Part shown: positions 1 to 64,000 of the stretch, piece after piece
Position numbering within the stretch: position 1 is the stretch's first letter
Layout of the letters: every line of letters begins with the position of its first letter
DNA from: Planctomycetota bacterium
GTDB taxonomy: Bacteria > Planctomycetota > Phycisphaerae > UBA1845
Length of the DNA stretch: 64,000 nt
Assembly (NCBI GenBank): GCA_024276605.1
Contig: JAJRWX010000044.1
Span: 62,001 to 126,000 of the forward strand
Reading direction: 5' to 3'
Program-made: the position numbers and the translations under genes
The notes under the pieces: generated by a model
Seen by the model: only the letters and a program-made list of their open reading frames with translations
The model's database searches: none
What the model was told of the DNA's origin: nothing

Positions 1-523
1 TGGACCCGCCGGTATCGCTACCTAACGAAGCTGGAACCATGCGTGAAGCCACCGCCACCGCCGGTCCACCGGAAGAACCGCCGGCGACACGCTGTTGATC
101 CCAAGGGTTTCGTGTGCCGCCGTGCGTGGAAAATTCGGTGCTGCTGCCCATAGCGAACTCATCAAGATTCGCCTTACCCACGATCACGGCATCTGCGTCC
201 ATTAAGCGATCGATGACGAACGCGTTGAACTGTGATACGTACGATTCGAGCATGCCAGAGCCGCAAGTCGTGCGCATGAACTTGGTGCAGATATTATCTT
301 TCACGACAATGGGAACACCGGCTAACTTGCCTAACGGCTGCCCGTTGTCTCGTTTATGGTCCATGCGTGACGCATCAGCGAGGGCGCGTTCTTCGTCGAA
401 ATCCACTATGGCGTTCACCGCACCATCTCGGCTCCGGATTCGCTTAATACAATCACCCACCACGTCAACGGCGTGGGATGATCCACTACGAACGAGCGTG
501 GCTGTATCCATCACATCACCCAT
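1..523 (-). CDS. gatA: Glutamyl-tRNA(Gln)/aspartyl-tRNA(Asn) amidotransferase subunit A, N-terminal part (cut by window edge)
   Basis: GatA is the amidase subunit of GatCAB, which releases ammonia from glutamine and converts Glu-tRNA(Gln) or Asp-tRNA(Asn) to the amide form in the cytoplasm. About 174 N-terminal residues are present; the family is usually near 480-490, so the rest lies before position 1. Reading from ATG at 523, the amidase signature is visible: KDN carries the catalytic Lys, VAGGSSGG the cis-Ser, and SDTGGS the nucleophilic Ser near the edge. The ATG lies 12 bp after the gatC stop, fitting a gatC-gatA operon. Its ribosome site is weak, so translation may be coupled to gatC. 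Identity is secure; only completeness is unknown. Confidence 0.95.
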
Positions 524-535
524 GACTATCGCTCG

Positions 536-841
536 CTACGCACTTTCCTGATCCAGCACCTTTGGGACGGCAAAATAACCGCGTTGGGCCTGCGGCGCGT
601 TCGCCAGCGCTTGTTCGGAAGTCAACGATGGACGGGCCACATCCTCGCGAAGCACATTCGTGACCGGCAGTCCATGCGTTAGTGGTTCAACATTTTCTAT
701 ATTGACTTCGTTTAATAAATCAACGTAATCAATCATTCGCGCCAACTGATCCACATAACGCTGTACTTCGTCTTCGCCTACGTGCAGTCGAGCTAGCGTT
801 GCAACCCGGCGCACCATGTCAGCGTCTATTGAATTAGCCAT
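536..841 (-). CDS. gatC: Glutamyl-tRNA(Gln)/aspartyl-tRNA(Asn) amidotransferase subunit C
   Basis: GatC is the small subunit that stabilises the GatA-GatB complex. The 101-residue product has the family's normal size and pattern: an N-terminal helix with VRRVATLARLHV, a middle LNEVNIENVEPLTHG stretch, then LREDVARPSLTSEQAL, and a C-terminal GYFAVPKVL that normally packs on GatA. The start at 841 is preceded by a good GAGGTGG ribosome site 7 bp upstream. It is the first gene of a gatC-gatA pair running off the left edge. No gatB is visible here. Confidence 0.95.
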   Translation of the reverse strand: MANSIDADMVRRVATLARLHVGEDEVQRYVDQLARMIDYVDLLNEVNIENVEPLTHGLPVTNVLREDVARPSLTSEQALANAPQAQRGYFAVPKVLDQESA

Positions 842-894
842 ACGTTACCCACCTCATATACGATCATTCGGTTTGAGCTTATGGTCGCGCGAGA

Positions 895-1269
895 TCATAG
901 CTTACGCTTGGCGGCACCGATAGCCAAACATAACCATCCGAGCATCATCAGTAATCCCCCCATCGGCGTGACAGGCCCAAGCCAGCGCCAACCGGCTAGA
1001 CTCAAGCCGTACAAACTACCGGAGAAAAACAAGATCCCAATCAACATGAACCACGCCGACGCGATGACCATCTTCGTAGGCTGAATCGACAAAAACCACG
1101 CAATCCCCAACAAGGCTAACGCATGATACATCTGATAGCGCACTCCTACTTCAAATGTCACCAGTGCGGAGTCGGCGATGCGACCCTTGAGGCCATGCGC
1201 CCCAAACGCCCCTAACCCCACCGCTAACATGCCATTCATAGAAGCGACAATAACCCATCGTCGGGACAT
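895..1269 (-). CDS. DUF423 family small membrane protein
   Basis: A 124-residue hydrophobic protein with about four membrane helices. The N-terminal GAFGAHGLKGR and central RYQMYHALALL are the signature of the DUF423 (YgdD-like) family, whose function is unknown. The C-terminal half has PMGGLLMMLGWLCLAIGA followed by a basic tail. It lies 21 bp downstream of the fxsA-like gene on the same strand and 54 bp upstream of gatC, so the four minus-strand genes could be one transcript. The family assignment is solid; the role is not known. Confidence 0.88.
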   Translation of the reverse strand: MSRRWVIVASMNGMLAVGLGAFGAHGLKGRIADSALVTFEVGVRYQMYHALALLGIAWFLSIQPTKMVIASAWFMLIGILFFSGSLYGLSLAGWRWLGPVTPMGGLLMMLGWLCLAIGAAKRKL

Positions 1270-1290
1270 ATTAAATCTCCAGCAATATCG

Positions 1291-1764
1291 CTAGGGCAAA
1301 GACGTCGTCGAATCGTTCGCATCACGACTCGTTCCTTCCACATCCACAAATATATCGTCGTTCATACCGTCATGACCCGCATCTGCATCGTATCTCATCG
1401 TTACTATGCGATCGGAAAAAAAGCGATGCAAGCGACGCTTCACGATCGAACGGATGTACGGTACGAGTAGCGCAAAGCCGCAAAGGTCGGTGAGCACTCC
1501 CGGTGTCACGAGTACAACGCCGGCGACGAAGATCAGCAACGCATCCACGATAGCATCAGCCGGTACATGCCCTTCGGCCATCTCACGTTGCAACGTAGAC
1601 AAAGCACGCATTCCCTCCCGGCGCGCCAGCCAAGCACCTACTATACCGGTCACAATGACCAATGCCAGGGTTGCACTCCACGAAAAAGCATCCGCTAGGC
1701 GCAGTAGGATAGCCAGTTCAACAAAAGGAACGATCGTCAGCAGTAGTAGAAGTTGTAAGAACAT
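1291..1764 (-). CDS. fxsA: FxsA family membrane protein
   Basis: A 157-residue inner-membrane protein. It begins with a hydrophobic helix (LLLLLTIVPFVELAILL), then has the family's GxxxARREGMRAL loop, the GHVPADAIVDALLI segment, and the conserved VVLVTPGVLTDLCGFALLVPYIR helix pair. A basic, acidic-ended tail follows. FxsA of E. coli is a cytoplasmic-membrane protein whose overexpression relieves exclusion of phage T7 by the F plasmid; its normal role is unclear. It is the first gene of the 895-1764 pair and starts 136 bp from the end of the upstream methyltransferase. Confidence 0.88.
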   Translation of the reverse strand: MFLQLLLLLTIVPFVELAILLRLADAFSWSATLALVIVTGIVGAWLARREGMRALSTLQREMAEGHVPADAIVDALLIFVAGVVLVTPGVLTDLCGFALLVPYIRSIVKRRLHRFFSDRIVTMRYDADAGHDGMNDDIFVDVEGTSRDANDSTTSLP

Positions 1765-1899
1765 CCTATATCGTATTCTTGCTAATTATGTCGCGGCGTT
1801 TTACGAAACCATCACCTATCACCCAAGTCTTAGTATGATAGCTCTGGATTGTCCATCTTACGCGAAGAAATCGCATCACGCTTGCGCGATGTGACAATT

Positions 1900-2859
1900 T
1901 TAGGGTTTGACCAACTCGTAAACGTAGTAGGAAACGAAACAATCACCAAGCCAGGGAATCGTGCGAAGCAGTGCACCCAACCTTCGCAATACGGCTCCAC
2001 GAAAGCCATGCACTTCACAACGCAATACTTTCAAACCAGCCTGATTCACGCTCAGCTCGAATGAGCGTTTCGTGAGGCGATTAAGAAATGGCTCGAACGA
2101 CTCTACATGGTGCCATTTGTTAGGCTTTATTTGGCCGGTGCCGGGATCCATATCCCACTTTCTAGGCATGAACGTTGGATCGTCATAGATGGCGGCACAT
2201 ACGGTAAAAATCAGCTTTTGGGGTAAGCATAAATGAATCCATGGGATGGGAATCAACGATGTAAGATGATGACCGAACGGACCGCGCCACGGAGACCACC
2301 AGATCCACACGCGGCCATGATGATGTAACACACGATGCCACTGACGGCACACGGCATCAATGTCAGGTATATGTTCCAACACATCAAAGGCACATATCAG
2401 ATCGGTGGAATTATCCTCCAACGGAATGCATTTGTGATCATCGGCGTGCATAAATGTCGGTGTGGATAACGCTGTATGATTGTCCTTCGTCACATGTTGT
2501 GTGGCCTTGGCAATCGCTTCGGATGAGATGTCCACGCCGGCAACCCTTCGCCCCCCATGGCCGGCAAGCATGTGTGAGAGTTCACCCGTGCCACAGCCGA
2601 AGTCGAGGATGTCTTTACCGCGTAATTGAGTGATATCAAAATGATCAGCCAACTGTTGTTGCAACTGTTGCTGTCGCCATTGACGATAACGATCTTCGGT
2701 TCCGGTAGCGGCGATATGGTCGGATGAACACTTGGCTTCACGTTTTAGGAGCCGTCTCGAAAGCCAAAATAACAACATCGCCAACGGGCCAAGCCGTCGA
2801 CGCGGCAGTTTCCGTGACATGTCAATCGTGGAAGCGGATGCGTTCGTCATGGACTGCAT
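1900..2859 (-). CDS. Class I SAM-dependent methyltransferase (UbiE/type-11-like)
   Basis: A 319-residue predicted methyltransferase. Motif I is ILDFGCGTGELSHML, followed by the acidic end of beta 2 in VAGVDIS, and post-motif FDVLEHIPD is typical of Methyltransf_11/UbiE-like enzymes. The first 60 or so residues are basic and contain a short hydrophobic stretch (LAMLLFWLSRRLL), so membrane association is possible. The gene is divergent from the transglutaminase-like gene at 3146 and next to polysaccharide genes, so a glycan or lipid substrate is plausible but not shown. Starts at 2850 or 2820 are also possible. Confidence 0.8.
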   Translation of the reverse strand: MQSMTNASASTIDMSRKLPRRRLGPLAMLLFWLSRRLLKREAKCSSDHIAATGTEDRYRQWRQQQLQQQLADHFDITQLRGKDILDFGCGTGELSHMLAGHGGRRVAGVDISSEAIAKATQHVTKDNHTALSTPTFMHADDHKCIPLEDNSTDLICAFDVLEHIPDIDAVCRQWHRVLHHHGRVWIWWSPWRGPFGHHLTSLIPIPWIHLCLPQKLIFTVCAAIYDDPTFMPRKWDMDPGTGQIKPNKWHHVESFEPFLNRLTKRSFELSVNQAGLKVLRCEVHGFRGAVLRRLGALLRTIPWLGDCFVSYYVYELVKP

Positions 2860-3145
2860 ATCATGACACCCTGTCTGACATCTACCTCGCTACACAAATA
2901 GAACGTCGCCACTGATCGCTCTAAACAACTGCAGGCGCAGCGTTAGCGTAGGTAATTACTACAATCGATACGCGCCATAATATCGGTCGTTTACAAGGCC
3001 AAGTTGACCCAGGCTCGACGATAAGTTCCTGCACCGCAAACAACGTCCGGAATCGTAGATTTTTTATTGTAGTAAGCCGGCTGTAACTGGGTCCGAAAGT
3101 AATCGATAAGCAACCGGATAGATCGCTTTTTTGAGATGATCCTGT

Positions 3146-4042
3146 ATGCAGAAAAAAAGACGTCAAATTCTCACGGTATCACTTCTGGGCGTCTGTGCGG
3201 TAGGGCTGCTTTCCAGTGTGGCCGTTTATGTATCTTATCGGGCTGATCGAACGATCCTCCATGACGTAACCTCGAGTTTGATTGAAGGTATTGATGAACC
3301 ATCGGAGCGGGTGTTGGCGCTGCTACACTGGGTGTATGACCTGGATGGTTCTTCTCTTAATCCCGCTTACTATCTGGTGCGACCATTACGAGCGACACCG
3401 GTACAAGTGCTTGAATTCGGCGGTGATTGTGCGGATAAATCGCGCCTTCTCTATGCACTACTGAGTGAGATTGATATTTCGTCTTCCATGGCTATGTGTG
3501 TGGATGAAACCACCGGGCAACCCACACACACGCTAGTGGAGGCGCGCATAGGTGAAGATGCCTACATGTTGGTTGACCCATCTTATAATCTATTCTTCCC
3601 TGACGGCGTAGGTGGGTATTATGACATCATGGATTTACGGCGTAATCCAGAGATCGTACCACAACGCATCAACGCGTTACTGGCACAAAACCCAGGCTCT
3701 ACAGAACGTGACAGATTCTATTTGTCTGCATCCACAACTTATCATACGACCAGCACGATTAACTGGCATAGAAATTACCTCACCAAATTCGCCTTCACTC
3801 TTGCACACACCGTTTTTGGTGAAAACGTGTACCGCGTGCGTCGTCCCTACTTGTTGGAACGCCCCAAACTTGCCGTGCTAACGCTATGGTTGTTTGTGAG
3901 CGTCATAGCCGGGATGGCGGTGCTGATCGTAAGGAGATGGCCATATCCCAGAAAGCCCACGGGAATAGCATTAGGAACAACCGCAAAGGGCAAGGCTACT
4001 TCCACCGCCAATAAGACCTCAACCACACCAATCACTGCTTGA
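3146..4042 (+). CDS. Membrane-anchored transglutaminase-like protein of the polysaccharide locus
   Basis: A 298-residue protein with an N-terminal membrane helix (LTVSLLGVCAVGLLSSVAVY) and a second near residues 235-255. The region between carries a transglutaminase/cysteine-protease-like triad: Cys in GGDCADKSRLL, His in PTHTLVEA and Asp in VDPSYN. The fold therefore probably faces the periplasm. It precedes a ligase/polymerase and a GT4 gene on the same strand, which suggests processing or attachment of exported polysaccharide or protein; this is inference. The repeated GTCCGAAA motif lies 55 bp upstream of the start. The family call is supported; the substrate is unknown. Confidence 0.72.
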   Translation: MQKKRRQILTVSLLGVCAVGLLSSVAVYVSYRADRTILHDVTSSLIEGIDEPSERVLALLHWVYDLDGSSLNPAYYLVRPLRATPVQVLEFGGDCADKSRLLYALLSEIDISSSMAMCVDETTGQPTHTLVEARIGEDAYMLVDPSYNLFFPDGVGGYYDIMDLRRNPEIVPQRINALLAQNPGSTERDRFYLSASTTYHTTSTINWHRNYLTKFAFTLAHTVFGENVYRVRRPYLLERPKLAVLTLWLFVSVIAGMAVLIVRRWPYPRKPTGIALGTTAKGKATSTANKTSTTPITA

Positions 4043-4238
4043 TCCTCTGGTTGAGCATAATATGACATCGCTTCACGTTTTTTCCCTTTCGACAACATTC
4101 TCTATCCCCCCCACATTGGACCTTGAGTTGCCGGTCGGAAAGTCCGAAAAGACTCGATAGGTGCGTCCGAAAACTGGACGCCTCAGTTGAGTTGTGCGCT
4201 ACCAGCGCATTCATGTGCAACTGTTATTGGACTAGCGT

Positions 4239-5597
4239 ATGTGGCCCCTGAGAACAATAGCATACTTTTCCTTGTTTTGGGTTGGGTGCTTGGCTGCGCT
4301 GTTTAATCCGATCTGGGGGGTTGTCAACTATATGGCGGCGTATCAGTCTAACCCACCTGTCACCTGGTGGGGGAAGCCGTTGTCTCAGCTTGGTATGCGT
4401 TTCTCGATGTTGGCGGCGGGGTTTACGCTCATTGGACTGTTGACGGGTCGACGTAAAGTTCCCCTGGTCAGGCCGGCTCTGTCGTTCTGGGAAATGTGCG
4501 CGATCAGTTTGGTCCTCGTGGCGATTCTCAACACCATGCTTGGCACTGGATTCGGTCCTTCTGCTCGAGGCGCGTTCGACAAATTTTGGAAGCTTCAAAT
4601 ATTCGTATTGATTCTTGCCCGCCTGGCTACCACACGTGTCAACTTAAATTTGGTCTTGTGGACCTTGGTGCTGGGTAGTTTACAGATGGGTTATGACGCT
4701 TATACGGCACCGGTTTCTGCGTTTTGGAAAGGACGACTTACTTCTTTCGGCGGTTCCGACATCAATACTTCGTCCACAGCGGCTGCCCACCTGACGGCTA
4801 TGCTCCCGATTATTGGCGTGGTGTATATGTGTACACGATCCTGGTTGTGGAAAATAGCCGCACTGGCTTCGGGTGCCTTTACCGTCAACGCAATCGTACT
4901 ATGTAGAACGCGATCGGCTTTTGTGGGTATCGTGTGTGGTGCATTGGTTGCGATCATTATGGCGCCACGTGCTAGACGGTTTCGCATTCATGCGATGTTG
5001 ATCATCGGCGGTCTTTTGGCGCTCACACTGACGGATAGTCACTATTGGGAGCGTATTAATACGTTAACGCAGCAGCAAACATTTGAGGAGGATTATGCTG
5101 CGGTTTCTCGTTTTGATATCTGGCTGGCTTCAGTTGATATTCTGAGCGATTACCCACTGGGTGTAGGTCTTGGCAACTTTACGCACGTGATTGGCCAGTA
5201 TGATCCACGTTACGCCAATCGATCCCCCCACAACACCATGATCTTATGTTTTGTAGAACTGGGCATTGTTGGCGGTATTATTTTTCTGATACTTATTGCG
5301 GAATCATTCAGGTTGATTCTTCGTTGCTACCGCATGGCGTCGCAAATCGAAGAAGACATAAAAACGAAACTACTTATCTATGGTATGCTTGTTTCTTTGG
5401 TGAGTTATTTCATAGCAGGACTTGGTACTGAACGATTTTCATGCGAATCCTTTTGGTGGATTCTCGTATTACCCCTTTGTATGCATCGCACGATTATGCG
5501 TGAAGTGACTGCCGAAGCTGAAATGCCGGCTTTAGCGCTACAACAGGCGGACCCATGGGAACCGGCATACCCACCTGCGTGGCAACATGGATACTGA
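4239..5597 (+). CDS. O-antigen ligase/polymerase family membrane protein
   Basis: A 452-residue polytopic protein with about ten membrane segments. The signature is the large periplasmic loop rich in polar residues (HYWERINTLTQQQTFEEDY...), then GVGLGNFTHV and SPHNTMILCFVELGIVG, matching the Wzy_C/WaaL domain whose loop His is important. It resembles ligases associated with exosortase/PEP-CTERM polysaccharide loci, though no exosortase is in the window. It would join exported glycan units or attach them to an acceptor. The end overlaps the next glycosyltransferase gene by 11 bp, indicating translational coupling. Confidence 0.82.
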   Translation: MWPLRTIAYFSLFWVGCLAALFNPIWGVVNYMAAYQSNPPVTWWGKPLSQLGMRFSMLAAGFTLIGLLTGRRKVPLVRPALSFWEMCAISLVLVAILNTMLGTGFGPSARGAFDKFWKLQIFVLILARLATTRVNLNLVLWTLVLGSLQMGYDAYTAPVSAFWKGRLTSFGGSDINTSSTAAAHLTAMLPIIGVVYMCTRSWLWKIAALASGAFTVNAIVLCRTRSAFVGIVCGALVAIIMAPRARRFRIHAMLIIGGLLALTLTDSHYWERINTLTQQQTFEEDYAAVSRFDIWLASVDILSDYPLGVGLGNFTHVIGQYDPRYANRSPHNTMILCFVELGIVGGIIFLILIAESFRLILRCYRMASQIEEDIKTKLLIYGMLVSLVSYFIAGLGTERFSCESFWWILVLPLCMHRTIMREVTAEAEMPALALQQADPWEPAYPPAWQHGY

Positions 5598-6831
5598 TTT
5601 GCAGACAGAGATCATTCATGTGGTCCATAGCCTGGCGGGTGGCGGCACAGAGCGCTCCGTAGTGACTCTGCTGTCGCGCTTGCACATGCCTCTTGTCAGT
5701 CAAAGGGTGATCACGCTGCGTAACGCTGGTCGTTTAGTTGCCTCGTTGCCCGACCATATTAGTTGCCGAGCGCTGGGAAAAACAGGCCGGTCTCGATCCG
5801 CATTTATTTCGTTAGCTCGTCTTACCCACTGCAGTCACACGTTGATCCATGCGCGCAATACTTGCTGCTGGACTGATGCGACATTGGCAGCGATATTGAA
5901 ACCTGATGTTACCTTAGTGCTTGGTTTTCACGGTTTAGAGATACAAGGCTTGCTGCCGATGCGTCATCGATGGATAGCACGCCTAGCCCACTATATCGGC
6001 GGTAGATTCATCAGTGTATCCGAATCCGGGAGGGCGATGCTTCACCATCAAGCAGGTATCCCGCATGAGCGAATAGAGGTTATTCATACCGGTATTGATC
6101 GGAAAAAGTTTACTCATCCACATGTCGAATTACGCCACAAAGCGCGCATTCGACTGGGTATAACAGCCGATACGATCGCTATTGGGTGTGTCGGATCTCT
6201 CACCGCCATCAAAAATCATGAACAACTTCTGCGTGCCTTTGCAGCATGTCGCCATTCAGGCCGGGAAGCAGTCCTGGTGCTCATCGGCGAAGGTCAGCAT
6301 CGAACAAAGCTGCACCGTCTGGCTGATCAGCTCGGTGTTGAAAAGCACGTACGATTACTTGGTCAATGCCCAGAGGTGGCACCTCTTCTCACAGCACTTG
6401 ATATATACGTTTGTTGCAGCCATTCGGAAGGCATCAGCAATGCCATGCTCGAAGCCATGGCCTGCGGACTGCCTATCATTACCAATGATGTGGGCGATCA
6501 TCGCCTCGTAGTTCGACATGCCGTAGACGGCATGGTCCTGGATGAGGCCACAGTTGACTCTCTTGTTGTCGCGTTGATAAAGCTTGCCGACAGCCATGCC
6601 CTACGCGGCGTGATGGGAGCATCGGCATGTGAGCGAGTCAAACGCTTTGATGTTAGCCGTATGGTGGCCGAATACGAAGCTTACTACCACAAATGCTTGT
6701 TTCCATCAGGTGCAACTGTCGTTACGAAATCCTCCCATGCCCCCATTCTCTCTGGTGGACCGTTCGTCCACCCGAATGCCACCCGTGATGTGCATCATGC
6801 GGTAACGTCCGGTAATGACAGGGAATCGTAA
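5587..6831 (+). CDS. Glycosyltransferase family 4, exopolysaccharide-associated
   Basis: A 414-residue GT-B transferase. The N-terminal VVHSLAGGGTERSVVTLLSRL is the acceptor-domain start typical of the exosortase-associated sugar transferases. The C-terminal domain has IGCVGSLTAIKNHEQLL, LIGEGQHRTKL, the HSEGISNAMLEAMACGLPII E-x7-E region, and NDVGDH. The start overlaps the ligase gene by 11 bp. The last 40 residues are low-complexity and may be a loose extension. It would add a sugar from a nucleotide donor to the growing lipid-linked repeat unit at the cytoplasmic face. Donor specificity cannot be read from sequence. Confidence 0.88.
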   Translation: MDTDLQTEIIHVVHSLAGGGTERSVVTLLSRLHMPLVSQRVITLRNAGRLVASLPDHISCRALGKTGRSRSAFISLARLTHCSHTLIHARNTCCWTDATLAAILKPDVTLVLGFHGLEIQGLLPMRHRWIARLAHYIGGRFISVSESGRAMLHHQAGIPHERIEVIHTGIDRKKFTHPHVELRHKARIRLGITADTIAIGCVGSLTAIKNHEQLLRAFAACRHSGREAVLVLIGEGQHRTKLHRLADQLGVEKHVRLLGQCPEVAPLLTALDIYVCCSHSEGISNAMLEAMACGLPIITNDVGDHRLVVRHAVDGMVLDEATVDSLVVALIKLADSHALRGVMGASACERVKRFDVSRMVAEYEAYYHKCLFPSGATVVTKSSHAPILSGGPFVHPNATRDVHHAVTSGNDRES

Positions 6832-7075
6832 ATGTGAGCAAATGCCGGGCTACATTATCAGAAGTTTGTCCTCAAGGGTTGTTGTGGCGCGTCCGAAAAA
6901 ATACTGCTATGTTTGAACGTAGGAGACCATGTAGTCTGTGGGAACCGGCGCACCACCGGAGCTAGCTCTATTGTTGTGAGTCGGCCAAAGACTCGTGTAA
7001 TCCCGACGTTGCTCGTGAAGAGGACGCTATACAAAACGCGAACATGCTATAACGGCATCACGGAGTGTACGTACA

Positions 7076-8953
7076 GTGACACGAACTCAAACTCAAATTG
7101 GACAAAGTCGCTCTAACAGCGGAACGATGGGACGTGCCGACACGATCAGCGGTGACGATGATCGCCCTTTCGCTGAAATACGAAAGAATATTCAGGACAT
7201 ACTACGCATTGTAGCCACGCATCGCTGGGCATTCTTCATACCCTTTTGCACTGTGGCGACGGCGGCGTTTTTGATGAGTCTGTATTATCCGCGCACCTAT
7301 CGAGCGACTACCGTTTTTGAACGTCGCAATGATCCGATCGTAGTCAATCTTCCCAATGCTGCCGGTACGGCATCCTTTGAATACTTTCGCAGTACCATGC
7401 AACGTGACCTCACATCGCCGGAGTATATGACCGACACGATCGATCGGATGAATCTCACGGAATCGTTCGAGAGGAATGAAGACGGCACGTTTACAACTGC
7501 CTCACTGGCTCGTCGAAGCTCACTAGCCAGGAGTCTGGGCAGTTACGTTTCCGTTTCCACCTCTTCACCAAGCCCGCATTTAGACATTATACAACTGTCA
7601 TACATTGGGCCTGATCCCCAACTAGGATGTAAGCTGCTGGATGAAGTGAAGCGTACTTACATACGCCGCACGATGATATGGATTCACGATTTCCTCAAGC
7701 AACAACGAAGCTATGTCGCAGATCAACTGGCTGAAATTAAAACTATTTTGAGCGAATCACGACGGTATGCCACCCAGATACGTATGGATCATCCTCATAT
7801 CAATCCGAGTGATCCGGGAAGCATCACGACGGGCATTTCGCAACTGGAAATGGAACGTCGCGAGCTGCAGCGAAGAAAACGCGATTACGACACATCCATG
7901 GCAGAACTTCGCCAAATCCTGGCTACGGTAGGCCCCGTGCCCAATGGACCTACGCTAACTCAGGCTGAAACACCCGAAATGTTGAATTATGTCAGTGATG
8001 AGACACTTGATTTGATTCAAGAACTCGATGACATCAACAAACATATCTCAGAATTACGCAATCAGAGAAGAATGACCGACCAACACCCTCAAGTACGAGC
8101 ACTCATAGAAACTCACCGGCGCGTAGAGGAAGAATTGGCGTTACAACGACAGCAAGATCAAACCCTGGTGACCACCAACGGTGCGATCAGCGCGGGTTAT
8201 CAGTCTCGTGCATCCAGAGCTAGTGTTCCTGCAACGCCTTGGCATGCTGAGCGTAGTCGTCTTAAAGTACAAATGTCAACGCTGAAAACGAAGCTCAAGG
8301 ACGTTGCCCTCAGTATGGAAAAAACAAACGCTTCTTTGGAAAATCTCTATGAGGCCAAACAGGGCATTTTCCAACATCAAGAAGAGATGGAAGATGCGAA
8401 TGCAGCCGTAGCCAAAGCACAGAACCGTCGCCGTGAATTGGATTCCATGCTTGCCAAGATCGACCCGGCTATGAATGCCATTGAGAGTGGTAGGTTGTTG
8501 CAGTTTTCAGAAGGCGAAGCCGCTCGTGGCAGTAGTATCCCGGTCAACCCGAAATCGACCACCATCCTGCTGCTGGCCATCCTTGCGGGCCTCACTGCAG
8601 GTAGTGTTTTTGTCGTGCTTGCCGAGATATTCGATCATGTATATCGCAGCTCAGCGCAAGTTGCGAAAAGCCTGGGGCTGCCCATTCTCGATGCCATCGA
8701 TGAAATCGTAACATCGAAAGATCGACGTCGTCGCCTGCTGAATCGTACTGTGCTCGCACCGATGATAGTTTCCGCGTTTCTATTCATTACCGGCACAGCG
8801 GGGACTATGGCGTATCTGAGTATTCAAAAACCTTGGACGTATGAAAAACTCCGTACTATTCCGCATAAAACACTACAATACTTCACGAACCATAAGCCTA
8901 CCTTGCTGAAATCCGAACAGGTAGCCATGATCGATCAGCCAAACGAACCGTAA
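7076..8953 (+). CDS. Wzz/GumC-type polysaccharide chain-length determinant (no kinase domain)
   Basis: A 625-residue polysaccharide copolymerase. Membrane helix 1 lies at about residues 51-71, followed by the PRTYRATTVFERR strand of the Wzz domain. A long coiled coil fills residues 200-470. A second helix at about 490-515 (TILLLAILAGLTAGSVFVVL) and a third near 560-585 close it. There is no Walker motif, so the tyrosine-kinase half is separate; a candidate is at 30506. The GTG start is preferred because GGAG sits 10 bp upstream; an ATG at 7127 is the alternative. It would set chain length together with Wza and the polymerase. A palindromic element begins right after the stop. Confidence 0.85.
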   Translation: MTRTQTQIGQSRSNSGTMGRADTISGDDDRPFAEIRKNIQDILRIVATHRWAFFIPFCTVATAAFLMSLYYPRTYRATTVFERRNDPIVVNLPNAAGTASFEYFRSTMQRDLTSPEYMTDTIDRMNLTESFERNEDGTFTTASLARRSSLARSLGSYVSVSTSSPSPHLDIIQLSYIGPDPQLGCKLLDEVKRTYIRRTMIWIHDFLKQQRSYVADQLAEIKTILSESRRYATQIRMDHPHINPSDPGSITTGISQLEMERRELQRRKRDYDTSMAELRQILATVGPVPNGPTLTQAETPEMLNYVSDETLDLIQELDDINKHISELRNQRRMTDQHPQVRALIETHRRVEEELALQRQQDQTLVTTNGAISAGYQSRASRASVPATPWHAERSRLKVQMSTLKTKLKDVALSMEKTNASLENLYEAKQGIFQHQEEMEDANAAVAKAQNRRRELDSMLAKIDPAMNAIESGRLLQFSEGEAARGSSIPVNPKSTTILLLAILAGLTAGSVFVVLAEIFDHVYRSSAQVAKSLGLPILDAIDEIVTSKDRRRRLLNRTVLAPMIVSAFLFITGTAGTMAYLSIQKPWTYEKLRTIPHKTLQYFTNHKPTLLKSEQVAMIDQPNEP

Positions 8954-8955
8954 CC

Positions 8956-9054
8956 AAGGCTGTTTTTGCCCGTGTCGGCTACGGAACTACACGGGTAAGG
9001 CCCGATGTGTTCCGACGTAAAGTCGGAACACATCGGGCCTTACCCATGCCACCC
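8956..9054 (+). repeat. Palindromic element A (GGTGGCATGG family), left end truncated
   Basis: The block starts AAGGCTGTTTTTGCCCGTG, identical to the interior of the element at 55780-55892, and ends CTTACCCATGCCACCC, nearly the same terminal repeat. The left terminal GGGTGGCATGGG is absent: the element begins 3 bp after the wzz stop. It contains a short inverted repeat (CCCGTGT/ACACGGG) and a long perfect hairpin at 8993-9045. It carries no gene and looks like a non-autonomous, MITE- or REP-like element. Confidence 0.75.
8993..9045. other. 24-bp perfect inverted repeat with 5-nt loop
   Basis: Arms 8993-9016 and 9022-9045 are exact reverse complements around the loop GTAAA. It lies 40 bp after the wzz stop and could stop transcription or protect the 3' end of the wzz mRNA. 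There is no T-run on either side, so it is not a standard rho-independent terminator. Confidence 0.85.
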
Positions 9055-9336
9055 AATTCTTAGCTGTGACAAAGCACTAGGCTAAGAACATAGACTCACA
9101 TTGTCTCGCTTCCGCAGGCTAACGCCGTCGGCTCTGATTGTGAGACTTCAGGCTAATCCCCATCTTGAATTACACTCATACCTGAATTGCCTCGAACCTT
9201 ATATCACTTGCTCTTTGCCAAGGTTGGACGTATATGGTAGATTCAATACTTTGCTGGAGGTGGAGGAAAACGGTTTTTGCATTAACTAAGCCAATGGATT
9301 GGCGACATCCTGCGGTACAGGGAGGTACCACCATCT
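9046..9336. other. Gene-free leader before smc
   Basis: Past the palindromic element, about 280 bp lead to smc. I see no convincing gene, RNA or strong promoter. A purine-rich GCTGGAGGTGGAGG at 9252-9265 is too far from the smc ATG to be its ribosome site; ACAGGGAGGTACC about 10-20 bp before the ATG serves that role. Confidence 0.5.
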
Positions 9337-12300
9337 ATGTTTCTAAAAAAACTCACCATTAACGGTTTTAAGAGCTTTTGCGACCGAGTCGATTTCGACT
9401 TCGGTCCCGGCATCACGTGCATCGTTGGCCCGAACGGTTGCGGCAAGAGTAATTTCGTCGATGCCGTTAAATGGGTTCTGGGCGAGCAATCAGCCCGTTC
9501 TCTGCGCGGGCGACAAATGGTTGATATGTTGTTCAACGGTTCCAGCGCCAGAAAGAGCAGTAGCGTTGCGCAGATTGATCTTCTTTTTGATAACGCAAAC
9601 CATCAACTGCCGACGGACCTCGAAGAAGTGACCATTACACGCAAGCTCTATCGTTCGGGCGAAAGTGAATATCTCATCAACGGTGAACCGGCTCGACTGA
9701 AAGATGTCCGTGAACTATTTTTGGATACCGGTGTTGGGGTTCATGCTTATTCAATCATTGAACAGGGTAAAGTTGATAGTCTTTTGCAAAGCAGCCCGCA
9801 GGATCGTCGTATTATATTTGAAGAGGCCGCGGGCATCAGTCGGTATAAGGCGCGTCGTCGTGAAGCAGAGCGTAAACTGGATCGTACGCAACAGAACTTG
9901 TTACGTGTAGAAGATATTATTCAGGAGCTTGAAAAGCGTTTACGCAGCGTGAAGGTGCAGGCAGGCCGAGCCAGGACATACAAAGAGCATGAAGAACGAC
10001 TGAACCAATTACGCAGCACATTTTCCATGGCTGAGTATCATCGATTCACACAGGAATTAGATCGACTTGGCAAAGATTTGGCGTGTACAACCGACGAGGC
10101 GACGAAACTTAATACGGACATCGATCATAACGAAACCGACAGCAGTCGGCTCACGATTCGATTGGACAAACTGGCAAAACAAATCGCCGAAACGGATAAC
10201 CAGCTCGTTCAAGCACAATCCAATTTAGCCGCGCTGGAGGAACGAATTGAGTCTGCCCACAGACGTGTGGATGAGCAAACGCAAATTCGCGACCAAGCCA
10301 ACCAACGACTGATCAACGAAACTCAACGCAACCAACAGACCAGCTTGCAACTCGATGAGGCGGAGACATCAGCTGTTGCCTTGGGAGAGCGGGCCGAAGC
10401 GCTTCGTATCCACATAGAATCACTTCATGCGCAGGATCATGAGTTGGCACAGGATTTTGCCGATGCGCAGCGCATACTGGAAGACGAAAAGGCCGGAATT
10501 ATTGATTTGGTTCGCAAAAGCGCTCAAACAAGAAATGAGCTTGTGCGTCTTACGACACAGCGTGAATCTTTGGACCACCAAACCCGGCGTCTGTCTCAAC
10601 GTAACGCAGAAATTGAGGCTGACTTGCAGGGACAACGTGCCCAAGAGGCTGACCTTCTGCAGCAACTTGCCTCGATTGAGGCGACTATTGACGAAAAAAA
10701 TCAACTATTGGCGTCGAAGAAATCCGAGGCATCTAGGTTGGGCGACGAACAGCAGAAATTGATAGATGAGCTGGCGGCCACAAAGGAATATCGTAGCGCG
10801 TCGCAGTCCCGGCTCGATCTTCTTCGTGATCTTGATAGCAAATTGGACGGTGTTGGTGCTGGTGTACGCAAGGTATTGGGTGTTATCCAGGAAAGTGACG
10901 ATGCGCGTAACCGGTCAACCGTCATTGGCCTGGTAGCTGACATTTTTGAAACTGATGCGGCGCACGCACAATTACTAGAAGCTGCATTGGACTCAGCCGA
11001 TCAGTATATCGTGGCTGACAACAGAGATGCGCTGCTGGATTTCATTCAAACCATTGGCGATCTCCCCGGTCGTATCACAGCGATATGTCTCGATCACTTG
11101 CCTCCTATCATCAATGAGCGCGAGTTCGTAGATCAACCGGGGTTCGTTGCACGAACGAACGATTTGGTGACTTGCGACGAGACTTACCGCTGCCTTGCCC
11201 GTCATTTGTTGGGTAAGACGATCGTCGTGGAGACGTTTGAAGATGCTAAACGTTTTGCCAAGCTCGATGTGGCGGGTCATCGTTTTATCACAAAACTAGG
11301 CGAACTCATTGAAGCCGACGGTCGGATCGTCATGGGATCCACCGAGTCGAGCACGGGTTTGATTTCGCGCAAGAGTGAAATTCGTGAAATTTCGGCACAA
11401 CTTGTAGATGTAGACGAACAAATCGAATCATTATCGCAGCAATTGGCGCATACCCAGGTGCAGGCGGATGATCTCGATGCTGCGCAGCAAGCATTACGCA
11501 ACACGATTTATGCATGCCGAACGGAAAAAATCGAAACCAGCGCTGCTATCCAGACCATCACCGATACTATTGCGCGACATGGCAATGAGCAACCACTTAT
11601 TGCACAGGAACTGCTTCTGCTCGAAAAAGAAATTCAGGAAATCTTGGAACAGTGCGATGAAAATGCGCGTTTGTTGTCCACCTTGGAAAAGGAAAGCGAA
11701 ATCCGTGAAGAGCGTGTACTTGCGCACGAAGATCATATAGACCATTTAACTGAAAAGCGGCGCGGCGCGCAAGAGGAGCTTACACAGACGCGCGTGGATA
11801 TTGGTCAGCTCACGGAGAAGCGCTCAGCTATAGCTGAACAGGTAAATCACTTGAAACGTGCACTAAGAGAATCTCAAACGCTAGTGACTACTGCTAAGCA
11901 GGACATCGCACAGTGTGAACAACGTATTGAGGATGCTCAGACCTCCATCTCCGAAGGAACGGATCAATTGGATAACCTGAGACGTGCGATTGAACAGGGC
12001 ACCAGTCAGGCGAGCGAATTACGCAACCAGCGAGAACAAACAAAAACGCAACTTGATGGTATTACCGTAGCCGTCAAGTCGGCCCGGACTATGTTAGCTA
12101 CCGCAGAACAACGGTCGCACGAGTTGGAAGTATCCCTTGCAGAATGCAACGTGCGGCGTGACGATCTGATACACCACACGCAGGAGGAAATCGGCGTCGA
12201 TTTATCGCAGTTATACACCAACTATCAGCATGAAGACCAAGACTGGGAAGCCGTAGAACAAGAGATTGGCCATCTTCGACAGAAGATGTCTCGGTTGGGT

Positions 12301-12903
12301 CATGTAAACCTAAACGCCATCGACGAACTGGACGAGTTGGAACAGCGACATGGATTCCTTAAAAACCAGCATGACGATCTCGCGGAATCCCAGCGACAAC
12401 TTGAGTTGTTAATTGACAAGCTCAATAAAGAATCGCAGGAACGATTTCGTGCGGCATTTTTTAAGATTCGCGATCATTTCCGCGCCATGTTCCGTAAGCT
12501 TTTTGGCGGTGGTCGAGCAGATATTATTCTAGAAGACACTGACGATATTCTCGAGTGCGGGATTGAAATCGTCGCTCAGCCGCCGGGCAAGGATCTGCAA
12601 GCGATTTCACTCATGTCCGGGGGTGAGAAATCCATGACAGCTATCGCGCTGTTGATGAGTATTTTCAAAACCCGTCCTGCCCCTTTTACGATACTCGACG
12701 AAGTAGACGCTGCGTTGGATGAGGCTAACAATGAACGATTTAATCGCATTGTGCAGGATTTTGCCACCGAATCACAGTTTATTGTCATCACACACTCCAA
12801 ATGGACTATGAACATCGGCGACAGACTATATGGCATAACCATGCAGGAGCCTGGCGTATCGACGCGCGTCAGTGTCGATCTCGATAAGCAGCGCGTGGCT
12901 TAG
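9337..12903 (+). CDS. smc: Chromosome segregation ATPase SMC
   Basis: SMC forms the ring-shaped condensin that organises and segregates the chromosome. The 1188-residue length is normal. Residues 31-39 carry Walker A (GPNGCGKSN), with the Q-loop region after it. Two long coiled coils flank a hinge at about 510-680, which contains GVGAGVRKVLGVI and a conserved-type domain. The C-terminal head has the ABC signature LMSGGEKSM and Walker B with FTILDEVDAALDEAN. The start is supported by a GGGAGG site upstream. ScpA and ScpB partners are not in the window. It stands alone between polysaccharide and thioredoxin-type genes. Confidence 0.97.
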   Translation: MFLKKLTINGFKSFCDRVDFDFGPGITCIVGPNGCGKSNFVDAVKWVLGEQSARSLRGRQMVDMLFNGSSARKSSSVAQIDLLFDNANHQLPTDLEEVTITRKLYRSGESEYLINGEPARLKDVRELFLDTGVGVHAYSIIEQGKVDSLLQSSPQDRRIIFEEAAGISRYKARRREAERKLDRTQQNLLRVEDIIQELEKRLRSVKVQAGRARTYKEHEERLNQLRSTFSMAEYHRFTQELDRLGKDLACTTDEATKLNTDIDHNETDSSRLTIRLDKLAKQIAETDNQLVQAQSNLAALEERIESAHRRVDEQTQIRDQANQRLINETQRNQQTSLQLDEAETSAVALGERAEALRIHIESLHAQDHELAQDFADAQRILEDEKAGIIDLVRKSAQTRNELVRLTTQRESLDHQTRRLSQRNAEIEADLQGQRAQEADLLQQLASIEATIDEKNQLLASKKSEASRLGDEQQKLIDELAATKEYRSASQSRLDLLRDLDSKLDGVGAGVRKVLGVIQESDDARNRSTVIGLVADIFETDAAHAQLLEAALDSADQYIVADNRDALLDFIQTIGDLPGRITAICLDHLPPIINEREFVDQPGFVARTNDLVTCDETYRCLARHLLGKTIVVETFEDAKRFAKLDVAGHRFITKLGELIEADGRIVMGSTESSTGLISRKSEIREISAQLVDVDEQIESLSQQLAHTQVQADDLDAAQQALRNTIYACRTEKIETSAAIQTITDTIARHGNEQPLIAQELLLLEKEIQEILEQCDENARLLSTLEKESEIREERVLAHEDHIDHLTEKRRGAQEELTQTRVDIGQLTEKRSAIAEQVNHLKRALRESQTLVTTAKQDIAQCEQRIEDAQTSISEGTDQLDNLRRAIEQGTSQASELRNQREQTKTQLDGITVAVKSARTMLATAEQRSHELEVSLAECNVRRDDLIHHTQEEIGVDLSQLYTNYQHEDQDWEAVEQEIGHLRQKMSRLGHVNLNAIDELDELEQRHGFLKNQHDDLAESQRQLELLIDKLNKESQERFRAAFFKIRDHFRAMFRKLFGGGRADIILEDTDDILECGIEIVAQPPGKDLQAISLMSGGEKSMTAIALLMSIFKTRPAPFTILDEVDAALDEANNERFNRIVQDFATESQFIVITHSKWTMNIGDRLYGITMQEPGVSTRVSVDLDKQRVA

Positions 12904-13042
12904 TGCAAGCGTGACTCGACTGTTAGCGACCGGGAGTAAGTCCCCTTCCGTATTTATTGGCCATTCTGCCCTGCGTTGGATTAAGAACAATCCAAGCTAA
13001 CCCCCAGTTCGACAACTTTTGGTAGCATATGTTTATTAAAAA

Positions 13043-13076
13043 GGGTTCTGCTTCGTACTGATACGAAGCAGAACCC
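13043..13076 (-). terminator. Rho-independent terminator for the 13139-15745 gene
   Basis: A 15-bp perfect stem (13043-13057 with 13062-13076) closes on a 4-nt loop. On the minus strand it is followed by TTTTTAAT, giving a classic terminator about 60 bp after the DUF1573/thioredoxin gene. On the plus strand there is no T-run, so it serves smc less well. Confidence 0.85.
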
Positions 13077-13138
13077 GGTTGATGTATCACGCATAGCCAA
13101 ACATGTTCAAGGCTATGCTGCTTTATTTAGCGAACGTG

Positions 13139-15745
13139 TTACCCCTTCTTCTTCATCAGGCCGTCGAGTTGCCCTTTGAGCAAGTTCACCATGTCTTTTT
13201 TGGCTCCGATGTTGACGTGGGCAATTTTGCCATTTTTGTCGACAACCACCATCGTCGGGAAACTAACCGCTTTGAATTTACCGCCGACAATATTTTTCGG
13301 ATCGTGGGCAAATTCAAGGTTAGATCCTAGACCTTTGTAGACATTAAAGGCATCTTCCATGGAGTATTCCTTCCGCATGGTCAAAGCCACATTCACGAAA
13401 CGAATTCCCTTGGCTTCGTACTCAGCGCGAACCTTTTCGACATTAGGCACCTGACGTTTGCAGAAGCCGCAGTTTGGCGCTACGAAATTAAGCACCGTTG
13501 CCGGATATTTGGCAAATTCCGAATTGGCGACCAGCTTACCGTCTTTGGTTTTGATATTGAATTTTGGAGATGGCTTGCCGACAAGAGCCATCGCCGGGCG
13601 CTGACCACTTCTTGGCTTGGCACTGGCAAACTTCGGCATCGGCTTACCTGCGATGAGTGCATCCAACTGGGCTTTCATGCGCTTTTCGAGATCGCCGAGA
13701 TTACCGACATTTGCTGCTTCTACTTTGCCGGACTTGCCAAGAATCACCATCGTTGGAAATCCGCTCGTATTGAACGATCGCCCAACCGTGTTGTCGGTGT
13801 TTATCGCAAGCTCACCTTTGAAGCCAACCTCTGTAAGCTTGGCTTTCGTCTGTTCCACCGTGAACGGCTTGCGCATCGTTTGACTGACCGCAACAAAACG
13901 AACGCCCTTGCTCTCATATTCCTTACGTACTTGCTCTACACGGGGTAGCTGTTTCTTGCAGAAGCCACAGTTAACCGCGAAAAAGTCCAGCACGGTAATT
14001 TCTTTTTTTATTGTTTCATTGGATAAACTCTTACCGTCCGTTGTGGATAAAGAGAATTTAGGTGCGGGTTTGCCCACAAGATCATCTGGGGACTTTCGCT
14101 TGGGTTGCGGTTTCCGCGGTGCTGCTGCAATGGTAGGAACCACTTTACCAGCTAACAGCGCATCCAACTGACTACCCAGGCGTGATTCGAGATCACCGAC
14201 GTTACCAATATTGACGGCCCCAACTCTGCCTTTTTTGCCGAGCACAACCATCGTGGGATAGCTCGTCGCCTTAAAGAGTGGACCGACCGTATTGGCACTA
14301 TCAATGGCTAGCTCACCTTTGAACCCAAGACTATTAATCTTGGCCTTGACCTGCTCGTCGGTAAACGGCTTACGCATCGTCTGACTAACCGTAATAAAGC
14401 GTACGCCTTTAGACTCATACTTCTTACGTACCGTCTCCAAACGAGGGATTTGCTTTTTACAGAAGCCGCAATTAACGGCGAAGAAATCGAGTACTGTCAC
14501 CTGCTCCTTGGCCGTGGCGTTGGAGACTACTTTACCAGTGGTGGTCGTCAATGAAAATCTTGGAATTGGCTTGCCGACCATCTCTTCGGCAGGACGGCGT
14601 GGGGCTGTTTTGGCCTGTAACCGTTTGGGGGTTTGCCGCAGGGAAACCGGAATGACTAACTCAGGTTTTTCTTTATCATCCGTTTTGAGAACGATTTTCG
14701 CACCGCTATCGGGCGGTTTATAACCCGCGGGCATATCGAGCGTAATTGTATAAGCTCTTCCTGCAGTACGTTCGTTAAGCGCTACCTTAATCTTGGGGTC
14801 TGTAGAAGTAGCCTCAACAACTTTGACAGCATTGGCACCATAGTTGGTCAGGCGAATCGGTCGAGAGGTGACGTTTTTCGTCGGTCGATTCGGGTCGATC
14901 ACTATGGCAGCAGGTTGAATATCCAGACGCTCCGGAATAGTCGCATGCGCATTGACGGGAATACTTTTCTGTTCCCCTATATTCGTGGTAATATCAATTT
15001 TCCCACGCACACGTCCCGGGCTGTATGGCGGTGCAACTCTTACCGTTAGCTCGAAGCGCTTTCCCTTTTCTTTTTCTTCCAAATTAAACGTAAAAGGACC
15101 ATCCTTGTCTTTGGTTAATGAAAGCTCGAGTGGGTTATCCGTGTTGTTGGTGATTTTGAGAACTCGCTCCTGCGGTTCGGTAAGTGAAATTTTTCCAAAA
15201 GTCGCATTGCCCGGCAATACATCTACAAATCGCTTAACAATGCCGGCTAGTGTAAGACGCAGGTTGGGCGTTTCCGGATCATTGGAGGATATGGTCACGG
15301 ACTTTTGAAATCGACCGCGTAATTTTTTGCTATCTACAATAAACGAAAATTCACCTGACTCACCCGGCGCAATGGCAGCGGGGTGAGAACCGGATTTCGT
15401 ACAACCACATGATGGCTTCACTTTCGTAATCACCAATGATTCCGAACCCTTGTTGTGAATGACGTACGTATGCTTCAGCTTTGGTCCCATCCATATTTCA
15501 CCAAAATTATGGGTCGGCTTATCGCACACGATTTTCGGGGTAGCACCAAGGGCAACAGTCTTGACTACCGGCGCTGCTTTGGGGACGGCATCCTGTCGCA
15601 CAGGTGACGGGTTAGCCACAGGTTTTGGCGGTTTCGCATAAGCACTAAAGCCAATAGCGCCCACCAAAAGTGGGGTTAGTAGCGCTGCTACCGTTCGGTA
15701 CGAGCGCTCGACATTCGTCCTTCGTTCCATTCTACGTCTCTTCAT
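13139..15745 (-). CDS. Exported DUF1573 protein with three tandem thioredoxin-like domains
   Basis: An 868-residue protein from ATG at 15745; a longer reading starts at 15787 (882 residues, used for numbering here). A signal peptide (TVAALLTPLLVGAIGFSAYA) ends near residue 50. Residues 88-190 form a DUF1573 domain with the SCGCT motif and an Ig-like strand pattern; further Ig-like strands run to about 390. Three redoxin domains follow, at about 400-545, 567-715 and 733-880, with CGFC active sites at 440, 607 and 773 and a cis-Pro (YPT, FPT, FPT) in each. It is probably a periplasmic thiol reductase or disulfide relay. Domains 1 and 2 are most alike, suggesting recent duplication. Confidence 0.85.
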   Translation of the reverse strand: MKRRRMERRTNVERSYRTVAALLTPLLVGAIGFSAYAKPPKPVANPSPVRQDAVPKAAPVVKTVALGATPKIVCDKPTHNFGEIWMGPKLKHTYVIHNKGSESLVITKVKPSCGCTKSGSHPAAIAPGESGEFSFIVDSKKLRGRFQKSVTISSNDPETPNLRLTLAGIVKRFVDVLPGNATFGKISLTEPQERVLKITNNTDNPLELSLTKDKDGPFTFNLEEKEKGKRFELTVRVAPPYSPGRVRGKIDITTNIGEQKSIPVNAHATIPERLDIQPAAIVIDPNRPTKNVTSRPIRLTNYGANAVKVVEATSTDPKIKVALNERTAGRAYTITLDMPAGYKPPDSGAKIVLKTDDKEKPELVIPVSLRQTPKRLQAKTAPRRPAEEMVGKPIPRFSLTTTTGKVVSNATAKEQVTVLDFFAVNCGFCKKQIPRLETVRKKYESKGVRFITVSQTMRKPFTDEQVKAKINSLGFKGELAIDSANTVGPLFKATSYPTMVVLGKKGRVGAVNIGNVGDLESRLGSQLDALLAGKVVPTIAAAPRKPQPKRKSPDDLVGKPAPKFSLSTTDGKSLSNETIKKEITVLDFFAVNCGFCKKQLPRVEQVRKEYESKGVRFVAVSQTMRKPFTVEQTKAKLTEVGFKGELAINTDNTVGRSFNTSGFPTMVILGKSGKVEAANVGNLGDLEKRMKAQLDALIAGKPMPKFASAKPRSGQRPAMALVGKPSPKFNIKTKDGKLVANSEFAKYPATVLNFVAPNCGFCKRQVPNVEKVRAEYEAKGIRFVNVALTMRKEYSMEDAFNVYKGLGSNLEFAHDPKNIVGGKFKAVSFPTMVVVDKNGKIAHVNIGAKKDMVNLLKGQLDGLMKKKG

Positions 15746-16215
15746 GACGATACCAATCCTCTCTCGAAAACAAACTTGCTCACACAATTATTTCTAAACT
15801 TTTACCGTGACACCAGCCACAATGATTCATCAACGATTCACTACAATAAAAACATACCCGCTTGTTGTGCAGCGTCGCATTCCCAAAACTGTCGGAACAA
15901 CCTCATCTAAGACCGCCACAAAAAAACAGATGCGTCAAGGAAAGTCCGCAAGTCATCGTATTTCATACCGCAACTCACGACTTTCCATCGTTGGTTATAC
16001 CAGCCAAGCACAAGGCATTTCAACCAAGCCGGCGCCATGTTACTTCGACGTTACGGCCTCCGAATGCTCCCCATGGCCATACCCGTCCTATAGACTCATT
16101 CGCCAGTATTGATAATCGAGCTACAAACGACATAGGGGCTGTGAAGCTTGGTACACGTTTGTGACCGTTAAATGCCCATGATCAACTCGGATTGCTTCAC
16201 ATCGGACCGTATGGT
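15746..16215. other. Gene-free interval, divergent promoter region
   Basis: About 470 bp between the start of the exported thioredoxin protein and pgpA. Open frames here lack ribosome sites and family features. No tRNA, repeat family member or strong promoter was recognised. A GAGAGGA stretch near 15757-15763 (minus strand) is the likely ribosome site of the thioredoxin gene. Confidence 0.5.
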
Positions 16216-16725
16216 ATGGATAACATAATTCTTATGGGTTCCTTAACGATTCGACATCGCCTACTCCTATGCATTGGTTCGATAGGGCCGCTTGGCCATC
16301 TGCCGGCATCCGGTACGGTGACTGTGGCCGTAGTGGGAATCCCCTTTTTTTGGCTCCTAGATTGGCTAAGTCCGCCGCTCGTACCGTATCTAGTGTTCGT
16401 TTTGGTCTTTACAGCAGCCTCGATTGCACTCCATGATGCTGGAGATCGCATTCTAGGGGAAAAGGATAGTCGAAAACTTGTATGGGACGAATTAGCCGGA
16501 TTTTTTGTAGCCATTGCCGCCGTTCCGTTTACATGGCAGATAGCGGTGGTCGCATTTTTACTTGAACGAGCCATCGACATCGTAAAGGTGCCTCCGGCGA
16601 ATTGGATCGAACAACGTTGGCCGGGAGGTTGGGGTGTGGTTGGAGATGACATCATCGCGGGTCTTTACACGTGCGGTTTGTTGCATGCCGCTATAAAGTT
16701 CTTCCCGGCTTGGCTTGGCTTGTAA
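16216..16725 (+). CDS. pgpA: Phosphatidylglycerophosphatase A-like protein
   Basis: PgpA dephosphorylates phosphatidylglycerophosphate to phosphatidylglycerol in the inner membrane. The product has about four membrane helices and the family motifs: SIGPLGHLPASGT (normally GxGxxPxAPGT), VWDELAGF, LERAIDIVKVPP (the FDIxKPxP equivalent) and PGGWGVVGDDIIAG with the conserved DD. The family glycines and aspartates are kept, though several positions differ from the E. coli protein. The start is uncertain: a TTG at 16192 and ATGs at 16216 and 16234 are in frame; I chose 16216. It stands alone on the plus strand. Confidence 0.78.
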   Translation: MDNIILMGSLTIRHRLLLCIGSIGPLGHLPASGTVTVAVVGIPFFWLLDWLSPPLVPYLVFVLVFTAASIALHDAGDRILGEKDSRKLVWDELAGFFVAIAAVPFTWQIAVVAFLLERAIDIVKVPPANWIEQRWPGGWGVVGDDIIAGLYTCGLLHAAIKFFPAWLGL

Positions 16726-16938
16726 TCTCGCCTACAACAATGGGCAATGGCAGAAGCCCTTCGGCGCCATCGAAAGAGAAAAATAAGGGAAATGAGATAG
16801 TGCTAGGCAGGGCGCACTACATGATGGGCTCCTGTATTTGGTACGTCTTAAAATAATCAGGCTGGATACATTTTGTTGGCGTCCGGATATTGATCGTAAA
16901 TCATGTGTTCAAGTGTTTTGAATAACACCGCCGAATGA

Positions 16939-17313
16939 TTAGCCATTGACAATATCGTCCTTTAGCGGTCCGACTTTGGCGATGACCTGATCAATATCAG
17001 ACTGTGATATATTGAAGGACATAAGCGCCTCAACAAGATGGCTCACTACAAGATTAAAATGATTTTCGTTGATGGCTGAATTGGCGTGGGCCGCCTTCAT
17101 TGAACGACCTATGTATTGATTGGGACCACCCAATGCCATCGAGATGAATTGAGTTTGATGGCGACGCTGCTTGTCCATATCCGTCTTATCAAAGAATCCT
17201 TTCAGTTCGTCATCCGCAAGGACGCGCTTATAGAACTCAGTGACCACGGCTTCTATCGCCGGCTGGCCGCCTAATTTGTCGAACAAACTCGGTACTGCAA
17301 CTGCTTGTGCCAT
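16939..17313 (-). CDS. glbN: Group 1 truncated hemoglobin
   Basis: A 124-residue 2-on-2 globin that binds heme and reacts with oxygen or nitric oxide in the cytoplasm. Features are the N-terminal SLFDKLGGQPAIEAVV helix, Tyr B10 at residue 28 (TEFYKRV), Phe at CD1 (GFFDKTD, 40-41), the GGPNQYIGR turn and the proximal His F8 at residue 76 (SMKAAHA). Length matches group 1. The gene is isolated, with 431 bp free upstream. An AAGGATG ribosome site directly precedes the start. The physiological ligand cannot be told from sequence. Confidence 0.92.
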   Translation of the reverse strand: MAQAVAVPSLFDKLGGQPAIEAVVTEFYKRVLADDELKGFFDKTDMDKQRRHQTQFISMALGGPNQYIGRSMKAAHANSAINENHFNLVVSHLVEALMSFNISQSDIDQVIAKVGPLKDDIVNG

Positions 17314-17743
17314 GCCATCATCCTTTCAAATACTATTTTCAATGCGAATGACAAAGTAGTCAGAATCGTCCCGATCATCGACTGTGCTTTCGCAACAGCG
17401 CGAAGTGCGTCATAGCCGCTCGTCGGCGATCGAGTGGCTACAACGCGAACGGTACTCACAAGCATTGGCACTCTGTGGCTAACAACAAAAGTGACCCATA
17501 CCTTGCACCGCAACATCACGTTGAATGGAAGGTACAATATGCACATCGAGAATAGTCGCTTGCGTTGTATATCCAGACGCTTTTCATATCAGCTTTGTGA
17601 CAGTGTGATCGGTCTGCTTAGCGAGATATGAAGGGGCGTAATAATGTAGCGGTAATGATAAATTACGCGTGTTGTCTATCGGTCCCAAACGGTACGTATT
17701 TATGACGTATCACCGGCAACCCATGTAAAATATGCGACGGGTA
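17314..17743. other. Gene-free interval between trHb and the hutH-like gene
   Basis: About 430 bp upstream of the hemoglobin gene and downstream of the lyase. Short frames here lack family features. It probably carries the hemoglobin promoter on the minus strand, but no clear -35/-10 pair was found at a suitable distance. No hairpin with a T-run follows the lyase stop. Confidence 0.45.
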
Positions 17744-19603
17744 TTATGAGGCCTGCAATGACGTGATAGTTCGTAGTTCATCCGGGAGTGCGTCGGTCAT
17801 GGACTGAACGAAACTTCCGTCTTCGATGGCACGGCGCATTAAACGAATGTCTTCGTCCAGCGATCGATCTTCGATGATCGGCTCGGCCAGGCTACGCACA
17901 TATAGATATGCTGCGCGTGTACCCACACCAAGCTGCTTTACAAAATTTTTGCGATGTTCATGACGCGTGGCGACAGTAAAGGACTTCGTATCTGCTAGTT
18001 GGCCGTATTCACCCCGGTTTGCGCCGTTGGCATCTGCGTCGGCGGTAACGGCTTTCATACTTGGTTCCACACGACAACCAGCACGCCATTCAATAGCCTG
18101 CGACGCAACCAATAGTTCGATCGCCAGAACCGCCTGCGTGTTGGCTAACACCGTCTGCAATTTACGCGCTGCAATGGTGGCCATCGAATTGTGGTCTTCC
18201 GTATTGGCAGAGGTCGGTACGGAATCGACCGAGGCTGGATGTGTGAGCACCTTATTTTCCGATACCAAACTAGCCGCGCAATATTGCGTGAGCATCAACC
18301 CTGAGTTGACACCCGGCGCGGGTACCAAATTGGCCGGCAAGTTTCGGTTGTGATAGCGATCGAGCAGCATCTGCGTGCGCCGCTCGGATATATTCGCCAG
18401 TTCCGCTAGTGCAATGGCCAGAAAATCCGCAGCTAGTGCTATCGGTTGACCATGAAAATTACCCACGGAATACGCATCCCAATCCTTAGATGGATCTCGC
18501 AATGCAGGATCATCCGGCGCGTCACATGGTGATTCCCCCGGGAAAAACAGCGGATTATCGCAAGCGGCGTTCATTTCACGCTCAGCCACCATACGCGCGT
18601 AGGCGATGGTATCTCGACTCGCACCATGAACCGTCGGTGCACAGCGAACCGAATAAGCGTCCTGCACTTCTATGCAACGATTGACCAGGCTACTTCCGGT
18701 TACCAAAGATAGAATGTTGGCTGCGCTGTCGATTTGGCCGCGCTGACCGCGGGCCTGATGAACCTTGGGATCGAAAGCGCGGGTTCTACCGCAAATGGCT
18801 TCTAAGGTCATCGCAGCCGCAGCATCGGCTGTTGATGCCATGTTCATGGCATCATACACTGCCAGGCCCAACATGGCAGCGGATACCGTCGCACCGTTGG
18901 TTAGCGCCAGACCATCTTTATAACCTGGCAGTGGCAACGTCTTGACGCCAAGTGCTTGCGATAGCTGTGACGCCGAACGAAAATCAACAGGCGTGGGAAA
19001 GCGGTTGGCATCTTGATTCACCACATAAAAACGCCCCTCACCGAGTAGCGTGGCAAACATGTGGGCCATGGGGCATAAATCACCGCTGGACCCCACGGAA
19101 CCCTTCAGAGGAACCAGTGGAATCACACCGGCGTGCAGACACTTCACGATGAAGTCGAGCAGCGCCGGCTGGACGCCGGAATAACCTTTGAGCAATGTGT
19201 TCAGGCGAATCACAAACGTCGCACGTACAACTTCAGCCGAGAAGTAATTGGCTGGATCATCAGCATCCGTGTTGACCCCAACCCCTGCTGAGTGGGATAA
19301 CAAGATATTGCGTTGCAGTTGCTCTAACTGCTGGGGCGCGATAGGGATGTTCTTAAACTCTCCAAAACCCGTCGTCACACCATATACCTGCATGACCGGC
19401 GCATCACTGCCGTCATGTTTTTCATAAGCTTCGATGTAATTTTTAACGATACGTTCGATATATCGGCGGGATTGATTGACGTTCTCCAAAGCTGGCGGAT
19501 CACAAACTACCTGCACCTGCACATCACGAGCCATGCATACCAACTGATCGATCGTCAGTGATTCACCGTCGAGTGTGATGTGATCTTCGCCGATCTTTTT
19601 CAT
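17744..19603 (-). CDS. hutH: Histidine ammonia-lyase-like MIO enzyme
   Basis: Aromatic amino acid lyases remove ammonia using the MIO group formed from an internal A-S-G. This 619-residue protein has VYGVTTGFG with the catalytic Tyr at 74, GSVGSSGDL with the MIO triad at 172-174, QDAYSVRC, DNPLFFPGE and NFHGQPIALAAD. Two selectivity positions point to histidine: LLSHSAG (the SH pair of HAL, against FL in PAL and HL in TAL) and TEDHNSM with the HAL-type Glu. Oddities: the MIO precursor is S-S-G, and the chain is about 100 residues longer than usual HutH. It lies 3 bp after hisS, and no other hut gene is nearby. Confidence 0.82.
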   Translation of the reverse strand: MKKIGEDHITLDGESLTIDQLVCMARDVQVQVVCDPPALENVNQSRRYIERIVKNYIEAYEKHDGSDAPVMQVYGVTTGFGEFKNIPIAPQQLEQLQRNILLSHSAGVGVNTDADDPANYFSAEVVRATFVIRLNTLLKGYSGVQPALLDFIVKCLHAGVIPLVPLKGSVGSSGDLCPMAHMFATLLGEGRFYVVNQDANRFPTPVDFRSASQLSQALGVKTLPLPGYKDGLALTNGATVSAAMLGLAVYDAMNMASTADAAAAMTLEAICGRTRAFDPKVHQARGQRGQIDSAANILSLVTGSSLVNRCIEVQDAYSVRCAPTVHGASRDTIAYARMVAEREMNAACDNPLFFPGESPCDAPDDPALRDPSKDWDAYSVGNFHGQPIALAADFLAIALAELANISERRTQMLLDRYHNRNLPANLVPAPGVNSGLMLTQYCAASLVSENKVLTHPASVDSVPTSANTEDHNSMATIAARKLQTVLANTQAVLAIELLVASQAIEWRAGCRVEPSMKAVTADADANGANRGEYGQLADTKSFTVATRHEHRKNFVKQLGVGTRAAYLYVRSLAEPIIEDRSLDEDIRLMRRAIEDGSFVQSMTDALPDELRTITSLQAS

Positions 19604-19606
19604 GGC

Positions 19607-21040
19607 TTAGCCCTCGATTTGCGCTAGCAGCTTTTGAATAGTCGGAACCAGCTCATTCCGCGGCGCTTCGAATTGCCCCGGTCGTTCAGAGTGCCACTGC
19701 TCATGTCCGGATATTTCTTTGGACTTCTCTCGACCTTGGGCTAAATCCTTGATGGTGACCGTCCCCTTTTCCTTTTCATCCGAACCCATCATGATGGCGA
19801 TGGGAATGTCGGTTTGGTCAGCATATTTGAGCTGCTTCCCCACACGCTTCGCCGTTCCCACATACAACTCGGTTCGTACACCCGCACGCCGCAATTCAAA
19901 AGCCATCGCTAAATAGTCATCTATGAGGTTGGCATCAAAACGAGTAATCAACACCTGAGCAGTGGATTTGACCAACGTAATGCGATCTAAATGCGTAAGG
20001 GCTGCCAGTAGACGATCTACGCCGATGGAAGCCCCGGTCGCAGGTGCAGCTTCGCCTAGAAAACGCATCACTAGGTTGTCGTAGCGCCCACCGCCGAATA
20101 CAGACCCAAATTCAGGGGCGTCAAGAAGAATCGCTTCAAAGACCGGACCGGTGTAATAGGCTAAACCTCGCGCGATGCTAAGATCAAGCGTAACACGATC
20201 ATCGCCATAACCTAGCGCGGCTAATTGTTGAGATATCCGTCCCAACTCGCCGATGGCACTATCCGCGCCATCGAAACCAGCTAAGGCCTCTTTGATTTGC
20301 ACCAAAACATCCTCACGCTTGTCAGCCTTAATATCGAGAAACTGTTCGATCTTTTGCACTTGATCAGAGGATAATCCCAATCCACGAATCGTATCGCCGG
20401 ATTTATCTTTGTAGCCTGTCGTCAGTTCGAGTTTAACTTTATCAAGCCCCAGCTTGTCGAGTTTATCGAGCACACGAAACACATCAGCCGACGCCTCGGC
20501 TGGAATGTCAGCGTAGGGCATGAGTAGATTGAGCACTTTTCTGCTGGACACACGCACTCGGAATCCGCCCACGTCGAGTGCCTCTAGTGTATCGCAAATC
20601 GCTGCAATAATTTCCGTATCTGCAATCTCTGATGTAACCCCTACCGAGTCCAGATCGAATTGCAAAAATTGACGAAAGCGACCGGCACCGGGTTTATCCG
20701 CCCGCCATACCGGAGCCACTTGATAACGGCGAAAGGGGCGGGGTAGGTCAGCGTATTGAGCGATCACTCGCGCCAGAGGAACCGTCAGATCGAACCGAAG
20801 CCCCAGCGGAACCTCCGGATTGTCCGGGTTAGCTACCTGAAAAATCGAAGCCTGCGCTTCCTCACCACCCGATCCACTGAGCACATCAAGAAACTCGATA
20901 GCCGGGGTATCAAGCGGGACGAATCCGTACCCCTCATACACCCCTCGAATCACATCGATCATCCGCTGCCGGGCCAGCATCTGTGCCGGTAGACCATCCT
21001 GTAGACCGCGTGCCAACCGCGGCTTCACTTTCTTATCCAC
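19607..21040 (-). CDS. hisS: Histidyl-tRNA synthetase, divergent alphaproteobacterial-like type
   Basis: HisRS charges tRNA-His with histidine. The 477-residue chain has motif 1 near residues 25-60 and motif 2 as PVWRADKPGAGRFRQFLQFD, which is closer to the alphaproteobacterial RFRQFxQxDxDTVG form than to the E. coli RYRQFHQ form. The HisA motif LARGLAYYTG and motif 3 (GASIGVDRL) are present, followed by an anticodon-binding domain. The gene starts 38 bp after tRNA-His and is followed 3 bp later by the lyase, so all three probably share a transcript. The paired change in the tRNA is described in the findings. Confidence 0.95.
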   Translation of the reverse strand: MDKKVKPRLARGLQDGLPAQMLARQRMIDVIRGVYEGYGFVPLDTPAIEFLDVLSGSGGEEAQASIFQVANPDNPEVPLGLRFDLTVPLARVIAQYADLPRPFRRYQVAPVWRADKPGAGRFRQFLQFDLDSVGVTSEIADTEIIAAICDTLEALDVGGFRVRVSSRKVLNLLMPYADIPAEASADVFRVLDKLDKLGLDKVKLELTTGYKDKSGDTIRGLGLSSDQVQKIEQFLDIKADKREDVLVQIKEALAGFDGADSAIGELGRISQQLAALGYGDDRVTLDLSIARGLAYYTGPVFEAILLDAPEFGSVFGGGRYDNLVMRFLGEAAPATGASIGVDRLLAALTHLDRITLVKSTAQVLITRFDANLIDDYLAMAFELRRAGVRTELYVGTAKRVGKQLKYADQTDIPIAIMMGSDEKEKGTVTIKDLAQGREKSKEISGHEQWHSERPGQFEAPRNELVPTIQKLLAQIEG

Positions 21041-21077
21041 TTATGATTGCCTCCACGCGAAGGGGCTTAATGCAGAC

Positions 21078-21151
21078 TACCAGCGGTGGGACTCGAACCC
21101 ACGACCTCCTGATCCACAGTCAGGCGCTCTAGCCAACTGAGCTACACCGGC
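21078..21151 (-). tRNA. trnH: tRNA-His (GTG), without G-1 and with U72/A73
   Basis: A 74-nt cloverleaf on the minus strand: acceptor GCCGGTG, D arm GCTC/GAGC, anticodon stem CCTGA/TCAGG with loop CTGTGGA (anticodon GTG), T arm GTGGG/CCCAC with TTCGAGT. The 3' acceptor strand is CGCTGGT, giving a G1:U72 pair and two further G-U pairs. Position 73 is A and the base before G1 is T, so the usual encoded G-1:C73 pair is missing. CCA is not encoded. It lies immediately upstream of hisS. Confidence 0.95.
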
Positions 21152-21712
21152 ACTTACAGCGCGGTCGCTCGTAACAGACACAACCAGCCACCGTTAACTA
21201 TCATACGACCATCGCTCGCGTTGGGCAGACGCGAGAATCGCCGGGAAATAGGAACCTTGCGGACCCGACGATGGTATAAGGTCCGGCGTTGTACATGTCA
21301 ATATAGTAGCCCCTAATCCACCGACCCAAAAGCGACCTACGGTCATGCGCAACGCTGTAAAACAAGTAGTCTATATGAAAACCACCGCATCGCGTACGAC
21401 CTCGACAAGTCAGGATTTCATGCCCATAAAGCAATATCCACTCTGTGGTAATAATGATTTCGGCTCTGGTGCTCAGGAGTGAGAATGTTGGACCTGGACG
21501 CTGTTTGGTAAAAATGGAAGCAGTGTGTTGCGTAACTTTTATGGAAATGGTTGCAAAACTGTACAGGTAGCCATACTACTGCTTTGTCGCATTTGAATCG
21601 ATGGGTGGTCGGCATCCAGATTATCACTCTGGTTTTTCACCATGCACTACGGGTAAGCTATCGCTTATCCATGCCACCCAACTAATGATCAGCGACAGCG
21701 AACCAGGTGATT
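21152..21712. other. Interval between divergent tRNA-His and the GT-C/TPR gene
   Basis: About 560 bp. It contains a 7-bp stem (CTCGCGT/ACGCGAG) near 21214-21234 and a degenerate palindromic element near its right end (see 21630-21680). The rest shows no gene or RNA that I can support. The tRNA-His promoter must lie here, but no good -35/-10 pair was found. Confidence 0.5.
21630..21680 (+). repeat. Palindromic element B, short or degenerate copy
   Basis: It ends with ATGCCACCCAACT, close to ATGCCACCCAATT of element A. The hairpin GGGTAAGC-TATC-GCTTATCC (21651-21670, one G-U pair) precedes it, as in the family. The left end is poorly preserved; GGGTGGTCGGCAT at 21603 may be its remnant. It lies just upstream of the GT-C/TPR start. 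Confidence 0.5.
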
Positions 21713-23581
21713 ATGGCGATCGACAAACCGACATCGAGCGATAATGAAACAACGGTAGAGCGCCGGCCATTATGGACAATACGAACGAAAAGAGAATGGT
21801 TTGCGTTGGTTACTTTTTTGGTGGTGCATTGCATTGTTTTTGTTTACGCCGCTAGCGTACAAATGAAACATCTCAATCTCAGCGCCGCAGCCGGTGGGCA
21901 GATGCCGTATCTTGAATACGCCAAGCATATCGCGGAGGAGGGAATGCCAGCCTGGTACGGCGACCACAACCGTATGCCACTCGTCCCATCGTTACTATCC
22001 GTATGGCATACGGACCATTGGTCGGCATTTGTCCAACGGTCGAAGTGGTTTTCCGTGGCGATGTCCACCCTCATTTTGCTAGCCGTTAGTTTCCTGGCGT
22101 TTTATGTGTGGCCATCACTCGTAGCTGCGGCGTTTTGTGCGATCTTTGCGTTTACGGTTCTGCTTAGTCGAGCATCTTTTGTACAAGCAGAATTGCCGTA
22201 CTACGGCTTGTCGTTTTTTTCCTGGCTAATGCTCTGTCGGTTGTTGAGTCAACCAACGATCAAACTAGCGGTGGTTGCCGGTTTGACACTGGGACTGGCG
22301 TATCTAACAAAAGCATCCGCCTGGCCCATGTTGCCAGCCTATATTTTTATCGTGCTGGTGAGGCATATCTATTTTACGTTACGCAAGCAACACAGCAACA
22401 AAACGAAATCAGCCATTAACTCAGTCGGTTCGTGGCGTTATGTAGCCGTGGCTACCCTGATGTTTTTTGTGACGGTCTGGCCTTATGTATGGCATAACTA
22501 TCAGCAGTTTGGCAGGCCTTTTTACAACGTCAATTCGACTTTTTTCATGTGGTGTGACAGTTGGTCTGAGGCTAAAGCGTTCGCCGACGCGAATCCGATC
22601 GGTGATTCTTATCCCGACGCAACTTCCGACACCATTCCGAGCGCCGGCCAATATGTGCGTAGCCACACCATAGCTCAGATGTGGGCCAGATGGCGTTATG
22701 GCCTATCGACGCTGTTTCAATTGGCTTACCAGGGTGCTTATACCAAGTATCTAATGATAAGTGTTGGGTTCTGTTGTGTGATGACATGGCGTTTACGTCG
22801 TGGACTAGATTCCATGATCAAAGTGCATGGATCAGCCTTACTATTCTCGGCTGTCTGCTTTACTGGGTATCTTCTCGTGTACGCCTGGTATGTGCCTGTC
22901 GCTTATGGTGACCGATTCATCTTATCGCTTATAACCCCCCTGCTGTTTGGCACTCTATGGATACCATTTCATCTATCCCGCCACCAGTCTACAGGCCAGC
23001 GCCCGCGCAACATGACCTTTTGGATGAACTCACTTTCGGTGGCGTTGCTTGGCCTGCTTATGTTCGACAGCTTGATATCTATCCGTAAGACGTTATACGA
23101 ACCGACGCGTCAATTTGTACGGTTTTATTACAACGAATCACGGGAGCTTCTTTCGGCTGGTAACCTAGCAGAGGCCTCGCGGGGGTTGCGTGGGGTTGCG
23201 CAGCTCGATCCAGATTTCGCACAAGCGCGTTTGGACTTAGGCATGCTGGCGTTAACCAACGGACAAGTCCGTGAGGCGATTAGATGGTTACGTGAAGCGG
23301 TGTCTTTGGATTCCTTGAACGCGGATATGTGGAACAGTCTGGGATCGGCCTACATGGCCGCTGACGAACTATACCAGGGGATAGAGGCTTTCCAACGGGC
23401 CGTCGATCTCGATCCCACGTTTGCCATAGCCTGGTACAATTTAGGGGGTGCGCATAGCTCCGTTGGTTCATCCAGGCATGCCCGCGCGGCTTACGACAAG
23501 CTTTTGACACTTGATAAAAAATTAGCGGGGCAATTACATCAACTAATACCGGATGAAACATCGCCTGTATCCGCACCGTAA
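21713..23581 (+). CDS. GT-C (GT39/ArnT-like) membrane glycosyltransferase with C-terminal TPRs
   Basis: About 622 residues. The N-terminal two thirds hold roughly ten membrane helices; an acidic periplasmic segment after helix 1 (YLEYAKHIAEEGMPAWYGDHNR) sits where GT-C enzymes keep their catalytic acid. The C-terminal ~130 residues are three TPR units (for example NLAEASRGLRGVAQLDPDF, WNSLGSAYMAADELYQGIEA). Such proteins use polyprenyl-phosphate sugars outside the membrane; TPRs may bind a protein acceptor. A GTG at 21707 is an alternative start; ATG 21713 is preferred for its CCAGG upstream. The 3' end overlaps the convergent radical SAM gene by 43 bp. Confidence 0.75.
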   Translation: MAIDKPTSSDNETTVERRPLWTIRTKREWFALVTFLVVHCIVFVYAASVQMKHLNLSAAAGGQMPYLEYAKHIAEEGMPAWYGDHNRMPLVPSLLSVWHTDHWSAFVQRSKWFSVAMSTLILLAVSFLAFYVWPSLVAAAFCAIFAFTVLLSRASFVQAELPYYGLSFFSWLMLCRLLSQPTIKLAVVAGLTLGLAYLTKASAWPMLPAYIFIVLVRHIYFTLRKQHSNKTKSAINSVGSWRYVAVATLMFFVTVWPYVWHNYQQFGRPFYNVNSTFFMWCDSWSEAKAFADANPIGDSYPDATSDTIPSAGQYVRSHTIAQMWARWRYGLSTLFQLAYQGAYTKYLMISVGFCCVMTWRLRRGLDSMIKVHGSALLFSAVCFTGYLLVYAWYVPVAYGDRFILSLITPLLFGTLWIPFHLSRHQSTGQRPRNMTFWMNSLSVALLGLLMFDSLISIRKTLYEPTRQFVRFYYNESRELLSAGNLAEASRGLRGVAQLDPDFAQARLDLGMLALTNGQVREAIRWLREAVSLDSLNADMWNSLGSAYMAADELYQGIEAFQRAVDLDPTFAIAWYNLGGAHSSVGSSRHARAAYDKLLTLDKKLAGQLHQLIPDETSPVSAP

Positions 23582-24468
23582 AACACTTCTGCACGAAGCG
23601 ATGTGCGTTTGGTAATTTTTTCCGCGATGCCATTGACCTCACTATCTGACAAAGCCGTTACCGATGATTCAGCAGGTCTACGAGCCACGGTGTAAACTTG
23701 AACGTATGAGATTGTACCACCGGCATCGATGATTTCGTTCAGTTGGTCAGTATAGGCTACGATTTCTGCATCGTCGGGGCCTTGTCCTGATACACGCATA
23801 AAAAGGGATTGAATCACAATAGGCCTCACGCGAGCGGCGGCGGTGATGTTATCTATAACGTGTTGTAGCGGATAGTTCGGACGATTGATCTGATGATAAT
23901 ACGCCTGCGTCCCGGCATCGAGCTTGGCCCAAATTTCACCACCATAATTATCGAGAATTTCCAAGCCTGATTGGACGGCTGGTCTCGTTAAGTAACAGGC
24001 GTCGGTAATCAGTACGAGCTTTGTCGAATCGAGTCCGGCTCGACACTTGACGTCCGCCGCGATCTGTACGGCACGTGAGAAGGATGGACACGTTGTCGGT
24101 TCACCATCACCGGAGAAAGCGATGTCGTTGATGCGACGTAGCGCTTGAGGTACATCGACAAAGCAAGGATCATCAAACAGTGTCATGCTTTTGGCTAGAC
24201 CAACCAAAACTTCGATTTCATCGCGTAAAATGTCAAGGTCCACATGGCGCACACGGGGTTGTATGGTTCGATCCACTTGACAGTACACACAATCAAAATT
24301 ACAGGCCATATCCGGATTGAGATTGACACCAATGCTCAACCCCTTACTGCGTCGTGAAATGACGGGATAGACGTAAAGGTTATCGCGCCAATGCCTTGAA
24401 TGGCTATGATGCTGGGGAAGTGAAATATCGTTTCTTTTGTTGTCCACTCCAGCACCTGATCCACCCAC
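23539..24468 (-). CDS. Radical SAM protein (COG0731-like)
   Basis: A 309-residue radical SAM enzyme. CNFDCVYC holds the cluster-binding Cys at residues 56, 60 and 63; it is preceded by SIGVNLNPDMACN and followed by FSGDGEPTTCPSF, the SAM-binding GGE-like motif. This arrangement resembles the Fe-S oxidoreductase group related to wybutosine-type enzymes. Substrate unknown. It begins 25 bp after tolC on the same strand, so the two may be cotranscribed, and it overlaps the end of the plus-strand GT-C gene by 43 bp. Confidence 0.82.
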   Translation of the reverse strand: MGGSGAGVDNKRNDISLPQHHSHSRHWRDNLYVYPVISRRSKGLSIGVNLNPDMACNFDCVYCQVDRTIQPRVRHVDLDILRDEIEVLVGLAKSMTLFDDPCFVDVPQALRRINDIAFSGDGEPTTCPSFSRAVQIAADVKCRAGLDSTKLVLITDACYLTRPAVQSGLEILDNYGGEIWAKLDAGTQAYYHQINRPNYPLQHVIDNITAAARVRPIVIQSLFMRVSGQGPDDAEIVAYTDQLNEIIDAGGTISYVQVYTVARRPAESSVTALSDSEVNGIAEKITKRTSLRAEVFYGADTGDVSSGIS

Positions 24469-24493
24469 ATCACAATCAAGGCGACGCGCGTCA

Positions 24494-26170
24494 TCAGTCC
24501 GGCGTGCCCGGTACGACTACATGGTTATATTCGAGTAGCGTGCCCCGCGCCCGCTGTAGATCAATGGTCGCGATATTGTAATCTACAATGGCGGCAAGCA
24601 TAGCCCGTCGGGCTGCTGCTAGTTGCTGGCGAGAGGAAAGTTCGGAATTTAACGTGTTAAAATCCTTACGTTCGGCGCGGGCTATAATGGAATCCACTTC
24701 CCGCTGCCGAGATTGAGCGGCTTCCAGGCTCGGCGCAATCTGATCGTATGACGTGGCCAGGGCACGCACGGAAACATTGACATCCAACAAAATCTGTTCG
24801 ATGACGGCATTCAGCCCGGCCAGCGCTTGTCGATATTGCAGGTCAGCCCGTTTCCTGGCTGCTCTAGGGCCTCGGTTACCAATAGGAAGCTCGAATTCTA
24901 CGCCGACAAAATAATCGGCATATTTATGTCTTGTGACCTCGTCGAAGGATCCATCTGCGTTGCCCGCTAATCCATCGATGGTGTAATTGAATGTCACATC
25001 AAGCTTCGGCAATTCGTCGATTTTAGCTCGACCAATCTGAATTTTAGCGTTCGCAATCGTCAGTTTTTGCTCGTGTATTTCAGGGCGATGATCTAAAGCG
25101 ATCTGCGCCTCCGCCAATCGGTCTGCGGACATAAGCTCGATCATGGGGACATCCGTAGGAATGATTTCTACGCCATCCGCCAAGTTGAGCGATGGGTCGT
25201 TTATAAGAGCGACAAGCCTATCCTCCGCATCAAAAACCGCAGCTTCGCGGGCCACAAAATCGGCTCGTGTCTGGGCAAGGTTTGCTTTGGTAGCCTCAAG
25301 TTGTACCGGCATAATGTCAAAACTTTTTCTGGCTTGAAGATAATCGTAGATCGCCTCGAAATCCGCCAGCAAACGCGCGGTGATCACGATATCGCGACGC
25401 GCCTGCAACAATCGCCAATAGGCCTCTTCGACATCGCGAAGTAAATCACGCACTTCACGGCGAAACGCCCATTTGCTCACTAGGTGATCGTTCCTACTTA
25501 CACGAATGAATGCCAGGTTATAATCAAGCCCATAACCACGAAGAAGTGGTTGTCTAAGTGACAAAGCTATTTTACTGAAATATTCAGGATTAATCGTTTG
25601 GAAGGACAACGATGTCTTGGTACGTCGCAGCCCGTAGGACGTGCTGATTTGCGCACCCGATGGGAGCAATTTACGAAACCCATATTCCATATCAAGCTGC
25701 TGCAGATCGGCGGTGATCAGCTGGGAACCTGTGGGTCGATCCTGCTTGATGTGATTGACCGTCGTAAAAAACAGCGCATCGAACGCGGCTTTGGCCTCGG
25801 TAAGGCGTGTGACTTCGACGGCCGGGTTAAATCGCTGGACTTCGATCGCGTAACTATTTGCCAGCGTTTTGTGGATGACTTCTTCAAGCGTTAAGGACGC
25901 TTTTGATTCTCGACGAATAGCCTCGACGCGATCCATAATACGCGTCAGATAAACACGCTCAGCTTGATTATTATTTTGACGGGCGATTTCCAAGCGTTTG
26001 AAAATTTCGGCCCGATCAAGTTCGGGGTCCGGTATTTGCTCGAAAATAACCTGCGGCGTCATCACCACCGGCTCATCGCCGGTTGGCATTTGATCCTGCG
26101 CAGTCGCGACCACCACCAAGAAGCCTACCGTTGCGATGATAGTTAGATATTGACATTGTCGAACATCCAT
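24494..26170 (-). CDS. TolC family outer-membrane efflux/secretion protein
   Basis: TolC proteins form trimeric outer-membrane channels with a periplasmic helical barrel. From ATG 26170 the product is about 558 residues with a signal peptide (YLTIIATVGFLVVVATAQ). Two OEP repeats follow: one with EVEEAYWRLLQARRDI, the second with ILLDVNVSVRALATSYDQI and SRQQLAAARRAMLAAIVDYNIA; RQPLLRGYGLDYN is a typical beta-hairpin segment. Upstream in-frame starts to 26236 give a less signal-like N-terminus. No pump or membrane-fusion protein lies beside it. A role in polysaccharide or drug export is possible. Confidence 0.86.
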   Translation of the reverse strand: MDVRQCQYLTIIATVGFLVVVATAQDQMPTGDEPVVMTPQVIFEQIPDPELDRAEIFKRLEIARQNNNQAERVYLTRIMDRVEAIRRESKASLTLEEVIHKTLANSYAIEVQRFNPAVEVTRLTEAKAAFDALFFTTVNHIKQDRPTGSQLITADLQQLDMEYGFRKLLPSGAQISTSYGLRRTKTSLSFQTINPEYFSKIALSLRQPLLRGYGLDYNLAFIRVSRNDHLVSKWAFRREVRDLLRDVEEAYWRLLQARRDIVITARLLADFEAIYDYLQARKSFDIMPVQLEATKANLAQTRADFVAREAAVFDAEDRLVALINDPSLNLADGVEIIPTDVPMIELMSADRLAEAQIALDHRPEIHEQKLTIANAKIQIGRAKIDELPKLDVTFNYTIDGLAGNADGSFDEVTRHKYADYFVGVEFELPIGNRGPRAARKRADLQYRQALAGLNAVIEQILLDVNVSVRALATSYDQIAPSLEAAQSRQREVDSIIARAERKDFNTLNSELSSRQQLAAARRAMLAAIVDYNIATIDLQRARGTLLEYNHVVVPGTPD

Positions 26171-26537
26171 GCCCACTTGATCCATCGCGACACCTATAAC
26201 CAATAACGCATTGACCACCGCTATGCATACCGTCAAGCGACCAACGTGCCGCGCCGCAGTGAACGCCCCACGGTATCAGCATCATCGTACCCGCCTGATC
26301 CGCCTAACGTCAACGACCGCGCCCAAAATCAAAAGGATTCCGCTTCTCATGCCTAAACACGCCATCAAAGCTTGGACCAGCAAAAAAGATATATCGGAAT
26401 CGCTAGACGTGTGTTATTCTGTCCACGGATAAGTCAAATGATGTTGAATCTTGTCTGAGGCGAACTTAGTACGGTGTAACATTTGCACGATCAGGTAGAT
26501 TGAATCTCAAAGCAGCAATCATGCGGAAAGACAATCG
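26171..26537. other. Gene-free divergent interval
   Basis: About 370 bp between tolC (minus) and the HExxH membrane protein (plus). Frames here have no family features. GGAAAG about 12 bp before 26538 is the ribosome site of the plus-strand gene. No promoter or repeat was recognised with confidence. Confidence 0.4.
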
Positions 26538-27419
26538 ATGAAACAATGGCTACTCATACCGCTGCATGACGTGCTCGCAGGTATGGAACCTGTGATGAGC
26601 ATCAGGAACCCAATCAAAGCCATGGCCCCCATGCTAATCGCGATGATCGTCACATGGTTTCTCTACGTTCCCATCCATGAATTGTTACATGTGTTAGGAT
26701 GCGTAGCCACAGGTGGGTCGGTCTCCGAGTTGTCGCTCAGGCCATGGTATGGCGGGACGATTTTACAGCATTATTTCGATTTTATCGTGCCCGACAGCAA
26801 CTACGCGGGACAATTGACAGGATTCGACACCAAGGGATCAGACCTGATTTATTTAGCGACCGACTTCTTACCATTTGTGCTTTCCATTTTGATCGGTGTA
26901 CCTTTACTACGATTTTGCACACGTAAACGACACCCCATACTACTCGGACCAGCCATCGTGCTCGGTATGGCCCCCTTTTATAATCTACCCGGCGATTATT
27001 ATGAAATGTCATCCATCATAACCACGCGGGCAGTGACTATGGTGTTCGGCGAGGACAAGACCGGACATGCTCCCGCGCCTACGCAAACCGAACCCACAGA
27101 CATGGATGCCAATACCAGCGCGACACCGGTTTCAACGATTCAATACGAGTCCGTGCGGTCTGATGACGTGTTCAGTCTGATCGGTGACATCATCGGTAAA
27201 CCCAAAGAGCTGGGACTGGACACTACAGGTAGAATGATTGTAGCTATTATTCTCGTGCTTGTGTCGATAGATATATCTATCGTGTTGGCGTTTGCCACAT
27301 ACGGCCTGGGTGATCTCGTAGCTAGGGTGATCGTCGGGCCACCGAGAATCATCCGTCTCGACTTACCACCCGCACGGTCAGTTAAACGACGCAAAAGACC
27401 TACTAAAGATCAAGGGTAG
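26538..27419 (+). CDS. Predicted intramembrane zinc metalloprotease-like protein (HELLH)
   Basis: A 293-residue membrane protein of no family I recognise. A first hydrophobic helix (MLIAMIVTWFLYVPI) runs directly into HELLH at residues 47-51, so the zinc motif sits at the membrane as in site-2 proteases (M50). After another helix pair, FYNLPGDYYE at 148-156 resembles the NxxPxxxxD motif that supplies the third zinc ligand. A Pro/Thr-rich linker (about 175-205), another helix near 235-255 and a basic tail follow. It lies between tolC and the ExeA-like gene. A protease role is inference. Confidence 0.55.
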   Translation: MKQWLLIPLHDVLAGMEPVMSIRNPIKAMAPMLIAMIVTWFLYVPIHELLHVLGCVATGGSVSELSLRPWYGGTILQHYFDFIVPDSNYAGQLTGFDTKGSDLIYLATDFLPFVLSILIGVPLLRFCTRKRHPILLGPAIVLGMAPFYNLPGDYYEMSSIITTRAVTMVFGEDKTGHAPAPTQTEPTDMDANTSATPVSTIQYESVRSDDVFSLIGDIIGKPKELGLDTTGRMIVAIILVLVSIDISIVLAFATYGLGDLVARVIVGPPRIIRLDLPPARSVKRRKRPTKDQG

Positions 27420-27551
27420 ACATAGATTCATGTTACGACGTAGGTTTCTTGCTATTGGCACTGCGTTGTTTAGTTCGGTGGGTGGGGGTTCGCTATCAGC
27501 GGTTTGAATTTGGAACCGGTTCAGGGCACATGAAAAGTCAACTTAACACAA

Positions 27552-29324
27552 TCAACGTTCGATCATCTGAATCAGACTTTCGACCTCGCCGGCTAACCGG
27601 GACGTACAAGCCGTCCCATTCCCATCATCACTAGGGTCGTCTTGGTGGGATGATACTAGTCGCTCGCTGGATTGATCGTCAACGAGACCGCGTAATTCAG
27701 CTACACTCTCACGCGTACTATCAAGGATGCCCATCATGCGTGTTCGATCTGCTTGTTGAGGAAGCGGCCTGACAATAGATGGCATCACCTCATCACGTCG
27801 CCGCGTTGCCTCTTTGATAATGCCACCTGATGTATTCATCGTTGATTCAATAGGTACAATACTGCGCAGGTGGTTTGTCAGACCCTCCACAACTTTGCGC
27901 GCTTGGTCTGTTTGTGATTTGAGCTGGTCCGACACACGCTGCGCTCTACGCTCTACAGTATGTGTTTGACCTGCCACGACGCGTAGACGGTCAAACACCC
28001 TTCGAACCTCTGCGATGACCCGTTTGAATTTTAGACCCGTCTGTTTCACATTTTCATCACGCTGATCGATGGCCTCGAATCGCTGATCTATAGACGTAGA
28101 CACACGCTCTGCCTTGGCTAACAAGGATGATAAATCATGCGCCGCTTTTTGAGCCACGACTACGACACCGCGAGCGTCGTGTAAATGTTGTTCACATTGG
28201 GCCATGCGTTGGCTCAATTCGTTTGTATCGGTATGCATCTTACTACGAAGGTTTGCAATGTCTTCTCTGTTACGATCCATACCTTCGCTCAGAACATCAT
28301 GCACCGGTTGCGATTGGTCAGTCACAGTGCGTTTCTCAACATTCACACGCCCTTCGATTTCAGCTAAACGAATGCTCAGGGCTTCAAGTTGTCCTGACGT
28401 TGGATCCGGCGCACCGGCTTGGGGCACGGCGGCTAACGGTGATAATGCCGGTTGAATCGTAGGGGTAGGCGATACAGGCATGGAGGCCGTTGTAGCCGCT
28501 TGCGTTGGCACAGGTAGAGTCAACGTCATTTGTTCCACAACAGTCTTCAGGAAAGAAGCATCGATGGTTTTTACATTAGCCGCGTAAGCACTTAACATGG
28601 CGTTGTCGCAAATCGTATTGATTTCACGCGGCAGACCACGTGAATACTGATAGATGATTTCAACAGCGTCGCGACCAAAAATCGTCGAATCCGCAGCGCC
28701 AACGACGCTGAGTCGATGTTCGATATAACCCGCGGTATGATCCAGATTAAGCGCGCTCAAATGGAAACTACGAAATATGCGCTGACGAAGTTGGCGTAAT
28801 TCTTGAGATTGAAACCGTTGTTGAAGTTCCGTTTGACCTACAATAACAATCTGAAGGAGCTTGGCATCATCAGCTTCTAGGTTGCCGATGGTACGCAACT
28901 GCTCGAACGCCTCATTGGGAAAGGTCTGTGCCTCATCCAACACGAGCACGACTGGCACATCCTGTGCAAATTTAGCCAACAAAAAGTCGTGAAGCACACG
29001 TACGATTTTCGTGTGACTGGACCTTGGCTCGACCGGAAGTTCAAACTCCACACACACGGATTCCAAAAGATCACTGGCGCCGTTGACAACGTGATTGATA
29101 TTTGCAAAAGCGATTCGGCTGCCGAAATTACGCAACATCATTCTGGATATGAGCGTTTTGCCGGTGCCGACTTCTCCACTCAAAAGCACGAAACCCTTCC
29201 GCTCCTGCGTCGCATAAACCAGCGAAGCCAAAGCCTCTTCATGGTCCGGCGTGGAGTAGAAAAACCGCGGATCAGGCGTATTGTTAAACGGCAACTCCCG
29301 CAGTCCAAAGAATTCTGCATACAT
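27552..29324 (-). CDS. ExeA/GspA-type AAA ATPase with coiled-coil C-terminus
   Basis: A 590-residue protein. Residues 1-270 are an ExeA-type AAA ATPase: YAEFFGLRELPFNNTPDP start, Walker A GEVGTGKT (50-57), Walker B VVLVLDEAQ, arginine-rich sensor region RQRIFRSFHL and GLPREINTICDNA. Exopolysaccharide loci with exosortases commonly carry such an ATPase. After a Pro/Ala linker, residues 310-560 are rich in heptads and likely a coiled coil. There is no evident membrane helix. It is divergent from wza with 352 bp between, supporting a role in polysaccharide assembly control. Confidence 0.82.
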   Translation of the reverse strand: MYAEFFGLRELPFNNTPDPRFFYSTPDHEEALASLVYATQERKGFVLLSGEVGTGKTLISRMMLRNFGSRIAFANINHVVNGASDLLESVCVEFELPVEPRSSHTKIVRVLHDFLLAKFAQDVPVVLVLDEAQTFPNEAFEQLRTIGNLEADDAKLLQIVIVGQTELQQRFQSQELRQLRQRIFRSFHLSALNLDHTAGYIEHRLSVVGAADSTIFGRDAVEIIYQYSRGLPREINTICDNAMLSAYAANVKTIDASFLKTVVEQMTLTLPVPTQAATTASMPVSPTPTIQPALSPLAAVPQAGAPDPTSGQLEALSIRLAEIEGRVNVEKRTVTDQSQPVHDVLSEGMDRNREDIANLRSKMHTDTNELSQRMAQCEQHLHDARGVVVVAQKAAHDLSSLLAKAERVSTSIDQRFEAIDQRDENVKQTGLKFKRVIAEVRRVFDRLRVVAGQTHTVERRAQRVSDQLKSQTDQARKVVEGLTNHLRSIVPIESTMNTSGGIIKEATRRRDEVMPSIVRPLPQQADRTRMMGILDSTRESVAELRGLVDDQSSERLVSSHQDDPSDDGNGTACTSRLAGEVESLIQMIER

Positions 29325-29676
29325 ATCAGCGGTCCTGTTGTATGAACGCCGGAGGCGTCAAACCAAGACAATCGTTATCCGCAGGAATATCGGTCCTTTG
29401 ATACGCAGCCTTGATATACAAGCCATTAAAATGAGGTTTCTGCCCCATGAGGCCGCCCCAGCGGTTAAAAAACCACGTTCTTGCCAAAAAAATATCGGAC
29501 ATCAGGGGAACTAAGGTGCTCCTATAATTATGTGATTCAGACCTCCTTCCGCTAACCCGATAATGCGTGCAGGCATGTTCACCATAACAGGTGTATTAAG
29601 CCCAGGCAAAAAAGCCAACAGAAAGACGGTATCGGACACTCCGATGAATAATGTAAGTTGAAGGAGCCTGTAAACC
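29325..29676. other. Divergent control region between the ExeA-like ATPase and wza
   Basis: About 350 bp. TATCGGACA occurs twice (about 29492 and 29631) and TATCGGTCC once (about 29391), a possible repeated operator. A GAAGGAG ribosome site lies just before the wza ATG. No clear riboswitch or sigma-54 site was seen. Confidence 0.4.
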
Positions 29677-30441
29677 ATGCGAATGCATCCTATTAGTTTC
29701 ATAGCCCTGCTCGGAAGCTCAACGGTCGGATGCGCCGTCAACAACAAAGATATGCTGCATTTCCTTCGTGAGCACGAACATGATGTCTCAGCCATTGAAT
29801 ATCGCGTTGGTATACCCGATACCATTGCTATTAGCGCACCGCAAATAGTAGAAATCGACGGGAGTTCTCGCACCATCCAACCGGACGGCAAAATAAACCT
29901 GCGCCTCCTTGGTGAGGTAAAAATAACGGACATGACATCCAAGGAGATTGCCGCCAAGCTCGAAGTGCTTCTGAGTCGGTATTATGTAGAACCAAAAGTG
30001 GCCGTCAAAATAGCCTCATATGCCAGCAAAAAATATTACATCCGCAGTGAAAGTGCTGCAAGCGGTCCTAGACAATATACCGGTCGTGACACAATCCTTG
30101 ATGTTGTGATGAACTCCGGTCTTTCCTTTTTGGATTGGACCAGTCGCATCAAAGTCACAAGACCGGCACATGGCGATGTTCCGGTACGAACGATTCGTGT
30201 CAACGTTGACAAGATGATCAAAGAAGGCGATTGGACACAAAACATTTTATTAGAACCAAACGACATCGTGTATATTCCACCAACACCGATTGCTTGGGTT
30301 GGACTACGCGTGCGTGAACTGATCTATCCGGTGTATCCAGCCATAGAAGCCTATTCCGCACCTGCATATGTTAAATATGCAGATAGTGTATACGACGATG
30401 AGGGTGGAGGATTTTCAACGCAAAGAACTACGCGTCGATAA
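29677..30441 (+). CDS. Wza-type polysaccharide export outer-membrane lipoprotein
   Basis: A 254-residue exporter component. The signal peptide ends in a lipobox-like STVGC, giving lipid-modified Cys19. The Poly_export domain follows: YRVGIPDTIAISAP, IQPDGKINLRLLGEVKITDMTS, LSRYYVEPKVAVKIA. It then has an SLBB-like part (YIRSESAASGPRQYTGRDTIL) and DIVYIPPTPIAWVG. Wza forms the outer-membrane exit channel for capsule or exopolysaccharide. GAAGGAG lies 9 bp before the ATG. The BY-kinase gene follows after 64 bp, so these two and the next glycosyltransferase probably form an operon. Confidence 0.9.
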   Translation: MRMHPISFIALLGSSTVGCAVNNKDMLHFLREHEHDVSAIEYRVGIPDTIAISAPQIVEIDGSSRTIQPDGKINLRLLGEVKITDMTSKEIAAKLEVLLSRYYVEPKVAVKIASYASKKYYIRSESAASGPRQYTGRDTILDVVMNSGLSFLDWTSRIKVTRPAHGDVPVRTIRVNVDKMIKEGDWTQNILLEPNDIVYIPPTPIAWVGLRVRELIYPVYPAIEAYSAPAYVKYADSVYDDEGGGFSTQRTTRR

Positions 30442-30505
30442 ACTCTTTTCACGTAAGCTAACGACAATGGTCGTGCAGAAGATTATGTAACAAGGATGTG
30501 CATTC

Positions 30506-31411
30506 ATGGGAAGAATCGCAGAAGCATTAAAGCGTGCAGAGCAGGAACGCATCGCAACTGGTTGCTCTCCCGGTCAAAGCGTGGGTAGACCTGCCGCCCC
30601 GACCAGAACCGGTGGTGCAGCTACACCATCGCAGATGTCGTCACTATTGCACGCGGAACTGCCTTTGGACGCCCCTCTCACACTGGCTAAGGGGTTGTCC
30701 GAATCTTTGGTACCCTATTACGAACGATCATCAGCCATCACCGAGCAATATCGCTCGTTTCGCACGCGATTACTGAGCCAGAACCCACACTACGAACATC
30801 GCACCTTAGCGATCACCAGCGCAGTCCCCAAAGAGGGGAAAAGTGTGACAGCGATGAACTTAGCTATTTCACTCGCGGAAATACGCCACTTGAAAGTACT
30901 CGTCGTAGATTGCGATTTTCGCCGTGGCTCACTTGCCCGTATGTTAAATCAACCTGAATCTCCCGGGTTAGCGGAGGTGTTACGCGGTGAGATTACTTAT
31001 TCAGAGGCGATACGCCATACGCCGATTCCGAATCTCTTTCTTATTCCAGCAGGTAATACGAGTCAGCGCGCTGCCACATCGTTACTCGCCTCCGCCGCAG
31101 CCAATCCCGTATTTCAGCGCATGCAGAATGATTATCATTATACCATCATAGATACGCCACCGGCTACGACCGTTTCGGATATTGGCATCATCGGTCAAAT
31201 GTGCAACGGCGTTGTGATCGTCATCAGACTGAATCGTACCGATGAAACCGCCGCCAAGAGAACCGTGCGACTGTTGCAGGTTAACAACATACCCATCATG
31301 GGATGTTTACTTGTCGGAAAAGATGTGGTCGGCAGTCGTTTTGGGACAGGGTTTAGCAGTAGCTATTATCGCTATTACAACTATTACCGACGAGAAGAAA
31401 AAACGGAGTGA
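30506..31411 (+). CDS. Bacterial tyrosine kinase, CpsD/CapB type
   Basis: A 301-residue cytoplasmic BY-kinase. Walker A is SAVPKEGKS (105-113), with Lys where most have Gly; Walker A' is VLVVDCDFRRGS and Walker B YTIIDTPPA. The last 20 residues hold six tyrosines (SSSYYRYYNYYRREE), the autophosphorylation cluster of the family. The N-terminal GRIAEALKRAEQER segment is the usual kinase-oligomer motif. The Wzz-like partner is not adjacent; a kinase-free Wzz is at 7076. Phosphorylation cycles of this tail govern polymer length. AAGGA precedes the ATG by 9 bp. Confidence 0.9.
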   Translation: MGRIAEALKRAEQERIATGCSPGQSVGRPAAPTRTGGAATPSQMSSLLHAELPLDAPLTLAKGLSESLVPYYERSSAITEQYRSFRTRLLSQNPHYEHRTLAITSAVPKEGKSVTAMNLAISLAEIRHLKVLVVDCDFRRGSLARMLNQPESPGLAEVLRGEITYSEAIRHTPIPNLFLIPAGNTSQRAATSLLASAAANPVFQRMQNDYHYTIIDTPPATTVSDIGIIGQMCNGVVIVIRLNRTDETAAKRTVRLLQVNNIPIMGCLLVGKDVVGSRFGTGFSSSYYRYYNYYRREEKTE

Positions 31412-31509
31412 GGTATAGTCAACGGCGATATCGTTGAATAGTAAAGTGCATACGACACTATACGTTGCACACAATAGCCTAACAGCCTTTCAAAGGATTG
31501 TCATATACT

Positions 31510-32751
31510 GTGATAGAAGGTCGAACAATTGTTTGTGTTGCCAGCGCGTGGGATTACGATCCCACAAGCAAGCATCAGATTATGAAACTGCTCGCGCAGC
31601 GAAACCATATTGTTTGGGTGAATTACCATGGTACGCGGCGTCCCAGCCTAAGCAGTGCGGATTTCAAAGCCGGCATGGGCGTACTGAGGCGTATTATGCG
31701 CGGCGTCCAACCCGTTGGACCTACCTTTAACCAAGTCACACCGCTCGTATTTCCCGGCGTGCGTAACCGTCTGTTACAACGATTGCATGAGCATATGCTC
31801 ATCACGCAGATACGACGTGCCATCAAGCGCACGGTAGGCCCAACCGCACAACCCATTCAGATATGGGCCTTTGCCCCGGACGTTCCTTTTTTAATTGGAC
31901 AGTTCAATGAAGAAGCGTTCATCTATTATTGTGTTGATGATTACACGCTTTTTGAAGGCTATGATTCCAGGCGCATTCAAACATCCGAAGACGAGATGGT
32001 TCGTCGTGCTGATCTGGTGATTACAACATCAGAAGCGTTATTGCAATGCAAGTCTCGACTACGAGATGATGCTGTATTGATACGCCACGGCGTCGACTAT
32101 GACAGGTTCGCCTCTGCCTGGAAGCAAGAATTACCCAGACCTGACGATTTGGCATCTGTCTCCGGGCCCATTTTTGGTTTTTTCGGGTTGATCCAATTCT
32201 GGATTGATACAGCCCTTATAGAGCTTGTCGCCAAACTTCGTCCTCAATACTCCTTCGTCTTTATTGGTGATTGCAGCATCGACGTATCCCATCTAAGTTG
32301 TTTGCCGAATGTACATTTTCTCGGTCGTAAATCCAACCATCAACTTCCCGCATACTGCCGCGCATTTGACGCTGCCTTGATGCCCTTTACACAAACAGCT
32401 ATGACCGATAGCGTCAACCCCATCAAAATGTATGAGTACCTCGCAGCCGGATTACCCATTATATCCACTCCCTTACCGGAAGCCCGACGTTTTTCGGATG
32501 TCATTGAACTAACCTCTTCACCGGAAGCCTTCGCCAAAGCTTGTGATACGGTGCTCGCCAACGACTACGCAGGCCGGCGCGAAGACATCAGCCATTTAGT
32601 TAAAGCTGAGTCTTGGCGGTCCAAGGTGGAATCGTTGTCTCAGTTGGTACTCCGCAAAAACGAACCCAGCCAGCCACCGGTTTCAAAAGCCGCTAAGGAG
32701 GTACTGGGGACGGAATCCAAAAAGACGATACCAACTAATACGATGAGCTAA
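31510..32751 (+). CDS. Glycosyltransferase family 1/4-type enzyme
   Basis: About 413 residues. The N-terminal TIVCVASAWDYDP and HIVWVNYHGTRRPS give the acceptor domain; the C-terminal half has IFGFFGLIQFWID, YSFVFIGD, LPNVHFLGRKSNHQLPAYCRAFD, MPFTQTAMTDSVNPIKMYEYLAAGLPII, a typical GT-B donor site. Two starts compete: TTG 31498, with AAGGA only 1 bp upstream, and GTG 31510 with AAGGA 12 bp upstream; I prefer GTG. It follows the BY-kinase by about 100 bp. Sugar specificity is unknown. The C-terminal 30 residues are low-complexity. Confidence 0.8.
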   Translation: MIEGRTIVCVASAWDYDPTSKHQIMKLLAQRNHIVWVNYHGTRRPSLSSADFKAGMGVLRRIMRGVQPVGPTFNQVTPLVFPGVRNRLLQRLHEHMLITQIRRAIKRTVGPTAQPIQIWAFAPDVPFLIGQFNEEAFIYYCVDDYTLFEGYDSRRIQTSEDEMVRRADLVITTSEALLQCKSRLRDDAVLIRHGVDYDRFASAWKQELPRPDDLASVSGPIFGFFGLIQFWIDTALIELVAKLRPQYSFVFIGDCSIDVSHLSCLPNVHFLGRKSNHQLPAYCRAFDAALMPFTQTAMTDSVNPIKMYEYLAAGLPIISTPLPEARRFSDVIELTSSPEAFAKACDTVLANDYAGRREDISHLVKAESWRSKVESLSQLVLRKNEPSQPPVSKAAKEVLGTESKKTIPTNTMS

Positions 32752-32867
32752 CTTAGGTATTGTCACGTTCCTTATCGTCCTTATAATCGCGCTCAGATGA
32801 TATAGCCGTCGCGTATGCCCGGCTGATACATGCGCGAATTGCTGTAATTTTGGTAGGTTGGTGGGCC

Positions 32868-33134
32868 ATGGAAAAGCATCGGTATAGACAATTGGCTATT
32901 CTACAACCTGCAGTCAGGTGCTTTATGCTTGGACTGCTGATTGGCGGATGCGGCGTCAGCAACTCACCCACGTTGTCCAACCGTGTGGTGGGAAGCGATG
33001 GGCAAATTTTCACACTCGATGAAATTCGAGAAACCGCCAATAACCAGACCCTATCTGAAGAAGAAAAACGCAATGAGTTTCGCACGTGGGGTATCGAAGA
33101 CGAAAAAATCATCGACGTGCTACTACAACTCTAG
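32868..33134 (+). CDS. Small predicted lipoprotein
   Basis: An 88-residue product from ATG 32868; an in-frame start at 32850 is also possible. The N-terminal hydrophobic stretch CFMLGLLIGGC ends in a plausible lipobox with Cys28, so it may be anchored in a membrane facing the periplasm. The mature part is polar and acidic (VVGSDGQIFTLDEIRE, LSEEEKRNEFRTWGIED). I know no family for it. It sits between the glycosyltransferase and ribE. The coding pattern and lipobox favour a real gene. Confidence 0.5.
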   Translation: MEKHRYRQLAILQPAVRCFMLGLLIGGCGVSNSPTLSNRVVGSDGQIFTLDEIRETANNQTLSEEEKRNEFRTWGIEDEKIIDVLLQL

Positions 33135-33266
33135 CGTAAGCTCTATTTTTATATAGCAGCCTGAAACTCGGATTCTCCCCGCTTTTTTGTGATTGCGATG
33201 TTGCATCATAAGCGAGTATACTATAACACGATAGAATAACGTATGTCTTTGGGTAACCTTGTCATG

Positions 33267-33905
33267 TTCACAGGTATCATCGAACGCACCGGCATCATTC
33301 GCGAAACGCGCAGCACAAGCGGCGGGCAGAAACTATGTATTGAAGTTGGTCCCATGGCCACGGAACTACCCCTCGGCGCCAGCGTCGCGATCAGCGGCGT
33401 ATGTCTTACCGTTTGCCATACATCCCATGACTGCGCCGAATTTGACGTCATCAAAGAAACACTGTCCTGCACTACGCTGGAAAGCAAACGAGCCAACGAC
33501 AAAGTCAATCTGGAAAGATCGCTCCGCGTCGGTGATCGATTGGATGGCCATTTCGTGCAGGGTCACGTCGATGGCGTCGCGGAAGTGACCTCGGTTACAT
33601 CATCCGATCAGGAACGGTCCGTATGGCTTCGTCCGGACAAATCGCTCACTGCCTATATCATCCCCAAAGGCTCCGTCACCATAGACGGCGTATCGTTAAC
33701 CATCGCCGCAGTCGAGCGAGACACTTTTTCCGTCGCTTTGATACCTACCACACTGACGTTAACCACCTTAGGCTCGCTCAAGATAGGCGATAAGGTAAAC
33801 ATCGAGACCGACATCGTGGCCAGGACCATCGTGCATCATCTTCATCGAGCAGGCGATGCAAAGGGAATCACCTTGGATTCACTTCGCGGTGCAGGATTCG
33901 TATGA
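33267..33905 (+). CDS. ribE: Riboflavin synthase alpha subunit
   Basis: Riboflavin synthase makes riboflavin from two 6,7-dimethyl-8-ribityllumazine molecules. The 212-residue product starts MFTGIIERTG, the universal N-terminus of the family, so ATG 33267 is chosen over 33243. Two lumazine-binding repeats are visible: residues 1-95 with GASVAISGVCLTV, and 96-200 with DGHFVQGHVDG and PKGSVTIDGVSLTI. Its stop overlaps the pdxA start by 4 bp (ATGA), showing translational coupling of two cofactor genes. No FMN riboswitch was seen in the 132 bp upstream. Confidence 0.95.
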   Translation, partial: FTGIIERTGIIRETRSTSGGQKLCIEVGPMATELPLGASVAISGVCLTVCHTSHDCAEFDVIKETLSCTTLESKRANDKVNLERSLRVGDRLDGHFVQGHVDGVAEVTSVTSSDQERSVWLRPDKSLTAYIIPKGSVTIDGVSLTIAAVERDTFSVALIPTTLTLTTLGSLKIGDKVNIETDIVARTIVHHLHRAGDAKGITLDSLRGAGFV

Positions 33906-34987
33906 GCTATATACCGGACAACTCACCCGATTCACTTACAATCGATGCATATCGCCCGCGTATCGCAATCACCATGGGAGACCCAGCCGGCATTGGCGCT
34001 GAAGTGATTGTTAAGGCACTGGCAGACTTGGAGATTCGTAGCCTGGCCCGTTTTGTGATCTACGGCATCGAAGAATGTCTGGAAGCGGCAGCGGATTCGG
34101 CTGGCATTCGTCCATTCTGGTTTCGACTTTCTACCTCGGCCCCGCTACGCATCGACACCGGCGTTGTCGTGGTAGACTACAACCAATACCCGGCAGGCTA
34201 TTGGGTGCACGCACGCCCAACGGCGCCCGGCGGAGAAGCCTCCCTGGCTTTTGTCGACGCAGCCATTGACGGCATGAAATCCTCACTCATCGATGCGATA
34301 GTGACCGGCCCCATCAACAAGGAAAGTTGGCAACTTTGCGGATGTCGGTTTCCGGGTCATACGGAAAAGCTAGCTAAGTCGTTCGATGTCAAGCGTGTGA
34401 CGATGGCCTTTGTCGGAGGTGGCATGCGTGTGGCACTAGCCAGTACGCACATCGGCCTATTCCAACTACGCAACGTATTTACCATCGGCCTGGTATTTCA
34501 GCCGATCGATTTATTACACGAGGCACTGCAAACCTGGTTTAACATCGAACATCCCAAACTGGCGGTCGCCGGCTTAAACCCACACGCTTCGGAAAATGGA
34601 GCCTTTGGCGATGAGGAAACGCGCATCATCACACCGGCCATTGAAATAGCGCGTAATCATGGCATAGATGTGCAAGGCCCTTTCCCGGCTGACACATTGT
34701 TCACACCGCACCGACGAAACCGATTCGATGGCATTGTAGCCATGTATCATGACCAGGGCTTAATCCCCATGAAGATGTTAGCGTTCGATTCAGCCGTCAA
34801 TGTCACGCTGGGCTTGCCCAAGCCGCGTACCAGCGTCGACCACGGCACAGCCTTCGATATCGCCGGCACAGGCACGGCGAACCCTACCAGCATGAAGGAG
34901 GCCATCCGCCTGGCTTGCCGGCTCGCGCATCATCAACATGTAGAGGATCAGACGCCGGTACTACCAAAATCCTGTGAAACAAGTTGA
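33902..34987 (+). CDS. pdxA: 4-hydroxythreonine-4-phosphate dehydrogenase
   Basis: PdxA oxidises and decarboxylates 4-phosphohydroxy-L-threonine in pyridoxal phosphate synthesis. The 361-residue chain has RIAITMGDPAGIGAEVIVKAL at the start, GPINKESW, FPGHTEKLA with a metal His, STHIGLFQL, AGLNPHASENGAFGDEE, and MYHDQGLIPMKML with the second metal His. Length is slightly above the usual 330 because of an N-terminal extension. Overlap with ribE is 4 bp. It ends 4 bp from the convergent pyrF, leaving no room for a terminator between them. Confidence 0.95.
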   Translation: MSYIPDNSPDSLTIDAYRPRIAITMGDPAGIGAEVIVKALADLEIRSLARFVIYGIEECLEAAADSAGIRPFWFRLSTSAPLRIDTGVVVVDYNQYPAGYWVHARPTAPGGEASLAFVDAAIDGMKSSLIDAIVTGPINKESWQLCGCRFPGHTEKLAKSFDVKRVTMAFVGGGMRVALASTHIGLFQLRNVFTIGLVFQPIDLLHEALQTWFNIEHPKLAVAGLNPHASENGAFGDEETRIITPAIEIARNHGIDVQGPFPADTLFTPHRRNRFDGIVAMYHDQGLIPMKMLAFDSAVNVTLGLPKPRTSVDHGTAFDIAGTGTANPTSMKEAIRLACRLAHHQHVEDQTPVLPKSCETS

Positions 34988-34991
34988 CACC

Positions 34992-35954
34992 TCATGCCAT
35001 GACGGAATTTATCTGACGCGCAAAATCTCGGCAGGCATGATCGATACACGACTTCCAATCACTCGTATGTTGGTTGGTGTATGTATCATTGTGATAGGCG
35101 TACATCACGCTACGAGATGCCGCCACAATGGCACCCGTACCATCGTCCTTGAAGCAGCGAGCTACTTCCTCGACGCTTCGCCCCTGTGCGCCGAACCCGG
35201 GCACGAGAAAAATGCTTCTAGGCATCAGCTTTCGTATATACTTTGTGGACGGTAAATCACGCGGAGAAACCACCGCACCAATCGTACTATAACCGGATTC
35301 GCCGATGAGCGCTTCTTGTCCCGCCCAACCATCCACCAGCTTGGCTATCTTCTGGCATACCGTATCGCCATCTTCAAAGGTCAATCCTTGAACCTGATCA
35401 GCCGACGGATTGCTGGTCTGAACCAGCACAAACAACCCGCGCCCCGTATCCTTCGACACTTCGACGAATGGATCAATCCCGTCTGAGCCAAAATAGGGAT
35501 TAAGCGTGATGGCATCCGGCGGAGAGTTGATGTTAGCCTCTCCTACCATCCCGCGCATTTGTGCTTGCGCATATTGGGCAGCGGTATGTCCAATGTCGGA
35601 TCGCTTCACATCGCCGATTACCAACAGACCGGCGTCGCGCGCCTGGCTGATCAAGCGATGATAGAGCGCAATGCCCTCCGCATAAAAAACTTCAAAATAA
35701 GCGATGTTGATTTTAATCACGGGAACATACGGCGCAACAATCTCGATGAGCGCTGTTCCATAGATTTCGATGGCCTGCACAGCTGCAGTGACATCAGCCG
35801 AGGATGCCGGCAGCCCATCCTTATCAAGACACAGGCTACATGCTCCCAACACGGCAGAAGGCAGCTTCGGCAACACCGGGTCAAAACCAACACACCCCGC
35901 GGTGCCCTTCTCTCGTACCGCCTCAAGCAACCGATCACCAAAATGGTTATCCAT
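34992..35954 (-). CDS. pyrF: Orotidine 5'-phosphate decarboxylase, long (type 2) form
   Basis: PyrF makes UMP from OMP. The catalytic DxKxxD is in IGDVKRSDIGHTA. AGCVGFDPVLPKLP at the start and ITLNPYFGSDGIDPF, LVQTSNPSADQ, FLVPGFGAQG later are typical of the longer group found in mycobacteria and planctomycetes. I take ATG 35954 (320 residues) because GGAAGGGCAGGG lies just upstream; ATG 35972 is the other option. The gene converges on pdxA with a 4-bp gap. Confidence 0.94.
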   Translation of the reverse strand: MDNHFGDRLLEAVREKGTAGCVGFDPVLPKLPSAVLGACSLCLDKDGLPASSADVTAAVQAIEIYGTALIEIVAPYVPVIKINIAYFEVFYAEGIALYHRLISQARDAGLLVIGDVKRSDIGHTAAQYAQAQMRGMVGEANINSPPDAITLNPYFGSDGIDPFVEVSKDTGRGLFVLVQTSNPSADQVQGLTFEDGDTVCQKIAKLVDGWAGQEALIGESGYSTIGAVVSPRDLPSTKYIRKLMPRSIFLVPGFGAQGRSVEEVARCFKDDGTGAIVAASRSVMYAYHNDTYTNQHTSDWKSCIDHACRDFARQINSVMA

Positions 35955-36138
35955 CCGTCCCTGCCCTTCCATTGAGCGTACATGACACGAACTATTCGAT
36001 GCCCCCTACTCACGCCTATCTATACACAATATGTAGCACAAAAGCGTTATAGGCAACCATGAGCATATAAGCCACACTTTTTAGCCATATCGATCCAAAC
36101 TTGACATCTACCATGATAACTCCAGACAATCATCCACT

Positions 36139-37281
36139 ATGGGCAAAAAAAAAGGAAGAAAAAAGAAAGGCGGTAAAAAAGTTCGTGTTACCTTTCGCCG
36201 AAATCGTTCTTCCACGGTAAGGGACAAAAGTTGGACCGATCGCGCCAACCAGGCACAGGATCACGAGATAGACTCCGTGGACTCGGAACAAGTCCGCGCC
36301 AAAGGCAATCTGTCTCGCCAACGTACCATCATCGTCCATGACGATCCGTCGCAAGCCCAACAACACCTTAACGCCGGCACGGTCATCGCCTTGCGAGGCC
36401 TGTACGCTGATGTGGACGACGGCACGCGCGTCTATCCGTGCACCATTCGCCGCGTACTACGTACACAACAAATTGACGAACGACATCCGGTCACTGTGGG
36501 TGACCGCGTACGTTTTTCCATTGAAACATCAGGAGACGTCGATGCGCATGAGGGCGTCATCGAGCACGTCGATCCGAGGCATGGGCAATTACGTCGAAAG
36601 TCCGGACGTCGCATCCAAACCGTCGTAGCCAATGTAGACCAAGCCATCATCGTCAGCTCCGCAAACCAACCTACGCCTAAACCTCAACTGATCGACCGCT
36701 ACATTATCGCCGCCCTGGCCGGTGAGATCACGCCCATCATTTGCATGAATAAAATCGATCTCGACGAAGACGGCCTGGCTAAGGAAGTACTTAGTCGGTA
36801 TACCAATCTAGGTTACGACACGCTATTAACCTGCGCAATCACAGGCGATGGCATCTCACAACTGCGCAACTTGCTCAAAAACAAGGAAAGCGTCGTGGCA
36901 GGCCAAAGTGGCGTCGGCAAGAGTTCCTTACTCAACGTCGTTGAGCCGGGACTATCACTGAGAACATCCGAGGTGGGCACACAAAACGAAAAAGGAAGAC
37001 ATACGACGACGACAGCCAGTCTCATCCGCTTGGATATGGGAGGCTACGTCGTTGACACGCCCGGTATTCGCTCCTTCGATATTTCCATCGTACCAAGAAA
37101 CGATTTCGAGGCCCACTTCGTCGAGTTCGTCGAACACGTAGCCAATTGCCGATTCCCCGACTGCACGCACACACATGAAATTGGTTGCGCCGTCAAATCC
37201 GCAGTTGCGCAAGTACTCATCCACCCGGCACGGTATACAAGCTACGTCGACATCTTCGAAGAACCCGGCATCGCCCCTTAA
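36139..37281 (+). CDS. rsgA: Ribosome small subunit-dependent GTPase A
   Basis: RsgA checks and matures the 30S subunit. This 380-residue protein has the family's circularly permuted GTPase: NKID (G4, 204-207) comes before GQSGVGKS (G1, 255-262) and DTPG (G3, 306-309). An OB-fold precedes it (about 80-165), and the C-terminal zinc site uses Cys337, Cys342, His344 and Cys350. The first 25 residues are strongly basic (GKKKGRKKKGGKK), longer than usual, and may bind rRNA. It is followed by a palindromic element. Confidence 0.96.
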   Translation: MGKKKGRKKKGGKKVRVTFRRNRSSTVRDKSWTDRANQAQDHEIDSVDSEQVRAKGNLSRQRTIIVHDDPSQAQQHLNAGTVIALRGLYADVDDGTRVYPCTIRRVLRTQQIDERHPVTVGDRVRFSIETSGDVDAHEGVIEHVDPRHGQLRRKSGRRIQTVVANVDQAIIVSSANQPTPKPQLIDRYIIAALAGEITPIICMNKIDLDEDGLAKEVLSRYTNLGYDTLLTCAITGDGISQLRNLLKNKESVVAGQSGVGKSSLLNVVEPGLSLRTSEVGTQNEKGRHTTTTASLIRLDMGGYVVDTPGIRSFDISIVPRNDFEAHFVEFVEHVANCRFPDCTHTHEIGCAVKSAVAQVLIHPARYTSYVDIFEEPGIAP

Positions 37282-37639
37282 TCAGCTACGCAACAAGGTG
37301 CATGACAAAATTGGCGGGTGGGTGGCATGGACAAACGCCGCGGAATCGGGCTGTTGAATGTCCAATGGATGCTGTTCGCGGCGTTTGTCCGTGCAGGTGC
37401 AACCTAGGAAAAGCACGGGCAAGCGTCGCCCCTACGCCTCTTTTCATTCGTGATTCCTTCAACGCGACGCTTGTCCATGCCACCCCACTCATTCCCGCCT
37501 AATCTGTCATGCACCCTACGCAACATCGAACACCATTATCGCGTAGCCAACACTTAGACTGTATGTATAATACCACCGATCAATACAAGCATTCGGGCAA
37601 CATGAACTCGACCGGCAACACTGGACAGGCGTTATAACT
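37282..37639. other. Intergenic region mostly filled by palindromic element C
   Basis: About 360 bp between rsgA and the UspA-like gene. Positions 37296-37517 are the repeat element described separately. The remaining 120 bp before 37640 hold the likely promoter and the ribosome site GGACAGGCG; I see no further gene. Confidence 0.6.
37296..37517 (+). repeat. Palindromic element C, 222 bp, two internal hairpins
   Basis: The core runs from GGTGGCATGGACAA (37321-37334) to TTGTCCATGCCACC (37471-37484), a perfect 14-bp terminal inverted repeat. Inside, GGACAAACGCCGCG pairs with CGCGGCGTTTGTCC, and GGGCAAGCGTCGC with GCGACGCTTGTCC, making two hairpins. An outer imperfect repeat (AGGTGCATGACA...GGCGGG at 37296, CCCGCC...TGTCATGCACCCT to 37517) flanks the core. 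It matches element D on the other strand. It has no coding function. Confidence 0.85.
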
Positions 37640-38500
37640 ATGACAAATGTGGATCAGTTCGAGAGTCTATTTCGTTCAGCCTCGCGCGAGGTCTTTTGCC
37701 ATGAGCCTATTCGCCTCAACACTGTGCTCATCATTACCGACCTCGAAGGATCGCAAGCTAAAGATTTTAGCGATAAGGTTCGCCGGTTCCTCCGCCTCGA
37801 TAATACTGACAAGGACATGAAGTGGCGCGTGGTAAGCGGCGGCGAGTTTCAAACCGTGGGCGAATTATTATCCCTGGTCGAATCCGTTACCCCTGATTTG
37901 ATCTGTACTTATCGCAATCTACACAGCAGTGCCTGGCAATGGCCGTACAGCCTGGGCGCGCATATCGATCTGCTCACGCAACACACGACGGTACCGGTCA
38001 TGCTGCTTCCGCACCCCAAGGCCAATCACGCTTCCACGCACGCTTTCGAAAACACAGACACCGTCATGGCTATCGCCGATCATCTAACTGGTGATCATCG
38101 TCTCGTGAACTATGCGCTACGTTTTGTAAGCCCTGACGGTCAAGTCTGGTTAACCCATATAGAAGACGAGTCCACGTTCGATCGGTACATAGAAGCCATT
38201 TCAAAAATTCCTACGCTCGATACCGACGACGCCCGCGCTACTTTACGCGAACAACTACTAAAACAACCGCGAGATTACATAGAAAGTTGCGTCAACATGG
38301 TGAGCACCGCCGGCGTGCCTGTCTCAATCGAAAGCGTGGTGATGTTCGGTCATCATCTATCTGAATACCAAAGGTTGATCCAAGCGCACGAAATAGACTT
38401 ACTCATCTTAAACACCAAAGACGATAATCAACAGGCGATGCACGGCATGGCCTACGCGCTGGCTGTTGAGTTGCGCCACACCCCACTCTTAATGCTTTGA
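37640..38500 (+). CDS. UspA-like tandem universal stress domain protein
   Basis: A 286-residue protein that reads as two degenerate Usp-type alpha/beta domains: residues 25-135 (TVLIITDLEGS, PDLICTYRNLHSS, VPVMLLPHP) and 136-286 (LVNYALRFVSPDGQVWLTHIEDES, HEIDLLILNTKDDN, TPLLML). The ATP-binding glycine motif is not evident. It precedes an NhaD-type antiporter by 34 bp, and Usp proteins next to ion transporters are common, so it may sense conditions for the transporter. That is inference; the family call itself is moderate. Confidence 0.6.
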   Translation: MTNVDQFESLFRSASREVFCHEPIRLNTVLIITDLEGSQAKDFSDKVRRFLRLDNTDKDMKWRVVSGGEFQTVGELLSLVESVTPDLICTYRNLHSSAWQWPYSLGAHIDLLTQHTTVPVMLLPHPKANHASTHAFENTDTVMAIADHLTGDHRLVNYALRFVSPDGQVWLTHIEDESTFDRYIEAISKIPTLDTDDARATLREQLLKQPRDYIESCVNMVSTAGVPVSIESVVMFGHHLSEYQRLIQAHEIDLLILNTKDDNQQAMHGMAYALAVELRHTPLLML

Positions 38501-38534
38501 CTCATGCATTGGTAAAGAAAGGCTATTTCACGCT

Positions 38535-39968
38535 ATGAACTCACTATTGCTCGCATCGGCGGAACAAAGCAGCGTGCCCTTAAGCGTAACCCTCATTTTT
38601 TCAGCGCTGCTCGTCGGACTGATTCTATGTCTGGCGTTGGAGGAAGTCATACACGCTAAAAAATCAATTATCGCCGGCGTATTTGCGATTGTCAGTTTAT
38701 TTTTAGCCAACGTATTTCATTTGTACGAATACATCGATCACAAATTCCTCATCAAACTCCCCCCCTTCGAATCAGCCAACGCGCACACGGCTGAGCTTCC
38801 CGTCTACATCCCAGCTATCGACTGGGGCGTCATCGCACTCATCTTCGGCGCCAGCCTGTTTGTCGACATCACCTCCAAATCCGGCTTGTTCACCTGGATT
38901 GCGATCAAACTCACGAAAACATCAAAAGGTGATCCGCGAAAACTTTTGTGGTTCTACGGGCTGATGACCGTCGTCTTCTCGGCTGTGCTCAACAATGTCA
39001 CCGCTATGATTATCGTAGGCTCACTCACCGGCGTATCGTTGAAAAAACTTCGGCGAACGAATCTCCTACTGGGGTTTTTATTGATCGAGGGTTTACTGAC
39101 CAATATCGGCGGGCTTTTGACACTCATCAGCTCAGTACCCAACATCATCGTCGGCAACGCTGCAGGTATAAGCTTCGTCACTTTCTTCATCAAGTCCGCC
39201 CCGTTCGTCCTCGTCGCTACCGTCTCCACCATTATGCTTGGTGCAAAACTGTTCAACATCAACAGGCTGCATAGCGCCGAAGAAAAAAATGAGGCAGCGC
39301 AACTCGTTGAAGGTTTTGACGAAAACGACGGAATTGAAAGCAACGGTTTCTTTTGGTTCGGTGGCATCATGTTGGTTCTGTTTATTCTGACCATCGCGAC
39401 GACATCAATCCTGCCGGTCGTTCAAGATTTAGGCATGAGTTTCGTCGCCTTAGCTTTCGCCACCGTAATGCTGGTGCGCTATAAGTCCACCGTAGATACC
39501 TTTTATCGCGCCATGGATTGGGACTTACTTGGTTTCTTCGCCGCCTTGTTCGTGGTAATCAACGTGATGGAGCACGCGCTCGTACTAGATTTGATTGGCG
39601 TGGGCCTATCAAAAATCATCGCCTTAAACGGGTCAGTCGGTCATGGCGCAGGCACCGGCGCGATTCTTGTAACCTCAGCCGGATTTAGTTCGGTTACCGA
39701 TAACATTCCTCTATCTGCTATGCTGGCAAAAATTCTGCAAGCTCAAGGCACAGCCTCTACCGATCCTCTCTGGTGGGCGGTGGTGTTCGGGGCCAACCTT
39801 GGTGGCAACTTAACACCCATCGGTTCGGCCTCAACATTAGTAGCCGTGACCATCATCCACAAAAACGGTTTGACTATGTCTTTCGCACGATTCGTCAAAT
39901 TAGCTATCCCCTTCGCTGCTATGCAAATTGCTCTAGCCACAACTTACGTGTTGATATTCCTGCAATAA
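38535..39968 (+). CDS. nhaD: NhaD-type sodium:proton antiporter (ArsB/NhaD superfamily)
   Basis: A 477-residue transporter with about 12 membrane helices. Two inverted repeats carry helix-break motifs: FSAVLNNVTAMIIVGSLT with ISSVPNIIVGNAAGI, and SAGFSSVTDNIPLSAML with GANLGGNLTPIGSASTLVAVT. This is the NhaD/ArsB ion-transporter pattern; NhaD of halophiles exchanges Na+ for H+. An N-terminal extension (LLLASAEQSSVP) may be a signal-like segment. It lies 34 bp after the UspA-like gene. Transport of another anion or dicarboxylate cannot be fully excluded. Confidence 0.82.
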   Translation: MNSLLLASAEQSSVPLSVTLIFSALLVGLILCLALEEVIHAKKSIIAGVFAIVSLFLANVFHLYEYIDHKFLIKLPPFESANAHTAELPVYIPAIDWGVIALIFGASLFVDITSKSGLFTWIAIKLTKTSKGDPRKLLWFYGLMTVVFSAVLNNVTAMIIVGSLTGVSLKKLRRTNLLLGFLLIEGLLTNIGGLLTLISSVPNIIVGNAAGISFVTFFIKSAPFVLVATVSTIMLGAKLFNINRLHSAEEKNEAAQLVEGFDENDGIESNGFFWFGGIMLVLFILTIATTSILPVVQDLGMSFVALAFATVMLVRYKSTVDTFYRAMDWDLLGFFAALFVVINVMEHALVLDLIGVGLSKIIALNGSVGHGAGTGAILVTSAGFSSVTDNIPLSAMLAKILQAQGTASTDPLWWAVVFGANLGGNLTPIGSASTLVAVTIIHKNGLTMSFARFVKLAIPFAAMQIALATTYVLIFLQ

Positions 39969-40040
39969 ATCGATGGAGTTTTTCTACACTCGTATTCACA
40001 GAGCGATTTCATCAAGCCGCATCTTTTAGCTTGTACGGCT

Positions 40041-40078
40041 GGGCGGCATGGCCAAGTGCAGCGTGGCCATGTGCATCC
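40041..40078 (+). repeat. Possible degenerate palindromic element
   Basis: CATGGCCA at 40048-40055 is the reverse complement of TGGCCATG at 40066-40073, inside GGGCGGCATGGCCAAG...CGTGGCCATGTGC. It resembles the family ends but has lost the CCACC side. It sits between the convergent nhaD and methyltransferase genes. Membership of the family is uncertain. Confidence 0.3.
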
Positions 40079-40174
40079 GGAATCGAATATGACGCTGGAG
40101 ATTCCGCCCAGGCAGGGGCGTCTCAATCAGATAGCATCCATCAATTGACGTGTATCGCACCAATAGCAGAAGCA

Positions 40175-40897
40175 TCAAAGCACAAACGCAGCGGCGGTAA
40201 TTTCCGTATGAAACCTGAAAAGCGCGTTCATACCGATCGAGGTAAGTCCCGCCTCACGAGCTTCCTCCATACATACGGAGCGCGATATCGCGTGACGGCC
40301 ACCTGGCCTGCCTTTGCGGCGCGCTTTTCGGTTGCGTCGCCAGGCACGTAGCGATGTAGCATCAAAAAAGGACAGTACAACACCCACCCTAGCCACGCGG
40401 GCAAGCTCATGCAGAATACGAAGTCGGTCCTGGCGCGCGGGTATATGATGAACCAATCGTGAACACAAGACGACATCGACGACATCGTCAGCCAAAGGTA
40501 GTTCAAACGCAGACCCCGCAGACGCTACCGGCTGCTGATCAAAAAGAGGATGATACTGTCTACCTTCATGCAGCATCTGCGCAGACGTATCCATGGCGAT
40601 CACTGAAACATTAAATCCCGCGAGCACGGGAAGAAACCGTCCCGTTCCCGAAGGACAATCCAACACACTATGAAAACCCTGACGCCGTTGAATTCTATGT
40701 AGCGCCAGACGAATCATGCGCCTTTCCAACGCATTGGATAGGCGACGCAACACAGTCGTTTCGTGTTTGTCCGCATAATAGCGCGCGTAGTCGTCGGCTT
40801 TATATTTACGCCCGAATGCACGTTCGGTAGTCGGTATCTCCGTCATGCTCAATTTTTCATGCTCCACGTGCATACCCTTTGTTGAATTACTTTCCAA
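40175..40897 (-). CDS. Class I SAM-dependent methyltransferase
   Basis: A 240-residue methyltransferase: VLDCPSGTGRFLPVL is motif I with CPSG in place of GCGxG, followed by VIAMDTSAQML and DVVLCSRLVHHIP, the type-11 pattern. A basic RRNRKARRKGRPGGR insertion lies near residue 190, possibly contacting a phosphorylated lipid or nucleic acid. Its start overlaps the kinase-like gene by 11 bp, so the two are probably translated together; joint lipid or LPS-core modification is a fair guess. The substrate is unknown. Confidence 0.78.
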   Translation of the reverse strand: MESNSTKGMHVEHEKLSMTEIPTTERAFGRKYKADDYARYYADKHETTVLRRLSNALERRMIRLALHRIQRRQGFHSVLDCPSGTGRFLPVLAGFNVSVIAMDTSAQMLHEGRQYHPLFDQQPVASAGSAFELPLADDVVDVVLCSRLVHHIPARQDRLRILHELARVARVGVVLSFFDATSLRAWRRNRKARRKGRPGGRHAISRSVCMEEAREAGLTSIGMNALFRFHTEITAAAFVL

Positions 40898-42149
40898 CGT
40901 TGGACGCAGCTAACTGTGATAATTCATCAATATATTCTACAAGAATTGGTAACAAACTGGTATCCCCCTGCATACGCAGGCGCCCGGCCCGTAAGCGAAC
41001 ATAGGCATCCGCTCGCCCGGAAATCAGGGCTAACCATGTTTTCGCATCGCTATGAATAACCATGTCGGGCTTCAAAGCTCGTGCCGAAGACACCGTTACA
41101 CGACCGCTTTCAATCACCACAAAACGCTGATACTTCTCATGCACCTGGTCTGAGTCGGAAAATGAAAATTGAAAGGTCAATTTCTTTTTTGATACCTTCC
41201 CGGATGCGGATTCACATGATTGTAAAACATCGAAAAATTCGTCGAGCGAAGCAAACGTGCGCATACTTTCTGATTGTCGCTGCGTTTTCTTCACCCGATC
41301 CCGAAACCAATCGATGGCTTCCGTCACAGCCATTCTTCGCCGCTCTTGAGAGGCGAGCGGGTGTGCATGTTCCACAACGCGAGCGATCATCTGGCGATGT
41401 TGTGAAGTCAGACGAGTTACTTGATAGTAGGCACACATGAAACTGCGCAAGCCTCCCCGAACATCAAGTGCCATAGCAGATGCTACAAACGCTGACAAAT
41501 CCTGCATAACGTTAGCCAGATGTACCTGCGAGGCAAACAATCTCGCCCCGGAATCCGGATCGAGCATTAAAAATTCATAGCTACCATCAGCCTGCTCGCG
41601 CACTAAGATATTCCGCCAAAACAGTCCACCGTGTTGAACCCCTGCATCGTGCATCCGGCGGATAATCGTAGCAAGCCCCCGAATCAGCGACATCTTAGCC
41701 GCATGAGCCAACATCCGGTTGCGACGAGCGTGAATAGCAAATATGTCTAGCGACTGCCCCCCTTCCATCCCTTCCGTGATGATGAAACTTTCCCGTAAAA
41801 ACCCCCTCTTACGAATCTCACCATAGGCAATCGGACGCACGGTGGGCACCTGACGTGAACACATCTCTTGGAGAAACTCATATTCGATACGGGCACGACT
41901 CTTGCCGAACAACGTACCACGAAACATTTGTTTGATACGTTGGCTACGTTCGTGATAGAGATATCGCTTAACAAAAACACTCCCCGGACCACCCATCGCA
42001 GCATCAATCGGTACATGGACCACATCAGACGTTCGAGATACAGCCGCAACTTCTTCAGAAGCGCAGGCCAACACATCTTCCACCGAGCGCCATCCGTATT
42101 TCTCGATCCATGCGCGATCTTCAGTTGCCACTACCAATCGTTGTTGCAT
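40887..42149 (-). CDS. LPS-kinase-like (WaaP/InaA) protein fused to an SCP2-like domain; catalytic Asp missing
   Basis: From ATG 42149 the product is 420 residues; AGGA lies 11 bp upstream. Residues 40-280 form a kinase-like fold: VFVKRYLYH with the ATP Lys, REAFIITEG-like RESFIITEGMEGG hinge, HGGLFWRNILV loop and LMLDPDSG metal site. Family members have HxD in the loop; here the Asp is Gly (codon GGA). Residues 320-415 have SCP2/sterol-carrier features: LTFQFSFSDSD, ESGRVTVSSA, PDMVIHSDAKTWLALISGRA, GRLRMQGDT. It could be a pseudokinase or a lipid-binding modifier. The next gene, a methyltransferase, overlaps by 11 bp. Confidence 0.68.
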   Translation of the reverse strand: MQQRLVVATEDRAWIEKYGWRSVEDVLACASEEVAAVSRTSDVVHVPIDAAMGGPGSVFVKRYLYHERSQRIKQMFRGTLFGKSRARIEYEFLQEMCSRQVPTVRPIAYGEIRKRGFLRESFIITEGMEGGQSLDIFAIHARRNRMLAHAAKMSLIRGLATIIRRMHDAGVQHGGLFWRNILVREQADGSYEFLMLDPDSGARLFASQVHLANVMQDLSAFVASAMALDVRGGLRSFMCAYYQVTRLTSQHRQMIARVVEHAHPLASQERRRMAVTEAIDWFRDRVKKTQRQSESMRTFASLDEFFDVLQSCESASGKVSKKKLTFQFSFSDSDQVHEKYQRFVVIESGRVTVSSARALKPDMVIHSDAKTWLALISGRADAYVRLRAGRLRMQGDTSLLPILVEYIDELSQLAASNVGK

Positions 42150-42273
42150 CACAAGTATCATCCTATGGCCAACTGTGACAACCGGCCAACTTAGAGCCTC
42201 CACCAACCTAGTGTAGCGTTATATGGTCAATAAACGCCGGAAAAATAAACCCTTGGGCTGACATCTTACCCTG

Positions 42274-42861
42274 TCATCGTTGCACTCGCTGCTCGATGCG
42301 TTCTACAAGTTCGGGTAATGGGCGATCAAGGTAGGTTGAGATCACCGTGAGTAATTGATTAGCAATTCGAATATTGTGTTCCGACATCACTTGGCTGCGC
42401 ACCTCCGCTCCACACATCACCTCATCGCCACCGTCAAAACCAACTCGACTTAACCACTGCGTCACGATATTGGCATTTGCACTCTTGTATATAATCGCCG
42501 TAACGTGCGATAGCTGAAACTCGTAGACTTCGGTTAACACGAGTTCGGCTGCGCAGTTAAGCGGATCGCTTTCTGCCAGGGAGATAATAGCTTGATAGTC
42601 TAACTGCGCCTTGGCTGCATCACCTCGAAGAAAAGCCATAACTTCTTCTGCCTGCCATGACTGGCCGAGTAATCCACGCAGAAAAAATAAGCCATCTTCA
42701 TCAACGCGGCAAATCTCATACGCCTTACCATCGGAAAATTCCGCTTGCGCAAGTAAAGTCGCAATCTCGCCTGCGGTATAGCCTACATTCGCATGTTCGC
42801 CAAAATCAAAAACGTACAAGCCGATGTATCGATCAGGTTGATTGACCCGAGGTAAGTTCAT
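42274..42861 (-). CDS. Conserved-looking protein of unknown function
   Basis: A 195-residue soluble, acidic protein that I do not recognise. Readable pieces are YIGLYVFDFGEHANVGYTAGEIATLL, AYEICRVDEDGLFFLRG, the QAEEVMAFLRGD helix, LTEVYEFQLSHVTAIIYKSANA and TVISTYLDRPLPELVERIE at the end. No signal peptide or membrane helix is seen. It follows tyrS by 41 bp on the same strand, so it may be the last gene of the rny-ymdB-tyrS group. Reading frame and length favour a real gene. Confidence 0.65.
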   Translation of the reverse strand: MNLPRVNQPDRYIGLYVFDFGEHANVGYTAGEIATLLAQAEFSDGKAYEICRVDEDGLFFLRGLLGQSWQAEEVMAFLRGDAAKAQLDYQAIISLAESDPLNCAAELVLTEVYEFQLSHVTAIIYKSANANIVTQWLSRVGFDGGDEVMCGAEVRSQVMSEHNIRIANQLLTVISTYLDRPLPELVERIEQRVQR

Positions 42862-42902
42862 GGGGGGACGGATTTCACTGAGGTGATAATCGCATCGCGG
42901 TC

Positions 42903-44126
42903 TTACGAAATAACCAAACGAAGGAAACGGCGCTTGCCGCGTTGCAATACATCACCGTTTTTAATTTCAATAGGCTGCGTCGCTTCCTCGATTACTTTTC
43001 CATTGAGACGAATGCCGCGCTCCGCGACGATGCGACGGGCCTCACCACGAGATTGTTCAAAGCCGCAAGAAACCAGTAGATCGACAGGCGTCGCACGACC
43101 ATCGCTCATAAGATTCACCGGTATCTGCCACTCCTCAATGTCGTCCGGCAAGCCTTGACCTCCGCCACCACCATGTACGCGACGAAACTCTTCCGCAGCC
43201 TTATCCGCAACATCTGCTGAGTGATATTGCCGGATAATCTCCTTGGCCAGCCGCTCCTTGCTGTCACGAGGATTGCATTGCGCCGCGTCAACCAACGACG
43301 CAACCTCATCCTCGCACAAGTCCGTAAGAAGCTCATAATAGTTCGCCATCAGCTCATCAGGAATACGCATGGTCTTACCGAACATGTCTGTTGGCGTATC
43401 GGTGATACCAATATAATTACCGAGCGATTTGCTCATCTTTTGCACACCGTCGGTACCCACGAGGATCGGCATCACCATCACAATCTGCGGTAATTGGCCT
43501 GCGTTGCGCTGCAAATCACGCCCACACAGGTTATTAAATGTCTGGTCCGTGCCTCCCAATTCGACATCAGACTCAATCATTACACTGTCATAAGCCTGCA
43601 TGAGTGGATACAACAACTCGTGCATGTGAATCTCTTTTTTTTGGGCCTGCCGCTTGGCAAAGGTATCGCGCTCTAACATGCGGGCCACAGTCATCTGGGC
43701 CATGAGTTTCAAAATGTCTTTCAGTTGAAGTGGCTTGAGCCATTCGCTATTACGCCGCACTTCAAGTTTATCGACGCTCATATCAATGATTTTGCCCGCT
43801 TGATCGAGATAGGTCTTGGCGTTGGCATCTACCTCGTCTTCGCTAAGCACCGGTCGAGATTTAGTTCGCCCTGTGGGATCGCCAATCATCGCCGTGTAGT
43901 CACCAATAATCAGCACGGCCTTATGCCCACAATCTTGAAACTGACGCAACTTGCGTAGTACCACGGCATGGCCCAGCGTAAGATCAGGCGCGGTTGGGTC
44001 CAGACCGATCTTGACACGGAGCTGCTTTTTTTTACCCAACCGTACAGCGAGTTCATCAGCACTATATACCGTGTCCGCACCGCGCAGAAGTAAGTTCAAA
44101 CTGGAAGAAACGTGTTTATCCGTCAT
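42903..44126 (-). CDS. tyrS: Tyrosyl-tRNA synthetase
   Basis: TyrRS charges tRNA-Tyr. Of 407 residues, the class I signatures are LTLGHAV (HIGH equivalent, near 51-56) and KMSKSLGN near 231. The tyrosine-binding LGGTDQTFN segment and a C-terminal S4 RNA-binding domain (VSCGFEQSRGEARRIVAERGI) are visible. GTG 44129 is another possible start; ATG 44126 overlaps the ymdB stop by one base, suggesting coupling. Order is rny-ymdB-tyrS-unknown on the minus strand. Confidence 0.96.
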   Translation of the reverse strand: MTDKHVSSSLNLLLRGADTVYSADELAVRLGKKKQLRVKIGLDPTAPDLTLGHAVVLRKLRQFQDCGHKAVLIIGDYTAMIGDPTGRTKSRPVLSEDEVDANAKTYLDQAGKIIDMSVDKLEVRRNSEWLKPLQLKDILKLMAQMTVARMLERDTFAKRQAQKKEIHMHELLYPLMQAYDSVMIESDVELGGTDQTFNNLCGRDLQRNAGQLPQIVMVMPILVGTDGVQKMSKSLGNYIGITDTPTDMFGKTMRIPDELMANYYELLTDLCEDEVASLVDAAQCNPRDSKERLAKEIIRQYHSADVADKAAEEFRRVHGGGGGQGLPDDIEEWQIPVNLMSDGRATPVDLLVSCGFEQSRGEARRIVAERGIRLNGKVIEEATQPIEIKNGDVLQRGKRRFLRLVIS

Positions 44127-44932
44127 CACAGTTGCGAAGCCTCAGTAAGATCCACCCGTACGCGCTCCACATGTTTTGCTTTACCACTGGTACTATCCAC
44201 GGTCACCAAAATTCCACACATTCTTGCATCATCCGTCGCCACATCAAACTTGCTCGGCACGCCGCTGACCATAGTTCCCACGACGCGTGATTTATCACGA
44301 CCTAAAACGGAATCATAAGGCCCGGTCATCCCCACATCCGTAATATACGCCGTGCCCTTAGGCAACACACACTCATCAGCGGTAGGCACATGGGTGTGCG
44401 TACCGAATAACACACTCACACGACCATCGAGATACCATCCCATCGCTTTTTTTTCACTGGTAGCTTCGGCGTGCAAGTCGACAACCACCATACGAACATC
44501 AGGTGGCATAGCCTGTAATAGCCGATCCGCTGCAGCAAACGGGCAATTCGATTGAAGACGCATGAACAAGCGACCGAGCAGAGAAATCACTGCCACGCGA
44601 CCACCACCAGCGAGGTCATAAAACGCCACCTCTTTGCCCGGTGATGCTTGCGGCAAATTCGCCGGTTTGACCATTATTTTGGATGTCTCCAATACGGGAA
44701 TGATATCTCTCCGCTTGTAAATGTGGTCCCCCAACGTGATCAAATCAACACCGTAATTCAATATTTTGTCGTACAAATTGGCGGTCAGACCGCTACCGGC
44801 GGCGGTGTTCTCACAGTTCACAATCACGCAGTCGATCTGCCGTGATGCTCTAATGCGCTGCAAACCTTCACGTAGTGCGTGGCGACCGGGGCTACCAACC
44901 ACATCGCCGACGCACAGCAGGGTTACGTCCAT
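44126..44932 (-). CDS. ymdB: YmdB-type metallophosphoesterase (TIGR00282 family)
   Basis: A 268-residue calcineurin-like phosphoesterase. Metal ligands sit in LLCVGDVVGSPGRHAL, VNCENTAAG, GDHIYKRRDI, VVDLHAEATSEK and FGTHTHVPTAD. In Bacillus, YmdB hydrolyses cAMP in vitro and affects RNase Y and biofilm genes. Start ATG 44932 gives the family N-terminus; an upstream extension to 44983 is unlikely. It is 116 bp from the rny stop and touches tyrS. The rny-ymdB pairing seen in Firmicutes is kept here. Confidence 0.93.
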   Translation of the reverse strand: MDVTLLCVGDVVGSPGRHALREGLQRIRASRQIDCVIVNCENTAAGSGLTANLYDKILNYGVDLITLGDHIYKRRDIIPVLETSKIMVKPANLPQASPGKEVAFYDLAGGGRVAVISLLGRLFMRLQSNCPFAAADRLLQAMPPDVRMVVVDLHAEATSEKKAMGWYLDGRVSVLFGTHTHVPTADECVLPKGTAYITDVGMTGPYDSVLGRDKSRVVGTMVSGVPSKFDVATDDARMCGILVTVDSTSGKAKHVERVRVDLTEASQL

Positions 44933-45048
44933 GATAGCGTTCTCGTTTATGGTGTATGGCTGTTTCGAGACAAGCGCTCTCAAAAAAAGCCTGATTCGAT
45001 CCGCAACGCGGGCTTATATAGCAGTTTAGCCGACGATAACAGGTAGAC

Positions 45049-46650
45049 CTAACGCGCGTGCGAAACAGCGCGAACTTCCCGTAACACAGTAATTCTTATC
45101 TCACCGGGATAGGTCATGTTCTCTTCTATTTCCTTGGCGACATCGCGCGATATCTTAGCCGCGGTGGCATCGTCCACCTGTTTGGCATCCACGATAACTC
45201 GTACCTCACGCCCAGCCTGAATCGCATAAGCTTCTCTAACACCCGAGGGGGCCTTGGCAATGGTTTCAAGTTGTTGTAAGCGCTGTACATACCGATCGAG
45301 CGATTCGCGTCGACCACCAGGTCTTGAAGCACTAATCGTGTCCGCAGCCATAACAATCGGCGTATACGGACTGGTCGATGGTATGTCGGCGTGATGACCC
45401 TCAATAGCATTAAGCACTTCAGGACGCTCATTAAATCGCTTACAGAAGTCAGCCCCGATTTTCGGGTGTCCGCCTTCCATATCGTGGTCGATCGCTTTAC
45501 CGATGTCGTGCAGCAATCCGCAGCGCCTAGCTAGGCGCCCGTCAAAGCCCAACTCATCAGCTATAATCTGACAAAGAAATGCCACTTCTATACTGTGCTG
45601 TAAGACATTCTGACCATAACTCGTGCGATATTTTAACCGACCCAGAAGATCAAACTGCTTACGATGAAGACCACCTACGTTCGCCTCCAGCGCTGCCTTC
45701 TTTCCGGTTTCCATACACTCCAGTTCGACGTCTTTCTTGATCTGGGCCACTAACTCTTCGATACGACCTGGATGAATACGACCATCCTGGATCAGGGTCT
45801 CTAATGAGCGCCTCGCCACCTCGCGTCGCACGGGATCAAACGCACTAACCAGCACCAATCCCGGCGTATCATCGACGATGACATCCACCCCTGTAGCTTT
45901 TTCAAAGGCGCGTATATTACGCCCCTCTCGTCCGATGACGCGCCCCTTCATGTCGTCGGAAGGAATCTCCACGCTGGAAACGACACTATCGCATGTGTGG
46001 TCCGAAGCGTAGCGCTGAATAGCCGTGAGCACAATTTCTCGCGAGCGAGCCACCGCTTCATCCTTGGCTGCGGTCACACTCTTGTCGATCAACTCCGCCG
46101 ACTCAAGATCCAACTCGGTTTGCAATTCCGCCAGTACCGTACTTCTGGCTTCATCAATCGACATATGACTGATACGTAATAACGCCTCACGACGTTCTTT
46201 TACTAATGTATCGAGCTCTGCTTCACGAACGGCAATAGCCTCCCCCCGCTCATCCAGCTTCGCTTGTGATTGCTCGAGATTACGTTCTTTCGTAACAAGC
46301 GTATCCAGCTTGCCCTCTAAATTGTCCTCACGTTTGGCCAGTCGCGCCTCGGCCTTTTTTATGTCCGCCCTCGCCTCATTGCTTTCATTGCGAAGCTCTT
46401 CTTGTCGTTTAATAAATTCTGCTTTGGCGTCCACCTCAGCCGTTTTGCGCGTCACTTCCGCTTCGGAACGTGCTTCGGCCAGAAGTCGATCAGCATCCTT
46501 CTGGACGGTTTCAAGTCGGGATCGACCCAGCCAGCGTACAAACAGGAAACCAACTAATACGCCAACCGCCGCGCCGAATACTGTGGAGTATGTGAAAATG
46601 GCAGCAGATTTGCCCTCGGCTAAGAGGACGGGGATCAGGAAAGTTTGCAT
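45049..46650 (-). CDS. rny: Ribonuclease Y
   Basis: RNase Y is a membrane-tethered endonuclease that starts mRNA decay. The 533 residues show an N-terminal anchor (AAVGVLVGFLFVRWLG), a long coiled coil (about 45-200), a KH domain with GREGRNI at 240-246, and an HD domain with HDIGKAIDH at 381-389. The family is typically about 520 residues. It heads a minus-strand group with ymdB and tyrS. It has a 900-bp free region upstream, where its promoter must lie. Confidence 0.96.
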   Translation of the reverse strand: MQTFLIPVLLAEGKSAAIFTYSTVFGAAVGVLVGFLFVRWLGRSRLETVQKDADRLLAEARSEAEVTRKTAEVDAKAEFIKRQEELRNESNEARADIKKAEARLAKREDNLEGKLDTLVTKERNLEQSQAKLDERGEAIAVREAELDTLVKERREALLRISHMSIDEARSTVLAELQTELDLESAELIDKSVTAAKDEAVARSREIVLTAIQRYASDHTCDSVVSSVEIPSDDMKGRVIGREGRNIRAFEKATGVDVIVDDTPGLVLVSAFDPVRREVARRSLETLIQDGRIHPGRIEELVAQIKKDVELECMETGKKAALEANVGGLHRKQFDLLGRLKYRTSYGQNVLQHSIEVAFLCQIIADELGFDGRLARRCGLLHDIGKAIDHDMEGGHPKIGADFCKRFNERPEVLNAIEGHHADIPSTSPYTPIVMAADTISASRPGGRRESLDRYVQRLQQLETIAKAPSGVREAYAIQAGREVRVIVDAKQVDDATAAKISRDVAKEIEENMTYPGEIRITVLREVRAVSHAR

Positions 46651-47586
46651 GATGATCTATATCCGTATGAATCGGACAAACACCGCCGTCGCAAAAGACG
46701 ATCCGCAACGCTCATCCTAGATGAGACGGATCGCAACCGTGTGCCTGTAAAGCGCACAGCCGACTGAACGATGACTTAATGACTACGTTTTCGAGAGAAT
46801 GGGAAAGGAAAAAAGCTGGGTGGAACAAGCCAACCGACCAATGCCCAGGCCAACAACCATTCCGGCCACTAGAGGAAACGGCTTCGCTGCGCTATGGCTT
46901 GCACGTTGCGGATTAAGGTCAACTCAATGTATCTCTTTGGCAATCGCTCGCTATAGCAACACACACATCGCAGCACTCAATCGATCAAAAGACAAGCCGC
47001 ATAAACGACTCTACCAACCGCTTTTTTTCACCAACAGGGCAAACGGCAGGATCCCCCTGAAACCAACCGAGCAACTGTGCCGCATTTCCATTCAGCCCTA
47101 TGGGCTGGGCACAAACGTCAATCAACTTTTGAGCATGGCCTTTTCTTGCAAAACACCCGGCGGCTTCACGAATACCGCACCCTAACACACGTTGTCGGCC
47201 AAACGCTCATTCCAGCGATCCTTGCTGCAACAACCGCAACAGAATCCGTGATCCCAATAGTACCTCTCGAATCGCAATACCTATTGCTATATTCAACAGG
47301 ACTGCTAAAGTATTGCACCAAAAATTACACTATATTTTCACTTCGGCGACCAAAGCCCACCGAGCATGAGAGGTTATCGGCACTGTGCTCATATGTCAAC
47401 AAATAGGCTATCAACCGTGGATATCTTGGTTAACAACCATGGTTTGAACTGTCGACGCTCGATGTTACATGGCTGACTTGTACATTATGGTAAGACAACG
47501 AATCGGATGATGGTATAAACGTATATACTTGCATGTGGAATAGCAATCACCGAGCCATAAACCAAAACTAACGGACGTAAGAGCCT
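46651..47586. other. 936-bp region with no firm gene; possible ORF remnant on the minus strand
   Basis: This divergent stretch upstream of rny and dsbD has no gene I can name. On the minus strand, positions 46985-47188 read GTG-start as 67 residues with a protein-like stretch (GHAQKLIDVCAQPIGLNGN, LLGWFQGDPAVCPVGEKKR), possibly a gene remnant; a stop at 47207-47209 closes the frame upstream. No 6S RNA, tmRNA or riboswitch was recognised. The 46-48 kb side before dsbD is AT-richer and may contain its promoter (TATACT-like at 47524). Confidence 0.35.
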
Positions 47587-49998
47587 ATGATGCGATCTCT
47601 TTATATTGCCTCGTTAATTCTCATTCAAGCGACCTGTTCGTCGGCACTTTGGGCACAGACTGTACCGACCAAAGCCAAGCTTCAGCTCATGGCTGATGTT
47701 GACAGCGTCACGCCTGGTCAGACGTTTCAGGTGGGTCTGGAATTCGACATAGACGACAAATGGCACATCTATTGGAAAAACGGCGGTGACGCGGGCATTC
47801 CTCCCAAGGTCACGTGGGATCTCCCACCCGGGTTCACGATCTCGCAACTTCAATTTCCCACGCCGAGGCAATATGTAGATAAAACCGGTTTGGTTAGCAT
47901 TATCCACGAAGGCCGGGTGATGCTACTGGCCCAGGTTAAACCTCCAGCTACGTTGTCCGATTCAACCGTAACCCTCAAGGCACACGTGAAGTACCTTTTA
48001 TGTGCGGAGGTTTGTCTTCGACTCAAAGCGGACGTCAAATTTACCTTACCTGTGGCCAAGGCAGGCAGCGACCCGAAACCGGCTAATGTGGAGTCGTTTG
48101 CACGGGCGCGCAATGCACTTCCACTAACGGAAAGCAAGTACGTCAGTGTACGTGCTAACACCTCGGTTTCTCAGTTTCGCGTTGATACGACATTCGACCT
48201 GCTGCTTGATGTCGCAATTGCCAAAGGTCATCACATTCAATCGAACACACCGCTCAATAAGGCATTTGTTAAATGCGAAGTCTTCATGGAGCCGGCTGGA
48301 GAAATTTTCTTTGATCCACCGACTTATCCTAAACCTAAGATTCACACGCTGCCCACGCTTGGTAAGATCAGCGAATACGAAGGTAACTTCCAAATACGCA
48401 TTCCGGGTGAGGTATATGAAGCGCCAACATCTTACCCGGTTCGCTTCGCCGGAATATTCAAGTATCAAGCCTGTACAGCAAAAGGACGATGCTATCCACC
48501 TGAGGCGCTGGCGTTTTCCGTCGATGTAGGGACACAGTCCGACAACAAAGTCGGCACAGCTATAACGCCCACCAAGCCGGGAGATTTGCCACCTAGATCA
48601 ACTACACCTACAAAAGTAGTAGGTAGCAGTGACCTGCCAAAGACATTCCTTGGCCTGCTGGCTTTTGCGTTTCTCGGTGGGTTAATCCTAAACATCATGC
48701 CTTGCGTGTTGCCGGTTATTTCGATCAAAATCCTTAGCTTTGTGCAGCAGGCAAAAGAATCTCCTCGGCGTGTTGTCGGACTGGGTCTTTCATTTGCCGC
48801 GGGGATGGTCATGTCATTCTGGGCACTGGCGGTTCTAATCATAGCTCTCAAAGCCGCCGGTAACGAACTCGGTTGGGGATTTCAGTTTCAATCACCTCGA
48901 TTTGTATTGGTGATGATTGCTGTCATCTTCGCGTTCGGCTTGAGTTTGCTGGGTGTTTTTGAAATCACACTCCCCGGCGCTGCAACGACGAAACTATCTG
49001 CAGCTCAGGAGCGCGAAGGATTCGCCGGCGCATTCATGAAGGGCGTACTGGGGACTGTATTAGCTACCCCCTGTACTGCACCGTTTCTTGGTCCTGCACT
49101 TGGCGTAGCATTCCGAAGCACAAACATGGAGCTGTTCGCCATATTCACAGCCATTGGTTTCGGCATGGCTAGCCCATTCATCATCCTCAGCGCATTCCCA
49201 TCTTGGTTACGCTTCATGCCCAAACCCGGCGCATGGATGGAGCATTTCAAACAAGCGATGGGCTTTATGCTATTGGGCACGGTTGTTTGGCTGATGTTTA
49301 CGCTGGGCGATCAAGTCGGCGCGCCGGGTCTGGTTTGGACGGCGATGTTCCTCATATTCCTGGCTATCGCGTGTTGGATTCTCGGCAGACAAACCCCCAT
49401 GACACCTGTCGGTAGACGACTGGTCGCCTGGGCCTTTGCCGTGGGGTTCGCAGTCGGTGGATGGTGGCTTTCTTTTGAGGGCGGTTGGAACAAGAAAACA
49501 ACCGTGGAGGTGTTCGTCCAAAACGTCCGCGATGCTTGCGACGGCGTATGTGCCAATGGTCCGCCTAGTATTCCTCGGTCGGCGTGGGACGATGGCATCC
49601 CTTGGCAGCGGTGGAACAAGGGTTGGCCGCAACAGTTAGCTGCGCAAGGTTATACGGTTTACGTTGACTATACGGCTACGTGGTGCGCTACCTGCCTGGC
49701 TAACAAAAAAGCTACCCTAGAGACAAAACGTGTGCGCCAAATGATGCGTGATAATTGTGTGATTCCTATCAAGGCAGATTTTACGCTCGAAAACCCGGAC
49801 ATACTCACGGACTTGAATTCGTTCGATCGTTCCGGCGTACCGCTGAATGTGATCTATCCTGCTAACCAACCTGATCAACCAATTGTCATGCCGGAACAGC
49901 TTGTTGGTCGAGCGACGTTGGTTGTCGATAGGCTTAGCGAAGCAGGCCCGTCTGAATCCTGCATACATACCGCGCTAGCTACGCCGAGCGTGAACTGA
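47587..49998 (+). CDS. dsbD: Thiol:disulfide interchange protein DsbD (two-part N-terminus)
   Basis: DsbD carries electrons from cytoplasmic thioredoxin across the membrane to periplasmic thiols. The 803 residues have a signal peptide, an ScsB-like domain with Cys139/143 (LLCAEVC), a DsbD-alpha-like domain with Cys296/302 (YQACTAKGRCYPPEA), eight or so membrane helices with Cys373 (MPCVLP) and Cys496 (TPCTAPF), and a C-terminal thioredoxin domain with WCATC (700/703). Four Cys pairs in all. The extra N-terminal module makes it ScsB/DsbD-like. It could feed the exported thioredoxin-domain protein at 13139. Confidence 0.9.
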   Translation: MMRSLYIASLILIQATCSSALWAQTVPTKAKLQLMADVDSVTPGQTFQVGLEFDIDDKWHIYWKNGGDAGIPPKVTWDLPPGFTISQLQFPTPRQYVDKTGLVSIIHEGRVMLLAQVKPPATLSDSTVTLKAHVKYLLCAEVCLRLKADVKFTLPVAKAGSDPKPANVESFARARNALPLTESKYVSVRANTSVSQFRVDTTFDLLLDVAIAKGHHIQSNTPLNKAFVKCEVFMEPAGEIFFDPPTYPKPKIHTLPTLGKISEYEGNFQIRIPGEVYEAPTSYPVRFAGIFKYQACTAKGRCYPPEALAFSVDVGTQSDNKVGTAITPTKPGDLPPRSTTPTKVVGSSDLPKTFLGLLAFAFLGGLILNIMPCVLPVISIKILSFVQQAKESPRRVVGLGLSFAAGMVMSFWALAVLIIALKAAGNELGWGFQFQSPRFVLVMIAVIFAFGLSLLGVFEITLPGAATTKLSAAQEREGFAGAFMKGVLGTVLATPCTAPFLGPALGVAFRSTNMELFAIFTAIGFGMASPFIILSAFPSWLRFMPKPGAWMEHFKQAMGFMLLGTVVWLMFTLGDQVGAPGLVWTAMFLIFLAIACWILGRQTPMTPVGRRLVAWAFAVGFAVGGWWLSFEGGWNKKTTVEVFVQNVRDACDGVCANGPPSIPRSAWDDGIPWQRWNKGWPQQLAAQGYTVYVDYTATWCATCLANKKATLETKRVRQMMRDNCVIPIKADFTLENPDILTDLNSFDRSGVPLNVIYPANQPDQPIVMPEQLVGRATLVVDRLSEAGPSESCIHTALATPSVN

Positions 49999-50255
49999 TT
50001 AGACGAGTAGTGTGGATGACGACCTTGCGGCATTGTATCCCCCATGGCCAATTTTTCGATATGGGTAACCTGCCCGCAGGCTTGCGCCAGCGGCTCTGAC
50101 TTGCCCCTGCCACACTGCACCGATAGCTACGTTTTTCAAATGGTTCTCATCTGACGAGACAACGATTACCATATGAACCAAGTGGGTGGATACGAGCGAC
50201 AAAGGACTAATCGATTTTTCGTAATTAGTTGCTGGGGAAAATAGGTGAAGGTGTG

Positions 50256-50948
50256 ATGATGATTGATAGACTGACAATAAGTAAACGTTTTCTCATCTAT
50301 ACGATTGGCCTGACGATGGCCATGAGTTCACTTGCATTAGCTGGTGATAGCCAGATTGAATCCAAGTGGACCGAAGTTGATGCGGGGAAAGTTCATTATC
50401 TTCAAGCCGGGCCGAAAAAGGGTTTGCCGATTCTACTACTTCATGGCGGTCGGTTTCAAGCGGAAACATGGCGCAAAACCGGTACCCTGAAAGTATTGTC
50501 AGCCGAGGGATTTTACGTCGTCGCGATTGATCTGCCGGGCTTTGGCCAAACACCCAGATCGAAAACGAAGCCGGGAACATGGCTGGGGAAACTGATCGAT
50601 GTACTCCATCTCGATCGGCCTATCGTGGTCTCACCGTCGATGAGTGGTCGATTCTCTTTGCCGTTTGTCGTTGAACATTCAGATCGCTTGCGTGGATTTG
50701 TAGCTGTGGCTCCGGTTGGGATAAAGCGACACGAAAAATCGCTGGCTCATATCAAGATTCCACTATTAGCGATTTGGGGTGAGCATGACAAAGTGATCCC
50801 CCTCAGCCATGCCGATCTATTGCTCAAACATGTCCCGCATAGTCGCAAAATAGTGGTTCCCCAAGCCGGACATGCATTGTATATGGATGATGCTACAACG
50901 TTCCACAAGGCATTGATCCGCTTTTTCAAACCACTGGAAAAGTCGTAA
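50256..50948 (+). CDS. Exported alpha/beta hydrolase of the CIB/ABHD14 type
   Basis: A 230-residue hydrolase with a signal peptide (IYTIGLTMAMSSLALAG). The core has ILLLHGGRF (oxyanion loop), VVAIDLPGFGQTPRS, the nucleophile elbow VVSPSMSGRF with Ser in SMS, acid GEHDKVI and His in VPQAGHALYMDD. The SPSMSG elbow in place of GxSxG is the mark of the CIB/ABHD14-like group. The start is one of two ATGs (50256, 50259) behind AGGTGAAGG. It stands before tRNA-Lys. Substrate unknown. Confidence 0.78.
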   Translation: MMIDRLTISKRFLIYTIGLTMAMSSLALAGDSQIESKWTEVDAGKVHYLQAGPKKGLPILLLHGGRFQAETWRKTGTLKVLSAEGFYVVAIDLPGFGQTPRSKTKPGTWLGKLIDVLHLDRPIVVSPSMSGRFSLPFVVEHSDRLRGFVAVAPVGIKRHEKSLAHIKIPLLAIWGEHDKVIPLSHADLLLKHVPHSRKIVVPQAGHALYMDDATTFHKALIRFFKPLEKS

Positions 50949-51005
50949 TCCATGTCATCTGCACGACTAACCGCTGCAAAGCACATGAGCAATTGCTAGC
51001 TGGGC

Positions 51006-51034
51006 TTGACGGCATCTTGGTGCGCTGATTCAAT
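51006..51034 (+). promoter_or_regulatory. Promoter of tRNA-Lys
   Basis: TTGACG (51006-51011) and TTCAAT (51029-51034) are separated by 17 bp and end 10 bp before the tRNA. The CCCCCGC discriminator-like run after the -10 is typical of stringently controlled stable-RNA promoters. Confidence 0.65.
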
Positions 51035-51044
51035 GCCCCCGCGA

Positions 51045-51117
<73 letters not shown>

Positions 51118-51164
51118 TTCACATGCTTGAAATGTTGGGCCTCTTATTTGAAGGAGATCGTGCT

Positions 51165-51647
51165 ATGAAACGATATGGTTTAGCACTAAGTTCAATCGTC
51201 GGCGTTATGGGTTTAACCATGATAGCCGTTTGGTCAATGTCTACCCCACAAGCCGCAGCTCATTGTCAGGTGCCATGCGGCATTTATGACGACGCCGCTA
51301 GAATCGCACGTTTACGAGAAGACGCGGCTACCATTCATAAAGCCGTGGATCAAATTACCAAACTGGGCGGCGCTCACGATGTGACAAGCATCAACCAAGC
51401 CACCCGATGGATCATGACCAAAGAACAGCACGCCTCGCATATTATCGAAGTAGTCTCACAGTATTTTCTCACGCAAAAAGTCAAACCCGTTGCACCTGGA
51501 GCGGATGGTTATGAGGCCTATCTTAAAAAACTCGCGGATCACCACGCGGTCATGTCCGCAGCGATGAAGACCAAACAGACGGTCGATGGTGGCAAAGTAG
51601 ATGTGTTGTTTGCAGCCATTGACACTTTAGCTAAGCATTATAAGTAA
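51165..51647 (+). CDS. sodN: Nickel superoxide dismutase with N-terminal signal peptide
   Basis: NiSOD converts superoxide to oxygen and peroxide; nickel is held by the N-terminal hook HCxxPCGxY. From ATG 51165 (AAGGAG 9 bp upstream) the 160-residue product starts with a signal-like helix and PQAAA, directly followed by HCQVPCGIYDD, the complete hook. Cleavage at AAA would leave His1 and Cys2 free, as the active enzyme needs. A 128-residue helical mature part follows, near the normal 117. Usual NiSODs are matured by SodX in the cytoplasm; no sodX is nearby. Longer frames to 51006 run through the tRNA and are rejected. Confidence 0.9.
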   Translation: MKRYGLALSSIVGVMGLTMIAVWSMSTPQAAAHCQVPCGIYDDAARIARLREDAATIHKAVDQITKLGGAHDVTSINQATRWIMTKEQHASHIIEVVSQYFLTQKVKPVAPGADGYEAYLKKLADHHAVMSAAMKTKQTVDGGKVDVLFAAIDTLAKHYK

Positions 51648-51733
51648 TACGTCTTTCCAATTGCGCGTCATACAGATTATTGATACGCGCGTGAATACCT
51701 AAACTTATGTACGGTTGATTTGAGATCGCCTTG

Positions 51734-53344
51734 ATGGACGTGCTACCCAACAATGTTGACACAACGGATGCAACCTTCCAAGACAACCTGCGCCATATGA
51801 AGGCATTGGTCGCCGAGTTGAAGCATCGCGTGAAGCTGGTTAAACAAGGTGGTGGGCAGGCGGCTGTCGACAAGCATATCAAACGTGGCAAGCTGATGGT
51901 GGGCGATAGGATCGAAAAACTACTCGATCCCCACAGCCCATTTTTGGAATTTAGCCCGCTCGCCGCCTGGGAGATGTACGACCAGCGTGCCCCTGCAGCA
52001 GGCGTGATCACGGGCATCGGTCGAGTACACGGACGGGCTTGCATGATCGTGGCTAATGACGCGACGGTTAAAGGTGGCACCTATTATCCGCTCACGGTAA
52101 AAAAGCATCTTCGTGCACAGGAAATCGCTGAAGAGAATCACTTGCCATGTATCTATCTAGTCGATTCCGGCGGCGCGTATCTACCGCTGCAAGCCGAGGT
52201 TTTTCCAGACAAAGAGCATTTCGGCAGAATTTTTTACAACCAAGCGCGGATGTCAGCTAAAGGCATTCCGCAGATCGCGGTCGTTATGGGATCATGCACA
52301 GCCGGCGGTGCGTACGTGCCGGCCATGAGCAACGAAACAGTGATCGTCAAACAGCAAGGCACCATTTTTCTCGCTGGTCCGCCACTGGTCAAAGCGGCAA
52401 CAGGCGAAGAGGTGACGGCTGAGGCGTTGGGCGGTGCAGATGTTCATTGTCGGACGTCGGGGGTGACGGATCATTACGCCACCAACGATGAAGATGCCCT
52501 GGCTATTACGCGCAACATCATGGCCCACTTAAACCTTCCTTATCACGCACCATTAGAGACTGTCCCGGTAGAAGAGCCGTTGTACCCGGTCGAAGATATA
52601 TACGGGATTATTAATAAAGATTTACGCAAACCTTACGATGTGCGTGACATCATCACCAGAATTGTTGACGGTAGCCGATTTCACGAATTCAAAGCATTAT
52701 ACGGCACGACACTCGTCACCGGGTATGCTCATATCTGGGGATACCCGGTTGGCATCGTCGCCAATAATGGCGTATTGTTTTCAGAAAGTGCCTCCAAAGC
52801 GGCACACTTTGTGGAAATGTGTAGCCAGCGCGGCGTACCGCTGATTTTCTTACAAAACATCACCGGGTTTATGGTTGGTCAACAGTATGAATCCGGTGGG
52901 ATCGCCAAAGATGGTGCGAAAATGGTCGCAGCGGTTTCCAACGCAGCCGTGCCTAAGTTTACGGTGATTATCGGTGGATCCAACGGCGCGGGTAATTATG
53001 GCATGTGCGGGCGAGCGTATGCACCACGGCAACTTTGGATGTGGCCTAACGCGCGTATTTCCGTTATGGGCGGTGAACAAGCCGCAGGCGTTCTGCTAAC
53101 AGTCAAGAAGGACCAGCTCGCGAAATTGGGTGCCAAACCTATGACGCCTGATGAGGAGGCGGAGTTCCAGCAACCAACGCTGGACAAATACGAAAAGGAA
53201 GGCAGCGCTTATTACAGCACGGCAAGATTATGGGATGACGGTGTGATCGATCCATTGGATACGCGGATGGTATTGGGATTGGGGATCGCCGCCTCGCTAA
53301 ACGCCCCGTTCCCCGAGCGCCGGGCAAGCTTGTTCCGTATGTAA
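51734..53344 (+). CDS. mccB: Methylcrotonyl-CoA carboxylase beta (carboxyltransferase) subunit
   Basis: This subunit moves the carboxyl group from biotin to 3-methylcrotonyl-CoA in leucine breakdown. The 536 residues show the two crotonase-type halves: [49 protein letters not shown], and in the second half [30 protein letters not shown] and [16 protein letters not shown]. The length matches MCC beta, and PCC beta lacks the QNITGFMVG form. ATG 51734 follows a TTG at 51731. The pathway genes follow directly. Confidence 0.93.
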
Positions 53345-53444
53345 CACTGCGATCAAACTATGGTATCATGTTCCGTAGAATCACAGAAATTTTTTGATGG
53401 CCTTCACGTAGGCTTGGTAAGTATTTTGTAAGGTATCATGACCG

Positions 53445-54233
53445 ATGTCTCAATTCGTCTCTCAATCCATCGACGCCAAGATAGCCACGGTGTCGATTAA
53501 CCGACCAGAGCTTCATAACGCATTCAATGAAGTCGTGATAGCCGAACTCACCGAAGCCTTTACCGCTTGTGGGCAAACGGACGATATACGCGTTGTCGTG
53601 CTCGCCTCCGAGGGGAAGTCTTTTTGCGCCGGCGCAGACATAAACTGGATGAAGCGGATGGTGGACTATTCGTTTGAAGAAAACGTTACCGACGCCAATG
53701 CGATGGCTTTAATGCTTCGTACAATTCGTGAGTGCCCCAAGCCTGTCATCGCTCGTGTTCACGGCGCGTGCATCGGCGGCGGTGTCGGTTTGGCAGCAGC
53801 ATGCGATGTAGCAGTCGCTGTGGAGAAGGCGTTTTTCTGTTTGAGCGAAGTCAAGCTCGGCATCTTACCAGCCGTGATTTCACCATTCGTCATGGAAAAG
53901 ATAGGCCCCGGACAAACGCGCCGCTATGGGCTAACCGCTGAGCGATTCAGCGCAGAAACGGCTAAGCAACTTGGATTGGTCCAGGAAACATTCGCCGATA
54001 CTGATGCCATGGACACTTGGATTCAAGAAATCGCCCGGGTATTCATCAACAACGGACCCACGGCGATGGCCCTGTGCAAGCGCACGCTGAGTGATGTAGC
54101 CAATGTGCCGTGGGACAACGTGCAGGCACTGACCAGTCGCCGCATCTCCGCCCAGCGCGTATCCGAAGAAGGTCAGGATGGATTGAAATCCTTTCTGGAA
54201 AAACGAAAACCAAGTTGGATCAACCCATCGTAA
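53445..54233 (+). CDS. liuC: Enoyl-CoA hydratase, probably methylglutaconyl-CoA hydratase
   Basis: A 262-residue crotonase. IDAKIATVSINRPELHNAFN, SFCAGADINWMKRM (oxyanion hole), GACIGGGVGLAAACDVAV and LSEVKLGILPAVISPFV are family motifs. Between the carboxylase subunits it should be the methylglutaconyl-CoA hydratase that makes HMG-CoA. TAAGG lies before ATG 53445. It ends 6 bp before the biotin carboxylase gene. Specificity rests on context. Confidence 0.88.
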   Translation: MSQFVSQSIDAKIATVSINRPELHNAFNEVVIAELTEAFTACGQTDDIRVVVLASEGKSFCAGADINWMKRMVDYSFEENVTDANAMALMLRTIRECPKPVIARVHGACIGGGVGLAAACDVAVAVEKAFFCLSEVKLGILPAVISPFVMEKIGPGQTRRYGLTAERFSAETAKQLGLVQETFADTDAMDTWIQEIARVFINNGPTAMALCKRTLSDVANVPWDNVQALTSRRISAQRVSEEGQDGLKSFLEKRKPSWINPS

Positions 54234-54239
54234 TACCCC

Positions 54240-55745
54240 ATGTTTCGTAGAATACTCATAGCTAATCGTGGTGAAATCGCCGTTCGCGTCACGCAGACGT
54301 TGCAACAAATGGGCATTACAGCCGTGAGCATATACGCCCGGCCCGATCGCCACGCCAAACACGTACGCATGGCAGACGAAGGTTACGCCATGGAAGGTGA
54401 ATCAGCCGCGGATACGTATCTGCGCGGTGACAAGATCATCGACATCGCCAAAGCGCACCACATCGACGCCATCCATCCCGGTTATGGGTTTCTTTCGGAA
54501 AATGCAACATTCGCCAAATGGTGCCAGGATAACGACATCACGTTCATCGGCCCCAGCGCAACCGTTATAGCCAATATGGGTGATAAGCTCATCGCCAAAA
54601 AAATCATGGCAGAGGCGGGTATCCCCGTCGTACCCGGGTTAACAATCTCCGCCGGTGATGAAGCATCGATCCGCCGTGAAGCAATAAAAATAGGCTATCC
54701 TGTGCTGGTCAAAGCTGCGGCAGGTGGTGGTGGTAAAGGCATGCGCCTGGTCACAGAGGAAAAGCGACTGGCAGACGCACTGGCAGCGGCGCAGCGTGAA
54801 GCTAAATCCGCCTTTGGGGATGATCGCGTCTTCATCGAAAAATATATCGAAAAACCCAGGCATGTGGAGATTCAGATTTTCGGGGACACCCACGGTCAAG
54901 CGGTTCATCTTTTTGAACGTGAATGTTCGATCCAACGTCGTCACCAAAAGATCGTCGAGGAATCTCCCTCACCGGCCCTATCGCCCACGTTGCGACAGCA
55001 CATGGGAGAGGCTGCGGTTCAGGCGGCGAAGGCGATTGGCTACACCAATGCGGGTACGGTGGAATTTATTCTCGATCAAGAAGGTCATTATTACTTTTTG
55101 GAAGTCAACACACGTTTGCAGGTCGAGCATCCGGTTACCGAGTTGATTACCCATCAAAACCTTGTCGAGGCCCAGATTCTCGTAGCGGCAGGTCAGCCAT
55201 TGCCTTTCACACAAGACAGTCTACGACAAACCGGTCACGCCATTGAGGTACGCATCTACGCCGAAGACCCCGAGCGAAACTTTCTTCCCTCTACCGGCAA
55301 GATTGTTCATTACGTACCGCCTGCGGCGCCATATGTTCGCGTTGACAGCGGCGTGACAGCCGGGTCGCTGGTTACGGTTCATTATGATCCGATGCTAGCT
55401 AAACTCATTGTCTGGGGCACTACCCGCGCAGCATCGCTACAAAGAATGAGGTGGGCGCTAAGCCGATTCGTCATTATGGGCGTGACGACTAATATCGAAT
55501 TCCTGCGTAGAGTCATTGAGCACCCGGCCTTTCAACAGGGCGACCTACACACGCATTTTCTCGAAGAGCATGAAGAAGTATATGCACCATCAGATGACGA
55601 CATCCCGGATGCCGTATGGATAGCCGCAGCCTTTAGCAGCAAGCCATCATCGCATCATGCATCTGACGCCTCTTACCAAAGTGATTCGCCAAACGTCGAA
55701 TCAAACAGTCCCTGGTCGGTCGGTGAGTCATGGAGGGCATTCTAG
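54240..55745 (+). CDS. mccA: Methylcrotonyl-CoA carboxylase alpha subunit, biotin carboxylase part (split gene, 5' half)
   Basis: A 501-residue biotin carboxylase. FRRILIANRGEIAVRV, DAIHPGYGFLSENATFA, KAAAGGGGKGMR (ATP-grasp), EKYIEKPRHVEIQI, ERECSIQRRHQKIVEESP and EVNTRLQVEHPVTE are complete. After the carboxylase domain the chain has DDDIPDAVWIAA and SPWSVGESWR, the start of the BT domain of full-length MCC alpha, then stops. The BCCP part is a separate ORF at 55960, with a 113-bp palindromic element between. This looks like one gene broken inside its BT domain. Confidence 0.9.
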   Translation: MFRRILIANRGEIAVRVTQTLQQMGITAVSIYARPDRHAKHVRMADEGYAMEGESAADTYLRGDKIIDIAKAHHIDAIHPGYGFLSENATFAKWCQDNDITFIGPSATVIANMGDKLIAKKIMAEAGIPVVPGLTISAGDEASIRREAIKIGYPVLVKAAAGGGGKGMRLVTEEKRLADALAAAQREAKSAFGDDRVFIEKYIEKPRHVEIQIFGDTHGQAVHLFERECSIQRRHQKIVEESPSPALSPTLRQHMGEAAVQAAKAIGYTNAGTVEFILDQEGHYYFLEVNTRLQVEHPVTELITHQNLVEAQILVAAGQPLPFTQDSLRQTGHAIEVRIYAEDPERNFLPSTGKIVHYVPPAAPYVRVDSGVTAGSLVTVHYDPMLAKLIVWGTTRAASLQRMRWALSRFVIMGVTTNIEFLRRVIEHPAFQQGDLHTHFLEEHEEVYAPSDDDIPDAVWIAAAFSSKPSSHHASDASYQSDSPNVESNSPWSVGESWRAF

Positions 55746-55779
55746 TGCAGTGTCACAGCTTATTTTTCGGGTTCATCGA

Positions 55780-55892
55780 GGGTGGCATGGGCAAGGCTGT
55801 TTTTGCCCGTGGAGACTTCCGGAACAACACGGGCAAGTCCCGATGCATCCCAACTTTACGTCGGGCTACATGGGGACTTGCCCATGCCACCC
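55780..55892 (+). repeat. Palindromic element E, 113 bp, inside mccA
   Basis: Perfect 16-bp terminal inverted repeats GGGTGGCATGGGCAAG (55780-55795) and CTTGCCCATGCCACCC (55877-55892) flank a core with AAGGCTGTTTTTGCCCGTG, identical to part of element A. It sits between the two parts of the biotin-containing carboxylase subunit. No transposase is present; it is most like a MITE. Confidence 0.88.
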
Positions 55893-55959
55893 GACGCGCG
55901 GGTATGCCGGCTGATAACATATTTCGTCATTTACCTACAGCTACTCGAAAGCGCTACAC

Positions 55960-56502
55960 ATGATACGTGTCACACTCAAACCATCGCATGGTAACGCGCC
56001 CGTAGAAGTGACCTTAATGCGCGACGAAGCCGCTGGTGACGGAGTCTACGAATGCCAATGCGGTAACGCGCGACACGAGCTGCGTATCGATTCAACCGCA
56101 ACCGGGGCGGGATGTCTATTCCTGCATGGTCAGGTCAAGCCGTTCTACGCCACCAAACAAAACGATGAGCTAGCCGTGTGGATCGACGGACGCATATACA
56201 AGCTTGAAATCGTCGGTCAAACCGCACGGCGCGACAGCGATGTCGCACAATTGGAATCCGGTAATGATATCAAAGCGGCTATGCCGGGGACCATTTTGAA
56301 AATCAACGTCGAACCCGGCGATGCTATCGAGGCCCAACAGCCCATCATTATTATGGAGTCTATGAAAATGGAGATGTCGCTATCGTCTCCGAAAAAGGCA
56401 ACGATAGCATCCATTACTTGCCAAGTCGGTGACATGGTCGGCATGGGAGATATTCTAGCCACGCTAGCACCTCAGGATGATAGTCATGAACCTACCGAAT
56501 AA
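55960..56502 (+). CDS. mccA: Methylcrotonyl-CoA carboxylase alpha subunit, biotin carrier part (split gene, 3' half)
   Basis: A 180-residue protein. The N-terminal RVTLKPSHGNAPVEVTLMRD and DGVYECQCGNARHEL read like the BT-domain strands that normally follow GxWR in MCC alpha, and AAMPGTILKINVEPGD plus IMESMKMEM is the biotinyl domain, with Lys136 as biotin site. The reading frame differs from that of the 5' half. The ribosome site before 55960 is weak. The 3' end overlaps the HMG-CoA lyase start by 17 bp. If expressed it could work as a two-piece subunit. Confidence 0.85.
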   Translation: MIRVTLKPSHGNAPVEVTLMRDEAAGDGVYECQCGNARHELRIDSTATGAGCLFLHGQVKPFYATKQNDELAVWIDGRIYKLEIVGQTARRDSDVAQLESGNDIKAAMPGTILKINVEPGDAIEAQQPIIIMESMKMEMSLSSPKKATIASITCQVGDMVGMGDILATLAPQDDSHEPTE

Positions 56503-57394
56503 GGTGACTATTGTGGAAGTCGGCCCGCGCGACGGTTTGCAAAACGAACCCGTACCGATTGCCACTGAGACGAAGCTAGCCATGATCGCCAAGTTGGTCG
56601 AGGCAGGCGTAACACATATCGAAGCCACGTCATTCGTTCACCCCCAAGCCATCCCCCAACTCGCTGACGCTGCGGAAGTGGCGAACCAACTTCCCCAACA
56701 TCCGAATGTCATATACTCGGCACTGGTTCCCAACGAGCGAGGCCTGGATCGCGCACTGGAATGTGGTATCAAACGAATAGCCCTGTTCACCGCAGCCTCA
56801 GACAGCTTCACGAAAATAAATATCAACATGACCGTTGATGAGTCTATCAAGGTCTTTAAGCCTATCGTCAAGCGTGCGTTATCGGCAGGAGTAACCGTGC
56901 GGGGCTATGTGTCAACCTGTTTCGTATGCCCTTACGAAGGGCCAATCAACGAGCAACGCGTGCTTGAAGTAGCCAAGCAGCTTCTTGACCTGGGCGTCGA
57001 TGAAGTATCTATCAGCGATACCATCGGCGCCGCTGTCCCGACCGACGTAACGCGAACCGTATCCCATCTACTAGGCTCGATACCGCTTGAGACAATCGCC
57101 CTCCACTTCCACGATACCTACGGCTGCGGCTTGGCCAATGTTTATGCAGGCCTGCAACTCGGCGTGACCACCTACGATTCATCAGCCGGCGGTCTGGGCG
57201 GATGCCCCTACGCACCCGGCGCATCGGGAAATCTGGCCACTGAAGATTTGGTTTACATGCTCGATGGCATGGGCATTGACACGGGCATTAGTCTAGACCG
57301 CATCGTTGAAGCTGCGGACATCATCGCTAAAGTGTTAAACAAACCGTTGCATAGCCGACAATGGCAACGAATACGTAGCCAGTGTCAAGCGTGA
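56486..57394 (+). CDS. mvaB: Hydroxymethylglutaryl-CoA lyase
   Basis: The last step of leucine breakdown: HMG-CoA to acetyl-CoA and acetoacetate. The 302-residue protein has VGPRDGLQNEP, STCFVCPYEGPI, LHFHDTYGCGLAN with the metal ligands and GLGGCPYAPGASGNLATED with the catalytic Cys. ATG 56486 is preferred over 56477 because AGGA stands 8 bp upstream. It overlaps the BCCP gene, and birA follows 9 bp later. The set mccB-liuC-mccA-mvaB is an almost complete leucine module; no isovaleryl-CoA dehydrogenase is seen. Confidence 0.94.
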   Translation: MNLPNKVTIVEVGPRDGLQNEPVPIATETKLAMIAKLVEAGVTHIEATSFVHPQAIPQLADAAEVANQLPQHPNVIYSALVPNERGLDRALECGIKRIALFTAASDSFTKININMTVDESIKVFKPIVKRALSAGVTVRGYVSTCFVCPYEGPINEQRVLEVAKQLLDLGVDEVSISDTIGAAVPTDVTRTVSHLLGSIPLETIALHFHDTYGCGLANVYAGLQLGVTTYDSSAGGLGGCPYAPGASGNLATEDLVYMLDGMGIDTGISLDRIVEAADIIAKVLNKPLHSRQWQRIRSQCQA

Positions 57395-57403
57395 TGCATC
57401 AGT

Positions 57404-58033
57404 ATGTTAGCCTTCCACTACGACACCATTGATTCCACCAACGACGAGGCGAAACGACTACTCGATCAGGGAAAAATCACCGAAGATGCGTTCATCGTCG
57501 CCCGCGAGCAAACCGCCGGTCGGGGAAGACTAGGCCATCGATGGGTTTCACCACTTGATGCGGGCATCTACCTGACCGTCATCCAGCCAGGCCCCCGCGA
57601 AGTACTACCCGAAACCACCATGCTAACCCTCGCAGCCGGGGTAGCCTGCGTGAAGGCCATCGAACGTGAAACGGGGCTATCCACACAACTAAAACCGATC
57701 AACGATCTGGTGATCGACAAAAGCAAACTCGGCGGCATTCTTACCGAATCGCTTATCCAGCAGGGAAAAATGCTAGCCGTCCTAACGGGCATCGGAATCA
57801 ACGTGCATCCAGCCACGCGACAAGTGGAAAGCGGCGCACTCCCGCCCACCTGCCTGGCTGATCATTTATCAAAGCAACAGATGCAACAGCTTGATCTTAA
57901 TGCATTGGTCGCACGATTGGTCACGGAGATTATAACCTGGAATAGCCGAGTTTACACCGGACAAATTGACATAGTTAAACAGTCCTGGCAAGCGCATAGC
58001 ATCGCTTCTGTTTCCATATTCGATCACAATTGA
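57404..58033 (+). CDS. birA: Biotin--[acetyl-CoA-carboxylase] ligase, catalytic domain only
   Basis: BirA attaches biotin to carrier lysines. The 209-residue chain has FHYDTIDSTNDEAKRLL, EQTAGRGRLGHRWVSP (GRGRxG) and LGGILTES, GIGINVH, the core ligase motifs. The usual KWPNDLL is here LKPINDLV, with the Trp replaced. It stops after SWQAH..., so the C-terminal SH3-like domain and any N-terminal DNA-binding domain are missing. The end overlaps the convergent kup by 10 bp. It follows the lyase by 9 bp, so it is probably an operon member that charges the nearby carrier. Confidence 0.82.
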   Translation: MLAFHYDTIDSTNDEAKRLLDQGKITEDAFIVAREQTAGRGRLGHRWVSPLDAGIYLTVIQPGPREVLPETTMLTLAAGVACVKAIERETGLSTQLKPINDLVIDKSKLGGILTESLIQQGKMLAVLTGIGINVHPATRQVESGALPPTCLADHLSKQQMQQLDLNALVARLVTEIITWNSRVYTGQIDIVKQSWQAHSIASVSIFDHN

Positions 58034-59937
58034 ATTTGGATACCAATCTCAATCGTTCGATTGGGTGGAATTCTAAAGAAACGGGTCGCATCCGGAGATG
58101 TACGTGAAGCGAATGCGAACAATCGACGCTGCCAATGCCACATCTTGCCCTTCTTTCGCGGACTCACGAGCAAAGTTTCTCGCCCTAAGAAAAACGTGGT
58201 ATTAGCCATTTTGAAATCGATGATCTGGTCATCAATGCCATGTAATGCGGCGGGTACATCGGGCTTATCGCTGAACCCAAAACGAAACGTTGCCCGAAAA
58301 ATACCATCGCCTAATTTCTCCAATTCAATACGTTCTTTTTTGGGAACGTGAGGCTGTTCCATCGTGAGCACTGTCAAGAGGATGAGCTGTTCGTGGAGAA
58401 TTTTGTTGTGCTTATAATTATGTAAGAGCGTCATCGGAACACCGGACGCATGGCCGGTCATAAACACGGCAAGACCCGGAATGCGGGTCGGCTTCGTTTG
58501 CTTCACTTCGTCGATGAAAGCCCGAACCGACATAGAATGTTGCCGTACCCATTTCAACAAAATGCTACGACCGGATTTCCAAGTTACGAGGAAAACATAC
58601 ACGACCCCTGCAATCAGGAGAGGTATCCAACCGCCGGATAACACCTTGACAATATTGGATCCAAAAAAAGATACATCGACCACAAGAAATCCACATGTCA
58701 TCAAGACCGCCGAAGGTAAATTCCATGTCCACAACTTTCTAGCCGCAAAGTACATGAGAATGGTCGTAATCAGCATGGTCGTTGTAACCGCAATACCATA
58801 AGCATGTGCCAACCCACCCGAAGCTCGAAAAGTTAGTATGAGGCCAACAGCACCAACAAATAAAGCCCAGTTCGTCATTGGTACATATACTTGACCATAT
58901 TCGTCCTCAGAAGTGTGCACGATGGTCATTCTCGGCAAATAGCCAAGTTGTACCGCTTGTTGTGTGAGAGAAAACGCCCCGGATAGCACAGCTTGCGAGG
59001 CTATGATAGTCGCTACGGTCGCTAGCAAGATCATCGGATATAACGCCCATGATGGCACCAAAGCAAAAAACAAATTCGTCACACTGTCACTGGATTGGAT
59101 GAGCAACGCACCTTGCCCGAGGTAGTTCAAAATCAAAGCAGGAAGAACAAGCAAAAACCAGCCGACCCGTATCGGGCGTTTACCAATATGCCCCATATCC
59201 GCATAAAGAGCTTCGCCGCCTGTCACTACGAGGAATACGGTACCCATGACCGCAAAACCACGCCAACCATTTGATATAAAGAAATCGAAGGCGTAAATAG
59301 GGTTGAAAGCGAGTAACACACCCGGCTCTTGCCATATGGAACGGATGCCCAGGATAGCCAGGACCGCAAACCAGACAAGAACGACGGGACCAAATAACTT
59401 TCCAATCCGCGCCGTACCTTGATGCTGATAGAAAAAGAGGCCCAGCAAAATCATGATAGCGATCGGTACGACGTAGGGATCAAACACCGGCGCAGCCTCT
59501 CGAAGTCCTTCGACGGCACTAAGCACCGATATAGCCGGCGTAATCATGCTGTCGCCATAAAGTAGTGCGGCACCAAACAGACCCAACAATACGATCACTA
59601 GCTTTCGCCTGCTGTTTTCCTTCTCTCCACGCACCACCAAGGCCATAAGGGCGAGGATGCCGCCTTCGCCTCGGTTGTCCGCCCTCAATACAAAGACTAA
59701 ATACTTCAGTGAAATGACCAACAACAAGGCCCAAATAATAATGGACAATACGCCGAGAATGTTGGCCGTATTGATTTGCGGTCCATGTATACCCAGAAAG
59801 CACTCCCGAAACGCATAGAGCGGACTGGTGCCAATATCACCAAACACGATACCCAAGGCGGCAAGTACATATCTAGGAAGTTGCTTGCCTTGCTTGGTTG
59901 AGTTTGGGTCATTATCTAGAGAAGAATTGTGCATCAT
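58024..59937 (-). CDS. kup: KUP-family potassium transporter
   Basis: Kup takes up K+ with protons. The 637 residues have about 12 helices in the first 440, starting with ALGIVFGDIGTSPLYAFRECF, then LVLRADNRGEGGILALMAL, LFGAALLYGDSMITPAISVLSAVEG, GTARIGKLFGPVVLVWF, and TVFLVVTGGEALYADMGHIGKRP. The cytoplasmic C-terminus (LPGLAVFMTG..., FGFSDKPDVP, TTFFLGRETL) is complete, ending FAS...FFRIPPNRTIEIG. ATG 59934 is an alternative start. Its end overlaps the convergent birA. Confidence 0.95.
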   Translation of the reverse strand: MMHNSSLDNDPNSTKQGKQLPRYVLAALGIVFGDIGTSPLYAFRECFLGIHGPQINTANILGVLSIIIWALLLVISLKYLVFVLRADNRGEGGILALMALVVRGEKENSRRKLVIVLLGLFGAALLYGDSMITPAISVLSAVEGLREAAPVFDPYVVPIAIMILLGLFFYQHQGTARIGKLFGPVVLVWFAVLAILGIRSIWQEPGVLLAFNPIYAFDFFISNGWRGFAVMGTVFLVVTGGEALYADMGHIGKRPIRVGWFLLVLPALILNYLGQGALLIQSSDSVTNLFFALVPSWALYPMILLATVATIIASQAVLSGAFSLTQQAVQLGYLPRMTIVHTSEDEYGQVYVPMTNWALFVGAVGLILTFRASGGLAHAYGIAVTTTMLITTILMYFAARKLWTWNLPSAVLMTCGFLVVDVSFFGSNIVKVLSGGWIPLLIAGVVYVFLVTWKSGRSILLKWVRQHSMSVRAFIDEVKQTKPTRIPGLAVFMTGHASGVPMTLLHNYKHNKILHEQLILLTVLTMEQPHVPKKERIELEKLGDGIFRATFRFGFSDKPDVPAALHGIDDQIIDFKMANTTFFLGRETLLVSPRKKGKMWHWQRRLFAFASRTSPDATRFFRIPPNRTIEIGIQIQL

Positions 59938-60034
59938 CTCATCACATTCAGCAGAAAAGGTGTCGGGAAGGATTGTTTGACAAACCTATCCAACCATGCC
60001 CCGATCCTTGATAATTCATCCTGTCATCACTTTC

Positions 60035-60052
60035 GTCGGGCAATAGCCCGAC
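60035..60052. repeat. Short GTCGGGC/GCCCGAC hairpin of another repeat type
   Basis: GTCGGGC-AATA-GCCCGAC is a 7-bp stem, and read on the minus strand it is preceded by TAGGTGG (GGTGGGTCGGGC). It lies between kup and the GT39-like gene, downstream of the latter. No T-run follows, so it is not a clear terminator. It may be a dispersed REP-like sequence distinct from the GGTGGCATGG family. Confidence 0.4.
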
Positions 60053-60099
60053 CCACCTAATCATTCAACACTTCTCTTCAAGTTTAGACGCTCTAAGCT

Positions 60100-61770
60100 T
60101 CAGCGTTTGCGCAGTTCGGCTATACCTACCCACTCATCTTGTAGCACGATGTTGATACGACTTTGGTGCAGTGCCTCGATTAATTGCCGATTGACATCCC
60201 AACGCAGCCCCGTTGGCTCACCCTGGGCTAATAGCCACACACGGCGTCCTTGGCTAATCGTACGATCGATACGTGCCATCACTATGGCAACATCCTCTCG
60301 CAAACTTATCGGATCAGCCAATTCGGTATCGGCATCATCCCAACATAGCTGTCGATCGTGTACGGTTGGAAAAGAGATGATGTTCGGCACAAAATCCATC
60401 TGCCGCCATTCGTAGTCCATGAACCACTTGTACATGGACAAACTCACGATCAAATCCTCGTCCCCCACTGTCGCAGCGATCATTTGTGCGCGTCGATGCG
60501 TACTATCGCCATGTTTGATCATCCGCTGAGCCGCGACCATACTAGAGCTACAAGCAACGATTAACACCATAAAGATCGTAACCAGCCATCGCGAAGCTTG
60601 TACCGTTGTGGCGTAGCGCATGGCTAAGCTATTGATACAAAGCGCCGACAAAACGATGACAGCTGGTATGGCTATGACATCATATCGTCCCACGATATAA
60701 GCAGGAGATACGATCGCAGCATACCCGGCCATAATCGCCAGGCCGGTCATCACAAAACCACCTAGCCAAGCGACCGTATGGATAGTCACACGATTCTCCC
60801 CAGCTTCCCCTGCCGTACGTTGTTTTTCAGGTCGTTGAATAAAGACGATACAAACCAACCCGGCCAACAGAAAAACCACCGGCAGGAGCAAAATGGAATA
60901 GGTGAAAATCGCCCCCCACTCCTGTTGCACCATATCAATCGCAGCCCCCAGCGTACCGAGATAATCCGGGTAGTTCGCTGTGGGTAACATCACACCCAAC
61001 GATTTCAACATGGCCAGGGAGGGCGGAGAGGCCAACCACGTTTGTTCCAGCCATTGTTGCGGACCTTGGTGACGTAGTGGTAGCACATAATGGATCACAA
61101 CCGGAATCATCGCCAACGCTAAGAGGACATACGATATGAACCATTGTCGTAGTGCCCTGATTCGATGACGTGAGATAAAAACGCACCAGATACCAGCTGG
61201 GAGAAAAAATAGTGTGTGGTAATGAACGAAAACGCACGCCCCCGCAGCTGCAACACTCGCCAACCACCATCGCCATTGCAAAGATCGCGCTGCCCGCTGA
61301 AGACACATCAGCCAAAGCGTTGAGAGTAGAATCCACCAGACATACACTCGTGCCTGCTGGCTATAGTGAATCAATAGCGGGTTGGTAGCTGCCAATGTCA
61401 TAGACAGCAGTGCGATACGGGTACCGGCTAATGATCCACCAAGAAGCCCAATTCCTAAGACGACGAAACATCCCCCCAAGGCAGAAAAGCTACGCAGCCC
61501 ATAGGCATCATCGCCAACGATTCGTGTCCAAAGCGATAAGGCCCAGTAGTATGGCCGATGGGCGACATCCGTTTCCTGATCCGGACCGTCATCCGGCCAA
61601 TCAGCCCAGTGATCCACGACATACGAGGTGCAGGATTCATCGATCCATATCTCCCGCTCCGTTAAACCCGTAAATCTCAAGACACCGGCGAGTATGAGTA
61701 CGAATGCGAGGAATAGCCACCCGATAGGCCATCTTGGCCAGGAAACAGCATGCTCAGATTTCTCCGCCAT
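60100..61770 (-). CDS. GT39/ArnT-like membrane glycosyltransferase
   Basis: A 556-residue GT-C protein from ATG 61770 (GGAG 8 bp upstream; the frame extends to 61812). About 11 membrane helices. EREIWIDESCTSYVVDHWAD after helix 1 places the acidic residues of the first periplasmic loop, as in polyprenyl-phosphate mannosyltransferases and ArnT. A soluble C-terminal part contains DEDLIVSLSMYKWFMDY. It would transfer a sugar from polyprenyl phosphate. The gene follows kup upstream on the minus strand and is otherwise alone. Confidence 0.78.
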   Translation of the reverse strand: MAEKSEHAVSWPRWPIGWLFLAFVLILAGVLRFTGLTEREIWIDESCTSYVVDHWADWPDDGPDQETDVAHRPYYWALSLWTRIVGDDAYGLRSFSALGGCFVVLGIGLLGGSLAGTRIALLSMTLAATNPLLIHYSQQARVYVWWILLSTLWLMCLQRAARSLQWRWWLASVAAAGACVFVHYHTLFFLPAGIWCVFISRHRIRALRQWFISYVLLALAMIPVVIHYVLPLRHQGPQQWLEQTWLASPPSLAMLKSLGVMLPTANYPDYLGTLGAAIDMVQQEWGAIFTYSILLLPVVFLLAGLVCIVFIQRPEKQRTAGEAGENRVTIHTVAWLGGFVMTGLAIMAGYAAIVSPAYIVGRYDVIAIPAVIVLSALCINSLAMRYATTVQASRWLVTIFMVLIVACSSSMVAAQRMIKHGDSTHRRAQMIAATVGDEDLIVSLSMYKWFMDYEWRQMDFVPNIISFPTVHDRQLCWDDADTELADPISLREDVAIVMARIDRTISQGRRVWLLAQGEPTGLRWDVNRQLIEALHQSRINIVLQDEWVGIAELRKR

Positions 61771-61862
61771 AGTCTGGGCTCCGGGGGGTACCTTTTTAAG
61801 ACAGGCAATCATACGGGAAGAACCTGGAACCTGGGATAGACGATCGTCTGATTATACCCCAC

Positions 61863-62086
61863 AGGGTGCAAGACCGACTAGTCGGTCTTGAGTGGGGTGG
61901 CATGGACAAGCGTCGCCTTGAATGGATCACGGATGAAAAAAGGCGTATGGAGCGACGCTTGCCCGTGTTTTTCCTCGGTTACGCCTGCACGGGCAAACGC
62001 CGCGAGCAGTATCCATTGAACATTCGACATCCCGATTCCGCGGCGTTTGTCCATGCCACCCACCCGCCTATTGTATCATGCACCCC
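61863..62086 (-). repeat. Palindromic element D, inverted copy of element C
   Basis: Its reverse complement matches element C over the 178 or so core bases at roughly nine in ten positions by eye. Terminal repeats GGTGGCATGGACAA (61896-61909) and TTGTCCATGCCACC (62047-62060) are perfect; the outer repeat TCATGCACCCC lies to the right. The left flank holds the perfect 20-bp palindrome AAGACCGACTAGTCGGTCTT (61870-61889), which C lacks. No coding function. Confidence 0.85.
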
Positions 62087-62177
62087 GCCCCCCAGGCCCC
62101 AAAATGGTTATCCCTTACGTGCGTCGTACCACCAAATCTTCGAACCGTCCGCCCTGCGGTAAAGGTTTTGTGGGTGG

Positions 62178-62205
62178 TTGCAGATTTTGGCCCGATCTGT
62201 ATAAT
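62178..62205 (+). promoter_or_regulatory. Promoter for rpmI-rplT
   Basis: TTGCAG (62178-62183) and a perfect TATAAT (62200-62205) are 16 bp apart. Transcription would start near 62212, about 40 bp before rpmI. The leader is short; no L20-binding pseudoknot was identified. Confidence 0.6.
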
Positions 62206-62252
62206 GCCCCGCTCTTGTGAATTTCTGGCTCCAGCGGGAGATGTTTGTTGTT

Positions 62253-62450
62253 ATGCCTAAGATGAAGACCCATAAAGGCCTGAAGAAGCGCGTCCGCGTG
62301 ACCGCCAAAGGCAAGGTGCGTTATCGAAGCTCGTTCACCGGGCATCTCATGAGTAGCAAGTCCGGCAACAGACGTCGCAAACTGCGTAGGCCAAGCATGC
62401 TCAGTGGTAGAATTGCAAGACGGATAAAAATAGCACTTGGCCAGGCCTAG
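62253..62450 (+). CDS. rpmI: 50S ribosomal protein L35
   Basis: Start MPKMKTHKGLKKRVRVT is the family N-terminus, so ATG 62253 is taken over longer frames. The 65-residue product is very basic and ends ...SGRIARRIKIALGQA, normal length. GGGAG stands 9 bp upstream. It is followed 71 bp later by rplT, the usual rpmI-rplT order; infC is not upstream. Confidence 0.96.
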   Translation: MPKMKTHKGLKKRVRVTAKGKVRYRSSFTGHLMSSKSGNRRRKLRRPSMLSGRIARRIKIALGQA

Positions 62451-62521
62451 GATTCTTATTGCACCAATAGCCGATCGCAGGTTTTAATCTTGCGACCGAA
62501 TCGATTGAGGAGATTATCACC

Positions 62522-62893
62522 ATGGGAAGAGCGACTTACGGCGCTGCCAGACATCGCAAGAAAGTTCGTATACTGCGCGAAGCACGCGGACGTCGCGGTG
62601 CGCCGGGTAAACGGTGGCGACTGGCGAAAGAAGCGTTGGTCCGCTCACGTGTGTTCGCTTATGTCGGACGTCGTCTGCGCAAGCGCGATTTCCGAGCCTT
62701 ATGGATTACACGCATCACGGCAGCCTGTCGTCAGCGCGGTATCAACTACAGTCGATTTATCTTCGCGCTTAACGAGATGAACATCGAACTCAACCGAAAA
62801 ATGCTCAGCGAAATTGCCATCCACTCACCAAGTGATTTCGATACACTGGTCGAGATGGCCAAGCAGCATCAACCACAAGCTGCGGCTGCTTAA
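62522..62893 (+). CDS. rplT: 50S ribosomal protein L20
   Basis: A 123-residue protein (family about 118). RHRKKVRILREARGRRGAP, KRWRLAKEALVRS, RDFRALWITRITAACR and NYSRFIFALNEMNIELNRKMLSE are the complete family pattern. L20 binds 23S rRNA and in some bacteria represses its own operon. A GAGGAGATTATCACC ribosome site precedes the ATG. The gene is followed by a terminator at 62923. Confidence 0.97.
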   Translation: MGRATYGAARHRKKVRILREARGRRGAPGKRWRLAKEALVRSRVFAYVGRRLRKRDFRALWITRITAACRQRGINYSRFIFALNEMNIELNRKMLSEIAIHSPSDFDTLVEMAKQHQPQAAAA

Positions 62894-62922
62894 TTTTCGG
62901 TACCGCTTAATTATTTGCAATC

Positions 62923-62949
62923 AAACCGGCCTTCGGGTCGGTTTTTTTA
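62923..62949 (+). terminator. Rho-independent terminator after rplT
   Basis: AACCGGCC-TTCG-GGTCGGTT forms an 8-bp stem with a TTCG loop (one G-U), followed by TTTTTTT. It lies 30 bp after the rplT stop and may also serve the end of the convergent hydrolase gene, though the T-run is on the plus strand only. Confidence 0.9.
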
Positions 62950-62962
62950 TTGGTTCAACAGC

Positions 62963-63724
62963 TCATACGTGCCACACGTCAGACACTTCGTCCCGGCTGG
63001 CATGATATACTGGATAGCTATTACCTACAGCGCGCCGCTGGGCATCCATGGCTAACTTAGGGCGGTTATTGTCTTGGCTCAGGTGAGCCACGGCAATCCA
63101 CTTCGGGCGTTGACGTGAGCACTGTTGCAGAAGTGTCGCGGCTTCGTCGTTGCTGATATGTCCACCCTGTCCACTGATTCGGCGCTTGAGCGCACGCGGA
63201 TAATCGCTCGTTTCTAGCATGTGCGGGTCATAGTTTGATTCAAGATAAGCCGCATCGACGGATTCCAATATTTGTTGCAATCCATTGAAAGGATGCCCCA
63301 GGTCTGTCAGAATCCCTAGCCGCCGCTGCCCACACTCCACGACAAATGCCACACCGTCAACCGCATCGTGAGCCGTGCGCAGACTATACACAGTGACACG
63401 ACCAAAGCACCATGATTGACCGGCATCAAAATACTGCATACCAACGACTCGACCAAGACAATATTGCGAAGCGCGGTACGTAGGTTTGGTCATATACACC
63501 GGCAAACCATACTTGCGGTGGTAAACACCCGCACATCGCACATGATCACTATGCTCATGCGACACGATCAGTGCATTGACATCGCGAATATCTCGTCCAT
63601 GCTGCGCCAGGCGACGCTCGGCAGAAACCCCACTAATACCCGCGTCAAAGAGTAGCTTTATATCTTCCGCTTCAACGTATATAGAGTTGCCATTTGAGCC
63701 TGATTGTAGGGAAAAGGTAATCAT
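62963..63724 (-). CDS. MBL-fold metallo-hydrolase, YycJ/WalJ-like
   Basis: A 253-residue beta-lactamase-fold hydrolase. ITFSLQSGSNGNSIYVEAE is the usual start of YycJ proteins, so ATG 63724 is taken over 63769. The zinc motif is VSHEHSDHVRCAG, followed by LGILTDLGHP and ESNYDPHML, and AVAHLSQDNN. YycJ family proteins act on nucleic acids or cell-wall signalling; the substrate is not known. It converges on the rplT terminator. Confidence 0.86.
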   Translation of the reverse strand: MITFSLQSGSNGNSIYVEAEDIKLLFDAGISGVSAERRLAQHGRDIRDVNALIVSHEHSDHVRCAGVYHRKYGLPVYMTKPTYRASQYCLGRVVGMQYFDAGQSWCFGRVTVYSLRTAHDAVDGVAFVVECGQRRLGILTDLGHPFNGLQQILESVDAAYLESNYDPHMLETSDYPRALKRRISGQGGHISNDEAATLLQQCSRQRPKWIAVAHLSQDNNRPKLAMDAQRRAVGNSYPVYHASRDEVSDVWHV

Positions 63725-64000
63725 GTTGTTCGCCGCAGCCTTTGATAAACCTTCAATACACCAGTACATGTATGTTTATGTCATAACTGCGGCAACGTAC
63801 AGTCTATACCGTAATTCCGCAACGCCATTCGGAAACAGGCAACAAAAACGACATAAATCAACCGCAAATATCATGCACTTCCTCAAATTACGCTTGTATT
63901 TGATGTGTCGAGACAGTACAATGTCAGCGGTGCCTCCCCCCCATAGAGATAGAAGAGTACCTGGTGATTAGCCGTTTTTTATATGTTAAGGATGGGAATA
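63725..64000. other. Right-end intergenic region with candidate promoter
   Basis: About 275 bp at the window end. TTGTAT (63894-63899) and TACAAT (63917-63922) are 17 bp apart on the plus strand, and AAGGATGGG lies near 63988, as for a gene starting after the window. No coding sequence is seen inside. Confidence 0.35.

What the first reader, a model, noticed from the sequence alone, without database searches (positions are those of the whole stretch)
19607..21151. tRNA-His without G-1 (A73, G1:U72) beside an alphaproteobacterial-like HisRS
Seen: the tRNA-His has a T at -1, a G1:U72 pair and A73, where nearly all bacteria encode G-1:C73. The adjacent HisRS motif 2 reads PGAGRFRQFLQFDLD, close to the alphaproteobacterial type. 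Known: some alphaproteobacteria, such as Caulobacter, lack G-1 and their HisRS reads A73, U72 and the anticodon. Inference: this bacterium carries the same altered histidine identity, with tRNA and enzyme linked and possibly moved together.
Basis: partly seen in the sequence, partly recalled or inferred. Interest (0 to 1): 0.75.

Follow-up and report, generated by a model that had tools for sequence, protein, structure and literature searches.

The report
Transferred histidine tRNA–synthetase pair lacking G-1
A planctomycete has swapped its normal histidine tRNA and the enzyme that charges it for a linked pair that uses different recognition marks; the pair is related to one known until now from some alphaproteobacteria, turns up in several other bacterial phyla, and has moved between phyla.

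Summary
The only tRNA-His gene found in this 96%-complete Planctomycetota genome has T at -1, G1:U72 and A73. It lies 37 nt upstream of the only hisS, and no Thg1 was found. The enzyme belongs to one strongly supported HisRS clade (100/100). Where the tRNA could be read, members pair with a G1:U72/A73 tRNA-His that has no fixed G-1 (two variants apart); outside the clade no A73 tRNA-His was found. The clade covers scattered Planctomycetota, six of 149 sampled Acidobacteriota, Zixibacteria, Neomarinimicrobiota, Bipolaricaulota, Coatesbacteria and Alphaproteobacteria. Alphaproteobacteria are nested inside it (AU p = 0.0045), so the trait is probably not their invention. The window enzyme groups with acidobacterial ones (63-70% identity); grouping with other planctomycete A73 enzymes is rejected (p = 5e-48). 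Its same-family relative keeps a canonical tRNA-His and a 28%-identical HisRS, while the contig is native. So a tRNA–hisS block, probably with the adjacent histidine ammonia-lyase, replaced the canonical pair. I found no earlier report outside Alphaproteobacteria, but three key papers could not be read. Charging and the mature 5' end are inferred, not shown.

The parts
21078..21151 (-). tRNA-His(GUG), G1:U72, A73, no encoded CCA
   Evidence: ARAGORN, Rfam 70.2 bits, parsed acceptor
21152..21152 (-). position -1 of the tRNA: T instead of the canonical G
   Evidence: sequence
19607..21040 (-). hisS, histidyl-tRNA synthetase, 477 aa, clade paired with U72/A73 tRNA-His
   Evidence: TIGR00442 350 bits; trees; model pLDDT 91.3 with HisRS fold
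20660..20704 (-). motif 2 loop region, residues 113-127 (RADKPGAGRFRQFLQ); residues 118-119 differ from C73-type enzymes
   Evidence: alignment
20375..20428 (-). clade-specific insert in the insertion domain, residues 205-222, with G209, D212, S214, G215, G220; hairpin in the model
19673..19723 (-). clade-specific stretch of about 20 extra residues near the C-terminus with invariant W449 and Q456
17744..19603 (-). PF00221 histidine ammonia-lyase-like gene, directly downstream of hisS; probably part of the transferred block
   Evidence: Pfam; neighbour of clade-type hisS in several phyla; groups with acidobacterial homologues 100/99

Best explanation
This planctomycete uses the histidine identity set described in Caulobacter-type Alphaproteobacteria: a tRNA-His with no encoded G-1 that carries G1:U72 and A73, charged by a HisRS of the matching clade. 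SHOWN: single tRNA-His and single HisRS; the acceptor sequence; clade membership; strict pairing of enzyme type with tRNA type across genomes; canonical pair in the nearest relatives; native contig. INFERRED: RNase P cuts at G1; HisRS reads A73, U72 and the GUG anticodon, using an altered motif 2 loop and clade-specific inserts; the linked tRNA-hisS block, probably with the adjacent ammonia-lyase gene, was exchanged with an acidobacterial or allied lineage after the split from its same-family relative and displaced the canonical pair; the alphaproteobacterial version derives from the same multi-phylum clade.
For: Only one HisRS and one tRNA-His found, no Thg1. All 14 Planctomycetota with a full-length clade enzyme and a recovered tRNA-His have U72/A73; 59 with other HisRS types have C72/C73. 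In 149 Acidobacteriota the six true U72/A73 genomes are exactly the six best HisRS matches. One clade 100/100 with the motif-2 loop removed; Alphaproteobacteria nested, AU p = 0.0045. Window with planctomycete A73 enzymes rejected, p = 5e-48. Same-family G445 has canonical tRNA-His and a 28%-identical HisRS. SMC on the same contig is 48% identical to G445 and about 30% to Acidobacteriota. The lyase follows the same history. Caulobacter biochemistry: PMC9976931, PMC7590224.
Against: No charging assay and no mapped 5' end. T at -1 is enriched in this tRNA type (26 of 36), so a retained U-1 is not excluded. Placing the window just outside the acidobacterial group is not rejected (p = 0.124), so donor and direction are open. 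The tRNA body does not identify a donor. Two clade members deviate: G73 in a Bipolaricaulota genome, C1:G72 in G406. Motif 2 residue 118 is variable (G/D/E/A) and not fully diagnostic.
Confidence: 0.85

Rival explanations
1. The mature tRNA keeps one extra 5' nucleotide, U-1, paired with A73, so that the old G-1:C73 mark was replaced by U-1:A73 rather than lost.
For: T stands at -1 in 26 of 36 distinct genes of this type, against 12 of 46 tRNA genes in this genome; binomial p = 1e-8 if the genes were independent, which they are not. ARAGORN draws the pair.
Against: Ten of 36 have C, A or G at -1. The alphaproteobacterial genes read here also have T at -1, and mature Caulobacter and Sinorhizobium tRNA-His were reported to lack any extra nucleotide (Wang 2007, from memory; PMC3875453 states that C. 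crescentus lacks G-1). RNase P may simply prefer U at -1.
Confidence: 0.1
2. G-1 is added after transcription by a guanylyltransferase, as in eukaryotes, so the identity is conventional after all.
For: A73 without encoded G-1 is the eukaryotic arrangement; some bacteria have Thg1-like proteins.
Against: No Thg1 (PF04446) match in the genome, while the control rang in Methanosarcina. U72 is conserved in the clade, which G-1 addition would not require.
Confidence: 0.03
3. Binning or assembly artefact: the hisS block or its contig belongs to an acidobacterium.
For: Metagenome-like fragmented assembly, 2.1% contamination estimate; HisRS closest to Acidobacteriota.
Against: SMC on the same contig is 48% identical to the same-family genome and about 30% to Acidobacteriota; the genome has no other HisRS or tRNA-His; GC of the block matches its surroundings; identity to the nearest acidobacterial HisRS is only 70%.
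Confidence: 0.03
4. Convergence: the window lineage altered its own canonical pair independently of Alphaproteobacteria.
For: A few changes in the motif 2 loop could in principle evolve repeatedly; convergence has been suggested for the alphaproteobacterial case (PMC5370408).
Against: The enzyme is about 28-31% identical to those of its order and class but 63-70% to acidobacterial A73 enzymes; the clade holds with the loop removed and shares two specific inserts.
Confidence: 0.01

Closest known systems
Alphaproteobacterial (Caulobacter / 'RRCH') tRNA-His–HisRS pair lacking G-1
   Same: No encoded G-1, G1:U72, A73; altered motif 2 loop with Gly in place of Gln; same HisRS clade; both clade-specific inserts.
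   Different: Not inside the alphaproteobacterial branch but with Acidobacteriota; tRNA directly linked to hisS and an ammonia-lyase, which was not seen in the Rhodobacterales loci; different phylum; no biochemistry.
Canonical bacterial tRNA-His–HisRS pair (E. coli, Thermus)
   Same: HisRS fold and catalytic motifs; GUG anticodon.
   Different: G-1, G1:C72 and C73 replaced; HisRS of another clade with two extra inserts.
Eukaryotic cytosolic tRNA-His (A73, G-1 added by Thg1)
   Same: A73, no G-1 in the gene.
   Different: No Thg1 found; U72 conserved in the clade; human HisRS lies outside the clade.

Membership tests
G-1-independent (Caulobacter-type) histidine identity pair | tRNA-His gene without G-1 | tested here: met
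   T at -1
G-1-independent (Caulobacter-type) histidine identity pair | U72 and A73 in tRNA-His | tested here: met
   acceptor GCCGGTG/CGCTGGT, A73
G-1-independent (Caulobacter-type) histidine identity pair | no canonical tRNA-His or HisRS besides it | tested here: met
   one HisRS, one His among 46 tRNA genes; genome 96% complete
G-1-independent (Caulobacter-type) histidine identity pair | motif 2 loop without the Gln that contacts G-1:C73 | tested here: met
   Gly118; Gly versus Gln distinction from PMC3937112
G-1-independent (Caulobacter-type) histidine identity pair | HisRS in one clade with the alphaproteobacterial enzymes | tested here: met
   100/100, loop columns removed
G-1-independent (Caulobacter-type) histidine identity pair | mature tRNA starts at G1 | not testable with these tools
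   needs RNA data
G-1-independent (Caulobacter-type) histidine identity pair | charging depends on A73, U72 and the anticodon | not testable with these tools
   needs an aminoacylation assay
Alphaproteobacterial branch of that HisRS clade | falls inside the alphaproteobacterial branch | tested here: not met
   Alphaproteobacteria are one branch, 100/99, without the window
Canonical bacterial histidine pair | encoded G-1 and C73 | tested here: not met
   T at -1, A73
Eukaryotic-type Thg1-dependent histidine identity | Thg1 guanylyltransferase present | tested here: not met
   no PF04446 match in the genome; control positive in Methanosarcina

The most novel reading that the evidence does not exclude
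The G-1-free histidine identity arose once outside the Proteobacteria in a HisRS lineage marked by two inserts, and has since spread across at least seven phyla, repeatedly as a linked tRNA-His-hisS block that overwrites the resident identity rule. The alphaproteobacterial version, described in the literature as a trait that arose once in bacteria, would be one such acquisition.
Probability: 0.65. Interest if true: 0.72.

Novelty: new member of a known kind. Interest (0 to 1): 0.6.

Why it matters
tRNA identity rules have been argued to resist lateral transfer, and the G-1-free tRNA-His/HisRS pair has been treated as a trait that likely arose once in bacteria, within Alphaproteobacteria, and used as a phylogenetic marker there (PMC3937112). 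Its origin is disputed: eukaryotic donor or convergence (PMC5370408). Here the same set of tRNA marks occurs in several phyla in strict step with the HisRS clade, the alphaproteobacterial enzymes are nested within it, and one lineage can be seen to have switched its pair after splitting from a same-family relative. That offers a testable model of how a cell exchanges an identity rule, and a set of diverse HisRS/tRNA-His pairs that may be orthogonal to the canonical one.

Tried and rejected
GC content as evidence of recent transfer: the block (0.53) resembles its surroundings. tRNA body similarity as a donor test: undecided, because a canonical acidobacterial tRNA-His body (L296) is as close as the best A73 ones. 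Pattern hits G299, G140 and G485 in the U72/A73 searches: not tRNA-His on parsing. My first reading of the C-terminal feature as an appended tail: the tail is about 20 residues longer, but the model aligns almost to its end with solved HisRS, so it is better read as an insert before the last strand and helix. The three founding papers (Ardell & Andersson 2006, Wang 2007, Yuan 2011) are not held; their results are cited from reviews and later papers or marked as memory. Literature searches for the trait outside Alphaproteobacteria found nothing, in an open-access library only. No other Rfam element at gathering threshold near hisS. Exclusivity of the ammonia-lyase link: rejected, since two C73-type acidobacterial loci also have it near hisS.

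Full report
1. What is there. The minus strand holds, in order, tRNA-His(GUG) at 21078-21151, hisS at 19607-21040 and a PF00221 ammonia-lyase at 17744-19603. The tRNA acceptor is GCCGGTG/CGCTGGT: G1:U72, A73, T at -1. The tRNA ends 37 nt before the hisS start, with no minus-strand terminator-like site between them, so co-transcription is plausible (inference).

2. It is the only pair found. The genome (110 contigs, 96% complete) has one HisRS. Of 46 tRNA genes, each checked by anticodon, one is His. Thg1 (PF04446) was not found. No encoded CCA is normal in this genome.

3. Which organism. Genomes of the window's phylum include G071, whose contig coordinates coincide with those of G401, the genome of locus L086, titled Planctomycetota bacterium. 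The window is therefore Planctomycetota; its class was not named.

4. The enzyme type and the tRNA type go together. In 392 Planctomycetota genomes the window HisRS matches strongly in a scattered minority. A pattern for tRNA-His with U72/A73 hits 19 genomes, 17 of them tRNA-His on inspection. All 14 genomes with a full-length clade enzyme and a recovered tRNA-His carry U72/A73. G109 has HisRS fragments beside its A73 tRNA. G166 has the enzyme but no tRNA-His was recovered. G191 and G282 have the tRNA but no complete enzyme was seen. Of genomes with other HisRS types, 36 and 23 of the window's own class carry C72/C73, one (G265) G72/C73, and none A73. In 149 Acidobacteriota the six true U72/A73 genomes are exactly the six best HisRS matches (490-712 bits); the next is 332 bits, and the 12 other acidobacterial genomes read have C72/C73. 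Among distinct genes parsed, 57 of 57 canonical ones have G-1, G1:C72 and C73; 36 clade-type ones have U72/A73 and a variable -1 base (T26 C4 A3 G3). One of the 36 was parsed with a misplaced 5' arm; its sequence reads as G1 on inspection (L173). Genomes are related, so these are counts, not independent trials.

5. Spread across phyla. A scan of named genomes with the clade alignment returned acidobacterial MAGs first (62-66% identity), then Planctomycetota, Zixibacteria, Neomarinimicrobiota, Bipolaricaulota, Coatesbacteria and Rhodobacterales. Where found, their tRNA-His genes are G1:U72, A73, except G73 in the Bipolaricaulota genome and C1:G72 with A73 in one unclassified genome (G406).

6. 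Phylogeny. In a 67-row tree with the motif-2 loop columns removed, all enzymes of this type form one clade (100/100). The Alphaproteobacteria are one nested branch (100/99), with 98/89, 100/100 and 95/86 on the path to it. Holding the other members together without them is rejected (AU p = 0.0045). In a 78-row quick tree that includes human, trypanosome, archaeal and Thermus enzymes the clade also holds and excludes the human enzyme, a long branch, so a eukaryotic donor gets no support here. The window sits with acidobacterial enzymes (100/100; sister to L080, 100/85). Placing it with other planctomycete A73 enzymes is rejected (p = 5e-48); placing it just outside the acidobacterial group is not (p = 0.124), so the direction of that exchange stays open. 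These groups were named after a first tree had been seen, so the p-values are somewhat optimistic.

7. Replacement in this lineage. The same-family genome G445 has a HisRS only 28% identical and a canonical tRNA-His with G-1, C72 and C73. The contig is native: its SMC is 48% identical to that of G445, 46% to same-order genomes and about 30% to Acidobacteriota. The ammonia-lyase groups with homologues next to acidobacterial A73-type hisS genes (100/99), and no other protein encoded between 10000 and 32000 matched those loci, apart from a reading frame antisense to the lyase. The simplest reading is exchange of a block tRNA-His–hisS–lyase that displaced the canonical pair (inference). The tRNA's own origin cannot be read from its body sequence.

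8. How it probably works. Caulobacter HisRS reads A73, U72 and the anticodon (PMC9976931), and for one alphaproteobacterial enzyme G1:U72 with A73 outweighs the anticodon (PMC7590224). The window enzyme shares the clade's altered motif 2 loop and two features present in 47 of 47 members and absent, or nearly so, from 18 related C73-type enzymes: a hairpin insert around residues 205-222 and about 20 extra residues before the C-terminal helix with invariant W449 and Q456. A confident model (pLDDT 91.3) has the HisRS fold. I infer that these features replace G-1:C73 recognition. G1:U72/A73 also occurs in tRNA-Arg(ACG) and one tRNA-Met here, so the GUG anticodon or another element must exclude them.

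9. Novelty. The identity set is known, so this is a new member of a known kind. What appears new is the host range, the linked and transferred state, and the nesting of the alphaproteobacterial enzymes. PMC3937112 describes the trait as having likely arisen once in bacteria. I found no report outside Alphaproteobacteria, but the search covers open-access text only and the three founding papers were not readable.

10. Limits. No RNA or enzyme data. Nearly all members outside Alphaproteobacteria whose titles are known are metagenome-assembled genomes. Canonical Alphaproteobacteria were not in the tree. The number of phyla and of transfers is a lower bound from limited sampling.

Noticed in passing
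window 17744-19603 (-); L077, L078, L079, L083, L084, L086, L092, L093, L095, L324: A histidine ammonia-lyase-like gene (PF00221, SH motif) sits beside clade-type hisS in several phyla; the MIO triad is ASG in some and SSG in others, including the window. Why the two genes stay together is unexplained.
   Followed up: partly
tRNA-His genes of the U72/A73 type: T stands at -1 in 26 of 36 distinct genes, against 12 of 46 tRNA genes of the window genome; it may reflect RNase P preference or a retained U-1:A73 pair.
   Followed up: partly
L093/L184 (Bipolaricaulota) and L179/L323 (G406): Two genomes in the clade deviate: G1:U72 with G73, and C1:G72 with A73.
   Followed up: no
L157 (G018), L177 and L178 (G164), L169 (G282): Extra copies of the 3' half of tRNA-His without a matching 5' half, two of them 22 kb apart on one G164 contig; they look like attachment-site duplications left by integrating elements.
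   Followed up: no
own-genome tRNA-Arg(ACG) and one tRNA-Met(CAT): Both share G1:U72 and A73 with tRNA-His, so misacylation must be avoided by other elements.
   Followed up: no
L242 and other genomes of the window's class: The canonical HisRS in the window's class is closest among solved structures to trypanosomatid and Thermoplasma enzymes, itself an unusual affinity.
   Followed up: no
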